This document shows, one piece after another, positions 1-42,000 of a stretch of 42,000 nt of DNA. Both the position numbers and the translations under genes were made by a program. This DNA is from Candidatus Cloacimonadota bacterium (lineage in GTDB: Bacteria > Cloacimonadota > Cloacimonadia > Cloacimonadales > JAFGVF01): positions 1 to 42,000 of the forward strand of contig JAEKNW010000265.1 of assembly GCA_016838885.1 (NCBI GenBank), written 5' to 3'. The number at the start of each line of letters is the position of its first letter. Within the stretch, counting starts at the first letter, position 1. The notes under the pieces were generated by a model. The model searched no databases. It had not been told where the DNA came from and saw nothing but the letters and a program-made list of their open reading frames with translations.

Positions 1-56
1 TCATAAACATAAATATTTCCTGTTTTTTTATCTTTTTGATGTATTATTGCTGCCAT
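1..56 (-). CDS. Start of a probable transposase (partial, cut by left edge)
   Basis: The minus strand reads an ATG at 56-54 followed by 17 further open codons to the window edge (MAAIIHQKDKKTGNIYVY). An AGGA ribosome-binding site lies just upstream, and a clear promoter lies at 119-91. The short N-terminus resembles that of IS1634/IS4-type transposases, which often start with a similar 'IxHQxDKxTGxxYVYE' segment; this is from memory of the family. Only 18 residues are visible, so the product is not proven. The repeat-rich, gene-poor DNA to its right fits the edge of a mobile element. Confidence 0.4.
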   Translation of the reverse strand, partial: MAAIIHQKDKKTGNIYVY

Positions 57-90
57 CTTTACTATCCTGCCTTTAATCATCGTTACTAAC

Positions 91-119
91 AATATATTTG
101 TAACGAGATTATAAGTCAA
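91..119 (-). promoter_or_regulatory. Sigma70-type promoter for the edge gene
   Basis: On the minus strand TTGACT (119-114) is followed after exactly 17 nt by TATATT (96-91). This reads leftward into the partial gene starting at 56. A 7-bp inverted repeat, TCGTTAC (80-86) and GTAACGA (100-106), flanks the -10 box and the likely transcription start, so it could be an operator or part of an element end. Confidence 0.55.
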
Positions 120-230
120 GCAATATCTTTTATATTATTGAAATATTTTAAGTTAGGATATATTTCATCGTTATGAATGTCGGGAACGTAGGATACATAT
201 GAAGGCTAGCAAAAAAAGGATGAAAATAGA

Positions 231-326
231 AGAATATATGCCCCCCTGTAGGGCTCATCTTTGGTTGGGATCTTGGTTCAGTGTCTTGCGAACACTGCCT
301 ATTATATGGCATCCCTTTGGGATTTA
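231..326 (+). repeat. Hairpin-rich intergenic repeat, copy 1
   Basis: About 95 bp that recurs at 437-533. The outer parts are conserved: an ATATATGC...CTGTAGGGCT block (234-255) and a 48-bp block (279-326) that differs from its partner at one base. The right block contains three successive small hairpins: CAGTGT/ACACTG, TGCC/GGCA and ATCCC/GGGAT. The middle 23 bases differ. No protein reading looks genuine. It may be a structured RNA or a non-autonomous element; function unknown. Confidence 0.6.
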
Positions 327-436
327 ATGATGTCTCAAACACAAAAGCACAAAAATCTCACAAAACCACTAAAGAAGAGGTCATCCTTTCAATTAAAGAA
401 ATCAACGATTCAACCCTCAATTATCCATTATGAATT

Positions 437-533
437 ATTATATATGCGCCCCTGTAGGGCTAAGCTATCTTGTGTTCGTCGTTTACAGTGTCTTGCGAAA
501 ACTGCCTATTATATGGCATCCCTTTGGGATTTA
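437..533 (+). repeat. Hairpin-rich intergenic repeat, copy 2
   Basis: Second copy of the repeat at 231-326, same orientation, about 207 bp downstream. The left block (442-461) and the right block (486-533) are spaced as in copy 1, but the segment between them (462-485) has drifted. One base change in the first hairpin (AAACTG instead of ACACTG) breaks one pair of its stem, while the TGCC/GGCA and ATCCC/GGGAT hairpins are intact. Confidence 0.6.
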
Positions 534-540
534 AGAAGTC

Positions 541-590
541 CCTTAACTCATAACTCATAACTCATAACTCTTAACGCATCACTCATCACT
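541..590. repeat. Short 7-bp tandem tract (AACTCAT-like)
   Basis: Three AACTCAT units in tandem followed by degenerate AACTCTT/CACTCAT units. Read on the other strand it is GAGTTAT/GAGTTAA/GAGTGAT, closely related to the long GTTAAGA tract at 33456-33601. The flanking 14-mer AAATCAACGATTCA occurs at 399-412 and again at 591-604. Confidence 0.6.
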
Positions 591-613
591 AAATCAACGA
601 TTCACACAATAGC

Positions 614-994
614 CTATTTAAGTCTGAAAGTATGTGGTAAAATCTCTTTCATGGTTGTTTCTGTGATTTGATGATCATTACCGTAGTAGATAATGATATC
701 TTCTCCGAATTCTGCTAGAACCTGACGGCAGGCCCCACAAGGAGGGAAAATCTTATCAGAATCTACGTAGATAGCGATTTCGGTGATAATTCTATCACCA
801 TTAGCTACCATATTGAAGATGGCGTTTCGTTCAGCACATATTGAGAGTCCATAGGATGCATTTTCTACATTGCAGCCTTGATAGATGTTGCCTGTATCGG
901 TGATAAGGGCAGCCCCGACTCTAAAGTGGGAGTAGGGAGCGTAGGCTTGTTGGGCGACTTCTTTGGCTAAGTCGAAAAGTTTAGTATTTATCAT
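614..994 (-). CDS. cdd: Cytidine deaminase
   Basis: Zinc-dependent hydrolytic deamination of cytidine and deoxycytidine to uridine forms, for pyrimidine salvage in the cytoplasm. At 126 residues it has the size of the small homotetrameric CDA class. Visible motifs are the zinc ligand and catalytic glutamate in CAERNAI (Cys53, Glu55) and the second zinc pair in PPCGACRQ (Cys86, Cys89), plus the substrate-binding CNVENASYG at 41-49. It is the last gene of a minus-strand run behind the OadB-type gene, 21 nt apart, so co-transcription is likely. Nothing unusual in the sequence. Confidence 0.96.
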   Translation of the reverse strand: MINTKLFDLAKEVAQQAYAPYSHFRVGAALITDTGNIYQGCNVENASYGLSICAERNAIFNMVANGDRIITEIAIYVDSDKIFPPCGACRQVLAEFGEDIIIYYGNDHQITETTMKEILPHTFRLK

Positions 995-1015
995 AAGTTT
1001 TGTCCTTAATATATA

Positions 1016-2116
1016 TTATGAGAGGAGGGCTATGATGATTCCACCGGCAATAACTGAGCCGATTTGACCGCCTACATTAGCGCTAACAGCCGGCATGAGC
1101 AAGAAGTTATAAGGGTCTTCTTTCAATCCCATTTTATGGATTACGCGAGCAGACATAGGGAAGGCTGAAATCCCGCAGGCACCGATCATAGGATTAACTT
1201 TGTTTTTGGAAAAGAGATTCATAAGTTTAGCAAAGAGGACACCACCTGCAGTATCAAAGACAAAGGCTATTAATCCTAATCCCAGAATCATAATAGTTTG
1301 CCATTGGAGGAATTTATCACCTGTCATAGTTGAAGAGATGGCGATTCCCAATACAATAGTTATCAGGTGAGCCAGGGTAGTTTGAGCAGTTTCTGAGATT
1401 GATTTTAAAACACCACATTCTCTAATTAAGTTTCCAAACATTAAGAATCCGATTAGGGATACAGATTCAGGAGCTACTAATCCTGCAGCAAAAGTTACCA
1501 GGATAGGGAAGAGGATTCTTACAACTTTTGGGATATCAGTAGCTTGGTATTCCATGCGAATTAATCTTTCTCGTTTGGAAGTAAGAAGTCTGATTACCGG
1601 AGGTTGAATTAATGGAACTAAAGCCATGTAAGAGTATGCAGCCACGGAGATAGGTCCTAATAAATCTTTGGCGAATCTATTTGCAACAAAGATAGAGGTA
1701 GGTCCATCAGCAGCCCCAATAATCCCGATGGCAGCAGCTTCTTTGATACCAAAACCAACTGCTGCAGCTAAGATGATAGTTACAAAAATACCGAATTGAG
1801 CTGCACCACCAAAGAGTAACATTTTGGGATTTTGAAGCAGGGGAGTGAAATCGATCATAGCTCCGATAGCAATGAAAAGAATAAGTGGGAATAACTCATT
1901 GGCAATACCCATATTGAAGAGAATTGACAGGGCTCCGTGTTGACCGATGGCACCGGAAAAGGGGATATTTGTAAGAATTGTACCAAAGCCTAATGGTAAG
2001 AGGAGAGTGGGCTCATAATCTTTGGCGATGGCGAGATAGATTAACACTCCACCTATGAGATACATGACCCATAAACGCCAATCATCTAAAGCTAAAACAC
2101 CTTTAAAGAATTCCAT
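1016..2116 (-). CDS. oadB: Sodium-pumping decarboxylase, beta subunit (OadB/GcdB/MmdB family)
   Basis: Integral membrane subunit that couples decarboxylation of a carboxybiotin carrier to Na+ export, as in oxaloacetate, glutaconyl-CoA and methylmalonyl-CoA decarboxylases. The protein is almost entirely hydrophobic helices. It carries the family signature GIIGAADGPTSIFVA near 131-145, whose Asp137 corresponds to the Na+-site aspartate, then GNLIRECGV and GACGISAFPMSARVI. At 366 residues it is close to the shorter GcdB-type proteins. The substrate cannot be told from this subunit, and no alpha (carboxyltransferase), gamma or biotin-carrier gene is in the window, so the partners are elsewhere or further left. 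It sits 20 nt after a lipoprotein gene and 21 nt before cdd. Confidence 0.9.
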   Translation of the reverse strand: MEFFKGVLALDDWRLWVMYLIGGVLIYLAIAKDYEPTLLLPLGFGTILTNIPFSGAIGQHGALSILFNMGIANELFPLILFIAIGAMIDFTPLLQNPKMLLFGGAAQFGIFVTIILAAAVGFGIKEAAAIGIIGAADGPTSIFVANRFAKDLLGPISVAAYSYMALVPLIQPPVIRLLTSKRERLIRMEYQATDIPKVVRILFPILVTFAAGLVAPESVSLIGFLMFGNLIRECGVLKSISETAQTTLAHLITIVLGIAISSTMTGDKFLQWQTIMILGLGLIAFVFDTAGGVLFAKLMNLFSKNKVNPMIGACGISAFPMSARVIHKMGLKEDPYNFLLMPAVSANVGGQIGSVIAGGIIIALLS

Positions 2117-2136
2117 TGATACTCCATTTTATTATA

Positions 2137-3150
2137 TTATTTTTTTAAAAATCTTAAGACTGTGTGGGGAAATTTATCAGTTGCTAAGAGAAATGAATTA
2201 CTACCATATTTAACTATGCCTTCCCAATTACAAGATTCACTTCTTGGGGCTTTCTTGATATAGATTGGGGAGCGTGTTCTATCATATTTCACTTGATTAT
2301 CTGTAATAATTAAGGGGATAATTCTTTCAATTCCAGATTCAAGATTATTTGCATCTGCGAACTTACTATTTATTGTTGATTCTACTGGTTTGTAATGCTC
2401 TGCATCTCCAGGCCAGAAGTAATTAATGGCCCATCCTCGTCCGGTTTCGTCAAATGAGGTAACATCTGTGATTCTGTATTCTATATGATCAAATTTAAGG
2501 TCTGTAACTGTTTTGAAATCTTTAGATATTTTTTTGACCAGTGGCCTTTGGTTAACCATTATTCCGTTGGCTTCATAGATGAGGTAGATATGATCTTCAT
2601 AGACAAAAATTGATTCATAGGAGGCATTAAATACTTGAGCAGGTAGGTCTAAAATAAGATGTTCATTGTTCAATATTTCAAGTTGTTTGCCATCTTCTGA
2701 CATTTTAGCTTTAACAAGAACCCCTTTGTTGCTCTTTGAATTATATTCTACAGTTAAGTAGAAAAATTCACCATCGTAGCAAATCCCTTCAAAGCCTTCA
2801 TAACCTGGGACAAGTTTGTAAGTCTCATTATTAACTAGTTGGATTGTTTCGGGTTCCACAACTCGTTTCCCTTTATTTTTGATAGCTCTAGATAATTTTT
2901 CTTTACTTATCATAAATATTACATCTTGATCAAGCTTGCTCCGAAAATAAGATGGGTATTGGGGGAGGAGGATGAGGTCCTCTCCATACCAGCATAGTGA
3001 CGAATATTCAGCATTTCTGTCAGAAGCAAGTTCAGATAATTTGATATCAAAATATAAGTGAGAGTAGTCTTCTTCATCTCCTCCTCTAAAGAGAGAGCAG
3101 GAAGTTAGGAATAGGGCAATCGAACATAAAATCAGCAATTTCTTCCACAT
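2137..3150 (-). CDS. Predicted lipoprotein, possibly a beta-propeller
   Basis: Function unknown. The N-terminus is a lipoprotein signal: MWKKLL, a hydrophobic stretch and a lipobox LTSC with Cys18. The mature part (about 320 residues) is polar, lacks membrane segments and is rich in short beta-strand-like stretches. The segment GYEGFEGICYDGEFFYLTVE resembles the 'FEGI...DG..Y...E' blade of phytase-like or SdiA-regulated beta-propeller families, which is inference only. No enzyme motif is evident. First gene of the run with oadB and cdd, 20 nt apart. I saw no strong promoter in the 164 nt before it. Confidence 0.65.
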   Translation of the reverse strand: MWKKLLILCSIALFLTSCSLFRGGDEEDYSHLYFDIKLSELASDRNAEYSSLCWYGEDLILLPQYPSYFRSKLDQDVIFMISKEKLSRAIKNKGKRVVEPETIQLVNNETYKLVPGYEGFEGICYDGEFFYLTVEYNSKSNKGVLVKAKMSEDGKQLEILNNEHLILDLPAQVFNASYESIFVYEDHIYLIYEANGIMVNQRPLVKKISKDFKTVTDLKFDHIEYRITDVTSFDETGRGWAINYFWPGDAEHYKPVESTINSKFADANNLESGIERIIPLIITDNQVKYDRTRSPIYIKKAPRSESCNWEGIVKYGSNSFLLATDKFPHTVLRFLKK

Positions 3151-3314
3151 CTAATAATCCTTTTTTTTAACATATTAACTAGGTAAATCAAAAAATACTA
3201 ATCCTGCTTAAGAGTAAAGTAAAAAAAGAAATTTACTTCACTTCAGTCGGATAATAAAGACGACTTCTTGCTTCTTGCAAGAGAAGTTAAGCTAGATTAT
3301 AAGTAATTTTGAGA

Positions 3315-3926
3315 TTAATCGTTCTTAACAGTTTTCTTCTTTCTAGGAGTTGATTTTTTTTCTGCTTTCTCTGTAGGCTCCTCAACTTTGGTGGTCGGCT
3401 TTTTAGTAGTTTTTTTTGTAGTCTTTTCAGCAGGCTCAATTTTAGCAGGCTGAGGAACTTCTTCTTCCAGCTTAGAGTCTATTTCCAAATTTAGACTTTG
3501 ATCAGGTTCTACATAAGAAACAGGCTCAGATATTTTTACTTGTTTCATCTCAATTTTGATGACAGGCTCAACCTTGTGAGTAACAATATAGAGTTCCTTG
3601 CCTCTAGTTAGGGCAATTTTCTTCTCGATATCCATAGCATCTAATGTTCTGGAGTTCACAACTTCTTCAATTTTTCCGGTTTTTTTGTCTACTATTTGAA
3701 TAAATACTTGTTTAGTAGCCATAAATATTACCTCCAATTGGTATTTTTCTGGGAATTTTGTTATTGTTTCATAGACAAATTTGTCATATTTTTTCTTATT
3801 TCTTTTGTAAAATTCTCTAAAAGAGTTACAGTTTTCAATTGAATCACACACAGAACACAATGATGGTGTCAAGAATCTGAATTTATTCTTGGGACAGGTC
3901 ATATATTTTCTACTTCTGCGTGCCAT
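3315..3926 (-). CDS. Cys-rich N-terminus and Lys-rich tail protein with alternative internal start
   Basis: Not recognised. Three parts are visible. Residues 1-68 are basic and carry four cysteines (Cys11, then CSVCDSIENC at 24-33), plausibly a metal knuckle. Residues 69-115 (MATKQVFIQIVDKKTG...) form a small beta-rich domain. The tail from about 140 is a low-complexity Lys/Thr/Pro/Glu stretch ending in PRKKKTVKND, like histone-H1-type bacterial tails. Codon 69 is an ATG (3722-3720) with a perfect GGAGGT 7 nt upstream, better than the AAGGAG at 13 nt used by the first ATG, so a 135-residue short form is likely also made or is the main product. A strong promoter precedes it. Nucleic-acid binding is a guess. 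Confidence 0.6.
   Translation of the reverse strand: MARRSRKYMTCPKNKFRFLTPSLCSVCDSIENCNSFREFYKRNKKKYDKFVYETITKFPEKYQLEVIFMATKQVFIQIVDKKTGKIEEVVNSRTLDAMDIEKKIALTRGKELYIVTHKVEPVIKIEMKQVKISEPVSYVEPDQSLNLEIDSKLEEEVPQPAKIEPAEKTTKKTTKKPTTKVEEPTEKAEKKSTPRKKKTVKND
3720..3735 (-). promoter_or_regulatory. Strong internal ribosome-binding site and ATG
   Basis: Minus-strand GGAGGT (3735-3730), a 7-nt spacer and ATG (3722-3720) lie inside the reading frame of the Cys/Lys-rich gene. The bases encode Leu-Glu-Val-Ile-Phe before Met69. It is one of the best Shine-Dalgarno matches in the window and would give a product without the cysteine-containing N-terminus. Confidence 0.6.
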
Positions 3927-3965
3927 TAAGTATTACTTACTCCTTAATTTATTTAATATTTTACT

Positions 3966-3994
3966 TTTATATTTTTTTTATGTTAATTAGTCAA
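3966..3994 (-). promoter_or_regulatory. Sigma70-type promoter of the Cys/Lys-rich gene
   Basis: TTGACT (3994-3989), 17-nt A/T-rich spacer, TATAAA (3971-3966) on the minus strand, about 40 nt before the first ATG at 3926. Confidence 0.7.
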
Positions 3995-4061
3995 TGATTA
4001 TCTTGAAAAAAAATAATTATTTATTATAAATCACAAAAGGCAGGTTTAGCAAAATATCTAA

Positions 4062-4090
4062 TTGACAAAATATTAAACGATATTTATTAT
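4062..4090 (+). promoter_or_regulatory. Promoter of the dapB-to-yjbQ gene run
   Basis: TTGACA (4062-4067), 17-nt spacer, TATTAT (4085-4090). The -10 box overlaps an upstream in-frame ATG at 4089, which therefore cannot be on the mRNA. Transcription should begin near 4097, leaving a short leader before the dapB ATG at 4110. No other good promoter was seen down to 14947. Confidence 0.8.
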
Positions 4091-4109
4091 GACAAAAAGA
4101 GGTATAATT

Positions 4110-4823
4110 ATGAAAATAGCTTTAATTGGATATGGTAAAATGGGCAAAATGCTGGAAAACTTATGCTTTCAAAAAGGCTACGAAATAGTGAGTATAATCG
4201 ATAGTAGTCAAGACAAGTATAAGCATGAAATAGATAGAGATAGCTTGAATGGGGCTGAGCTAGCACTTGAGTTCACACAGCCTCAGGGACTTGTTGATAG
4301 GGTTCAAGCACTAGCCAAGTGTGGAATGAATATTGTTATAGGTACTTCGGGCTGGTATGATTCTATAGAGAGAGTCCAGGAGATAGCTATAGAGTATCAG
4401 GTTGGGATTATTTATAGTGCTAATTTTTCCATTGGTATGAATATTTTTTTTCAGACTGTTGATTATCTGTCCAAAATGATGGCTAAGATTCCCGATTATG
4501 ACCTCTATGCTTGGGAAGAACACCATAATGAGAAGAAAGACAGGCCTTCCGGAACTGCTAAATATATTACTTCTATCCTAAAGGATAATCACTCTGACCT
4601 TAGAGCGGATTTTGATTTTGAATCAATCAGAGCGGGACGTAAGCCGGGTACTCATCTGGTGGGATATGATGGAGCCTTTGATTTCATCGAATTAAAACAT
4701 CTTGCCAGGGAGAGAGCTGCTTTTGTTTCAGGGGCAGTGAAGTCTATTGACTGGATAGCCGGAAAAAGAGGATTCTATAATTTTAGTGATTATTTTAAGG
4801 AGATCTTTGGAATAGATGAATAA
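4110..4823 (+). CDS. dapB: 4-hydroxy-tetrahydrodipicolinate reductase
   Basis: Reduces 4-hydroxy-tetrahydrodipicolinate with NAD(P)H in the diaminopimelate/lysine pathway. I start it at the ATG at 4110 (MKIALIGYGKMG), preceded by AGAGGT, because the promoter -10 box covers the upstream ATG at 4089; this gives 237 residues. The Rossmann glycine motif GYGKMG is at 7-12. The catalytic signature HHNEKKDRPSGTA follows at 138-150, with the expected His138 and Lys142 and the PSGTA substrate loop. It overlaps dapF by 8 nt, so the two are translationally linked and together supply meso-diaminopimelate for peptidoglycan. Confidence 0.95.
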   Translation: MKIALIGYGKMGKMLENLCFQKGYEIVSIIDSSQDKYKHEIDRDSLNGAELALEFTQPQGLVDRVQALAKCGMNIVIGTSGWYDSIERVQEIAIEYQVGIIYSANFSIGMNIFFQTVDYLSKMMAKIPDYDLYAWEEHHNEKKDRPSGTAKYITSILKDNHSDLRADFDFESIRAGRKPGTHLVGYDGAFDFIELKHLARERAAFVSGAVKSIDWIAGKRGFYNFSDYFKEIFGIDE

Positions 4824-5601
4824 GAATATTAATTTTATAAAAATGACAGCCCAAGGTAATAATTATATTTACTTGGATAATAGAGATTTCCGATATGAAG
4901 AAATAGATTTTTCAGGATTAAGTAAAGCTATTAGTTGTGTCAGATTTGGAATCGGTTCTGATGGCTTAGTTGTTTTGGAAAATGATGAGGATGCAGTTTG
5001 TTTGATGCGGATATTCAATAGTGATGGTTCTCAAGCAAAGATGTGTGGTAATGCCCTTAGGTGTGTAGCTTATCTCTTGGCTGAAGAGGGACATATAAAC
5101 CCTATTAGAATTAACACCTTAAGTGGGATAAGAATAGCAGAAGTTGATATTAAGACTAAGAATGTGAAAGTTAATATGGGACTTCCCAAGTTTATAGAGC
5201 AATATGAATCTGATAATATTTTGGGAAATATTGTTGATATTGGAAATCAACATCTTATTATTCACAATAATATTGCATTGACCCGCAAAGAGTTTCTTGA
5301 AATAGCTGAAAAACTACAAGCCAGTAGTGTCTTCCCTGATGGGATTAATATCGAGTTAATAGATATTTTAGATAGAAAAAGAATTCAGGCAATAGTCTAT
5401 GAGAGAGGAAGTGGGTTAACCTATGCTTGTGGAAGTGGAGCATCTGCACTTTTTTGGGATTGTTACAGGAATGGGTTAGTTGATGATTCTGTTATAATTA
5501 AATTAGATGGTGGAGATATTAAGGTATCTTGGGAAAATAACAATGTAATTTTAGAAGGAGAGGTTAAGCATATCGGCTCTGGAACCTTCTATTGGAGATA
5601 A
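4816..5601 (+). CDS. dapF: Diaminopimelate epimerase
   Basis: Converts LL-diaminopimelate to the meso form for peptidoglycan and lysine synthesis. It is a cofactor-independent two-cysteine racemase. Both catalytic cysteines are in place: Cys77 in KMCGNALR and Cys205 in YACGSGASA. The N-terminal TAQGNNYIYLD matches the family start (usually KMHGLGNDFV), with AQGNN instead of the common GLGND. At 261 residues it is slightly short of the usual 270-280. The start overlaps the end of dapB and the stop overlaps the leader of the RodZ-like gene, so it is embedded in the operon. Confidence 0.95.
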   Translation: MNKNINFIKMTAQGNNYIYLDNRDFRYEEIDFSGLSKAISCVRFGIGSDGLVVLENDEDAVCLMRIFNSDGSQAKMCGNALRCVAYLLAEEGHINPIRINTLSGIRIAEVDIKTKNVKVNMGLPKFIEQYESDNILGNIVDIGNQHLIIHNNIALTRKEFLEIAEKLQASSVFPDGINIELIDILDRKRIQAIVYERGSGLTYACGSGASALFWDCYRNGLVDDSVIIKLDGGDIKVSWENNNVILEGEVKHIGSGTFYWR

Positions 5602-5603
5602 TT

Positions 5604-6086
5604 ATGGATAGTATAGGACAATATATTAGAAATATTAGAGAAGAGAAAAATCTTTCTATTGATGATTTAGCAAGAATAACTTTAATTAAGAAAAATCATC
5701 TGGAACTATTGGAAGAGGATAATATTGAAGCTCTCGGTGGCTTTGGGGTAGTCAAAAGTTATGCCTATTCGATTGTGAGAAAACTTAACATTAATCAGGG
5801 GAAAGTTATATCTATTATTGAGAATAAATACCCTGAATACAAAGTTGATAATTTTAAATCTTTGGAGTACAAGCAAGAGAAGAAGTTCTTGATTTCTGCT
5901 AATATGATTTATGCAATTCTTTTAATAACCATTACTATATTTTTGATAATTTATGTAGTTGATGTATTTAAGAATAGTGATTCCTTAATTTTCAAAGCTC
6001 ATGCAGAGAATAAAGAAGTTCAAGCTGAAGAACAAGTACCTGAAAAGATCATGATTGAACTACCACCACCAGCAGAACGGGAATAG
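5604..6086 (+). CDS. RodZ-like helix-turn-helix membrane protein
   Basis: Residues 1-70 form an XRE/HTH_25-type helix-turn-helix domain (IGQYIRNIREEKNLSIDDLA), with the VKSYAYSIVRKL segment typical of RodZ cytoplasmic domains. One transmembrane segment follows at about 97-121 and a short outer tail of 40 residues rich in Glu/Pro. Start chosen at ATG 5604 with GGAG 6 nt upstream rather than TTG at 5592; this gives 160 residues. RodZ links MreB to the cell-wall elongation machinery. The periplasmic domain of classical RodZ is absent here, so this is a short form. Its place between dapF and Lol genes fits an envelope role. Confidence 0.75.
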   Translation: MDSIGQYIRNIREEKNLSIDDLARITLIKKNHLELLEEDNIEALGGFGVVKSYAYSIVRKLNINQGKVISIIENKYPEYKVDNFKSLEYKQEKKFLISANMIYAILLITITIFLIIYVVDVFKNSDSLIFKAHAENKEVQAEEQVPEKIMIELPPPAERE

Positions 6087-6088
6087 TA

Positions 6089-7315
6089 GTGAAAGGTGTA
6101 TTAGCATTATATTGGGTTACGCTTAAAAGATTGAAAAGCTCTTCATGGGGCAAGAATTCTCTCTTTATGATCATTGGAATTATTATTGCTGTGGGGACAT
6201 TAACCCTTTCAATGATCCTGTTTGAAAGCTATGAAAAAACATTAGTTAATGCATTCAAAGTAGCTCAACCTGATATTTTGATAAATCATAATTATATGCT
6301 CACAGAAGGCAATCAAGAAGAACTAGAGTCTATTCTTGATGCTTACAAGTCGGAGATTATGGCTATTGAGCAAAAACAAAGAATATCTGTTATAATTAAC
6401 AGAGGTGATTCTAACAAACCGGCCTATATTGAATCCTTTTCTGAAGATAACACTAATTTTAATCAACTCATGTACTCTTTTACAAAGCAAAAGGATTTCC
6501 ACCTTTCTGATAATGAGATTATCTTAGGGGAGTATTTAGCAAAAGAGTTAAATGTTCAAGTAGGGGAAGAAGTCAATGTTATCATTCCCAGCTCAATTAG
6601 ATATTCAATCTTTGGACTGGTAAAGAAAGCAGAGAAGTTTCTTGTAAGAGATATTGAGAGAACAGGACTTTATGAAATTGATGTATATCGTGCAATTGTT
6701 AATAAATCAAGGGTGGAACTGTTGGTTGGTGATAATGATTCAGGCATAAGTACTTATCTTTTGTTGAATGATCGAAGTCAAGATAATAGCAGATTAGTGG
6801 CTGGTGAGCTTAATAGAATATTTATGAATCGACTTCCTCAAGTGCAAGCCTTTGATTTAATCTCAAAGAATTCAGTAATATTCTCAGCCCTATCATTGCA
6901 AAAAGTGATGATATTCTTAATCTTATGCATTATAGTCATAGTTGCTAGTTTCAATGTAATAAGTACTGTTAGTACAATAATTATTGAGAAAATCAATGAG
7001 ATTGGGATTTTAATGACTTTAGGGTTAAAAAGAAAGGAAATTAAATTCATCTACTTTACTTTCTCTTTAATCTTAGCTCATATTGGAATAGTGATAGGAT
7101 TGATTCTTGGTTATGGAAGTGCCTACTGGCTTACCAGTCAGGATTATTTCTCGCTGAAAGGAGATATTTATTTCATAGATAAAATATTGATAAATCCTTC
7201 AGCATTGATGTTTTTAACAATATATATAACAACAATATTTGTAATATCTACAACAATTTTTCTCTCCTTGAGAAATATAAATAAATTAGAAATTATTAGT
7301 ATAATGAGACAATAA
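6089..7315 (+). CDS. Lipoprotein-releasing ABC permease, LolC/LolE-like (FtsX/MacB fold)
   Basis: Inner-membrane permease of the family that extracts lipoproteins for transfer to the outer membrane. Topology is typical: one transmembrane helix at about 24-46, a roughly 210-residue periplasmic domain, then three helices at about 267-297, 317-345 and 372-395 (the FtsX domain). The cytoplasmic turn INEIGILMTLGLKRKEIKFIYF matches the coupling-helix region of LolC/E and MacB. Starts with GTG 2 nt after the RodZ-like stop. Only one permease gene is present, so the transporter may be a homodimer (LolF-like) with the ATPase encoded next. A MacB-like exporter cannot be excluded by sequence reading alone, but the LolD-type neighbour favours Lol. 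Confidence 0.85.
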   Translation: MKGVLALYWVTLKRLKSSSWGKNSLFMIIGIIIAVGTLTLSMILFESYEKTLVNAFKVAQPDILINHNYMLTEGNQEELESILDAYKSEIMAIEQKQRISVIINRGDSNKPAYIESFSEDNTNFNQLMYSFTKQKDFHLSDNEIILGEYLAKELNVQVGEEVNVIIPSSIRYSIFGLVKKAEKFLVRDIERTGLYEIDVYRAIVNKSRVELLVGDNDSGISTYLLLNDRSQDNSRLVAGELNRIFMNRLPQVQAFDLISKNSVIFSALSLQKVMIFLILCIIVIVASFNVISTVSTIIIEKINEIGILMTLGLKRKEIKFIYFTFSLILAHIGIVIGLILGYGSAYWLTSQDYFSLKGDIYFIDKILINPSALMFLTIYITTIFVISTTIFLSLRNINKLEIISIMRQ

Positions 7316-7316
7316 T

Positions 7317-7982
7317 ATGCATATCATAAAATTAAATAATGTAAGCAAAAGTTACCTTGAAGATAAGAAAAAATTACAGGTGTTAAAGAGTATAAATCTG
7401 ACTGTAGAAGAGGGCGAATTTGTAGCTATAACAGGGACTTCCGGTTGCGGTAAGAGCACACTTCTGCATTTGATAGGTTTATTAGATTCCCCTGATTCTG
7501 GTGAGATAAATCTAGCAGGAGAATCCTGTAACTCTATTAGCAATATGGAGATCTTTAGAAATAGAAATATAGGTTTCATCTTTCAGTTTCACTACCTTTT
7601 AGATGACTTCACTGCTTTGGAAAATGTGATGATTCCCTTGTTAGTACAAGGCTATAAGAAAGCTGAAGCTGTTAAATTGGCTTCTGAAGTAATAATATCA
7701 TTAGGAATTGGTCAGAGGATGCATCATTTCCCTAATCAGTTAAGTGGGGGAGAAGAGCAGAGGATTGCCATTGCCAGAGCCATAGTTACCAAACCAAAGA
7801 TTCTCTTAGCAGATGAACCTTCTGGTAACTTAGATGAAGAAACTACCCAGAATGTGATTTCTATATTGCGTGATTTAAATAAAAAGGGATTAACAATAAT
7901 CTTCGTTACTCATGATTTAAACCTTGTTAAAGAAGATGATAGTCATTATACCATAAAAGAGGGTAAATTAATCCAAGCATGA
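7317..7982 (+). CDS. lolD: Lipoprotein-releasing system ATPase
   Basis: ABC ATPase powering the adjacent permease. All motifs are intact: Walker A GTSGCGKST at 40-48, Q-loop FIFQFHYLLDDFTALENV at 88-104, signature LSGGEEQR at 142-149, Walker B ILLADE at 162-167 and H-loop His199 in VTHD. The Q-loop region and length (221) fit the LolD/MacB subfamily. It begins 1 nt after the permease stop and its end overlaps tamB by 4 nt (ATGA). The signature is GGEEQR rather than the common GGERQR or GGQQQR, a conservative change. Confidence 0.93.
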   Translation: MHIIKLNNVSKSYLEDKKKLQVLKSINLTVEEGEFVAITGTSGCGKSTLLHLIGLLDSPDSGEINLAGESCNSISNMEIFRNRNIGFIFQFHYLLDDFTALENVMIPLLVQGYKKAEAVKLASEVIISLGIGQRMHHFPNQLSGGEEQRIAIARAIVTKPKILLADEPSGNLDEETTQNVISILRDLNKKGLTIIFVTHDLNLVKEDDSHYTIKEGKLIQA

Positions 7983-10900
7983 AAACTAGCCTAGAGAAGA
8001 CAAAGAATATAAAGCAAAATGCAAAAAAAAAGAGAATAAAGGATATTATTCTGCTTATCTTAATTATCTTTATTTTCTCTTTGGGGGCTATAATTCAGAA
8101 ACGTAATACCATAGTTGAATATATTCTTGAAAATACAATAGGCGATTTAGTCAAAGCTGATATTTCTCTGGAATCGTTAGATATAAATACTAAGGGAATC
8201 TTTTTTAGAGATCTAAAAGTACATTCCACAAGTGATATTAATTATAGTTTTGAAAGCTCTCAACTTGATATTAATCTAAATTACTCATCCTTAGTTAATA
8301 TGCATAATTGGTTAAATGAAGTTGTTGATTCCCTCTATATTGAAAGTCCGATAATCTCTTTTAACCATAAGTTTGGAGAAAATGAAGGCAAGAAGAAAAA
8401 TGATAAACCCAGTAAAGGATTTGATGTAAAACATTATCTAAGAAAGGCAAGTATTACTAATGCTAACCTCGCAACAGAAATAAAATATCAAGAATACTTT
8501 GGTATCAAAGATACTATTTCAAACGCAAATATTACTTTTGATAATAGCAGAGAAGAGAGTTTAATTGCTAAAATGCGTGATAATCAGATGAATCCATTTC
8601 ATGTGGAACTTTTCTTTGATAAAGAAGGACTCAACTCTCTTAAGTTAAATGTTCTTAATTATCAACCGGATTCCCTCTATGTACCTGTAGTTAGAGACTT
8701 AGACTTCACTCTCACAGGAGAGGCTAAACTTAAGTTGGGTGGCCAAGAAAAAATTTCCCTCACTATGAATGTATTTAGTAAGGAAATCAGATTTAGCCTT
8801 TATGATATGCCGGGAGAGTTAAGGGATTTGAGAGCAGTTGGTAGCCTTGAAAAATTACAGATTTATCCCGGAAGCTCATCATTTATGGGTATTCCTCTTG
8901 AACTTCAAGGTGAATTGCTAAGCTTGTTAGATGATGGTGGAATGGTTTCCTCTGCAAAAGTAGATAAATATCAAGTAGGAGAAATACTTCCATTTATGAA
9001 AGGCCAGGTAGATGGTCAGGTAGAAGTTAGTGGGATATTCACAGATCTGCATATTTCTGGTTGGGTTGATTCAGATTCTCTCGAGGTGAGTAACTTACCC
9101 ATAACTGATGTGGAGATTACTTTTGATTATCGAGAAGAGATTGAGCTAAATGTTCATAACTTAGTTTTTGATAATAATTTGATATCAGGGAAGGGGCTTT
9201 TTAAACATAACATATTGACAGCAGAATTGGAGATAAAAAATAGAGAAACAAGTGATTTTATGATTCAGGGATTCATCGATACTGATGGGATCATTCTAGA
9301 TAATAATTTAAACTTAATGTTTGGATTGGAAGAACTCACCATAGGCTATAAAGATTATCTCTTGCCGCCTATATCAGGGCAGGTAAGATTAAATAATGAT
9401 CTAATCCAAGGCCAACTGTCTAATGACAATTTATTTATTAACTTTGATTCAAACACTACTTTAACCAAATCTCAAGCTAATATCTTTTTTCTTGATTATC
9501 TGCTTGATAGTAGTTTTACTAGTTTTGGACAAGGTACTTTCGCTAACATCAATCCATTAATTAATGGAAACATTAGTGTTAAGAAAGATAAAGATGATTT
9601 AGAGTCTGAGATAGATTTAGAAATTACTGCTTTTCAAGATGAAATCTACCTTCCTGTTAAAACTAATCTTAAATGGAATCTAGCATCTAACATGATAACT
9701 ATATCCAATTCAATTTTTAATGGAAAAATCTATAACAAAGAAGTTTCTATGGTAGGAGATATCACTCTTGATGAATTTCAAAAATTGAATGCTGATATTT
9801 CTATTAATAAGGATATAATTATTATAGGTCAAGATTTACTCGATAAGAAGAGAAAATTGAAAATGCAAGTAAATCAAATATCATTAGCAGAGTTAAAGAA
9901 GTTTCTACCAAAAGAACTAACTAAGGGTTATCCAAATGGCTATATAACTTTAGACGTTGATTATCAATGGTCTTCAGAACTAATAGCAGGTTATGTAGTT
10001 TTAACAGGATTGGAAGTTGCAGGATTTTCAGGATATGGCATACACAGTAGTTTTGAGGGTAACACGGAACGGATCTGTTTAAATGAGTTTAAATTATATA
10101 ATGAACGTCAAATCTTGGTTAATGCTTCAGGTTTTTTAGACATTGCTGAAGGAGTCCAGGCTAATGTTAATGCAGTGGTAAATGAGATTAATTTTTCTGA
10201 TTATCAAAATATCATCCCTCTCAAAGGATTCTTTAACGCAGATCTAAACCTAATATACGATTCTAAGGATGAAGAAAAGTATAGCGTTAGAATTAAAGGT
10301 GTAGGTTCTGATTTTGCAGTAGCAGATTTTGATATTGATGATGTATATTTCAATGCTCTTTATACACCTAAGAAAATCCATGTTGATAATCTATATTTGA
10401 ATTCATTGAACTATGCTAATCTGAATATTATTGGGGATTTCTCTTATGATATCTTCAAGAATGAATTCATGCCCTCAGATGAAAAATTATATGTTAATTT
10501 AAATGCTGATGCTTATAAAGTGCTGAAAAAAATAAGCCCTGATTTATTTACAGAAGGAAATTTTAATCTGCGAACTGAGTTAATCATTGGAATTGGCGAA
10601 GAAGGATTACAAGTTTATGAGGGCTATCTAAAATCTGAAGATGGCTACCTCAAAATTGTAGATCAACCAGAGACGTTAGAAGGTCTTAATATTTTTGCCG
10701 TAATAAAAGATAATATGTTAGATTTAAGCAAGTTTGAGTTCAGCTTAGGTGATGGTCTTATAAACTTAACTAATAGTATTTCAGATGATAATGATAACTT
10801 CTTTGTGGGTAACCTTATTCTTGGACAATTTAGGTTGTTAACTTCAAATCGGGGAATTATAGCTCATATCCCACAATATATGCCTAAGGATGAAACGGCC

Positions 10901-12034
10901 TTAGTTGAAATTGGTGGGCGTTATAATAAATATGCTTCTATCAAGGGGCCTTTTGATGATATGAAAATTGATGCAGAAGTTAGTGTCTCCAATGCCTCAA
11001 TTATCTATCCTCCTAACACTGAAAATTTAACTTCAATAATAACTTCAGCTTCGAAAAGCACTTTTAAAAAGAATGGAAAACAGGCTGAGAAGAAAACTAC
11101 AAGTAATAATCCATTACCTTTCCAGTTAGATGCTAAGCTGATTGTTGGAGAAAATGTTAAATATGTTACCTATCCAACTAATATTATGGTAACTCCAAAC
11201 AGTTACTTAACACTAGTTTATGATAAAAATATGTGGTCAGTTCCTGATGCTAGATTCGTTGCAGAGGAGGGAACAGTTACATTTTTAGATACTGAATTCA
11301 ACGTTGAATTAGTGCAGGTATTGATAAACGAACTTGATTTATCCATAAATGGAACCTTCATAAAAAGAGTAGAAGATGGATCTGTAGTTACCCTGAGGGT
11401 TTCTAATGAACAGAGTAATCAAGTAGGTTTACAAGATTTGAATTTGACCTTGGAGAGTGATAATCCAGATGATAAAACTCAAACTCAAGTAATAAATAGG
11501 CTTAGATATACTGGAGAAAGTTACAACTTAAATGCAGAAGAAGAGAGTGCTTTACAAGACGAAACGATGTTAATGCTAGGTTCTAATGTTGATAATACCT
11601 ATATTAATAGTTTTCTTAAACCTGTTGAAACTCTATTCCGAAGGGGTTTAAAACTTGATTACTTTCACATCAGACCGGGTTTTATTAAGAATATGGTTAG
11701 TAATTATTTCATTAACGAACAGGCTGATGATGTAAATGTTAGTCAGTCTAAGAATGTTTCTGATTCTGAATTAGCTCAATTTAGTAGTTCCATTCTTCTT
11801 AATAATCTGACATTAAACTTTGGGAGGCCACTCTACAAGAGAATCTATTTTAATTATGAAGGTTTTTTCCAGGAAGCAATAGACTTGAATAGAAATAGTA
11901 AGATAATCTATGATCAAGATTTTCAGTTAAGAACTAACATTGATTTCAAAACCAAGATGTCATATACCTTTAAGTATAGACCTAGTGGAAAAAGCTCTCA
12001 CGAAGTTATGCTTTTTCATAGTCTGAACTTTTAA
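7979..12034 (+). CDS. tamB: TamB-like translocation and assembly protein
   Basis: Very large (1351 residues) envelope protein with one N-terminal transmembrane anchor at about 22-39 after a Lys-rich cytoplasmic start. Then come more than 1200 residues of repetitive beta-strand sequence, with many short 'NxxISGxF'-type repeats as in AsmA-like bridge proteins. The last 350 or so residues read like the TamB C-terminal domain (DUF490). Family members span the periplasm and are implicated in lipid transport to, or protein assembly in, the outer membrane. The start overlaps lolD by 4 nt. No TamA/BamA barrel gene is in the window. A poorly conserved low-complexity linker (KKNGKQAEKKTTSNN) lies before the final domain. 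Confidence 0.85.
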   Translation: MKTSLEKTKNIKQNAKKKRIKDIILLILIIFIFSLGAIIQKRNTIVEYILENTIGDLVKADISLESLDINTKGIFFRDLKVHSTSDINYSFESSQLDINLNYSSLVNMHNWLNEVVDSLYIESPIISFNHKFGENEGKKKNDKPSKGFDVKHYLRKASITNANLATEIKYQEYFGIKDTISNANITFDNSREESLIAKMRDNQMNPFHVELFFDKEGLNSLKLNVLNYQPDSLYVPVVRDLDFTLTGEAKLKLGGQEKISLTMNVFSKEIRFSLYDMPGELRDLRAVGSLEKLQIYPGSSSFMGIPLELQGELLSLLDDGGMVSSAKVDKYQVGEILPFMKGQVDGQVEVSGIFTDLHISGWVDSDSLEVSNLPITDVEITFDYREEIELNVHNLVFDNNLISGKGLFKHNILTAELEIKNRETSDFMIQGFIDTDGIILDNNLNLMFGLEELTIGYKDYLLPPISGQVRLNNDLIQGQLSNDNLFINFDSNTTLTKSQANIFFLDYLLDSSFTSFGQGTFANINPLINGNISVKKDKDDLESEIDLEITAFQDEIYLPVKTNLKWNLASNMITISNSIFNGKIYNKEVSMVGDITLDEFQKLNADISINKDIIIIGQDLLDKKRKLKMQVNQISLAELKKFLPKELTKGYPNGYITLDVDYQWSSELIAGYVVLTGLEVAGFSGYGIHSSFEGNTERICLNEFKLYNERQILVNASGFLDIAEGVQANVNAVVNEINFSDYQNIIPLKGFFNADLNLIYDSKDEEKYSVRIKGVGSDFAVADFDIDDVYFNALYTPKKIHVDNLYLNSLNYANLNIIGDFSYDIFKNEFMPSDEKLYVNLNADAYKVLKKISPDLFTEGNFNLRTELIIGIGEEGLQVYEGYLKSEDGYLKIVDQPETLEGLNIFAVIKDNMLDLSKFEFSLGDGLINLTNSISDDNDNFFVGNLILGQFRLLTSNRGIIAHIPQYMPKDETALVEIGGRYNKYASIKGPFDDMKIDAEVSVSNASIIYPPNTENLTSIITSASKSTFKKNGKQAEKKTTSNNPLPFQLDAKLIVGENVKYVTYPTNIMVTPNSYLTLVYDKNMWSVPDARFVAEEGTVTFLDTEFNVELVQVLINELDLSINGTFIKRVEDGSVVTLRVSNEQSNQVGLQDLNLTLESDNPDDKTQTQVINRLRYTGESYNLNAEEESALQDETMLMLGSNVDNTYINSFLKPVETLFRRGLKLDYFHIRPGFIKNMVSNYFINEQADDVNVSQSKNVSDSELAQFSSSILLNNLTLNFGRPLYKRIYFNYEGFFQEAIDLNRNSKIIYDQDFQLRTNIDFKTKMSYTFKYRPSGKSSHEVMLFHSLNF

Positions 12035-12037
12035 ATT

Positions 12038-14491
12038 ATGAAAACAATTACTTTTAGATATCAACCTCCTATTGCGACTAAATTAGATGTCTACTTAGTT
12101 GGAGACTTTAATAATTGGAGCAAATCCTCTCATCGACTTAATGATAAGGGAGGGATATATGAAATATCACTGGAACTAGACCCAGGTGAATATAAATATT
12201 TTCTACTTATTAATGGTATTAAAAGCTTAGATCCAAATGCTGATAGCATAGTTATAGGAGATGAGACCTATTCATTTCTTAAAGTTACATCAGACCAAGA
12301 ATATATTTATCTCATTCCTTTTAAAATCAAAGATAAGCTTAAATTAGAGGAAGTCTCTATAGTTGGAGATTTTAACCACTGGAAGCCTAACCATAATCCT
12401 TTATATAAAGAGGGGAGAGCTTTTACAACTAGTCTTTTCTTAAAAAAAGGAGCTTATCATTACAAGTATTTAGCTAAGGGAGATAGGTGGTTTAATGAGC
12501 ATGAGATTGAGGAAAATATTGCTAAAATTGCCTTCGATAATAGATCAAAAAATTCTATTATCGATGTATCCAAACAATTAAATATCTTTATTAAGCAAGA
12601 GTTGATCGCCTATCATGATAGTAATGAAGTAAAATTAAAAAGCGATATAATAAAATTTTATAGATATTCTCAAGATCAATTTGAAATCAAAGTCGTCTTA
12701 CCCAAGTTTCCTCAAGTGCAGGTAAAACTTTTTCTTGATGATGCTATTTACGAACTAGATTATATCGCCTCGGATGGTAACTTATCTGCTTATAATAAAA
12801 TCTTGGAAATAGATAAATTGAATCATCTTTATTCTTATAGAATTGCTGTTAATTTTAAAGAATTTTCCCTTTATGCTCATAAGACTAGTTTGACTAATAA
12901 TCCAGCTACCTATTCTGTATTTGTTCCTTTAGATTACCCCATCTTTTCAATAGCAAAGGATCTACATAACAGAATAATGTATCAGATTATGCCTGACCGT
13001 TTTTATAATTGTGATTCTTCGCTTAATCCGGATTTTAAAGAGGCTTACTATCGAAACTCAAAGAATAAACCTAAAAAATTAAGTTTAACAAAGCATCAAG
13101 AATATCATCATTTAGCAAAGTGGGATAATCTAGACATTTTGAAAGAGAACCCCTATTCAGCTAATAAAGAGCCAGATTGGTTTGCTTTTTATGGTGGTGA
13201 TCTAAAGGGAGTTAGAGAGAAAATACCCTATTTGAAAGAGCTAGGAATATCTCTCATTTATCTTAATCCAATCTTTGTTGCTAAGTCTCCTCATCGATAT
13301 GATAGCATAGATTTTAAACAAGTTGACCCTCATCTTGGTGATAATGAATCATTCAAAGTATTAGTCTCTGACTTGCATAAGCATGAGATAAAAGTTATAA
13401 TCGATATAGCTCTAAATCACTGCGGAACAGAGTTCTTTGCCTTCCAAGATACTGTAAAATATGGAAATAAATCAAAGTATTGGAGCTGGTTTGACTGGTA
13501 TAAATGGCCATTACCTGAAATAATAGACCAGGATTTTAAGGCTGAGGACTATTATCAATGTTGGTGGGGAATAAAAGATTTACCTGAATTCAACTTTGAT
13601 TTATTAAGAGAATCACCTGCTGAGAATAGAGAAAGAGATATTCTTAAGACAAAACCTAATGTCGAGTTAGTTAACTACTTACTAGATGCTATGAGTTTCT
13701 GGGTTGAAGAGATGAAGATTGACGGTTTCAGATTGGATGTTCCTGAAGAAGTTCCTTTTTGGTTTTGGCAACTATTCAGAAGAAGAATGAAGCAGATAAA
13801 TCCTGATATCTATTTAGTAGGAGAGATTTGGAATGATTCTCAAGTCTGGCTACAAGGTCAATATTTTGATGCAATCATGAACTATCATGCTTTCAAAGAC
13901 CCTTGTGTCTCATATTTTTTAAATGATGGCATCTCTCTTAAGAGTTTTATTAATGCAATCTCATTAGGACTTGTTACTCTACCTGATCAAGTGATTAGAA
14001 GTCAGATGAATCTTCTGGCAAGTCATGATACTATCAGAGTAAGAAGGTTAGCTGATAATAATATTAAGAGGATTAAGTTAGCCTTGATTTTCCAATTTAC
14101 TTTTATAGGCATTCCTCATATTTACTACGGGGATGAAGTTTTTCTTGATGGATACAAGGACCCAGATAATCGTAGACCATTTCCTTGGGATTATCAGAAT
14201 GATACAAATAGAAATGAATTATTAGAATTCTATAAACTTCTGATTAAGGTAAGGGGCTCTCACATCGAATTTACTGAAGGCAATATTCGCTTTATTGAAG
14301 ATCAACATCTTCTAATTTATGAGCGTTGGATTAAGTCTTCAAATCAAAAGGCGATTGTGCTAATTAACAATAGCGATTTCGAGCTAGATATTAAAGAATA
14401 CATGAGGCAATTCCCTAATATATTATTAGCTGAGATGGATTCACCAAATATCTTCAAACATGGTTTTTATATCGGAACTAATCATTCCTAA
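12038..14491 (+). CDS. GH13 alpha-amylase-family enzyme with two CBM48-like domains
   Basis: Two tandem early-set carbohydrate-binding modules lie at about 15-62 (VYLVGDFNNWSKSSHRL) and 105-150 (VSIVGDFNHWKPNHN). A linker domain to about 300 is followed by a GH13 barrel. All four family regions are present: DIALNH (456-461), GFRLD with nucleophile Asp567, LVGEIW with acid/base Glu596, and ASHD with Asp664. No signal peptide, so the enzyme is cytoplasmic. The layout resembles cyclomaltodextrinase, neopullulanase or maltogenic amylase, but the second module makes the 817-residue protein longer than most. Substrate is probably glycogen or maltodextrin. It starts 3 nt after tamB, an unusual partner. 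Confidence 0.88.
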   Translation: MKTITFRYQPPIATKLDVYLVGDFNNWSKSSHRLNDKGGIYEISLELDPGEYKYFLLINGIKSLDPNADSIVIGDETYSFLKVTSDQEYIYLIPFKIKDKLKLEEVSIVGDFNHWKPNHNPLYKEGRAFTTSLFLKKGAYHYKYLAKGDRWFNEHEIEENIAKIAFDNRSKNSIIDVSKQLNIFIKQELIAYHDSNEVKLKSDIIKFYRYSQDQFEIKVVLPKFPQVQVKLFLDDAIYELDYIASDGNLSAYNKILEIDKLNHLYSYRIAVNFKEFSLYAHKTSLTNNPATYSVFVPLDYPIFSIAKDLHNRIMYQIMPDRFYNCDSSLNPDFKEAYYRNSKNKPKKLSLTKHQEYHHLAKWDNLDILKENPYSANKEPDWFAFYGGDLKGVREKIPYLKELGISLIYLNPIFVAKSPHRYDSIDFKQVDPHLGDNESFKVLVSDLHKHEIKVIIDIALNHCGTEFFAFQDTVKYGNKSKYWSWFDWYKWPLPEIIDQDFKAEDYYQCWWGIKDLPEFNFDLLRESPAENRERDILKTKPNVELVNYLLDAMSFWVEEMKIDGFRLDVPEEVPFWFWQLFRRRMKQINPDIYLVGEIWNDSQVWLQGQYFDAIMNYHAFKDPCVSYFLNDGISLKSFINAISLGLVTLPDQVIRSQMNLLASHDTIRVRRLADNNIKRIKLALIFQFTFIGIPHIYYGDEVFLDGYKDPDNRRPFPWDYQNDTNRNELLEFYKLLIKVRGSHIEFTEGNIRFIEDQHLLIYERWIKSSNQKAIVLINNSDFELDIKEYMRQFPNILLAEMDSPNIFKHGFYIGTNHS

Positions 14492-14551
14492 ATAAAAAGA
14501 TTTTGAAAAAACAGATAAATAGTTAAACTATATAGAAAGTGGAGGATAATT

Positions 14552-14947
14552 ATGTTGATTAAGAGAATTAAGGTAACTACCACTAATGCGGTTGATATGA
14601 TCGAGATTACAAAGTTAGTAGAAAGTCTTGTTGAAGATTATCCCAAGCAAAATGGACTTGTAAATGTCTATATTCCTCATACTACAGCAGGACTTACAAT
14701 TAATGAAGCAGCTGACCCGGATGTTGTTTATGACCTAAAGTTTGCTTTTAAAAGAATTAGTCCCAAACTTAGAGAATATATCCACAATGAAGGGAATTCC
14801 AATGCTCATTTTCTCTCTACTCTAGTAGGATGCTCCATAAATATTCCCTTTGAAGCTAATGAACTTCTCTTAGGTACTTGGCAAGGGATTTTCTTGTGTG
14901 AATTTGATGGTCCAAGACAGCGAGAGGTAATTATTTCTGTTAACTAA
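14552..14947 (+). CDS. YjbQ/UPF0047 family protein
   Basis: Small (131-residue) single-domain protein of the YjbQ family. Some members have weak thiamine-phosphate-synthase activity, but the physiological role is unsettled. Conserved features are visible: YIPHTTAGLTINE with His43, GNSNAH at 81-86, and the C-terminal GTWQGIFLCEFDGPR. It has a good GGAGG ribosome-binding site. The 60-nt gap after the amylase is the largest within this plus-strand run, so it could be read with the operon or from a local promoter I do not see. It ends facing the minus-strand lipoprotein gene. Confidence 0.9.
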   Translation: MLIKRIKVTTTNAVDMIEITKLVESLVEDYPKQNGLVNVYIPHTTAGLTINEAADPDVVYDLKFAFKRISPKLREYIHNEGNSNAHFLSTLVGCSINIPFEANELLLGTWQGIFLCEFDGPRQREVIISVN

Positions 14948-14976
14948 AAAGAAGAAGGAAATTATCTAAGAATCTT

Positions 14977-16254
14977 TTATTCTCCGGTAACCATGAAATT
15001 GATTTCTAAATCATCAATTAGCTTATTTCCATTAAAATCTCTTGTTTGCTCGGATAGTGTAAAAGTATAGCTATTAAAGTTTCTTAAAGAATTTTGAGGC
15101 TTAAACAGGGCATTGTAAGAATCAGATTCAATAACCTCTAAAGCGACAAATCTATTAGTTTCATTTTCTTTAAGAGATGCAATTATATCTTTCTCCAAGA
15201 CTATCTTATCAAACCTGACCAATATTTCTGGTCTATTATCTTTAACAGTGGAGCCATTTTTGGGAGATGAATCAAGAATACTCAGGTTAAGAGTGTCTTG
15301 GCGAGTAGATCCTTTAAAGCTAATACGTGAGACTGGGGTTATGTTATTATTCAAATCAAGCAGATTAAAGAAAGAAATACGATAATCTAAAGTGTCATGC
15401 TTGGCAGTGATAATAGAGATTTTATCCTTTTCTAAGACTGTATTATAGAAAGAACAATTTGATGAATCTGCTTCTATCATAATAGAGAGAGAATCCCATC
15501 TTGCTAAGTCTTCGCTAAAGGTAACTAGTACTAAATTATCACTAATGGCAGAAGCTCTCTGGGTTACCACGCGAGATGTATCAACATAAGTGAGGAATAT
15601 ATCAGCTTTCTCTGTTCTTAAAGAATCTATAAATTTCTCAAAATATGGCTCTTTCTCAATATCATATCTGCCATTATTATTCTTATCAATGTAGCTTCGA
15701 ATAATGTAAGGTCGATGTTCTAAAGCATCAATATCGTAGAAATGCCCTGAGAAGTTTTTAACAAAAACAGTTATAGAATCTTGGTCTAACAATATTAAAC
15801 GTATATCCAAGACTTGGTCTTCATCTTTTTGATAAATAATATCTCCAAATAGTCTTGAATTTTGGAGTTTACCATTACTATATGTATAAGTAACATTGTT
15901 TTCTAAAAGATTATTGCGGGTATCTTTTAACACTCTCGAAATTGTTAAATAGTAATTTCTGTTTTCAATCAAATCTTCATTGATAAGTAAGTTTATTTTA
16001 TTATCATCTATTTTAGTTTCAAAATCAACAATAGGTGGATAAAACCTAAAAGCACTTTGAGAAGAACGCTGGTCAATCTCTTTGTTAAAATATATTTCTA
16101 TCTCTTTCTCACTGATTGATTTGTAAGCTTCGGGAAAGATAGATTCAATTTTTAGTGGCTCTTTGTCTTCCGGACCACCAGTGGGGCTCTTAGCTTTTCC
16201 ACAACCAATAGTAATTAGAAGGCTTAATAAGAGGACTTTAAAAACCGTGTTCAT
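14977..16254 (-). CDS. Lipoprotein with N-terminal bacterial Ig-like (Big_5) domain
   Basis: Lipobox ITIGC with Cys18, then the stretch KSPTGGPEDKEPLKIESIFP, which closely matches the 'PTGGPKDxxPP' opening of Big_5 Ig-like lipoproteins common in Bacteroidota and relatives. Residues about 40-115 form the Ig-like domain (EIEIYFNKEID, the strand with FDKxI-type motif). The region around 190-205 has DKNNNGRYDIEKEP, a calcium-loop-like repeat. A second FDKIVLEKDI strand lies near 350. No catalytic motif; probably an outer-membrane surface or scaffold lipoprotein. Its start overlaps the ribE end by 17 nt, so it is translated from the same mRNA as ribE, recR and ybaB. Confidence 0.75.
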   Translation of the reverse strand: MNTVFKVLLLSLLITIGCGKAKSPTGGPEDKEPLKIESIFPEAYKSISEKEIEIYFNKEIDQRSSQSAFRFYPPIVDFETKIDDNKINLLINEDLIENRNYYLTISRVLKDTRNNLLENNVTYTYSNGKLQNSRLFGDIIYQKDEDQVLDIRLILLDQDSITVFVKNFSGHFYDIDALEHRPYIIRSYIDKNNNGRYDIEKEPYFEKFIDSLRTEKADIFLTYVDTSRVVTQRASAISDNLVLVTFSEDLARWDSLSIMIEADSSNCSFYNTVLEKDKISIITAKHDTLDYRISFFNLLDLNNNITPVSRISFKGSTRQDTLNLSILDSSPKNGSTVKDNRPEILVRFDKIVLEKDIIASLKENETNRFVALEVIESDSYNALFKPQNSLRNFNSYTFTLSEQTRDFNGNKLIDDLEINFMVTGE

Positions 16255-16882
16255 TTAGCCATGCTTTAGTAATTTTTGATGATGATTGAGAAGTTTTAAG
16301 ACTATTCTGACGTAAGATATACTTACCAATGAGATCAAATTCAAGATTGACTGAATCTCCTGTCTTGAGTAATGATAAATTTGTTAAGTCTTCAGTTAAA
16401 GAGATTAAGGCTACTTGAAAAGAGTTTCTTTCTATTTGAGCAAGAGTTAGGCTGACCCCATTAACTGCAATAGACCCTTGAGGAACTACTAATTCTGTGT
16501 GATCAGGCGATAAATTGATTTCTAAATATCTTGTATGATTAAATTCTTTTACCGATAGTATGGTTGCTACTGTATCTACATGTCCCTGAACTATATGTCC
16601 ATCTAATCTACTGTTGAATTTCAAAGCTCTTTCTAGGTTAATTCTACTAGTAGTTTGCCATTCTTTGACAGTAGACTTGTTAATAGTCTCATTCATTGTT
16701 TCCATGGTTATAGAAGCACTAGTGAAGTTGGTAAGAGTTAGACAGATCCCATTACAAGCTATAGAATCACCAATCTTAAGATCTTCATTGATTTTTCTAC
16801 AGCTAATAGTGAAATATTTCTTTCCACCTTGACTAACTACCTGTTTAACTATCCCTACTTCTTCAATAATACCTGTGAACAT
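16238..16882 (-). CDS. ribE: Riboflavin synthase, alpha subunit
   Basis: Dismutates two 6,7-dimethyl-8-ribityllumazine molecules to riboflavin. It starts with the invariant MFTGIIEEVG and contains two lumazine-binding domains in tandem (about 1-95 and 96-190). The second begins HIVQGHVDTVATI, and the SIACNGICLTL and SIAVNGVSLTL segments mark equivalent positions in both. At 214 residues it has normal length. No other rib gene is in the window and I see no FMN riboswitch upstream; it lies 7 nt after recR in the operon. Confidence 0.95.
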   Translation of the reverse strand: MFTGIIEEVGIVKQVVSQGGKKYFTISCRKINEDLKIGDSIACNGICLTLTNFTSASITMETMNETINKSTVKEWQTTSRINLERALKFNSRLDGHIVQGHVDTVATILSVKEFNHTRYLEINLSPDHTELVVPQGSIAVNGVSLTLAQIERNSFQVALISLTEDLTNLSLLKTGDSVNLEFDLIGKYILRQNSLKTSQSSSKITKAWLNEHGF

Positions 16883-16889
16883 TTTCCTG

Positions 16890-17483
16890 CTACTTCATCT
16901 TAAATCTATGTTTTAAAGCATTGGCAATAGTAATTTTATTGGAATATTCTAAATCACCACCAAAGGGAATACCTGTAGATAATCTGCTTATCTTGCCAGA
17001 CCAATCTGCTAATCTGTCTGCAATATAAGAGATCGTTGTCTCTCCTTCAACAGAAGGGGAGAGGGCTATTATAACTTCTTCAACTTCATAATCATTGATA
17101 CGTGAAAGTAGTTCATCTATATGAATATCTTTAGGGCCTAAGCCATCAATTGGTGATAGTAGGTTGCTTAGTACAAAATATTTACCGTAAAATTCACCGG
17201 TAGAATCCAGCATAAATACATCAGCTGTATGTTCTACAATACATAATTGCTTATCATTACGCTTGATGCTAGAACAAAAACGACAGGGGTTCTCATCTGT
17301 TAACATGTTGCAAATATTACAGTTATTAACTTTCTTAACAGACTCAAGGATTGCTTCCCCAAGTTTGTTAGAAGCTGTTTTATCCTGGGATAAAATATAA
17401 AGAGCCAGGCGTTGTGCACTCTTCTCACCAATGCCCGGCAAAGTCTTTAAAGCATCTTTTAGATCATCAATTACTTGTATCAT
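16890..17483 (-). CDS. recR: Recombination mediator protein RecR
   Basis: DNA-clamp protein of the RecFOR pathway, which loads RecA on gapped DNA. Visible are the N-terminal helix-hairpin-helix (LKTLPGIGEKSAQRLALYIL at 12-31), the four-cysteine zinc motif (Cys55, Cys58, Cys67, Cys70) and the Toprim domain (LCIVEHTADVF at 80-90, IIALSPSVEGE later). Length 197 is standard. It follows ybaB by 9 nt, a pairing conserved in many bacteria (ybaB-recR), which supports both calls. Confidence 0.97.
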   Translation of the reverse strand: MIQVIDDLKDALKTLPGIGEKSAQRLALYILSQDKTASNKLGEAILESVKKVNNCNICNMLTDENPCRFCSSIKRNDKQLCIVEHTADVFMLDSTGEFYGKYFVLSNLLSPIDGLGPKDIHIDELLSRINDYEVEEVIIALSPSVEGETTISYIADRLADWSGKISRLSTGIPFGGDLEYSNKITIANALKHRFKMK

Positions 17484-17492
17484 TCTTTAAAC

Positions 17493-17813
17493 TTAAAATA
17501 ATCCTGGTATCTTCATGCCACCTGTGATATCCGCCATTGATGATTCACTGTCTTTTGCTACTTGCTCAAAACCATCTTTTAAGGCTGCTAAAATTAAATC
17601 TTCTAACATTTCAACATCATCAGGATCTATTACTTCTGGATCTATTTTAACTGATTTAACTTCATATTTTCCATTCATCTCAACGCGCACCATACCACCA
17701 CCGGAAGTAGCTGAATAGACCTTGTTTTCCATCTCTTCTTGTGCTTTCTGCAAATCTTTTTGCATCTTTTGAGCTTTCTTCATTAGCTGTTTCATATTTC
17801 CACCTGGGAACAT
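17493..17813 (-). CDS. ybaB: YbaB/EbfC nucleoid-associated protein
   Basis: Small DNA-binding dimer, usually encoded next to recR. A basic helical N-terminus (MKQLMKKAQKMQKDLQKAQEEM) leads into VYSATSGGGMVRVEMNGKYEVKSVKIDPEVI, the conserved core, and a C-terminal helix ending in GMKIPGLF. I start at ATG 17813 because AAGGAG lies 6 nt before it; a TTG at 17831 in frame has no such site. That gives 106 residues. A promoter (17870-17843) lies directly upstream, so it heads the ybaB-recR-ribE-lipoprotein operon. Confidence 0.95.
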   Translation of the reverse strand: MFPGGNMKQLMKKAQKMQKDLQKAQEEMENKVYSATSGGGMVRVEMNGKYEVKSVKIDPEVIDPDDVEMLEDLILAALKDGFEQVAKDSESSMADITGGMKIPGLF

Positions 17814-17842
17814 AAGCGACTCCTTAAACAATATTTTTTACA

Positions 17843-17870
17843 AATTTAATTTACTTCTAATAAAAGTCAA
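17843..17870 (-). promoter_or_regulatory. Promoter of the ybaB-recR-ribE operon
   Basis: Minus-strand TTGACT (17870-17865), 16-nt spacer, TAAATT (17848-17843), about 30 nt before the ybaB ATG. Confidence 0.6.
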
Positions 17871-17910
17871 TTGAAAAATCAAAAATGTGAGTTTTGGTAA
17901 ATCCTAAATA

Positions 17911-17938
17911 ATAAAAGAAAGGCTGAGAATTCCCAGCC
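17911..17938 (-). terminator. Rho-independent terminator of the CoA-transferase operon
   Basis: On the minus strand the stem GGCTG/CAGCC (17938-17921, interior centred on GAATTC) is followed by TTTCTTTTAT (17920-17911). It sits just after the atoA stop and ahead of the ybaB promoter, so it insulates the two minus-strand units. Confidence 0.75.
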
Positions 17939-17959
17939 CTGTTTAAATGTATAGTTTAA

Positions 17960-18631
17960 TTAAACATCAAATTCTTTAATATTATCAGCCACAATCAAGT
18001 CTGCTTCTGTGTGCTCAAGCACTTCTTCAACAGTTAAACCAGCTGCTATTTCTTCAAGAACTGCACCTTTTTCAGTAATTCTGATAAGAGCCATATCGGT
18101 AACAATGAGAGTTACTTTTCCTTTAGCAGTTAAAGGAAGAGTACAATCTTTTAAAATTTTTGAGTTACCGTGTTTATCGCAGTGTTCCATAGCGACAACA
18201 ACATTTTTAGCACCTGTAACTAAATCCATAGCTCCTCCCATTCCGGGAACCATTTTGCCGGGAATCATCCAGTTGGCAAGGTTACCTTTACCATCAACTT
18301 GAAGAGCACCAAGAACAGTCATATTCAAATGACCACCTCTAATAATAGCAAAACTGGTAGCTGAATCGAAGTAGCAGGCACCGGGTAAGGCAGTAATATG
18401 TCCTCCACCTGCATTTATTAAATCCTCATCTTGATTTTCTGGAGTTGGAGCTGAACCAACTCCCATAATCCCATTTTCACTTTGGAAATGAACAGTAATA
18501 CCTGCGGGGATATAATTTGCAACTAAAGTTGGGAGTCCGATTCCAAGATTTACAAAATCCTCATCATGAAGTTCCTGAGCAATTCGGTTAGCTATTAAAG
18601 CTCTTTTATAATTTTTATCATTTCTGTCCAT
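17960..18631 (-). CDS. atoA: 3-oxoacid/acetate CoA-transferase, beta subunit
   Basis: Small subunit of a family I CoA transferase that moves CoA between acyl-CoA and a carboxylate such as acetate, acetoacetate or butyrate. The catalytic glutamate is Glu52 in the conserved SENGIMG. The family stretches GGGHITALPGACYFDSATSFAIIRGGHLNMTVLGALQV and GKMVPGMGGAMDLV are both present (positions roughly 76-115 and 129-142). Start at ATG 18631 with GGGAGG upstream; it overlaps the alpha-subunit stop by one base (TAATG). Substrate preference is not decidable from sequence reading; scoB or atoA are equally fair names. Its presence fits a fermentative amino-acid metabolism. Confidence 0.92.
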   Translation of the reverse strand: MDRNDKNYKRALIANRIAQELHDEDFVNLGIGLPTLVANYIPAGITVHFQSENGIMGVGSAPTPENQDEDLINAGGGHITALPGACYFDSATSFAIIRGGHLNMTVLGALQVDGKGNLANWMIPGKMVPGMGGAMDLVTGAKNVVVAMEHCDKHGNSKILKDCTLPLTAKGKVTLIVTDMALIRITEKGAVLEEIAAGLTVEEVLEHTEADLIVADNIKEFDV

Positions 18632-19284
18632 TATGCCTCCCTCTTAACTAGATAATCAACAAAAACCCCGGGAGTAACAACTTCTTCAGGATTTAATTCG
18701 CCTACTTCAACTATTTCATCAACTTCAGCAATGGTGATATTTCCAGCCATTGCCATAATCGGATTACTGTTACGGGCTGTTTTATTATAGATTAGATTGC
18801 CAAGTTTATCAGCTTTGAAAGCTCTTACTAAGGCAAAATCAGCCTGGATTGGTTTTTCTAAAATATATAGTTTTCCATCAGCTTCAATTACAGGTTTTCC
18901 TTCTTGTGCCAAAGTTCCTAAACCTGTTTGGGTAAGAATACCACCTAAGCCAGCTCCTGCCGCCCTAACCCTTTCCATTAAAGTACCTTGAGGGACTAAT
19001 TCGATTTTAATCTCACCGGCATTCATTTGGGCTTGAATCTCTCTGTTGGTTCCTAAGTGAGAAACTTGAGCTGATTTTAACTGTTTGTTAGCAACTAATT
19101 TGCCAATTCCTCTATTTTCATAATCTGAAGCGATCACAATTGCATGTAAATCTTTCACATTGGCTTTCACTAATTCGTCAATTAATAGTTCAGGGGCTCC
19201 AACTGCAAGGAATCCACCAATCATAAGTCTATCATTGGGTTTAATCATCTCTGCAGCCTGTTTAGAAGTTATAACTTTTGCCAT
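18631..19284 (-). CDS. atoD: 3-oxoacid/acetate CoA-transferase, alpha subunit
   Basis: Alpha subunit partner of the next gene, forming the CoA-binding half of the enzyme. Family segments seen are DRLMIGGFLAVGAPELLID near the N-terminus, VPQGTLMERVRAAGAGLGG, and TQTGLGTLAQEGKPV. I start at ATG 19284 (MAKVITSKQAAEM), which has AGGAG 5 nt upstream, rather than TTG at 19314, giving 217 residues as usual for AtoD/ScoA. First gene of a two-gene operon with its own promoter (19342-19314) and terminator. Confidence 0.92.
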   Translation of the reverse strand: MAKVITSKQAAEMIKPNDRLMIGGFLAVGAPELLIDELVKANVKDLHAIVIASDYENRGIGKLVANKQLKSAQVSHLGTNREIQAQMNAGEIKIELVPQGTLMERVRAAGAGLGGILTQTGLGTLAQEGKPVIEADGKLYILEKPIQADFALVRAFKADKLGNLIYNKTARNSNPIMAMAGNITIAEVDEIVEVGELNPEEVVTPGVFVDYLVKREA

Positions 19285-19313
19285 CTTGACTCCTATTTTA
19301 ATGATTTTTTGCA

Positions 19314-19342
19314 ACTTAAATCTTTAAAGGTATTTTAGTCAA
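19314..19342 (-). promoter_or_regulatory. Probable promoter of the CoA-transferase operon
   Basis: Minus-strand TTGACT (19342-19337), 17-nt spacer, weak -10 TTAAGT (19319-19314). It lies 30 nt before the atoD ATG and directly abuts the MITE-like repeat that begins at 19364. Confidence 0.45.
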
Positions 19343-19363
19343 TGAAAATCTTTTGGCTTTCTA

Positions 19364-19587
19364 GTGAACCCAGATAATGCAGGAGATTGTGTGAATAGCA
19401 CTATATTCTTCTGTAAAAGTAAGCTACATGATTTTCATGAATATAGATATTATATGCCTTTTATGGATGCACCCCCTGTTTCCCCCTCAAAGAAGGGGAT
19501 TTTGCTAAAAGAATTTGTACTCATTACCTGTGATATGTAGCTTTAGCGAAGTATTACTAAAATTATAATACATCATTCGGGTTTAAA
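19364..19587 (-). mobile_element. MITE-like element, copy A (about 224 bp)
   Basis: Fills most of the 404-bp gap between atoD and ftsY. Read on the minus strand, it starts with the TTTAAACCCGAATGATG terminus at 19587 and ends at 19364 with a degraded inverted terminus (CTGCATTATCTGGGTTCAC). It matches the element at 38255-38485 along its whole length, including shared internal blocks (CTTCGCTAAAGCTAC, TTCTTTTAGCAAAAT, ACAGGGGGTGCATCCATAAA, AAAGGCATATAATAT, ATATAGTGCTATTC). No coding capacity. Its ends have diverged most, suggesting an old copy. Confidence 0.8.
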
Positions 19588-19622
19588 AAATACTAAAAAT
19601 TAAAAATAAAAAATATTTTCTA

Positions 19623-19650
19623 TTGACTTTAAAATAAGTTCACTTATAAT
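19623..19650 (+). promoter_or_regulatory. Promoter of the ftsY run
   Basis: TTGACT (19623-19628), 16-nt spacer, perfect TATAAT (19645-19650). The predicted transcription start is near 19657, so the ftsY leader is about 30 nt. Confidence 0.82.
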
Positions 19651-19688
19651 GACATAAAATAATTGTTATTCTGTTGAGGAGCTTAGTA

Positions 19689-20615
19689 ATGTTTAAATTT
19701 GTAAAAAAGCTGAAGGATAAATTAGCTACTACTAAAAATAATTTCATAGGAAAGATCGCTGAAGCAGTTAATTTGCGAGGCGTAGTTGATGAGGAACTAT
19801 TAGAGCAATTAGAAGAGATCTTGCTTCAGGGTGATACCGGGGTAGAGATGACTACGAAAATTATAGATCAATTGCGAGATGAGATAAGAATTAATAAAAT
19901 TAAAGATACTGAAGTAGTTCAGGAGATAATAAAGAATATCATGACTGAAGAGTTAATGTCAGGATATGAAGAAAATGAAGAAGTTTTTGTCATGACTGAT
20001 AAAAAGCCATACATAATACTATTTATTGGGGTGAATGGAGTTGGTAAGACGACTACTATTGGAAAATTAGCTAAGAGATTCTATGATGATGGGAAATCTG
20101 TGTTAATGGTTGCCGGTGATACCTTTAGGGCTGCTGCTGTTGAACAATTAGCTATTTGGTCAGACAGGGCAAAGGTTGATATTATCAAGCAAGCACAAGG
20201 AGCAGACCCATCTGCTGTAGTGTTTGATGGGATTAAATCAGCAATTGCTAAGAATAAAGATGTGGTGATGATTGACACAGCAGGAAGGCAACACAATCGC
20301 GCTAATTTAATGAAAGAGTTAGAGAAGATTTATAGAACTATCCAGAAAGTATCTCCTGAGGGTCCTCATGAAGTATTTTTAGTATTAGATTCAACAACAG
20401 GGCAAAATGCAGTTAATCAAGCCCAAACATTTAATGGGATAGTACCTTTAACAGGTTTAGTTTTAACAAAACTTGATGGTACAGCCAAAGGTGGTATTAT
20501 CCTAAATATTAAAAAAGTACTCAACATACCTGTCAAATTGATAGGAGTTGGGGAAGGAATAGATGATTTACAAGATTTTGATGCCAAAGAATTTGTCAGA
20601 GCAATGTTTACCTAA
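19689..20615 (+). CDS. ftsY: Signal recognition particle receptor FtsY
   Basis: SRP GTPase that docks ribosome-SRP complexes at the membrane for co-translational insertion. The NG domain is complete: helical N domain in the first 100 residues, P-loop GVNGVGKTTTIGKLA at about 114-128, DTFRAAAVEQL at about 144-154, the DTAGR G3 motif and TKLDGTAKGG near the C-terminus. There is essentially no acidic A domain, only a short MFKFVKKLKDKL helix, giving a compact 308-residue protein. Start at ATG 19689 (GAGGAG, 7 nt spacer) rather than TTG 19674. It heads a plus-strand run with xseB, ispA and dut. Confidence 0.97.
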   Translation: MFKFVKKLKDKLATTKNNFIGKIAEAVNLRGVVDEELLEQLEEILLQGDTGVEMTTKIIDQLRDEIRINKIKDTEVVQEIIKNIMTEELMSGYEENEEVFVMTDKKPYIILFIGVNGVGKTTTIGKLAKRFYDDGKSVLMVAGDTFRAAAVEQLAIWSDRAKVDIIKQAQGADPSAVVFDGIKSAIAKNKDVVMIDTAGRQHNRANLMKELEKIYRTIQKVSPEGPHEVFLVLDSTTGQNAVNQAQTFNGIVPLTGLVLTKLDGTAKGGIILNIKKVLNIPVKLIGVGEGIDDLQDFDAKEFVRAMFT

Positions 20616-20624
20616 GGAAAGATT

Positions 20625-20840
20625 ATGGAAAAGAAAATTATTGAACCAAAGAATTATGAGACTGCTGTGAAAGAACTTAACACCATAGTTCAACAGATAG
20701 AAGAATCTGATTTATCTCTAGAGAAAATGATAGAGTTATATGAAAAAGGTAAGCTATTATTAGCTTATTGCGAAAAACAGTTAAATAGATTTGAAGAGAA
20801 AATTGAGGTAATTAACCGTAAGAATCAGGAGACTTTTTAA
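20625..20840 (+). CDS. xseB: Exodeoxyribonuclease VII small subunit
   Basis: Small helical subunit that binds XseA to form the ExoVII single-strand nuclease. The 71-residue protein shows the family pattern YETAVKELNTIVQQIEESDLSLEKMIELYEKGKLL (about 12-46), followed by a second helix LAYCEKQLNRFEEKIEVI. It has an AAGGAAAG ribosome-binding site. Adjacent to ispA, as in many bacteria (xseB-ispA), which supports the call; xseA is not in the window. Confidence 0.93.
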   Translation: MEKKIIEPKNYETAVKELNTIVQQIEESDLSLEKMIELYEKGKLLLAYCEKQLNRFEEKIEVINRKNQETF

Positions 20841-21737
20841 ATGGCAAATCAAAAATCAATGATGATTAAAAGGGATATTAGAGAGAAGAGAGAAATTGTG
20901 AATATCATTTTGGATAGATTCCTACCACGAAAAGATGAGTATCCTAAGCAGATTCACAAAGCTATCAGACACACCCTTTTCGCAGGTGGTAAGAGAATTA
21001 GACCTTACTTAACCCTATCAATTTATTCTTTATTCGATAATGATTATTCTAAGGTGAAATATCTTGCAGGTGCTATAGAGTTACTTCACACATATACTCT
21101 GATTCATGATGATTTGCCGGAAATAGATAATGATGATATGCGCAGAGGTAAGCCTAGTTGCCATGTTCTTTATGGCTCGGATATTGCCTTGTTAGCGGGT
21201 GATGCTCTTTTAGTTTCAGCCTTTGAGCTATTGGCAGATTCACCTTTTACAGATGAAGAAAAAATCATGTATATTAAAGAATTAGCAAGTATCGCAGGTT
21301 CTGAAGGTGTTATCTCAGGTCAGATGAACGATATTCAAAACGAAAATAAAAAAGTTACTAAAAAAACTTTAGAATATATCCATGAAAATAAGACTGCTAA
21401 AATGCTAAATTTAGCAGTTAGATTTGGTTGCTTAGCTGCAAATGCTCCTCAAGAAGATATGGAGAGGCTAGACAAGTATGCTTCTAAGATAGGATTAGCC
21501 TTTCAGATAGTTGATGATATTTTAGATGTTGAAGGCAATCCAGCCCTTTTAGGTAAAACTATTGGCAAAGATGCCGAGGTCCAGAAAGCTACTTTTCCTG
21601 CCTTATATGGTCTTGATAAATCACATGAAATGGCAGAAAAATTAATTGCTAGTGCTCAGAAAATCTTAACTCATTATGGAGAAAAAGCTGAAAAACTATC
21701 CTTGTTAACTGACTTTATTCTCACCAGAAAGTTCTAA
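20841..21737 (+). CDS. ispA: Short-chain polyprenyl (farnesyl/geranyl) diphosphate synthase
   Basis: Prenyltransferase that condenses IPP with allylic diphosphates to make FPP or a close product for undecaprenyl and quinone precursors. Seen: GGKRIRP substrate loop at 49-55, first Asp-rich motif DDLPEIDNDDMRRGKP at 90-105 (with the two-residue insertion of bacterial type enzymes), and second motif FQIVDDILD at 221-229. Length 298 is typical. The ATG follows the xseB stop with no gap, and the stop overlaps dut by one base. Exact chain length cannot be read with certainty. Confidence 0.94.
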   Translation: MANQKSMMIKRDIREKREIVNIILDRFLPRKDEYPKQIHKAIRHTLFAGGKRIRPYLTLSIYSLFDNDYSKVKYLAGAIELLHTYTLIHDDLPEIDNDDMRRGKPSCHVLYGSDIALLAGDALLVSAFELLADSPFTDEEKIMYIKELASIAGSEGVISGQMNDIQNENKKVTKKTLEYIHENKTAKMLNLAVRFGCLAANAPQEDMERLDKYASKIGLAFQIVDDILDVEGNPALLGKTIGKDAEVQKATFPALYGLDKSHEMAEKLIASAQKILTHYGEKAEKLSLLTDFILTRKF

Positions 21738-22171
21738 TGAAAATAGAAGTTAAGAAAATCTCAGACAAGGCAGTAATGCCCAAAAAGTATTCAGAACATG
21801 CTGCCGGTTATGATATTTGTGCATGTCTAGATAAATCTATAATTCTTGAGCCAACCAGTGTAATATTAGTTCCAACAGGTCTATCAATTGCTATCGAAGC
21901 TGGTTATGAAGTCCAGGTTAGACCCCGAAGTGGATTAGCCTTAAATCACCAAATTGGGGTGTTAAATTCACCTGGAACCATTGATCCTGATTATAGGGGA
22001 GAGGTTAAGGTTATTCTCTTCAATTTTGGTAAAGAACCTTTTGCTATAACTCATGGAATGAGAATTGCCCAAATGGTAATCAGTAAATTTGAGAGTCCAT
22101 TATGGGAAGTGGTTGATGACTTAAATTCTACTACTAGAGGTGAAGGTGGATTTGGACATACTAGTGTATAA
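21737..22171 (+). CDS. dut: dUTP diphosphatase
   Basis: Hydrolyses dUTP to dUMP, keeping uracil out of DNA and feeding dTMP synthesis. The trimeric dUTPase motifs are all present: AAGYDICA (22-29), RPRSGLAL (62-69), GTIDPDYRGEV with catalytic Asp83 (80-90), RIAQMVI and the C-terminal RGEGGFGHTSV arm that closes the active site. Length 144 is standard. ATG overlaps the ispA stop (TAATG). End of the compact ftsY-xseB-ispA-dut block; a 170-nt gap follows. Confidence 0.97.
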   Translation: MKIEVKKISDKAVMPKKYSEHAAGYDICACLDKSIILEPTSVILVPTGLSIAIEAGYEVQVRPRSGLALNHQIGVLNSPGTIDPDYRGEVKVILFNFGKEPFAITHGMRIAQMVISKFESPLWEVVDDLNSTTRGEGGFGHTSV

Positions 22172-22181
22172 TTTATAATTG

Positions 22182-22231
22182 TTGAGTCGTTGATTTTATA
22201 AGGTAGCCTTTTAATTTCCCTCATTGGAGGG
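22182..22231. other. Short hairpin and shared intergenic motif
   Basis: In the 170-nt gap after dut, 22182-22196 is the reverse complement of AAATCAACGACTCAA, one base from the 15-mer at 399-413. CCCTC-ATTG-GAGGG forms a hairpin at 22218-22231. It has no T-run on the plus strand, so I do not call it a terminator for dut. It may be a fragment of an intergenic repeat. Confidence 0.4.
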
Positions 22232-22341
22232 AGTGCCGACATGCGTGGTGATTAACCAAAAACTTGAAAGAAAGATTAATGACTGAGTATAATAAAAAAT
22301 AGAAGAAAATAAAAAAAAATAAATATAGATTGAGGAAAGAG

Positions 22342-23250
22342 ATGGAAACCCAAGAGATGATTAATGAGATAAATAGATTGAAGAAAGAGAAAAATGTAGT
22401 AATTTTAGCCCATAATTATGTAACTTTAGATGTTCAGGATATAGCTGATTTTGTAGGAGATTCCTTGCAGTTATCCATCGAGGCAAGCAAAGTTAAAGCT
22501 GATATTATTTTATTTTGTGGAGTTAGGTTCATGGCAGAGACTGCTAAAATATTATCTCCTCAAACAAAAGTTTTATTACCTGTTGAAGATGCAGGTTGTC
22601 CTATGGCTGATATGATAACAGGTGAGCAATTGAGACAGTTTAAAAACAATCATCCAAACGCTCTTGTGATGTGTTATGTGAATTCTACTGCAGAAGTTAA
22701 GGCGGAGAGTGATATTTGTTGCACCTCTTCCAATGCTGTTAAGATTATCGAGACTTTACCTAGAGATCAGAAAATACTCTTCGTACCAGACCAAAATCTA
22801 GGCACTTATGCAGCCCATCAAACTAAAAGACATATAATAGTCTGGGATGGCTATTGTCCTGTTCATCATATCAAGATGACTAAACAAGATGTCTTGGATA
22901 TGAAGAAACAATATCCAAAACACAAGTTGTTGGTTCATCCCGAATGCCCAACAGAAATAATTAAATATGCTCATGTTGTCGCTTCTACTAAGGGAATGGC
23001 TGATTATGCAAAAGAACACGATAATCTCATTATTGGAACTGAAGTTGGCCTATTTGAGCAGATCAAACGCGACAACCCTGATAAAAGTATTCTCCCTTTA
23101 GCAAGCAAAGCAATCTGTGTTAATATGAAGAAAATCCATTTAAAAGATGTGTTGACAAGTTTGCAAACAGAACAGTATGAAATCACTCTTTCTGAAGAGC
23201 TAAGAAAAGCTGCGAAAAAGAGTATTGATGCAATGTTGAAACTATCTTAA
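22342..23250 (+). CDS. nadA: Quinolinate synthase
   Basis: Iron-sulfur enzyme that condenses iminoaspartate with dihydroxyacetone phosphate to quinolinate for NAD synthesis. Clear family marks are VVILAHNYVTLDVQDIADFVGDSL (about 20-43), CGVRFMAETAK, DAGCPMADM, and VHPECPTEI, which supply the cluster cysteines, plus DQNLGTYAA. Start at ATG 22342 (GAGGA just upstream) rather than TTG 22330; 302 residues, the length of the shorter archaeal/thermophile-type NadA. nadB and nadC are not in the window. Its stop overlaps the next gene (TAATG). Confidence 0.96.
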   Translation: METQEMINEINRLKKEKNVVILAHNYVTLDVQDIADFVGDSLQLSIEASKVKADIILFCGVRFMAETAKILSPQTKVLLPVEDAGCPMADMITGEQLRQFKNNHPNALVMCYVNSTAEVKAESDICCTSSNAVKIIETLPRDQKILFVPDQNLGTYAAHQTKRHIIVWDGYCPVHHIKMTKQDVLDMKKQYPKHKLLVHPECPTEIIKYAHVVASTKGMADYAKEHDNLIIGTEVGLFEQIKRDNPDKSILPLASKAICVNMKKIHLKDVLTSLQTEQYEITLSEELRKAAKKSIDAMLKLS

Positions 23251-23888
23251 TGATTAATGCTTTCTGGTTAGAAGAAAATACTTCTTTAGTAAAATTACCT
23301 GATGGGTCTTCACTCTATCAACACAGGCAAGGACAAAAGATATCATCCGATAATCAATTCTTTAATGATCATTTGATTGAAAGATTTAGTAATCAAAATG
23401 GCCAAGTTAAGAGAGTATTAGAACTCGGTGTCGGAAATGGTATTAACGTAATTATTCTTAAAAAAAAGTTTCCTGACTGGACGATAACAGGGATTGAGAT
23501 TGATTCTGAACAAGCTCAACTGGCTTCTTATAACTGTAAGGTACAGAATCTTGGTATAGTTATAATTAATGAGGACTTAAGAGACTTAAAAAATGAAGAT
23601 AACTATGATTTAATCATAGCAAATCCTCCCTATATAAAGATGGGAAGTGGGAAGCTATCTGCACATGAAAGAACTAATATTGCAAAATTTGAGTTGACTT
23701 GTACCATGGAAGATCTAATATTGGCAATAAAGAGAAATCTCTCTGATGCTGGTGAGGCATGGCTACTTTATAAGCAGGAAAGAGAAGAGGATTTACGCGA
23801 AAACATTAATCAATCAAATTTAGAAGTAATTGATATTATGAAAAAAGGAAAAATAATTATTGTAGGATTAAAACATGTTGCAAGTTAA
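23250..23888 (+). CDS. SAM-dependent methyltransferase (TrmN6/HemK-like)
   Basis: Class I methyltransferase with motif I VLELGVGNGINV (56-67), acidic end of strand 2 IEID (82-85) and the catalytic IANPPYIK (123-130). This NPPY type acts on exocyclic amino groups of adenine, guanine or glutamine. The N-terminal region lacks the PrmC helical domain. The sequence between motif I and NPPY and the early LPDGSSLYQHRQGQKISSDN segment resemble tRNA1(Val) A37 N6-methyltransferase, so a tRNA or rRNA substrate is my guess. It overlaps nadA by 1 nt and the FtsE-like gene by 14 nt. Confidence 0.8.
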   Translation: MINAFWLEENTSLVKLPDGSSLYQHRQGQKISSDNQFFNDHLIERFSNQNGQVKRVLELGVGNGINVIILKKKFPDWTITGIEIDSEQAQLASYNCKVQNLGIVIINEDLRDLKNEDNYDLIIANPPYIKMGSGKLSAHERTNIAKFELTCTMEDLILAIKRNLSDAGEAWLLYKQEREEDLRENINQSNLEVIDIMKKGKIIIVGLKHVAS

Positions 23889-24468
23889 TGATTTAGAGAT
23901 AATTAAAAATAAACGAATAATCTTAGAAGTCCCAGAGTTGACTCTAGAAAGCTCAACTATTAATGCCTTGGTAGGAGAGGAGAAATCCGGAAAGAGCTTG
24001 TTAACTAGAGTGATTCATGGTTTATATCCAGATTATCGAGGAGTTATCGAATTTCATAATTATGATAAAGACAAGTGTAATTCTTATCTAATAACAAAAG
24101 ATGTAATATTGCTAACTAAAGCTACTATATCAGATAATTTTGCTATATGCTCAAAACAGCAATATGAGTTGATTAGTGAATACTCGAATTTGGCAGGCTT
24201 AGAGAATGATATTGAGAGAGATATCACAGACTTATCTTACTACAAACAGAAATTAGTTGAGTTAGTTATAGCTTGTGGGGTAAATCCACTGATATTGATT
24301 ATTGATGATTTCGATAAGTATTTTGGTGCTCAAAGTTTAATTCTTGCCGGAAAAGTATTATCGAAATACAAAACTGGTGGAGGTATTGTATTACTTACTT
24401 CCAATCTCAAGATACCTGAGATGGATTCCACTTACAAAATAGAAAATAGCAAGGTATTAAAAGCATGA
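23875..24468 (+). CDS. Degenerate ABC ATPase, FtsE-like
   Basis: ABC-type nucleotide-binding protein (197 residues) directly ahead of an FtsX-like permease. Walker A is kept (GEEKSGKS, 34-41) and a Walker B strand is visible (LILIID, 139-144). However, the signature is LSYYK instead of LSGGQ (120-124), the catalytic Glu after Walker B is Asp145, and the H-loop histidine is replaced (TSN, 175-177). It is thus likely to bind ATP but hydrolyse it poorly or not at all. Its gene overlaps both neighbours (14 nt and 4 nt), so it is translated with the permease. The frame is open and the codon use matches neighbours, so this is not a pseudogene. Confidence 0.75.
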   Translation: MLQVNDLEIIKNKRIILEVPELTLESSTINALVGEEKSGKSLLTRVIHGLYPDYRGVIEFHNYDKDKCNSYLITKDVILLTKATISDNFAICSKQQYELISEYSNLAGLENDIERDITDLSYYKQKLVELVIACGVNPLILIIDDFDKYFGAQSLILAGKVLSKYKTGGGIVLLTSNLKIPEMDSTYKIENSKVLKA

Positions 24469-25421
24469 AACAGAGATTTATAACCCTGAATTCTGTTATA
24501 ATAATCCTTTTTACTTTGCTGCTCTTAGCTCATATAAATTATTTTAAACTAAAAGATTTAGCAATTGGTGAAACTGCTATTAATGAGCTCAATCTCAGGG
24601 AAAATGAAAATTTACAAAAACTTACTTCTATAAAATTTACAGTATATAATACAAGAACAAACGACCTTAATCAAATCAGAAATGATATAATGGCAATTTT
24701 TCAAGAATCCGATTTTAGCAGCATAACTATTCTTCCAAAAGCTGCTTTTATTGATTCATTATTGCACGATAGTAAGCTCAAAGATTATATCTCTAACACA
24801 AATTTTACCAAATATAATCAGTCCTTGATTAATAAAATGAAACTCTATTCTCCTAATGAGTTACTAATTTCTTTTCTCCCCAAGAAGCAGACAATTGACC
24901 AGATTCACTCTATTAACGAGTATTTACAAGACAACGGATATATTCTTATTAGTGATGGAAATATCCCTGCCATAAAATCTGACATCAAACACTACTATTT
25001 TAATAAAGCAATGTTCGAAGAATTAGAAGGAGAATTATCTGAGCTAACAGGGAAAAAATATAACTTACAGGGATTCAAAGCTAGTAATCGAATAATCGAA
25101 ATTGCTTTCTTGATAGTAATAATGATTTTTGCATCTATCTTTGTTCAGCTATTAGATTATTATTTACTAAAAGCCAATTTAGAGAGATTCAAATTCCTCT
25201 TGAAAGGCCATATAAATCCAAGAAAGTATCTGAAAACAGTGATTTTACTCAAGTCAATAAGTTTGGCTTTAATCTTCCTATGTAGCATTTTATGGTTAAT
25301 ACGTGGACTATTAGTAAAAAATAACTCATTAATAGAACCTTTCTTTGTTGTTTTGCTGGCTTTCACAGCCTTAGTCAACATCGTAGTTTATGTGATAAAG
25401 AAGGAAAAGGTTAATTTATAA
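24465..25421 (+). CDS. ftsX: FtsX-like membrane protein
   Basis: Four predicted transmembrane segments arranged 1+3: about 11-29, then a roughly 180-residue extracytoplasmic domain, then about 212-234, 258-278 and 290-308. This is the FtsX topology (short N-terminus, one periplasmic loop, three helices) and the gene follows an FtsE-like ATPase by a 4-nt overlap. FtsX signals to peptidoglycan hydrolases at the septum. The sequence itself is divergent; I could not recognise the classic FtsX C-terminal motif, so the name rests on topology and context. pgsA follows by 1 nt, fitting an envelope/division cluster. Confidence 0.68.
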   Translation: MKQRFITLNSVIIILFTLLLLAHINYFKLKDLAIGETAINELNLRENENLQKLTSIKFTVYNTRTNDLNQIRNDIMAIFQESDFSSITILPKAAFIDSLLHDSKLKDYISNTNFTKYNQSLINKMKLYSPNELLISFLPKKQTIDQIHSINEYLQDNGYILISDGNIPAIKSDIKHYYFNKAMFEELEGELSELTGKKYNLQGFKASNRIIEIAFLIVIMIFASIFVQLLDYYLLKANLERFKFLLKGHINPRKYLKTVILLKSISLALIFLCSILWLIRGLLVKNNSLIEPFFVVLLAFTALVNIVVYVIKKEKVNL

Positions 25422-25422
25422 T

Positions 25423-25962
25423 ATGAAACATATCCCAAATATACTTACATTACTTAGAGTAATCCTAGTTCCCTTTTTTATCTACTACTTTACTCAAGGC
25501 CAACTGATGCTGGCTTTTAGTTTGTTTATTATCGCCTCTGTTACTGATTATTTTGATGGTTATCTAGCACGAAAATATAATGTGATATCTAATTTTGGTA
25601 AGATAATGGACCCCTTAGCTGATAAACTATTAGTTCTCTCAGCCCTAGCTCTCTTAAGCTTCGGTAGTCATAATTACCTCTCTATCTGGATTTTTATAAT
25701 CATAACTCTTAGAGAGCTCGTAATTACTATCCTAAGAGATATATATAAGAAAAAGAAGATTTTCATGGCAGCTAATAACTGGGGAAAAATTAAAACTGTT
25801 ACTCAAATGGTCGGCTTAACACTATCTCTATTTCTTTTAGCTATAAATATTAACTTAGCAGATTATTTACTATACTTAAATATCTATTTCTGGGGAGTAG
25901 CAATTGTTACTATCCTCTCAGGATGGTCTTATCTTAAAAATATGAAGGAGCTTTTCAATTGA
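25423..25962 (+). CDS. pgsA: CDP-diacylglycerol-glycerol-3-phosphate 3-phosphatidyltransferase
   Basis: Makes phosphatidylglycerophosphate from CDP-diacylglycerol and glycerol-3-phosphate, the committed step to phosphatidylglycerol. The CDP-alcohol phosphotransferase motif is complete: D42-x2-D45-G46-x2-A49-R50-x8-G59-x3-D63-x3-D67. The opening HIPNILTLLRVILVPFF and later hydrophobic helices match PgsA; 179 residues is a normal length. It begins 1 nt after the FtsX-like gene, and its stop overlaps the TTG start of the next lipoprotein gene. Confidence 0.95.
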   Translation: MKHIPNILTLLRVILVPFFIYYFTQGQLMLAFSLFIIASVTDYFDGYLARKYNVISNFGKIMDPLADKLLVLSALALLSFGSHNYLSIWIFIIITLRELVITILRDIYKKKKIFMAANNWGKIKTVTQMVGLTLSLFLLAININLADYLLYLNIYFWGVAIVTILSGWSYLKNMKELFN

Positions 25963-27035
25963 AGTATATAGTTATTATTTTATTAACCATAGTTATGTTT
26001 ACTGGGTGTGATAATACTCAGAAAGGCTATATGCCAATTCCAGAATTCACTGATAACAGTAAGCCGGTCTCTTATGGAAACCATCAAGATGTTTATCTCT
26101 TTTCAAACCAAGAACAGAGTAATGACATCAGAAATCTAATGAAAAAAGAGTTTGGTTTCCCTCTAGAAGGAGCTCAAAAAGAGAAGACTTTTGAACTTTT
26201 ATGGAAGCGTTTTCAAGATTTTGAAGAGTTCAAGAAAGCCAAAAATGTAATGTTCATCTGTAACTTGGGAATCCAAGATTCTTTTACTTCTTTTGTTCGA
26301 TCAAAAATACCTCGGGATAAGTTAGATGGAGTTATCAATGGCTCATCTACTATAATTACTTATCAAAATGAGTGGTCAGATGATCAACTGGTAACATTTA
26401 TCTTAGCTCAAGATGAGAATAGCCTGGAAAATATTATTCTTGCAAGAAGTACAAATTTATATCAAGATTTTGCTAAAAGATTCTTGAATAGAATGACCAG
26501 AAGAGTATATTATCGAGGAACACTAAAGGGAAATGAGTTTCAGGATTATCCCTATTCACTGAAAATTCCCTCGACTTTCCAAGTCTATAAAGAAGATAAA
26601 AGTCAGAATATGATTAGTTTTATTCATAGATATAAAAAGAAGGATACTACTCTTCCTGATAAATTTTTCTCAATATATATGGAAAAAATGGATGAAGGAG
26701 AACTCACTGAAGAGTGGGTAAAAAATGTCCGTAAGGAAATAGGTACCAAGATACTAGATGGTGATGAAATTGATTGGATGAGAACTAAAATGCTAGCAAA
26801 AACTTTTACCACCTGGGATAACATCAATTATTATGGTTATATTCTTGAAGGTGCTTGGGAGAATGATTCTACAAAAATGGGAGGATCTTTTAAAAGTTAT
26901 GCATTTTATGACAGACAAACTAAAGCAGGTTATTTTATTGATACTGCTGTTTATTATCCGGCAGGAACTAAAGTTCCATATCTTGCAGAATTAGAAGGTA
27001 TTGCAAAATCATTTAATATAAAGGAGCAGAAATGA
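25959..27035 (+). CDS. DUF4837-like lipoprotein
   Basis: Starts with TTG at 25959, with AAGGAG 8 nt upstream; the TTG overlaps the pgsA TGA. Lipobox FTGC with Cys17, then a roughly 340-residue soluble domain. The pattern (KNVMFICNL early, then DQLVTFILAQDENSLENIIL, a helix, then YPYSLKIPSTFQVYKED and a repeated second half) resembles the DUF4837 lipoproteins found mainly in Bacteroidota; this is recognition from memory, not a search. The residue after the Cys is Asp, the inner-membrane retention signal in enterobacteria, but whether that rule holds in this phylum is unknown. Function unknown. Confidence 0.65.
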   Translation: MKYIVIILLTIVMFTGCDNTQKGYMPIPEFTDNSKPVSYGNHQDVYLFSNQEQSNDIRNLMKKEFGFPLEGAQKEKTFELLWKRFQDFEEFKKAKNVMFICNLGIQDSFTSFVRSKIPRDKLDGVINGSSTIITYQNEWSDDQLVTFILAQDENSLENIILARSTNLYQDFAKRFLNRMTRRVYYRGTLKGNEFQDYPYSLKIPSTFQVYKEDKSQNMISFIHRYKKKDTTLPDKFFSIYMEKMDEGELTEEWVKNVRKEIGTKILDGDEIDWMRTKMLAKTFTTWDNINYYGYILEGAWENDSTKMGGSFKSYAFYDRQTKAGYFIDTAVYYPAGTKVPYLAELEGIAKSFNIKEQK

Positions 27036-27799
27036 AAAGGTTAAGTTTGATAATATTATTTATCTCATTATTAACAATATTAATGGGTGTTACTGAGTTT
27101 AATTCAATAACAACTCCTACCGCAAATGTATTAGATAGGGGTGATTATAGTTTTGGAACTAAATTCTATGGCGATAGTAGTATGAGATTAACTTCTCACA
27201 TTGGCCTTTTTGAAAGATTATCCATTGGTTTTAGTTACGGAGCAGAGAACTTTGTTGGAAACCAAAAACCTGATTGGTACGACCATATAGACTTCAAAGC
27301 TAAATTTCAAATTCTAAAAGAGACCGTTAATATCCCTGGTTTGAGCGTGGGATTCGATTCTGAAGGTCATGGTAAATGGGTAGAAGGTTCTGATAGATAT
27401 GCCATGAAATCTCCAGGCTTTTATGCTGCCATCGGAAAAAGTGATCTTTTCCTTCGTGGTTCCAAAATCATCTTAGGCGCAAATAAATCTACTGAAGATA
27501 ATGATGGTGATAAAGATATCAATAGTTTCATTACAGTCGGGCAAAGCATAGGTGAAGATTTAAACTTCACCCTTGAGTATAACTTTGCTCTTAACGATAA
27601 CCAGAAGTCAAATGACGGTATCGAAAACTTTGGTGATGGTAAGGGCTATCTTAATTTCTCAGTTGGCTGGTTCATTATCCCTGATCTTCAATTTAAATTC
27701 TCAGTCTATGATCTATTAGAAAATGCTCCTAATTTCTATTCAGAAGAATCTATAACTCTTGATAGAGCCTTCCAAATCATCTATACAACAAAATTTTAA
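27032..27799 (+). CDS. Predicted outer-membrane beta-barrel protein
   Basis: Cleavable signal peptide (MKRLSLIILFISLLTILMG), then about 230 residues of alternating polar and hydrophobic strands with many Gly/Tyr/Phe girdle residues (GDYSFGTKFYGDSSMRLTS, LSIGFSYGAENFVG, LNFTLEYNFAL, GYLNFSVGWFI). The protein ends in the strand FQIIYTTKF with a terminal Phe, as in barrels recognised by BamA. The opening TPTANVLDRGDYSF resembles the YjbH-like barrels seen in FCB genomes. Function unknown; small barrel, probably 10-12 strands. It overlaps the lipoprotein gene by 4 nt (ATGA), so the pair may act together. Confidence 0.7.
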   Translation: MKRLSLIILFISLLTILMGVTEFNSITTPTANVLDRGDYSFGTKFYGDSSMRLTSHIGLFERLSIGFSYGAENFVGNQKPDWYDHIDFKAKFQILKETVNIPGLSVGFDSEGHGKWVEGSDRYAMKSPGFYAAIGKSDLFLRGSKIILGANKSTEDNDGDKDINSFITVGQSIGEDLNFTLEYNFALNDNQKSNDGIENFGDGKGYLNFSVGWFIIPDLQFKFSVYDLLENAPNFYSEESITLDRAFQIIYTTKF

Positions 27800-27807
27800 G
27801 AGGACTT

Positions 27808-28023
27808 ATGAAGAAGAAAATAACAGACAGGTTGAATCTAACGAAGATTAATTATATCATCTTATCGATTGCAATCATAGTTATCATAACTGGTTATATA
27901 GTAATGAAATATGTCGGTGATGATTTAGGAGATAAGACAATTTCTCCTATCCTACTAACTATTGGATATGTAGTCCTAATTCCTCTAGCTTTATTTTATA
28001 AGACCAAAAGAGTAGATGAATAA
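27808..28023 (+). CDS. Small two-helix membrane protein (DUF3098-like)
   Basis: 71 residues with two transmembrane segments at about 14-35 and 46-64 (IILSIAIIVIITGYIVM and ISPILLTIGYVVLIPLALFY) and a basic tail. Size, spacing and the ISPILLTIGYVVLIPLAL stretch recall the DUF3098 family, seen next to division and envelope genes (often near ftsX-type genes) in Bacteroidota. Has AGAGGAC ribosome-binding site; ends 8 nt into the DUF58 gene. Function unknown. Confidence 0.65.
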   Translation: MKKKITDRLNLTKINYIILSIAIIVIITGYIVMKYVGDDLGDKTISPILLTIGYVVLIPLALFYKTKRVDE

Positions 28024-28897
28024 TTTAATAACAGAAAAAGTAGTAAAAACCCTCGATGCCTTTCATCTCAATGTTCAAGAGATAGTAGAAGGTTTTATGG
28101 TTGGATTACATAAATCACCTTATCATGGTTTTAGTGTTGAGTTTGCTGACTATCGTCAGTATATTCCAGGTGATCAGATTAAAGATATAGACTGGAAACA
28201 ATATGCTAAAACAGATAGATACTATGTAAGAAGATTCGAAGATGAAACAAATGTTAATGCTTATCTACTTGTAGATCATAGTAATTCTATGAGTTTTACT
28301 TCTCATAATATCGTGAAACTTGATTATGCAAAAACCTTAGCAGCTGCTCTAACTTATCTTATCAACAAACAAAATGATGCTGTGGGATTGGTAGCTTATA
28401 ATGAAGATGTTTCATATTGGCAACCACCAAAAACAAATCAAGCTTTCATTGCCGGGATATATAAGAAACTGTACGAACTCTCTCCTGAAAAGAAAACTAA
28501 TAGTATTCAAGTCCTCCATCAGATAGCTGAAAAGATTAAGAAAAGAAGTTTGATTATCATCATATCAGATCTACTTGATGAGGCAGAAGAGTTGATAAGG
28601 GGATTTAAACATTTTCGCTACTTGAAACATGATGTAATCGTTTTTCATATCGTAGATGAACAAGAGATAGATTTCAACTACAAAAAAGAAACTATCTTCA
28701 TTGATGCAGAAACCAAAGCAGAAGTCCGAGTCTTTCCTTGGCAAATCAAAACTAACTACCAAGCTAAATACTCTGATTTCTATCAGCACATTAAAGAGCA
28801 ATGTTCCAGGGCTAAAATTGAATATGTTCACTTCACCACGCAAACTCCTCTCGAAGAGAATCTTATGAAATATTTAATTAAAAGAAGTAAGTTGTAA
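28016..28897 (+). CDS. DUF58 domain protein
   Basis: Soluble protein with the DUF58 core FSVEFADYRQYIPGDQIKDIDW (about 39-60; the segment RxYxxGDxxRxIDW) and KTDRYYVRRFEDETN, followed by a von Willebrand-A-like domain whose metal-site motif DHSNS is at 87-91. DUF58 proteins are usually encoded beside MoxR-type AAA+ ATPases and thought to help assemble or maturate partner proteins; no moxR gene is in the window. Length 293 is normal for the membrane-free form. Last gene of the nadA run; overlaps the DUF3098-like gene by 8 nt. Confidence 0.85.
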   Translation: MNNLITEKVVKTLDAFHLNVQEIVEGFMVGLHKSPYHGFSVEFADYRQYIPGDQIKDIDWKQYAKTDRYYVRRFEDETNVNAYLLVDHSNSMSFTSHNIVKLDYAKTLAAALTYLINKQNDAVGLVAYNEDVSYWQPPKTNQAFIAGIYKKLYELSPEKKTNSIQVLHQIAEKIKKRSLIIIISDLLDEAEELIRGFKHFRYLKHDVIVFHIVDEQEIDFNYKKETIFIDAETKAEVRVFPWQIKTNYQAKYSDFYQHIKEQCSRAKIEYVHFTTQTPLEENLMKYLIKRSKL

Positions 28898-28929
28898 AAT
28901 AATAAAAATCAATAAGTGTAAATTAATGC

Positions 28930-28958
28930 TTGACATATTATTAATTACTACTTAAATT
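28930..28958 (+). promoter_or_regulatory. Promoter of the S24 repressor gene
   Basis: TTGACA (28930-28935), 16-17 nt spacer, -10 TTAAAT/TAAATT (28952-28958), 31 nt before the ATG at 28989. I looked for an inverted-repeat operator over this promoter and saw only imperfect A/T matches. Confidence 0.65.
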
Positions 28959-28988
28959 AGTCTCAGAATTAAATAGGAGACAAATATT

Positions 28989-29699
28989 ATGATCGGAACT
29001 AGAATTAAAGAGATTAGAAAAACTAGGAATATTAAACAGATTGAATTAGCTCAAAGGCTCAATTTAAAGGCTTCTGCGCTTTCTCAAATGGAATCAGATA
29101 AGATTAAGCCATCAATTGATACAATGAATAAATTATGTAATCTGTATGGCATAAACCTGCACTGGCTAATCACTGGAAAAGGAAACATGATTGTTGAAGG
29201 CTCTAAAGTTGAAGAAATTGATCAATTAGAGAAAGTACTTGATAACCATATTCATAGAGTTATTGAAGCAAAAATGAAGTTCTTTGATGATTCCATGATT
29301 ACTATCCCTATCTCCGGTGAGATTTCAGCAGGAATACCTATTGAAGCGAAACATGTAGATTACGGTGATGTCAAATTTAGTAGAGACCAAATCCATGGAA
29401 GAGCTGAAAACTATCTTTGCCTTAAGGTAAATGGTAGCTCTATGGAGCCTGTAATAAAAGATGGTGATGTAATATTAATTGAAAAGTCTAACGACTGGGA
29501 AAGAAGTAATGGCAAGATTTGTGCGGTTAGACTGGACGGAGAAGTAACATTAAAGAAAATGAAACTTGACAAGAATACTCGGCAATTATTATTAATACCA
29601 CTAAATGAAGGTTTTAAAACAATAGTTGTGGAACCAGAAGATCACGCTGATTGTTCCTTGATTGGAATAATGACTTTTCTTTATAGGAAGTTTGAATAG
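28989..29699 (+). CDS. XRE-family repressor with S24 (LexA/CI-type) self-cleavage domain
   Basis: N-terminal helix-turn-helix (about 1-55; IKQIELAQRLNLKASALSQME), a linker, then an S24 peptidase domain. The autocleavage site is Ala114-Gly115 in EISAGIP, the nucleophile Ser151 in GSSMEP and the general base Lys189 in EVTLKKMK. All elements of RecA-stimulated self-cleavage are therefore present. It is of CI/XRE type, not LexA's winged helix. Such regulators control prophages, conjugative elements or damage responses. No phage genes are near, so the target is unknown; it may regulate itself and the small membrane protein gene 9 nt downstream. Confidence 0.88.
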   Translation: MIGTRIKEIRKTRNIKQIELAQRLNLKASALSQMESDKIKPSIDTMNKLCNLYGINLHWLITGKGNMIVEGSKVEEIDQLEKVLDNHIHRVIEAKMKFFDDSMITIPISGEISAGIPIEAKHVDYGDVKFSRDQIHGRAENYLCLKVNGSSMEPVIKDGDVILIEKSNDWERSNGKICAVRLDGEVTLKKMKLDKNTRQLLLIPLNEGFKTIVVEPEDHADCSLIGIMTFLYRKFE

Positions 29700-29708
29700 G
29701 AGTAAGAT

Positions 29709-30062
29709 ATGGCAAAAAGAAAGCTAACAGACAAAGAGTTGAGCAGTATATCCAAGAATCTACTTGAAAGATATGATAAAAGAGGTTTTATACCTTATAT
29801 CGATGACGAGGATCCTGAGAAAGAGGTTATGTGGGGAACAGAATCTCAAGTAATTTATGCCCAGATTGATAAGAGTGGGAAAAATGAAATAAATGTTCCG
29901 AAAGTACATTTTTGGGCAGGAATCCACATGTTATATGCTAATTTTTTATGGGTAATTCTTTTCGTTGGGTTGGTTGTATTTACGATTCTTTTAATGATGT
30001 ATGATTTTGATATTCATAAATTATACAGAGCTATTAAGAGTTTGTTTTATGATTATGTCTAG
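29709..30062 (+). CDS. Small single-pass membrane protein, unknown
   Basis: 117 residues with no family recognised. The first 70 residues are charged and probably cytoplasmic (LTDKELSSISKNLLERYDKRGFIPYIDDEDPEKEVMWG), one transmembrane helix follows at about 76-97, and a short tail FDIHKLYRAIKSLFYDYV ends it. It lies 9 nt after the S24 repressor gene, so it is likely in the same transcript and could be the repressor's effector or co-regulated output. Start ATG 29709 with TAGGAGT upstream. Confidence 0.6.
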   Translation: MAKRKLTDKELSSISKNLLERYDKRGFIPYIDDEDPEKEVMWGTESQVIYAQIDKSGKNEINVPKVHFWAGIHMLYANFLWVILFVGLVVFTILLMMYDFDIHKLYRAIKSLFYDYV

Positions 30063-30135
30063 TTTTGATTAAAGCGTATTTTGGGTTGAGTAATAAATAC
30101 TAATTATGATAATTTCATATTAGAAATCTTTAGTA

Positions 30136-30164
30136 TTGACAAAAATAGAAGGAATAATTATATA
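30136..30164 (+). promoter_or_regulatory. Promoter of the PTS-IIA/antiporter cassette
   Basis: TTGACA (30136-30141), 17-nt spacer, TATATA (30159-30164), 29 nt before the ATG at 30193. The four-gene run to 33448 has gaps of 5-29 nt, so one transcript is likely. Confidence 0.75.
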
Positions 30165-30192
30165 GCCTCAAGTTTTCAAAAAGGTGGTTCTA

Positions 30193-30651
30193 ATGAGAAT
30201 ACTACAAATAAGTGATTTTATTGATGAAACAAGAATTAAAGACTTGCAGGCCAGCAATAAAACTGATGCATTAAATGAAATGATTGAATTAATTTCAAGC
30301 TCACCAAATATTAACGATAGCAATGCCTTCAAGAAAGCAATTTTTAAAAGAGAATCTCTAATGAGCACCGGGATAGGTTTAGGAATTGCTATACCTCATG
30401 CCAAAATTCCTGAATGTAAAGATTTTGTGATTGCTATTGGTCGACTAAAAAACAGCATTGAATATGAATCTCTTGATAACAAACCTGTAAATCTAATATT
30501 TATGATTGGAGCTTCAGATCAACAAGATAAAGAGTATATTAGATTGTTATCAAGATTGGTTCTTAGACTTAAAGATAATCAAGTTCAAAAGGAACTTATC
30601 AGAGCTAAAGATCAGTCAGAAATTTACTCTATTATCACCTCAGCAAAATAG
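30193..30651 (+). CDS. PTS EIIA type-2 (Fru/Ntr) domain protein
   Basis: Single-domain EIIA of the fructose/mannitol/nitrogen-PTS family (152 residues from ATG 30193, which follows AAGGTGG; GTG 30184 is an alternative start). The phosphorylatable histidine is His69 in LGIAIPHAKI, preceded by the ESLMSTGIG loop. No sugar permease (EIIB/EIIC) is near. Instead it precedes two cation:proton antiporters, so it is probably a regulatory, PtsN-like domain. PtsN is known in enterobacteria to control K+ transport, a possible precedent. HPr and EI are not in the window. Confidence 0.9.
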   Translation: MRILQISDFIDETRIKDLQASNKTDALNEMIELISSSPNINDSNAFKKAIFKRESLMSTGIGLGIAIPHAKIPECKDFVIAIGRLKNSIEYESLDNKPVNLIFMIGASDQQDKEYIRLLSRLVLRLKDNQVQKELIRAKDQSEIYSIITSAK

Positions 30652-30660
30652 TAAATAGTA

Positions 30661-31896
30661 ATGTCTGAAGTAGCATTAATTTTTTTCTTTCTAGCAGTAT
30701 CACTCTTACTGTCAATACTTACTAGCAGGGGAGTATCTCTTCTCAAGGCTCCCTTACTTTTAGGATATATCATTACCGGAGCAATAGTCGGCATTTTATT
30801 AGATATTTCAATTCCTATAAGTAATCCTTGGCAATTTAGAGCTGATGATTATGAGATTGTAAATATCATTACCTTGTCATTAATCGGTTTTGGTATTGGA
30901 ACTGAGTTAGAATACAAAGAACTCAAGAAGGTGGGGAAAACAGTCTTCTGGATAACTCTTTTTGAAGCTACACTAACTTTCTTTGTTGTGAGTTTGGTAG
31001 TTTCATTTCTACTTCATTTTACTATGGGATGGAAGATTGCTGTTCCTATGGGATTACTCTTTGGCTCTTTCGCTTCTGCTACAGCCCCAGCAGGTACTGT
31101 AGATGTAATCAAGCAATATAAAGCATCGGGAAACTTAGTAACAACTCTTTATGCAGTGCTAGGCTTAGATGATATTTTTGCCCTTCTCATTTTCACTATT
31201 ACTCTACCAATATCAATAATGCTATTAGGTTCTGATCAGTTAAGTCTCGGTGTTGCCCTATTTCATGCTGTAATTGAGATATTATTATCAGTTGGAATTG
31301 GTTCGGCAGTTGGATATGGGCTAGCTTATTTTGGTAAAAAAATTCATGAAAAATTTATGGTAACTTATCTCTCATTGGGTAGTATTTTGTTAATGTGTGC
31401 TCTTGCCGAACAGTTTGAGTTATCACCAATTCTGATAAATATGTTTGCCGGAATAGTAGTAGTTAACAGAAGTAAACTTATCGCAAGAAAACTAAATATG
31501 GCACTTACTGATTGGTCACCACCCATTTATGTCTGGTTTTTTGTCTTGATAGGTACCAGGCTTGACATCCATTTAATCCAGAAGTTCTGGTTGTTAATTA
31601 TAGTTTATATAGCTGCTACTATGCTGGGTAAGTATAACGGTGCTTATCTTGGTGCAGTTGTAGCAAAAGCACCTACCAAGATTAGAAAGTATTTAGGATT
31701 TACCTTATTATCTCAGGCAGGGGTAGCAATAGGGTTATCAATTGCAGCAAGTAAATATTTAATGAGTGCAGGATACCCCAATGAAGCTAAATTAGTTACT
31801 TCTGTAATGACTATGACAACCTTTTTAATTATGATGATAGCTCCCAATTTTGTTAAATATGGGCTTATCAAATCAGGTGAAGCAAAGATCCACTAA
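30661..31896 (+). CDS. CPA2-family cation:proton antiporter, copy 1
   Basis: Membrane antiporter of about 12-13 helices (411 residues) without any C-terminal RCK/TrkA domain. The two-aspartate ion site in GLDDIFALL (Asp170-Asp171), rather than Asn/Gln-Asp, is that of electrogenic NapA/NhaA-like Na+/H+ exchangers. The ATAPAG segment at 140-145 matches the unwound crossing helix. The second crossing region is probably LLSQAGVAIGLSIAASKYL near the C-terminus. It is clearly paralogous to the gene at 32249 (shared TAPAGT, DVI.QYKASGNL, GLDDI.ALL.). Probable role: Na+ or K+ and pH balance. Confidence 0.88.
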   Translation: MSEVALIFFFLAVSLLLSILTSRGVSLLKAPLLLGYIITGAIVGILLDISIPISNPWQFRADDYEIVNIITLSLIGFGIGTELEYKELKKVGKTVFWITLFEATLTFFVVSLVVSFLLHFTMGWKIAVPMGLLFGSFASATAPAGTVDVIKQYKASGNLVTTLYAVLGLDDIFALLIFTITLPISIMLLGSDQLSLGVALFHAVIEILLSVGIGSAVGYGLAYFGKKIHEKFMVTYLSLGSILLMCALAEQFELSPILINMFAGIVVVNRSKLIARKLNMALTDWSPPIYVWFFVLIGTRLDIHLIQKFWLLIIVYIAATMLGKYNGAYLGAVVAKAPTKIRKYLGFTLLSQAGVAIGLSIAASKYLMSAGYPNEAKLVTSVMTMTTFLIMMIAPNFVKYGLIKSGEAKIH

Positions 31897-31925
31897 CACT
31901 AAAAAATTAATATCTAGGAGTAATT

Positions 31926-32243
31926 ATGTATATGATATTTCAACTCTTTTATGAGAAGTATATATCTGATGTCTTAATGGCTATTGCTGAAGCCGGTGTA
32001 GAAGATACAATTGTTCTTTCAGGTGAAGCAACAGGGCATAAATTGATATTTGATAATCCACTATTTGCTTCTTTTAGAGATACTTATGGGACTCAGCGTG
32101 ATTATGGTAAGGTTATCATGGGCTTTGCTGATGAAGAACAAGTTGAGTTTATAGTTGACGAGTTAAAACATGCTGGTATAGACATCATTGGAGATGAGTT
32201 AGGTAAAATAATTCTTATAAACTCACATAAAATCTACGGGTAA
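31926..32243 (+). CDS. Small PII-like (ferredoxin-fold) protein
   Basis: 105 residues with alternating strands and helices: an opening strand MIFQLFYEKYISDVLMAIAEAGVEDTIVLSGEA (about 3-35), a variable loop at about 36-55, then KVIMGFADEEQVEFIVDELKHAGIDIIGDELGKIILINSH. This beta-alpha-beta, beta-alpha-beta layout and length match PII/GlnB-like sensors and small trimeric relatives. The specific PII signature is not evident and no T-loop tyrosine can be assigned. AGGAG lies 5 nt before the ATG. It sits between two antiporters, a good place for a cytosolic regulatory subunit. Confidence 0.6.
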   Translation: MYMIFQLFYEKYISDVLMAIAEAGVEDTIVLSGEATGHKLIFDNPLFASFRDTYGTQRDYGKVIMGFADEEQVEFIVDELKHAGIDIIGDELGKIILINSHKIYG

Positions 32244-32248
32244 ATAGC

Positions 32249-33448
32249 ATGGAACAATACCTATTTTTAGGTTTTATTGGTATCTCAATTTTACTTTCAA
32301 TTTTAATGGCCAAAGGAGTATCTCTTTTTCATGCTCCTATGGTATTAGGATACATTCTTGCCGGTGCAGTTATTGGTCAGAGTATTTTTCTTTTTGGAAT
32401 AGATATTAAGTATGATACCTTTGATTTAATTAATTCTATAACTCTCTCACTATTAGGTTTAGGTATTGGTACAGAATTAAAACTAAATGATTTGAAGAAG
32501 TTAGGATCAGGCATCATTACCATAGTGATTTTTGAAGCTACAATGACTTTTCTTTTAGTTGGGGGCGTTGTATATCTAGTTACTCAGAATGTCTCATTAG
32601 GGATAATCTATGGAGCTCTAGCTAGTGCTACTGCTCCAGCTGGTACTACAGATGTAATTAATCAATATAAAGCTTCAGGAAATCTAACTAAAACCCTCTA
32701 TGCAGTGATGGGATTAGACGATATTTATGCCTTGTTAATCTACTCTATTGCTATTCCTATTGCTATCATTTTGTTAGGTTCAAATGAAATTACTGTTGGA
32801 CAAGCTTTAATAAAAGCTGGAATAGAGTTAGTTCTAGCTATTGGAATTGGTATTGGATCAGGATTTTTCATAGTATGGATTATTAAAAAGATTCACGATA
32901 ATATCATAATGCTCTTATTCGCTTTGGGTATGCTTTTCGTCAATTGCTCTATTGCTATAGGATTAGAAATATCTCCAATTTTGTTAAATATGTGTGTTGG
33001 AATAGTGTTAGTTAATAGTAGTAGTTTGCTGTCACGGAAGTTAAATACATCTCTAAGTAGTTGGTCTCCTCCTATCTATGTTATTTTTTTTGTATTAATT
33101 GGGACAAAATTAGACTTTCACATGATTTACGCAAATTGGATTATGATTATAATTTATATACTAACAAGAACAATAGGAAAGTGGAGTGGAGCTTACTTTG
33201 GGTGTAAAATCTCCCATGCTCCCAAGCTTACCACAAAATATCTTGGATTTACTCTTTTATCCCAAGCAGGTGTTGCTATCGGGCTTACCTTGGCTACAGC
33301 TCATTACCTAATTAATGCCGGGTATCAAACGGAAGCTGGACAACTTGTAAGCATCATGGTAGGTACTACCTTCTTAATCATGCTGGCTGGTCCGGCCTCA
33401 GCAAAATATGGATTGAAAAAAGCAGGGGAAATTAAAAAACTGCAATAG
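32249..33448 (+). CDS. CPA2-family cation:proton antiporter, copy 2
   Basis: Second antiporter (399 residues), closely similar to the gene at 30661 through the whole length: ASATAPAGTTDVINQYKASGNL, GLDDIYALL (Asp157-Asp158), SWSPPIYV and LGFTLLSQAGVAIGL. No cytoplasmic regulatory domain. Being encoded as a pair with copy 1 and a small ferredoxin-fold protein between them suggests a heteromeric or duplicated transporter. It starts 5 nt after the PII-like stop. The gene ends at the edge of the repeat island. Confidence 0.88.
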   Translation: MEQYLFLGFIGISILLSILMAKGVSLFHAPMVLGYILAGAVIGQSIFLFGIDIKYDTFDLINSITLSLLGLGIGTELKLNDLKKLGSGIITIVIFEATMTFLLVGGVVYLVTQNVSLGIIYGALASATAPAGTTDVINQYKASGNLTKTLYAVMGLDDIYALLIYSIAIPIAIILLGSNEITVGQALIKAGIELVLAIGIGIGSGFFIVWIIKKIHDNIIMLLFALGMLFVNCSIAIGLEISPILLNMCVGIVLVNSSSLLSRKLNTSLSSWSPPIYVIFFVLIGTKLDFHMIYANWIMIIIYILTRTIGKWSGAYFGCKISHAPKLTTKYLGFTLLSQAGVAIGLTLATAHYLINAGYQTEAGQLVSIMVGTTFLIMLAGPASAKYGLKKAGEIKKLQ

Positions 33449-33455
33449 AAGAAAA

Positions 33456-33601
33456 GTTAAGAGTTAAGAGTTAAGAGTTAAGAGTTAAGAGTGAAGAGTG
33501 AAGAGTTAAGAGTTAAGAGTTAAGAGTGAAGAGTGAAGAGTTAAGAGTTAAGAGTTAAGAGTGAAGAGTTAAGAGTTAAGAGTTAAGAGTTAAGAGTGAA
33601 G
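33456..33601. repeat. 7-bp tandem repeat, 21 units in two variants
   Basis: Units of GTTAAGA and GTGAAGA run without interruption; the last unit is one base short. In order the counts are five GTTAAGA, two GTGAAGA, three, two, three, one, four, one, so the variants are grouped rather than random. No reading frame is evident. It starts 7 nt after the second antiporter's stop. Confidence 0.95.
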
Positions 33602-33909
33602 TGAACAACACAGAAGACACAGATTTAACTGATAATGACAGATTAGAGAGTTTGGGTTTAGAATAGGTGTTATCTATCAGAATCCTCATCTTTGTAGGAC
33701 CTTTTGTCTGGACTAGGGGCACTAAGCAACAGTTAGAAGCAATCAGCTTTCACTAAAAAAAATACTATAATTAATACCCCAACTCTTATGATTATTTATC
33801 TCTTCTTTTCGTTAGCCTTCATAAGTATATAGGGTCCACTTTTTCCAAAATGTCCCGGTTTTTCAAAAATAGTTAAAAATAATTTAAGAGCAATGTTTAC
33901 AAAAAATCG
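33602..33909. other. Gene-free stretch, nothing recognised
   Basis: No convincing gene or RNA. A segment near 33828-33860 (AGGGTCCACTTTTTCC then ATGTCCCGG) looks slightly like an insertion-sequence end, but I found no partner terminus, so it is only noted. Confidence 0.5.
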
Positions 33910-34080
33910 TTAAACCCGAATGGTGCAGTAGAACTTTGATGAAGGGTGCTAGATTCTTTTAGCAAAATAAGTTACAGAATTTGAAGGATATAATATATAT
34001 ATTCCTGAAAATTATGGAGCTTACTTTTGCAAAAGAATATAGTGCTATTCGCAAAGGTCTACTGCATTATTTGGGTTAAA
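33910..34080 (+). mobile_element. MITE-like element, copy B (171 bp, internally shortened)
   Basis: Terminal inverted repeats TTAAACCCGAATGGTGCAGTA and, at the other end, TACTGCATTATTTGGGTTAAA. Relative to the 231-bp copy at 38255 it lacks a 28-bp block after CTTTGAT and has replaced the GGGGG-containing middle with about 20 bp. The remaining sequence matches closely. Termini are nearly perfect, suggesting a more recent copy. Confidence 0.85.
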
Positions 34081-34219
34081 TCCTTATTATGTTGTCTTAT
34101 AATCTGTAGTTCTTCCAACTCTAAAAAAAACACCATTTCTAACCTATCTATACGGATTTTTTAAAAAAAGTATTTCTAGGAGCTTTTTTCAAAAATCAAT
34201 AGAATACTGAAAAGGTGTC

Positions 34220-34283
34220 GCTCCTCTGGAGCTTGGAAGAATGCTTGTGATTCTCATTCTACAAAGGTTACTCTCCTCTGGAG
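34220..34283 (+). repeat. Two small hairpins about 53 bp apart
   Basis: CTCC-TCT-GGAG occurs at 34221-34231 and 34273-34283. Each copy is preceded by AAAGGT (34211, 34263) and followed by similar bases (AGCTTGG, AGCTGGG). Similar small GC-rich hairpins occur in the 231-533 repeats. They may be parts of a larger family; purpose unknown. Confidence 0.6.
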
Positions 34284-34302
34284 CTGGGGTATGGTTTTAG
34301 GT

Positions 34303-34348
34303 TTTAGGGTTTAGGGTTTAGGGTTTAGGGTTTAGGGTTTAGGGTTTA
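34303..34348 (+). repeat. Telomere-like (TTTAGGG)6 tract
   Basis: Six perfect tandem TTTAGGG units (34303-34344) plus TTTA, preceded by two degenerate units (GGTTTTAGG). It sits 20 bp past the rsmI stop. The sequence is identical to the plant-type telomere repeat, but here it is an ordinary intergenic tract. Confidence 0.95.
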
Positions 34349-34368
34349 ATGCTAGATAGGAGTAAGGA

Positions 34369-35187
34369 TTACTTCAAGTTATTATCTAAGAATAATTGAT
34401 ATAGTTTATTTTTCTTTAATCCCCATTTCTTGCTAATATCTTTGGCAATTTGACTTAATGAATCCCCTTCAAGTAATAGTTGCTTTGCTTCTTCTAAAAT
34501 TTGATCATCATTAGGTAGAGTTTCCTGAAATCCTTCAACTACAACTACGAATTCACCTTTTAGAGTTATCTCTTCAAACCCATTTATATAATATGAAAGA
34601 AAACCTCGATATACACTTTGATAGAGTTTACTAATCTCTCTTACAATGGCAATTTTTCGGTCTCCTAAGTTATCAAAAAGATTTTTTAGGGTTATCTCAA
34701 GACTGTGAGGGGATACATAGAATATGAGGGTTTGGCCTTGTTCCTTGATGTTCTTAAAAAGGATGATTTTATCTTTATTCTTCTCTGGGATAAAACCACA
34801 AAAAGTGAAACTATCAGTATTTAATCCAGACAGAATTAAGGCTGGAATAGTAGCTGTTGCCCCAGGTAAAACATCAAAGGGAATATTATTTTGAATTGCT
34901 TCTTTAATTAAATATGCTGATGGATCTGAAATCCCTGGAGTACCAGCATCTGAGATGAGAGCTAGATTGAGTCCTGCTTGCAGTTTAGTTATTAGTTCTT
35001 GTGAGCGTTTGCTCTCATTGAATTTATGATAACTTACTGTTGGAGTGGTTATATCATAGTGTTTAAGAAGTTTTCTCGATGTTCTGGTATCTTCGCAGGC
35101 TATGAGATCAACTTCTTTCAAGATTCTAATCGCTCTCAAGGTAATATCCTCTAAATTTCCAATGGGAGTTGGTACAATATATAACAT
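34369..35187 (-). CDS. rsmI: 16S rRNA 2'-O-methyltransferase RsmI
   Basis: Methylates the ribose of C1402 in 16S rRNA, tuning decoding. The family hallmarks are all near the N-terminus: YIVPTPIGNL, ACEDTRTSRKLL and the tetrapyrrole-methylase-fold SDAGTPGISDP. The C-terminal 60 residues form the usual helical tail with the DSLSQIAKDISKKWGLKKNKLY segment. Start at ATG 35187 with AAGGA closely upstream; an in-frame TTG at 35199 is less likely. 272 residues, normal. It lies after a strong terminator and needs its own promoter, which I did not identify. Confidence 0.95.
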   Translation of the reverse strand: MLYIVPTPIGNLEDITLRAIRILKEVDLIACEDTRTSRKLLKHYDITTPTVSYHKFNESKRSQELITKLQAGLNLALISDAGTPGISDPSAYLIKEAIQNNIPFDVLPGATATIPALILSGLNTDSFTFCGFIPEKNKDKIILFKNIKEQGQTLIFYVSPHSLEITLKNLFDNLGDRKIAIVREISKLYQSVYRGFLSYYINGFEEITLKGEFVVVVEGFQETLPNDDQILEEAKQLLLEGDSLSQIAKDISKKWGLKKNKLYQLFLDNNLK

Positions 35188-35206
35188 AATATCCTTCAAT
35201 GTAATA

Positions 35207-35236
35207 AAGCTGAGGTAAAGTAATTTACCTCAGCTT
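35207..35236 (-). terminator. Strong hairpin between kbl and rsmI
   Basis: A 13-bp perfect stem (35207-35219 with 35224-35236; AAGCTGAGGTAAA against TTTACCTCAGCTT) with a GTAA loop. On the minus strand, following kbl, it is followed by TTTATTAC. The plus-strand side (TCTTTTTATTTT) is also T-rich, so it can stop transcription in either direction. Confidence 0.8.
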
Positions 35237-35245
35237 CTTTTTATT

Positions 35246-36433
35246 TTAAATTACTTTCATCTCTTTGCCGATTTCAATAAAAGCATTTATTGCTTTATCT
35301 AGCATTTCTTGATTATGAGCAGCTGAAAGTTGAACTCTTATTCTTGCTTTTCCTTTTGGGACAACAGGATAAACAAATCCAATTACGTATATACCCTTAG
35401 CTAAGAGCTTGTTAGCCATTTCAACAGCTTTCGGTGCATCATAGAGCATAACAGGAACGATTGCAGTATCACCTTTAACAATATCAAAACCAGCTTCTAT
35501 CATCTTATTTCTGAAGTAGTTAGCATTATCCCATGTTTTTTGGATAATTGAAGGGTCTCTCTCTAGTAATTCCAGAACTTTTAAAGTTCCTCCCACTACA
35601 GAAGGACTGACAGTATTTGAGAAAAGATAAGGACGTGATCTTTGTCTTAGAAGATCAATAATCTCTTTTCTTCCTGAAGTACAACCACCATTTGCTCCAC
35701 CTAAGGCTTTACCAAAAGTTGTAGTAATAATATCAACTCTACCTTCAACCCCACAAGCATAATGAGTACCTCTTCCACCTGTACCAATATAACCGCTAGC
35801 ATGAGAGTCATCAACCATTACTAATGAATCATATTTATCAGCTAAATCACAGATTCCTTTTAAATTAGCAATATCACCATCCATAGAGAATACACCATCT
35901 GTACAAATAAGGCGATACTTAGCGTCTTGAGAGGCAATAAGCTGTTCTTCTAAATCTTCCATATTAGCATGTTTGTATCTATATCGCTTGGCTTTACATA
36001 ACCTAACTCCATCAATGATTGAAGCATGATTTAACTCATCAGAAATAATTGCACAATTTTCATCTAATAATGGTTCAAATATGCCTCCGTTAGCATCAAA
36101 AGCTGCAACATAGAGGATTGTATCTTCCATGCCCAAAAACTCTGATACCTTAGCTTCTAATTCTTTGTGAATATCTTGGGTACCACAAATAAATCTTACT
36201 GATGATAATCCATAGCCTCTTTGAGCCATAATATCTTGAGAAGCTTTAACAACTTCAGGGTGATTTGCTAGTCCAAGATAGTTATTTGCACAGAAATTTA
36301 AAACTTCTTGTCCATTAGCAAGCTTGATACTTCCACCTTGAGGAGAAGCAATAATTCTCTCCTCTTTGTATAAACCTTGTTCTTTCAACTCAACAAACAA
36401 ATTTTTAAGATCAGTTTTCATCTGTTTGAACAT
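35246..36433 (-). CDS. kbl: Glycine C-acetyltransferase (2-amino-3-ketobutyrate CoA ligase)
   Basis: PLP enzyme that splits 2-amino-3-ketobutyrate with CoA to glycine and acetyl-CoA, the second step of threonine breakdown. The alpha-oxoamine-synthase signature TTTFGKALGGANGG places the PLP lysine at Lys242, with VMVDDSHASGY (206-215) binding the pyridine ring. The N-terminal FCANNYLGLANHP is typical of Kbl rather than KAPA synthase, and length 395 agrees. Threonine dehydrogenase is not in the window. Start at ATG 36433 with GGAGGA 8 nt upstream. It follows pdxJ by 14 nt, a natural pairing since its cofactor is PLP. Confidence 0.93.
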   Translation of the reverse strand: MFKQMKTDLKNLFVELKEQGLYKEERIIASPQGGSIKLANGQEVLNFCANNYLGLANHPEVVKASQDIMAQRGYGLSSVRFICGTQDIHKELEAKVSEFLGMEDTILYVAAFDANGGIFEPLLDENCAIISDELNHASIIDGVRLCKAKRYRYKHANMEDLEEQLIASQDAKYRLICTDGVFSMDGDIANLKGICDLADKYDSLVMVDDSHASGYIGTGGRGTHYACGVEGRVDIITTTFGKALGGANGGCTSGRKEIIDLLRQRSRPYLFSNTVSPSVVGGTLKVLELLERDPSIIQKTWDNANYFRNKMIEAGFDIVKGDTAIVPVMLYDAPKAVEMANKLLAKGIYVIGFVYPVVPKGKARIRVQLSAAHNQEMLDKAINAFIEIGKEMKVI

Positions 36434-36447
36434 CTCTTATTCCTCCA

Positions 36448-37161
36448 TCATCTATTTTTATTAATTATCTGTTTCATCTCAGATACTGCATTTCCTAAAC
36501 CAACGAATACAGATTTTGCGATAATTGAATGCCCAATATTGTATTCAGTAAAAATATCTAACTCTAAAAGAGGGTAGATGTTTTTATAATTTAAACCATG
36601 ACCGGCGACAACTCTCATACCTGCAGATTTGATAGCTTTAGCACCTTTAGCAAGATTTTTTAACTCTTGTTCGTAGTCATTTTCTTGAAACTTCTCTGCG
36701 TATTTACCGGTATGAAGTTCTACTGCATCTGCACCATATTTGGACGCTAACTTTATCATATCTAAATCAGGCTCTATGAACAAACTTACTTCTATGTTTG
36801 CACTCTTCAATTGTTCCATAACCTCTTTCACTTCATTAGTAATTGCTAATCCACCTTCAGTAGTAACTTCCTCACGTTTTTCAGGAACTAGAGTTACAGT
36901 ATCAGGCATTATTTGCTTAGCAATAGTAACCATTTCTGGAATGGGAGCCATTTCTAAATTTAGCTTTGTTTGTACTATCTCTTTAAGAATCTGGACATCC
37001 CTAAACTGGATATGACGTCTATCCTCTCTTAGATGGACAGTAATCTGGTCAGCTCCACTTTGTTCAGCTATAAATGCTCCATGCACCGGGTCAGGTTCAA
37101 TTCCTTTTCTAGCCTGACGAATTGTAGCTATATGGTCTATATTTACACCTAAAGCAATCAT
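36448..37161 (-). CDS. pdxJ: Pyridoxine 5'-phosphate synthase
   Basis: Condenses 1-deoxyxylulose 5-phosphate with the PdxA product to pyridoxine 5'-phosphate. Conserved segments: GVNIDHIATIRQAR (5-18), ITVHLREDRRHI (40-51), and EIGHSI-like EYNIGHSIIAKSVFVGL near the C-terminus. Length 237 is exactly typical. ATG at 37161 has GGAG upstream. First gene of the pdxJ-kbl unit, transcribed from a weak promoter (37218-37190). pdxA is not in the window. Confidence 0.96.
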   Translation of the reverse strand: MIALGVNIDHIATIRQARKGIEPDPVHGAFIAEQSGADQITVHLREDRRHIQFRDVQILKEIVQTKLNLEMAPIPEMVTIAKQIMPDTVTLVPEKREEVTTEGGLAITNEVKEVMEQLKSANIEVSLFIEPDLDMIKLASKYGADAVELHTGKYAEKFQENDYEQELKNLAKGAKAIKSAGMRVVAGHGLNYKNIYPLLELDIFTEYNIGHSIIAKSVFVGLGNAVSEMKQIINKNR

Positions 37162-37189
37162 ATTTCATCTCCATTTATTAATTTGAATT

Positions 37190-37218
37190 TAGATAAAATC
37201 TGCTTGCATTTTTGGCAA
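37190..37218 (-). promoter_or_regulatory. Weak promoter candidate for pdxJ-kbl
   Basis: Minus-strand TTGCCA (37218-37213), 17-nt spacer, TATCTA (37195-37190), 29 nt before the pdxJ ATG. Confidence 0.35.
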
Positions 37219-37256
37219 GTAAAATCTCTGATAAATATAGAAAAGCTCTTGATTGA

Positions 37257-37310
37257 CCCTGCATTATTATTTCTAGAGATTATTCAGGGTTTAACCCAAA
37301 TAATGCAGTG
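37257..37310. mobile_element. MITE terminus fragment
   Basis: CCTGCATTATT (37257-37267) and the inverted AATAATGCAG (37299-37308) flank TTTAACCC, so two copies of the MITE end sequence face each other with the element body missing. Most likely a deletion derivative of the family at 19364, 33910 and 38255. Confidence 0.6.
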
Positions 37311-37415
37311 GGCCTTTTGGGCTCAGTAATATTTTTATAAAGAAAAAAGAATATGGTATTTTTCATCCATTCAATAGGATAGAGTGATTGAAGAAAATAA
37401 TCAATAAAAATAATC

Positions 37416-37445
37416 TTGACACATAAGGCAGTGAATATTTATATG
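37416..37445 (+). promoter_or_regulatory. Promoter of the tRNA cluster
   Basis: TTGACA (37416-37421), 18-nt spacer, TATATG (37440-37445); the first tRNA begins at 37458. The -10 match is modest. Confidence 0.55.
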
Positions 37446-37457
37446 AAAAAACAATGT

Positions 37458-37534
37458 GCGCCCATAGCTCAATTGGATAGAGTGTCTGACTACGGATCAG
37501 AAGGTTAGGGGTTCGACTCCTCTTGGGCGTGCCA
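37458..37534 (+). tRNA. tRNA-Arg (ACG)
   Basis: 77 nt with encoded CCA. Anticodon loop CTACGGA within the stem TCTGA/TCAGA; T-loop TTCGACT. Acceptor GCGCCCA/TGGGCGT with G73. Reads CGN arginine codons after wobble modification of A34. Confidence 0.95.
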
Positions 37535-37606
37535 TTTTGATTAGAGTGATTATGGTGATTTAAGTTAGATTATAAAAGAATAAATTTAATTATTTTACAA
37601 AATAAC

Positions 37607-37634
37607 TTGACAGAAAATCACACTTTAATAAATT
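37607..37634 (+). promoter_or_regulatory. Second promoter inside the tRNA cluster
   Basis: TTGACA (37607-37612), 16-nt spacer, TAAATT (37629-37634), 13 nt before the first initiator tRNA at 37648; it would boost the fMet and following tRNAs. Confidence 0.5.
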
Positions 37635-37647
37635 AACGAAACATTGA

Positions 37648-37724
37648 CGCGAGATGGAGCAGTTTGGTAGCTCGTCGGGCTCATAACCCGAAGGCCGGAG
37701 GTTCAAATCCTCCTCTCGCTACCA
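37648..37724 (+). tRNA. Initiator tRNA-fMet (CAT), copy 1
   Basis: 77 nt with CCA. Anticodon loop CTCATAA; three G-C pairs at the base of the anticodon stem (TCGGG/CCCGA) and an unpaired C1 against T72 mark it as initiator. Identical to copy 2 at 38030. Confidence 0.95.
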
Positions 37725-37731
37725 ATAAAGT

Positions 37732-37808
37732 GGCGGCATAGCTCAGTTGGTTAGAGCATCGGAATCATAATCCGAGTGTCCGGGGTCCGAGTCCCTGTGC
37801 CGCTACCA
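37732..37808 (+). tRNA. tRNA-Met (CAT), elongator (or Ile-CAT)
   Basis: 77 nt with CCA. Anticodon CAT in stem TCGGA/TCCGA, loop ATCATAA. No initiator marks, so elongator methionine is favoured, though the lysidine-modified isoleucine tRNA also has a CAT anticodon and cannot be excluded. T-loop reads TCCGAGT, with C where the near-universal T55 is expected. Confidence 0.85.
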
Positions 37809-37821
37809 TATTTTTTTACGT

Positions 37822-37898
<77 letters not shown>

Positions 37899-37932
37899 TT
37901 ATTTTTTAGGATTTAGTTTTAGACATCAATAT

Positions 37933-38009
37933 GGTGGCTGTAGTTCAATTGGCAGAGCACAGGATTGTGGTTCCTGTTGTCGTGGGTTCGAGCCCCATCA
38001 GCCACCCCA
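37933..38009 (+). tRNA. tRNA-His (GTG)
   Basis: Anticodon loop TTGTGGT in stem CAGGA/TCCTG. Begins with the extra G (37933) that pairs with C73 as in all bacterial tRNA-His; CCA is encoded. The run ACCCCA at the end confirms C73. Confidence 0.95.
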
Positions 38010-38029
38010 TTTTCTTTTACCACAATTGT

Positions 38030-38106
38030 CGCGAGATGGAGCAGTTTGGTAGCTCGTCGGGCTCATAACCCGAAGGCCGGAGGTTCAAATCCTCCTCTCG
38101 CTACCA
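38030..38106 (+). tRNA. Initiator tRNA-fMet (CAT), copy 2
   Basis: Sequence identical to the copy at 37648, including the C1/T72 mismatch and GGG/CCC anticodon stem. The flanks differ apart from the four bases ATAA after the CCA, so this is a duplicated gene body, not a duplicated locus. Confidence 0.95.
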
Positions 38107-38254
38107 ATAATCGCACAAATTTAATTCATCATGAACAATCTTAACCAATTTTATTTAGAATTCTGTTTAATAACTATATATCAAACAAATATAAAATTCA
38201 AATCTATTTCAAAAAATCAATAGTGTTTCCACTAGATTTAAACAATAACCAATA

Positions 38255-38485
38255 TTTAACCCGAATGATGCAGTAGATCTTTGATAATACTTCGCTAAAG
38301 CTACGTATCACAGGTGAAGAGTGCTAGATTCTTTTAGCAAAATCTTCTTTTTTGAGGGGGACACAGGGGGTGCATCCATAAAAGGCATATAATATATATA
38401 TTCCTAAAAATTATGTAGTGTAGCTTACTTTTGCAAAAGAAGATAGTGCTATTCGCGAAGGTGTACTGCATTATTTTGGTTTAAA
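38255..38485 (+). mobile_element. MITE-like element, copy D (231 bp, longest copy)
   Basis: Ends in imperfect inverted repeats TTTAACCCGAATGATGCAGTA and (reverse complement) TTTAAACCAAAATAATGCAGTA. Inside, an imperfect long inverted repeat (AGTGCTAGATTCTTTTAGCAAAA and its partner near 38432-38453) makes the element fold on itself. It lies in the 594-bp gap between the tRNA cluster and the secreted-protein gene, which otherwise holds A/T-rich leader DNA. No protein-coding capacity. Confidence 0.85.
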
Positions 38486-38602
38486 CAAAAACATTAAAAA
38501 TCACCATCAAACAGTTATCATTATTCTAATAGTGCATAATAATAAAAAAATATCTTGCCAAAAAAAATTAATATAATTCTATTTGTTTAATTAGAAACAA
38601 AA

Positions 38603-38622
38603 CCTGCTACCACCATAGTAGG
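38603..38622 (+). other. Small hairpin in the leader of the secreted-protein gene
   Basis: CCTGCTA-CCACCA-TAGTAGG, a 7-bp stem with one G-U pair, lies about 80 nt before the ATG, downstream of a TATAAT-like sequence at 38572-38577. Possibly a mRNA-stability hairpin; the promoter -35 is unclear. Confidence 0.35.
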
Positions 38623-38700
38623 AAGTTATATTTTGTAATAATTTATAACACTGAGTACAACACAATATTGAGGAAAACTTTTTAAAATTAAGGAGTGACT

Positions 38701-41700
38701 ATGCTGAAAAGATTTTTTATTGTTTTAACTTTAGTAGCAATAATATTTTCATTAAATGCTATCTATGTTGAAGTAGGAAGTGGTGTAGAGACTAGCAGTT
38801 ATATCCCAACTTATGGCTGGTATGATTATGGCTGGTCTAGAACAATTTATCTATCTGGTGATTTATTAAATGAGATGGAAATCACACAAATTGGTTATAA
38901 TGTCAATAATTCACCGGCAAATTATTCAATGCTTAATCAATCTATTTATATTAAACACACAAGCGAAATAAGTATTGCTTCTGTTGATTACATCGATCCA
39001 ACTACAGATGATACTTACGAACTTGTATTTTCAGGAGACATAACTTGGAACGGAACAGGTTGGCATGATATTATCTTTGATTCATCTTTTGCCTACAATG
39101 GTACAGACAATCTAGAAGTTCTAGTTCTCAATAATGATGGTTCTTATATAACTGGGCAACCTATTTTTACAGCGACATCAGCTACTCCCGAAAGAGCAAT
39201 ATTTAATTATTCAGATGGAACTTTCCCAGCCACTGCAGGAACTTTATCTGGAGTTTATCCAAATACCAGATTTCATTTTGTTGCTGAAAACGAACCAGGA
39301 TTGCCTATATTAACAAGCCCTGCAAATGGAAGTTTTAATGTATCATCTCCTACAGAACTAATCTGGACAAATGGACCTGATACTGATTGGGTGAAGGTTT
39401 ATTTTAGTGATAATATGGTAGATGTTTCAACTTCAAATGCAACAGCCTTAATAGCTGATGATTACACTCAGCAGACAATAGCAGTTAATGATCTAGAATC
39501 CTTAACAACCTATTATTGGAGAGTTGTTGCTGCTAATAATGTTTCTGAATATTTAGTACCATCTCAAATATGGAGTTTTACTACTAGTGCAGAAGAAGGT
39601 TCAATAGTTATCGGAAATGGAACTGCTATAGATACCCACCTTCCTTTAGAGCCTTTTTATGGGTACTCATTAACACAGACTATTTATAATCAAGAATGGA
39701 TAAATATAGAGAATCAAAGAATTGAAGAGGTTTCCTTCTACTATAATGGTAATGGAGCTTGGACTGAGGATAATATTCAAGTATATTTAGGTCATACAGA
39801 GTTAGATGAATTTGCTAACGGAGATTCTTGGCTCCCTTTAAGTGATTTTATTCTTGTTTATGATGGACCATTTACTGTTACTACGCAAGAAGGATGGGTA
39901 ACTATTTCACTTACATTACCTTTCAATTATAACAATGAAGATAACTTAGTTATTGCTTTTGAAGCTAATACTCAAGGCTACTTTGGCTCAGCAGATGAAT
40001 TTTATGGTTCAACAGTTACTGGCAACAAAAGTATTTATCACTATAATGACGGGACTAATTTCGATTTTATAACACCTCCAACAGGTACAGTACAAAGTTA
40101 TATTGCCAATGTTCTGTTAACAATGGGAGATATTCCTACTACACCTCAGTTAATGGTAACCCCTGATGAATACAACTGGGATGATACTATTATAAATACA
40201 ATTGCTAACACTGTTACTTTCTCCATGAGAAATACTGGTTTAGGAACACTAACAATAAATAGTGTTTCAATAGACCAAGATGTTGATTTTATTTTTACTG
40301 ACACTAACACCTACCCTACAGATATCACTTCTAATGTTGTACAGTTTACTGTTGCTTTCAATCCTCAAACTGTTGGTGATTTTGAAGCAAACATTACTAT
40401 TAACGATTCAGAGAATGGTGATACTGTTATTCCTCTAACAGGTACAGGTTATGATGCAATGATTTATAACTTCCCACACTTAGAAGATTTTGAGGGTCTT
40501 CTTGATGGAGAGATGCCTCAAGATTGGTCAACAATTTTACTTAATGGAGATTCTTGGTCAGCTGTCGGTGTTACAACTTGGGGAGGATTTGAGAGTAATA
40601 ATAATTTAAGGCTATATAACTCAGGAGCAGCATCTCCAGAACTATACGCTATTACTCCTCCCATAGATGACTTGGCTAATAGAAGAATCAGATTTATGGG
40701 GAAATCTTCAACTGAAAGTGGTCAGATTATTATTGGAACAGCAGAAAATAATACTGGTGAGATTAACTTTACTGCTCGAGACACTATCTCATTTAGTACA
40801 ACTTGGAATCAATATGTTCATAATTTCAATGGTGTCGAAGAGGATATATCCTTTATTGCACTTAAGTTTTTAGGTACAGGAGCTGCTTATGTAACTCTAA
40901 ATATTGATAACTTCTTTATAGAGCAAATTCCGACAGGACCAGCTATAGTTGTAACTCAAGATACCTTAGATTTTGGTGATGTGTATCTTAACAGGAATGG
41001 AGTTGCCCATTTAATAGTCGAAAACTGGGGTATTTCTCCTCTGGAAATTGACTTAGTTTCAGAAGGTACAGAACTTTCTTTTAATCCTATTTCTACAACT
41101 GTCCAACCTGAATCAAATCAGATAATAACCGTAAACTTAGACCCTTTTGCAGAAGGTGCCTATTCAGGTTCTTTTGAAGTTCTTTCAAATGATACTGCTA
41201 TCCCTTCAATTACAGTTAATACTACTGCCTTCATTCTACCTCCACTTCCTGATAATATTGCCATTGTCGGGACAGGAACTGAAGTGAATCTCAGTATGCC
41301 AATAGAACCATTTTACGGTTATACTTACTCACAGGTTATCTATTATGCGGGTGAAATAGTGATTGAAAACCAACGTATTGAAAAAATATCATGGCAATAT
41401 AATGGAGCAGGAGCTTTCGGTCCTGATGATTTTATCATCTATATGGGACATACCACTGCAAGCGAATTTGCTAACAGCACAGATTGGATAGATATTTCTG
41501 AATTTATGGAAGTATATAATGGAACTCTTACTGCTCAAGCCCAAGAGGGTTGGATTGAATTTGAATTAGATATTCCTTTTGTCTATGATAATACTCAAAA
41601 CTTAGTTGTTGCCGTAGAAGAGAATACTCCAGGCTATCACAGTAGCAATAACGATTTCTATTGCACTCTTTCAACCTCAACTAGAGGAATTGTCTATTAT

Positions 41701-42000
41701 AGTGATATCACTAATCCAGATCCTATTGCACCTCCTGCAGCAAATTACTTGCAAAATGCTTATGCAAATATCAAGTTAGAATTTGGAGAAATTCCTAATG
41801 CTCCAGATTTAACAGTCTATCCTGCTAATAGCTTATTTGAAATGACTCCAGTTGACGGAACATCATTAGAAAAGACTATCACCATGAGATCTATAGGACT
41901 TCAAGATGTTACAATAGCTGATGCACCTACAATTACAGGAGCTCATGCTGATCAATTTACTATCACAACTGATAATAACACCTATCCTTTAGCTTTGCCA
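38701..42000 (+). CDS. Large secreted multidomain protein (partial, runs off right edge)
   Basis: Open from ATG 38701 (AAGGAG 5 nt upstream) for all 1100 codons visible; no stop. Signal peptide at 1-20. Layout: N-terminal domain about 21-195, FnIII-like domain about 200-295 (TSPANGSFNVSSPTEL), a roughly 180-residue repeat at about 300-480 (LPLEPFYGYSLTQTIYNQ), a choice-of-anchor D-like Ig domain at about 481-585, a choice-of-anchor J-like lectin domain at about 586-745 (FEGLLDGEMPQDWS), a second Ig domain at about 748-850 (LDFGDVYLNRNG) and a second copy of the repeat at about 853-1032 (MPIEPFYGYTYSQVIYY). Such proteins in FCB bacteria often end in a C-terminal sorting tail, but that end is outside. 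Probable surface or secreted adhesin/hydrolase scaffold; no catalytic motif seen. Confidence 0.85.
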   Translation, partial: MLKRFFIVLTLVAIIFSLNAIYVEVGSGVETSSYIPTYGWYDYGWSRTIYLSGDLLNEMEITQIGYNVNNSPANYSMLNQSIYIKHTSEISIASVDYIDPTTDDTYELVFSGDITWNGTGWHDIIFDSSFAYNGTDNLEVLVLNNDGSYITGQPIFTATSATPERAIFNYSDGTFPATAGTLSGVYPNTRFHFVAENEPGLPILTSPANGSFNVSSPTELIWTNGPDTDWVKVYFSDNMVDVSTSNATALIADDYTQQTIAVNDLESLTTYYWRVVAANNVSEYLVPSQIWSFTTSAEEGSIVIGNGTAIDTHLPLEPFYGYSLTQTIYNQEWINIENQRIEEVSFYYNGNGAWTEDNIQVYLGHTELDEFANGDSWLPLSDFILVYDGPFTVTTQEGWVTISLTLPFNYNNEDNLVIAFEANTQGYFGSADEFYGSTVTGNKSIYHYNDGTNFDFITPPTGTVQSYIANVLLTMGDIPTTPQLMVTPDEYNWDDTIINTIANTVTFSMRNTGLGTLTINSVSIDQDVDFIFTDTNTYPTDITSNVVQFTVAFNPQTVGDFEANITINDSENGDTVIPLTGTGYDAMIYNFPHLEDFEGLLDGEMPQDWSTILLNGDSWSAVGVTTWGGFESNNNLRLYNSGAASPELYAITPPIDDLANRRIRFMGKSSTESGQIIIGTAENNTGEINFTARDTISFSTTWNQYVHNFNGVEEDISFIALKFLGTGAAYVTLNIDNFFIEQIPTGPAIVVTQDTLDFGDVYLNRNGVAHLIVENWGISPLEIDLVSEGTELSFNPISTTVQPESNQIITVNLDPFAEGAYSGSFEVLSNDTAIPSITVNTTAFILPPLPDNIAIVGTGTEVNLSMPIEPFYGYTYSQVIYYAGEIVIENQRIEKISWQYNGAGAFGPDDFIIYMGHTTASEFANSTDWIDISEFMEVYNGTLTAQAQEGWIEFELDIPFVYDNTQNLVVAVEENTPGYHSSNNDFYCTLSTSTRGIVYYSDITNPDPIAPPAANYLQNAYANIKLEFGEIPNAPDLTVYPANSLFEMTPVDGTSLEKTITMRSIGLQDVTIADAPTITGAHADQFTITTDNNTYPLALP

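What the first reader, a model, noticed from the sequence alone, without database searches (positions are those of the whole stretch)
23875..25421. FtsEX pair with an ATPase lacking the signature, catalytic Glu and H-loop
The FtsE-like protein keeps a good Walker A (34-41) and a Walker B strand, but has LSYYK for LSGGQ, Asp145 for the catalytic Glu, and TSN in place of the switch histidine. The downstream protein has the 1+3 helix topology of FtsX. FtsE normally hydrolyses ATP to trigger peptidoglycan hydrolases, so this pair may signal by ATP binding only, or have become structural. The genes overlap tightly and are intact.
Basis: partly seen in the sequence, partly recalled or inferred. Interest (0 to 1): 0.5.

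Follow-up and report, generated by a model that had tools for sequence, protein, structure and literature searches.

The report
Division protein FtsX uncoupled from ATPase
In the Cloacimonadota bacteria examined here, the cell-division switch FtsEX appears to have lost its engine: the FtsE-like ATPase next to FtsX has lost its ATP-burning residues or is missing altogether, while FtsX is kept, which suggests that bacteria can run this switch without burning ATP.

Summary
Window 23875-24468 is an intact ABC ATPase with Walker A, but LSYYK for LSGGQ, Asp145 for the catalytic Glu, Asn for the switch His and no Q-loop Gln; 24465-25421 is a diverged FtsX. The phylum is Candidatus Cloacimonadota. In 93 genomes the same slot has the ATPase in 39, FtsX without it in 47, and is undetermined in 7. 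All 39 ATPases share these losses; seven also lost the Walker A Lys. Among close relatives dN/dS is about 0.05-0.11. 0 of 124 genomes hold an FtsE over the curated cut-off; 107 of 124 hold this FtsX. FtsX's FtsE-binding GG motif is kept with the ATPase (37 of 39), lost in the two families without it (0 of 35, 0 of 9), and lost in the window. An EnvC-like protein remains in the genome. Best reading: FtsX-EnvC works without ATP hydrolysis, the FtsE remnant being a structural subunit. FtsX without adjacent ftsE is reported for Fusobacterium; a selected, catalytically dead FtsE was not found in print. No biochemistry was done.

The parts
23875..24468 (+). FtsE-derived ABC ATPase remnant (197 aa): Walker A kept; Q-loop Gln, LSGGQ, catalytic Glu and switch His lost
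23974..23997 (+). Walker A codons, residues 34-41 GEEKSGKS
24232..24246 (+). signature position, residues 120-124 LSYYK (canonical LSGGQ/E)
24304..24309 (+). Walker B Asp144 and Asp145 (Asp in place of the catalytic Glu)
24397..24405 (+). H-loop position, residues 175-177 TSN (no switch His)
24465..25421 (+). diverged FtsX (318 aa, 1+3 helices); start overlaps the ATPase stop by 4 bp
25173..25217 (+). loop between helices 2 and 3 of FtsX (residues 237-251, ANLERFKFLLKGHIN): position of the coupling helix; the W and GG seen in relatives are absent
23250..23888 (+). syntenic neighbour: methyltransferase, overlaps the ATPase start by 14 bp; abuts FtsX in most slots without the ATPase
25423..25962 (+). 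syntenic neighbour: PgsA-type phosphatidyltransferase, used as synteny anchor
25959..27035 (+). syntenic neighbour: DUF4837 protein

Best explanation
This is the FtsEX locus of Candidatus Cloacimonadota. The ATPase has become a hydrolysis-incompetent subunit that is retained under selection in some families, probably as a structural or docking cap on FtsX, and is absent in others. FtsX remains the membrane receiver that positions or activates periplasmic EnvC-like or LytM-type proteins, no longer driven by an FtsE ATP cycle; activation of wall hydrolysis would come from assembly with the divisome or from mechanical or regulated contacts. Shown by sequence: motif loss, its conservation, purifying selection among close relatives, ATPase absence with FtsX kept, loss of the coupling-helix motif, presence of an EnvC-like protein. 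Inferred: no ATP hydrolysis, the structural role, the FtsX-EnvC contact, and the trigger.
For: 39 of 39 slot ATPases have Asp for the catalytic Glu; none has LSGGQ (second Gly is Ser in 38, Tyr in the window); no His (33 Lys, 3 Arg, one each Asn, Ser, Thr); no Gln in the aligned Q-loop column. dN/dS of the ATPase is 0.05-0.11 in the 20 of 26 close-relative pairs with computable dS, including genus g28, whose Walker A Lys is Arg in 7 of 7 fetched. Slots: 39 with ATPase, 47 with FtsX and no ATPase, 7 undetermined, of 93. Not relocated: the ATPase profile scores 192-290 bits on the slot genes of 7 genomes, and at most 89.8 bits anywhere in the 25 f10, 9 f13 and G022 genomes searched. 0 of 124 genomes have an FtsE over the cut-off; 107 of 124 have this FtsX. 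FtsX identity: family profile to P. aeruginosa FtsX E=3.6e-9; ATPase-less relative to FtsX of 8ymc Z=13.0, 261 aligned. GG motif 37 of 39 in ATPase-bearing families, 0 of 35 in f10, 0 of 9 in f13. EnvC-like protein in the window's genome, best PDB match the EnvC chain of the FtsEX-EnvC complex 8i6o, E=3.8e-16. In E. coli one study reports that interaction with EnvC, not ATP hydrolysis, is what FtsEX needs to restore cell separation in an ftsA-mutant background (PMC7343993, passages).
Against: No ATPase or binding assay. Walker A is kept in 32 of 39, which a purely structural subunit would not need. The ATPase is under mostly stronger constraint than FtsX, so it does something specific. ATPase-less order f13 keeps a W..W motif in the FtsX loop, so another cytosolic partner is possible there. 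G022 lacks the ATPase yet keeps GG. Whether f13 lost the gene or never had it depends on the root, which was set, not inferred. The EnvC-like protein is far below NCBIfam's EnvC cut-off (61.6 of 270 bits). E. coli ATPase mutants K41A and E163Q do not complement (PMC7668044, passages).
Confidence: 0.66

Rival explanations
1. Binding-only switch: the remnant still binds ATP (Walker A, Walker B Asp and the Ser of the signature are kept) and signals to FtsX without hydrolysis.
For: Walker A Lys kept in 32 of 39, signature Ser in 39 of 39, Walker B Asp in 39 of 39. For E. coli an abstract states that ATP binding by FtsEX drives the changes in EnvC (PMC12505981, abstract start in the listing).
Against: Lys to Arg in 7 of 7 fetched members of one genus, under purifying selection; Q-loop Gln and second signature Gly lost in all 39; gene absent in 47 slots with FtsX kept.
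Confidence: 0.2
2. Another canonical NBD of the genome, for example a LolD-type ATPase, drives this FtsX in trans.
For: 122 of 124 genomes have NBDs that match the FtsE model at E<=1e-55, below its cut-off. In Fusobacterium nucleatum, whose ftsX locus lacks ftsE, an FtsX pull-down found a cation ABC ATP-binding protein (PMC5915739, passages).
Against: The coupling-helix GG is gone in the window and in 35 of 35 f10 proteins; the three best FtsE-like NBDs of the own genome lie beside FtsX/MacB-type permeases of their own.
Confidence: 0.12
3. The altered site still hydrolyses ATP slowly, with Asp145 or the conserved Asp/Glu two residues on as the base.
For: Asp-Asp-x-Asp/Glu in 39 of 39.
Against: The switch His, Q-loop Gln and second signature Gly are lost as well.
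Confidence: 0.08
4. The pair is not FtsEX but another type VII system (MacB or LolC type).
For: The window FtsX alone has no Pfam FtsX hit, and its VIA-align list mixes MacB, BceAB and FtsX at Z 9.8 to 8.6.
Against: The family profile's only PDB hits below E=0.1 are two FtsX proteins; the nine best Foldseek hits of the ATPase-less relative are FtsX; FtsX_ECD matches 8 of 32 and 4 of 20 members at E<=1, best 3.9e-5 and 4.5e-4.
Confidence: 0.05

Closest known systems
Canonical FtsEX-EnvC (E. coli, P. aeruginosa, V. cholerae)
   Same: ATPase-FtsX gene pair, FtsX 1+3 topology and periplasmic domain, EnvC-like protein in the genome
   Different: Catalytic, signature, Q-loop and H-loop residues of the ATPase lost; coupling-helix motif absent in the window's FtsX; ATPase gene absent in 47 of 86 resolvable slots
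Fusobacterium nucleatum FtsX-EnvC, whose ftsX locus lacks ftsE (PMC5915739, passages seen)
   Same: FtsX without adjacent FtsE, with EnvC; there shown to matter for cell separation
   Different: Here a catalytically dead FtsE is also kept, in ten families (f1-f9, f11), and is absent in two others and one further genome
Type VII ABC systems MacB, LolCDE, BceAB
   Same: Shared fold of the membrane protein
   Different: Their NBD motifs are normally intact (recalled); the sequence profile here points to FtsX
ABC proteins with one degenerate NBD site (recalled)
   Same: Changed catalytic Glu and broken signature
   Different: There a second, canonical site usually remains; this locus encodes one NBD only, so a homodimer would have two dead sites (inference)

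Membership tests
FtsE (TIGR02673) | score above the curated cut-off (264.85 bits) | tested here: not met
   0 of 124 genomes over the cut-off (the best 22 or fewer candidates per genome were scored); 29 of 30 slot ATPases match TIGR02673 at E<=1e-3 (best 3.5e-19), and as many or more match several other NBD families
FtsE (TIGR02673) | Walker A and Walker B Asp | tested here: met
   window GEEKSGKS and IIDD; Walker A Lys in 32 of 39
FtsE (TIGR02673) | LSGGQ/E signature, catalytic Glu, switch His, Q-loop Gln | tested here: not met
   0 of 39 for each; one relative, L101, has a Gln one place before the aligned Q-loop column
FtsE (TIGR02673) | encoded with FtsX | tested here: met
   4-bp overlap in the window and in 31 of 38 other pairs
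FtsE (TIGR02673) | ATP hydrolysis | not testable with these tools
   needs purified protein
FtsX | sequence profile match to FtsX | tested here: met
   family profile to FtsX 8i6o E=3.6e-9 and 8tzj E=1.2e-6; the window protein alone gives no Pfam FtsX hit; it is the own genome's only match to the family profile (E=5.7e-24), of which it is itself a row
FtsX | FtsX_ECD (PF18075) over its cut-off | tested here: inconclusive
   not in the window; 17 of 124 genomes match at E<=0.01, 5 over the cut-off; one of the 17 (G121:C106) is not at the slot
FtsX | 1+3 helix topology with periplasmic domain | tested here: met
   AlphaFold2 models
FtsX | coupling-helix motif between helices 2 and 3 | tested here: not met
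   window has neither W nor GG; 37 of 39 proteins of ATPase-bearing families have GG
EnvC (protein on G000:C284) | sequence similarity over most of its length to EnvC | tested here: met
   residues 31-392 to the EnvC chain of 8i6o, E=3.8e-16
EnvC (protein on G000:C284) | NCBIfam EnvC cut-off (270 bits) | tested here: not met
   61.6 bits, though EnvC is the best-scoring NCBIfam model
EnvC (protein on G000:C284) | binds FtsX | not testable with these tools
   needs experiment

The most novel reading that the evidence does not exclude
A whole phylum runs the FtsX-EnvC cell-wall switch without FtsE ATP hydrolysis. FtsE first became a selected pseudo-ATPase that caps FtsX, then was discarded repeatedly together with the FtsX coupling helix. 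The energy-dependent step of FtsEX would then be a dispensable regulatory layer on an FtsX-EnvC core.
Probability: 0.5. Interest if true: 0.75.

Novelty: new variant of a known kind. Interest (0 to 1): 0.6.

Why it matters
FtsEX is described as a machine in which FtsE's ATP cycle drives FtsX and EnvC, and E. coli ATPase mutants fail to complement (PMC7668044, passages), although one study finds that EnvC interaction rather than hydrolysis suffices for cell separation in an ftsA-mutant background (PMC7343993, passages). A lineage in which the ATPase is dead yet under purifying selection, and in related lineages missing, while FtsX and an EnvC-like protein remain, is a natural experiment on what FtsX does without ATP. 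It offers ready-made FtsX variants for testing which part of the switch needs energy.

Tried and rejected
Canonical FtsEX elsewhere in the genome: not found. The FtsE cut-off is itself imperfect evidence: 7 of 14 control genomes pass it and the answer does not name them. Relocated ATPase in ATPase-less genomes: not found. Pseudogene decay: rejected for the relatives compared, ORFs intact and dN/dS low; dN/dS is crude, since many pairs have dS above 1, and no pair includes the window. Search of 58 genomes with the window FtsX alone gave only weak hits away from the slot and a viral scan none, so synteny through pgsA was used. Genes downstream of DUF4837 were scanned as possible hydrolases in eight loci: weak beta-barrel, TPR, Lamin Tail, trypsin-like or no match. 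In the f10 FtsX set the commonest Pfam match at E<=1 is a chance-like FA_desaturase (7 of 20, best 0.0015) ahead of FtsX_ECD (4 of 20). VIA-align's own note says Z under about 13 can mean only a common arrangement for helical models.

Literature: no paper on a degenerate FtsE or on FtsEX in Cloacimonadota was seen in the listings (open-access PMC; each listing shows only the top papers). The F. nucleatum precedent came up and was read in passages. The review PMC11627006 was read in passages.

Coverage: pgsA was found in 53 of 57 relatives, all 53 slots fetched; in 55 of 70 genomes, 39 slots fetched and 16 not. Locus L133 (a second, distant pgsA of G041) and L174 (G121:C106) were left out. From the FtsX alignment A4 were left out L099, L169, L173 (fragments), L120 (contig edge), L170 and L193 (uncertain starts); its ATPase-bearing group includes L087, whose contig ends before the ATPase. 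From the tree, 9 loci with fewer than three marker genes were dropped; it is a quick LG+G4 tree with SH-aLRT only. G001, G015, G052 and G106 have neither the slot ATPase nor this FtsX: lost or unassembled, not resolved. In one search only 15 own-genome NBDs (on the + strand of their loci) were aligned; one search looked at 29 by simple patterns. Five of the 32 M23-positive loci belong to the genomes that supplied the five query proteins.

Full report
What is there. Window 23875-24468 (+) encodes a 197-aa ABC ATPase and 24465-25421 (+) a 318-aa membrane protein; they overlap by 4 bp, and the ATPase start overlaps the preceding methyltransferase by 14 bp. The ATPase is a true ABC NBD (ABC_tran 40.6 bits, cut-off 25).

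Identity of the membrane protein. Alone, the 318-aa protein matches no FtsX model. Its family, gathered through synteny with pgsA, does: the profile's only PDB hits below E=0.1 are FtsX of 8i6o (P. aeruginosa, 3.6e-9) and of 8tzj (1.2e-6); FtsX_ECD matches 8 of 32 and 4 of 20 members at E<=1 (best 3.9e-5 and 4.5e-4). The ATPase-bearing and f10 halves of the family match profile to profile at probability 99.8. AlphaFold2 models of the window protein (pLDDT 86.6) and of an ATPase-less relative (pLDDT 91.9) show the 1+3 topology. For the relative the nine best Foldseek hits are FtsX (best 1.9e-6), and VIA-align gives FtsX of 8ymc Z=13.0, 4.6 A, 261 aligned. For the window protein Foldseek's best hit is FtsX but weak (E=3.2e-3), and VIA-align mixes MacB, BceAB and FtsX (Z 9.8 to 8.6), so that model alone does not decide.

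Phylum. G011 has one contig of 2,246,820 bases, from memory the size of Ca. Cloacimonas acidaminovorans.

No canonical FtsEX found. 0 of 124 phylum genomes have an FtsE over the TIGR02673 cut-off, against 7 of 14 controls. The own genome has no FtsX_ECD hit over the cut-off, and its three best FtsE-like NBDs (215.9, 214.6, 209.6 bits) lie next to FtsX/MacB-type permeases on C139, C265 (window 6089-7982) and C279. The family FtsX profile matches 107 of 124 genomes (67 of 70 good ones): one match in 105, and a second short piece in G107 and G118.

The slot across the phylum. Of 93 slots (the window, 53 loci, 39), 39 carry the ATPase; 47 have FtsX but no ATPase (36 of family f10, 10 of f13, and G022 of f8); 7 are undetermined (cut by contig or fetch ends, or no FtsX there). 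In 44 of the 47 the methyltransferase abuts FtsX (gap -89 to +24 bp), and in three f10 genomes nadA precedes FtsX directly. In 46 genomes searched with the ATPase profile, slot genes score 192-290 bits in the seven genomes that have one; no other match exceeds 89.8 bits. A tree of six neighbouring proteins (84 genomes) groups the window with f10 (SH-aLRT 98) and needs three changes of ATPase state (f13, f10, G022); the direction depends on the root, which was set on f13.

The shared pattern in the ATPase. In all 39: Asp for the catalytic Glu; no LSGGQ (Ser kept in 39, second Gly replaced by Ser in 38 and Tyr in the window); no His (33 Lys, 3 Arg, one each Asn, Ser, Thr; the window has Asn); no Gln in the aligned Q-loop column (L101 has one a place earlier). 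The Walker A Lys is kept in 32 and is Arg in seven, all of genus g28. In 15 NBDs of the same genome aligned alongside, 14 have Glu, 15 the second signature Gly, 13 the Gln, 15 the His. dN/dS of the ATPase is 0.05-0.11 in the 20 of 26 pairs with computable dS, mostly lower than that of the FtsX partner; these pairs come from three f8 genera, many have dS above 1, and none includes the window.

Coupling helix. The FtsX profile aligns its W-x-I/V-...-GG...R segment with P. aeruginosa FtsX EIEVIKLVGGTDGYVRRPF. In S. pneumoniae FtsX the coupling-helix residues E213, I216, L219 and V220 were proposed to contact FtsE, and mutagenesis showed the interaction to be essential (PMC7468199, passages). In the alignment GG is present in 37 of 39 proteins of ATPase-bearing families, 0 of 35 of f10, 0 of 9 of f13 (which has a W..W of its own), 1 of 1 in G022, and not in the window; an alignment-free count of [SATM]GG in residues 141-260 gives 38 of 39, 2 of 35, 0 of 9, 0 of 1 and 0 of 1. 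The window, sister to ATPase-less f10, has thus lost the FtsX side of the contact while its ATPase gene is intact: it looks like a stage between the two (inference).

Partners. The window's genome has an EnvC-like protein on C284 (397 aa; best PDB match the EnvC chain of the FtsEX-EnvC complex 8i6o, E=3.8e-16, residues 31-392), below NCBIfam's EnvC cut-off. An ATPase-less genome, G028, has a similar one, also below the cut-off, for which NCBIfam's best model is DipM and EnvC the second. An M23 peptidase lies on the same strand upstream of ispA in 32 of 37 loci with at least 900 bases of upstream sequence; the five misses are all f10, and five of the hits are the query genomes themselves. Its N-terminal membrane helix and coiled-coil look were judged by eye. 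In the window's genome the most similar M23 protein of the five found lies elsewhere, on C60.

How it most likely works. FtsX acts as a membrane receiver for EnvC-like or LytM proteins without an FtsE ATP cycle; the FtsE remnant, where kept, is a structural subunit. Shown by sequence are motif loss, selection among relatives, ATPase absence, coupling-motif loss and EnvC-like presence; absence of hydrolysis, the role of the remnant and the trigger are inferred. Against: Walker A is mostly kept, so a binding-only role is possible; no experiment was done.

Known or new. FtsX without an adjacent ftsE is known in Fusobacterium nucleatum, where FtsX and EnvC act in cell separation and the authors suggest that another ATPase may substitute (PMC5915739, passages). 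In E. coli one study already separates EnvC interaction from ATP hydrolysis for cell separation in a mutant background (PMC7343993, passages). A conserved, catalytically dead FtsE, or FtsEX in Cloacimonadota, was not seen in the searches. The finding is a new variant of a known kind.

Noticed in passing
window 6089-7982: An FtsX/MacB-type permease (MacB_PCD plus FtsX domain) directly followed by a canonical LolD-like ATPase with LSGGE and DEP: a built-in contrast to the degenerate pair in the same window.
   Followed up: partly
L102, L104, L130 and others, upstream of ispA: M23 peptidase conserved upstream of ispA in 32 of 37 FtsX loci across five families; candidate FtsX-linked hydrolase.
   Followed up: partly
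L164 (G106, family f12): No FtsX upstream of pgsA and no FtsX profile match in this genome: possible complete loss of FtsEX, or incompleteness (88%).
   Followed up: no
L083, L089, L091 (f10, genus g11): No methyltransferase was found between nadA and FtsX in these three genomes; nadA runs into ftsX.
   Followed up: no
window 30661-33448: Two tandem similar membrane proteins of 411 and 399 aa, antiporter-like by eye.
   Followed up: no
H-loop position of the slot ATPases: The switch His is replaced by Lys or Arg in 36 of 39 remnants, a conserved basic residue that may have a role of its own.
   Followed up: no

Follow-up and report, generated by a model that had tools for sequence, protein, structure and literature searches.

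How are cation:proton antiporters regulated when they end at the membrane domain, and can separate proteins encoded beside them take the place of a regulatory domain? The question is raised by a cassette of four genes in a 42,000-nucleotide stretch of DNA (the window) from a Candidatus Cloacimonadota bacterium with a genome of 3.3 Mb and a completeness of 99.3%. Two antiporters of this kind, AntA and AntB, are encoded together with an EIIA domain of the phosphotransferase system (PTS) and a small PII-like protein, as follows:

30179 to 30192, + strand: ribosome-binding site AAGGTGG and spacer before the EIIA ATG (direct sequence reading)
30193 to 30651, + strand: EIIA, stand-alone, PtsN/fructose type, 152 amino acids (PF00359, E=1.9e-35)
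30661 to 31896, + strand: AntA, membrane-only cation:proton antiporter, 411 amino acids (PF00999, E=1.4e-28)
31926 to 32243, + strand: PII-like protein, 105 amino acids (predicted structure; AF2 and PDB matches)
32249 to 33448, + strand: AntB, second membrane-only antiporter, 399 amino acids (PF00999, E=3.2e-26)

The order is thus EIIA, AntA, PII-like protein and AntB, with spacings of 9, 29 and 5 nt. No convincing terminator was found within the cassette, promoter and terminator scans being at chance level, and a riboswitch or other known RNA element was sought upstream without success. The first-pass annotation had read the four adjacent genes as one likely transcript, and the common strand, the short gaps and the lack of a convincing internal terminator agree with that reading. 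The same genes recur jointly in dozens of genomes, so their co-occurrence is far above chance.

Components of the cassette

AntA and AntB are 52% identical, with long branches in the tree, and PF00999 is the sole Pfam domain in each. A C-terminal RCK, CBS or USP domain was found in neither; both proteins stop at the membrane domain. The predicted structure of AntA (AF2, pLDDT 84, pTM 0.82) matches NHA2, PaNhaP, NapA, MjNhaP1 and KefC in Foldseek with TM values of 0.66-0.80, and the modelled fold is of the NhaP/NapA type. Asp170-Asp171 is invariant in an alignment of 10 antiporter sequences of five subtypes, and AntA and AntB both retain this pair together with all other invariant residues of the alignment. 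The Asp-Asp pair in the ion-binding helix that marks an electrogenic-type ion site in CPA2 is therefore present, and the description of the two proteins as paralogous membrane-only antiporters with a DD site holds. The CPA2 model TIGR00932 gave 38.7 bits for AntA, against a cut-off of 238.3, and no match for AntB. A second antiporter beside the PII gene was found both in the window and in one relative (G008, locus L043). Because the G008 pair sits in another clade than AntA and AntB, the doubling has happened at least twice. A more distant antiporter in genome G010, which there lacks the EIIA and PII pair, is 574 amino acids long and has C-terminal CBS domains; that it carries CBS domains of its own where the pair is missing was counted in favour of the mechanism discussed below.

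The EIIA protein belongs to the fructose/mannitol/Ntr family, and its closest solved structure is PtsN/IIANtr (1A6J, E=3e-17). The ATG at 30193 behind AAGGTGG is preferable as start to the listed GTG at 30184, and with this start the phospho-acceptor is His69 (GIAIPHAK), the residue already proposed for a stand-alone EIIA at this locus. The phospho-acceptor histidine is present in 115 of 115 PII-linked EIIA copies examined (65 fused and 50 adjacent). EI and HPr, which are needed for EIIA phosphorylation, are both encoded in the genome of the window, where HPr kinase, HPr and EI form one operon (HPrK-HPr-EI). The two permease families that were tested, PTS_EIIC (PF02378) and PTS_IIB (PF02302), are absent from this 99.3% complete genome. 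The PTS looks regulatory, since HPrK-HPr-EI is present and both permease families are absent. The genome has six EIIA domains, of which four are linked to transporters: the one in the cassette, an antiporter-EIIA fusion of 830 amino acids, an amino-acid permease-EIIA fusion and an EIIA-CBS protein adjoining a CitMHS/ArsB-type transporter.

The small protein has a predicted beta-alpha-beta-beta-alpha-beta topology, which is ferredoxin-like (AF2 pLDDT 87). All 50 listed PDB matches to the model belong to the PII superfamily (probability 1.00, best E 1.9e-4, TM about 0.5-0.6) and include GlnK, PII, SbtB, CPII and PotN, which agrees with the ferredoxin-fold, PII-like assignment made earlier and speaks against an unrelated enzyme family. 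Sequence searches with the window protein gave no credible match in Pfam or NCBIfam, no PDB match above threshold and no match reaching the gathering cut-off of the canonical P-II family (PF00543), of which no member was found in the genome of the window. A family member of the spirochaete Mrp type comes closer to PF00543, with 20.7 of the 25 bits required (E=5e-4, below the cut-off), and the 10 weak matches that it has in the PDB are all to PII or PII-like proteins. Judging from the structure matches and from the PF00543 and PDB matches of the spirochaete member, the small protein is PII-like by predicted fold and distant homology and lies outside PF00543. The T-loop region holds a P-x-F motif, with P45 in 110 and F47 in 108 of 111 PII domains. 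The PII nucleotide-binding residues show no clear conservation in the cassette family, a weak point of the sensing role proposed below, and no conservation of the B-loop lysine is apparent in the PII-family alignment. Borrelia BB0017, a PII-like candidate, was rejected as a relative; it belongs to YitT/DUF2179, a different protein.

Distribution of EIIA and PII beside antiporters

As a single query the PII-like protein had matches in 29 of 59 relatives, and a PII profile search had matches in 76 of 125 genomes of the phylum. The cassettes are arranged as EIIA-Ant-PII or EIIA-PII-Ant, and as EIIA-Ant-PII-Ant in the window and in G008, with a single antiporter in most relatives. An AntA-clade antiporter, defined as at least 47% identical, is carried by 42 genomes and lies inside an EIIA cassette in all of them. 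The PII gene is on the same contig in 39 of the 42; in the remaining three (G001, G103 and G106) the EIIA gene immediately precedes the antiporter, within or just past which the contig stops. Gene order across relatives had been set beforehand as a test of the regulatory idea, and it is conserved. A second operon type consists of ruvX, mltG, an antiporter and a protein of 274 amino acids, which is an EIIA-PII fusion, and a third type, near tadA or ansA, also has EIIA and PII on one polypeptide. The divergence of EIIA, antiporter and PII is correlated (r=0.72-0.85, n=19, with 0 of 2000 permutations as high). Shared descent by itself would produce part of this correlation, which fits co-inheritance of the three.

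The link between EIIA and PII is tight. All collected loci together contain 120 distinct PII-domain ORFs, of which 67 form a fusion with EIIA, 41 lie next to EIIA and 12 have no EIIA. Eleven of these 12 lie at contig ends or in stretches that are too short, and the twelfth (L180/L190) encodes a divergent protein that lacks the P-x-F motif. The median distance from a PII-domain ORF to the nearest antiporter is 10 nt, and the EIIA and PII pair adjoins several CPA antiporter clades. An ORF of 568 amino acids in L088 was considered as a triple fusion of antiporter, EIIA and PII and rejected; its antiporter part is incomplete, and the junction looks like a frameshift.

A profile scan of 84,980 species genomes, which used an alignment of type-iii PII and thus samples one PII subtype, gave 40 loci with the fused EIIA-PII subtype. 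They come from Cloacimonadota, Spirochaetota (including the isolate Marispirochaeta associata), Kiritimatiellae/PVC and Haloferula, and most loci with a readable neighbourhood have an antiporter directly upstream. Many are from one sediment sample set labelled CSSed, which we take to be from a soda lake; the module is also found in spirochaetes from saline sediments. A tblastn search of plasmids with an EIIA-PII fusion as query gave, among the matches listed, matches to the EIIA half only.

The pair is also found in Mrp operons. Stand-alone PII and EIIA genes stand at the head of or within Mrp operons in Spirochaetota (L185, L187, L188, L189 and L195), in the same genomes as fused EIIA-PII loci, and the pair lies inside an Mrp operon in Cloacimonadota (L048 and L085). 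Mrp antiporters are not homologous to CPA antiporters, so at least two unrelated classes of exchanger have acquired EIIA and PII as neighbours. The first-pass annotation thus covered a small part of the picture, since most relatives encode EIIA and PII as one protein and the pair is also associated with further CPA clades and with Mrp.

A possible two-input control of ion exchange

Since the gene order is conserved and the small protein has a predicted PII fold, EIIA and PII are strong candidates for in-trans subunits of the RCK-less antiporters. The preferred reading is that they probably act as post-translational regulatory subunits which gate the exchange. The antiporter would exchange Na+ or K+ for H+, with EIIA and PII as two detachable subunits. 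Phosphate would pass from PEP via EI and HPr to His69 of EIIA, and because of this origin the phosphorylation state of EIIA would report the PEP/pyruvate (energy/carbon) state of the cell. The PII-like protein, presumably a trimer, would sense a small ligand and present a structured T-loop with the conserved P-x-F. EIIA and PII would act jointly from the cytoplasmic side, in the simplest case by binding the antiporter, with inhibition by the unphosphorylated form of EIIA and docking of the T-loop as putative steps, and would substitute for the in-cis RCK, CBS or USP domains of other family members. Because proteins of the PII superfamily are trimers and CPA antiporters are dimers, direct docking would need a symmetry mismatch or an indirect contact. 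On a broader scale we lean slightly towards seeing EIIA and PII as a portable two-input controller (PTS phosphorylation and PII ligand) that has been repeatedly recruited by CPA and Mrp antiporters in at least three bacterial lineages.

EIIA and PII might instead be a co-expressed signalling pair that acts elsewhere, for instance on transcription or on proteins like KdpD or TrkA, with the antiporter as a co-regulated output. PtsN of E. coli does regulate TrkA and KdpD as well (PMC13104625), but the pair occurs with unrelated antiporters (several CPA clades and Mrp) at various sites of the chromosome, usually as their immediate neighbour, and these antiporters have no regulatory domains of their own; we regard action elsewhere as unlikely. 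A minor but serious possibility is that the antiporter is regulated by one of the two only, which in turn is regulated by the other, for example if the ligand state of PII controls EIIA phosphorylation. With 67 fusions among 120 PII-domain ORFs, EIIA and PII are linked to each other no less closely than to the antiporter, one contig (L084) has EIIA and PII and no antiporter before its end, and fusions of an antiporter with EIIA alone exist (830 amino acids in the genome of the window and 704 amino acids in L132). On the other hand, a stand-alone PII gene often abuts the antiporter with EIIA on the other side (EIIA-Ant-PII). A single regulator is as much a sub-case of the preferred reading as a rival to it.

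The earlier suggestion that the duplicated antiporters form a heterodimer did not fare as well as the proposal of EIIA and PII as regulators. An obligate heterodimer of AntA and AntB, with assembly controlled by the small protein between them, would suit the finding that both the window and G008, with antiporters of different clades, have one antiporter on either side of PII. However, most cassettes have a single antiporter, the second one in G008 arose separately, AntA and AntB each keep the DD pair and all invariant residues, and the AntA model has a normal antiporter fold, which makes the heterodimer improbable. That EIIA belongs to a sugar PTS and is adjacent to the antiporter by accident is hardly credible: the family of the domain (fructose/mannitol/Ntr) would allow it, but PF02378 and PF02302 are absent from the genome, four of the six EIIA domains encoded there are linked to transporters and the linkage of EIIA is conserved across phyla.

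If the preferred reading is true, EIIA and PII form an unnamed signalling module that couples Na+ or K+/H+ exchange directly to the PEP/energy state and to a second metabolite or messenger, and ion exchange is probably adjusted in this way to the energy and metabolite state of the bacteria. For Na+ and K+/H+ antiporters, the known modes of control are mainly RCK, CBS or glutathione sensing, to which E. coli adds the action of PtsN on YcgO. The module would give the regulatory PTS a concrete role in a genome that lacks the main families of sugar PTS permeases, add a PII family without a Pfam entry and hint at the function of two genes that occur in Mrp operons. An antiporter with an EIIA-PII fusion is a short two-gene system that would be amenable to vesicle work. 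Anaerobes that host the module have Na+ bioenergetics (PMC8542988).

Comparison with known systems

A system of EIIA, PII and antiporter is apparently widespread and undescribed; no description of it was found in a literature search limited to open-licence papers. EIIA acting on an antiporter and PII acting on a transporter are each already known. Their combination, with EIIA and PII as a portable, often fused module that has a PII family of its own, is absent from the literature searched.

The closest parallel to the EIIA side is PtsN (EIIANtr) and YcgO in E. coli, with an EIIA of the same family and a CPA antiporter, where PtsN in its unphosphorylated state binds YcgO, an antiporter of CPA1, and inhibits it; the phosphorylation-dependent control in trans that is known there is proposed here (PMC11808508). 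YcgO has C-terminal RCK and CorC domains and contacts PtsN via its own CorC domain, whereas the antiporters of the cassettes have no cytosolic domain and hence no CorC; the missing CorC-type docking site is a weak point of the proposed mechanism. No PII partner has been described for PtsN and YcgO, unlike the cassette, where EIIA travels with PII. EIIANtr is also pleiotropic and not dedicated to an antiporter, whereas EIIA and PII of the cassette travel with one.

The PII side resembles SbtB-SbtA and GlnK-AmtB, in which a PII-fold protein is commonly encoded beside its transporter, and in SbtB the T-loop is inserted into the inter-domain cleft of SbtA (PMC8352866). The T-loop is the effector in both systems, and the same role is proposed for the PII-like protein of the cassette. 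However, SbtA is a bicarbonate transporter and AmtB an ammonium channel, and neither has an EIIA partner. The PII family of the cassette further differs from SbtB and GlnK in that it has no Pfam entry, a match to PF00543 that is below the cut-off and an invariant P-x-F in the T-loop region.

In the lactose transporter LacS, too, a secondary transporter is combined with an EIIA-like domain (reviewed in PMC10710835). That domain is fused, EIIAGlc-like and controlled by HPr phosphorylation; unlike the cassette, LacS has a sugar as substrate, no PII domain and an EIIA of another family. KefC, KefB and other CPA2 antiporters with RCK, CBS or USP domains have the same membrane fold as the antiporters of the cassette, but their regulation is built in at the C-terminus, whereas in the cassette it would come from EIIA and PII, either separate or fused to each other.

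Flanks of the cassette

The antiporter cassette is bordered in the window by the following features:

29709-30062, 117-amino-acid protein with a single transmembrane segment, upstream of the cassette
33455-33601, 7-bp tandem array of AGTTAAG in 21 copies (95% matches), between AntB and the next gene
34296-34348, 7-bp tandem array of TTTAGGG in 7.6 copies, also between AntB and the next gene

The 117-amino-acid protein has no Pfam match, and no homologue was found among the collected loci. The rsmI gene adjoins the cassette on the opposite strand (34369-35199, minus). In another genome, G107, an EIIA and PII-like gene pair follows rsmI (locus L084, 3464-5150, plus), and no antiporter was seen from this pair up to the contig end.

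Divergent PII-like proteins

Two collected loci encode divergent or degenerate PII-like sequences:

L190, 6571-6909, plus, divergent PII-like protein close to acpS
L133, 4345-5229, minus, EIIA fused to a highly degenerate PII domain, beside an Ant_iv antiporter

The L190 protein has neither an accompanying EIIA nor the P-x-F motif, and possibly represents a separate PII-like family. The degenerate domain in L133 retains MPLFASL.

EIIA domains and other transporters

EIIA domains are also fused to, or encoded beside, other transporters, both in the source genome of the window (contigs C46, C128 and C100) and in a spirochaete:

C46 (L110, 2381-4873, minus), CPA antiporter of 830 amino acids that carries an EIIA domain at its C terminus
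L132, 3000-5114, 704-amino-acid antiporter-EIIA fusion, spirochaete
C128 (L111, 737-2584, minus), amino-acid permease with a C-terminally fused EIIA domain
C100 (L112, 1234-3436, minus), EIIA-CBS-CBS protein adjoining a CitMHS/ArsB/NhaD-like transporter

The C100 arrangement adds a further class of ion or anion transporter with EIIA as a neighbour.

Pairs of PII-like and EIIA genes are also contained in Mrp antiporter operons, in spirochaetes (L185, L188, L189 and L195) and in Cloacimonadota (L048 and L085), where the EIIA copies of Cloacimonadota have lost the GIAIP motif while keeping the histidine.
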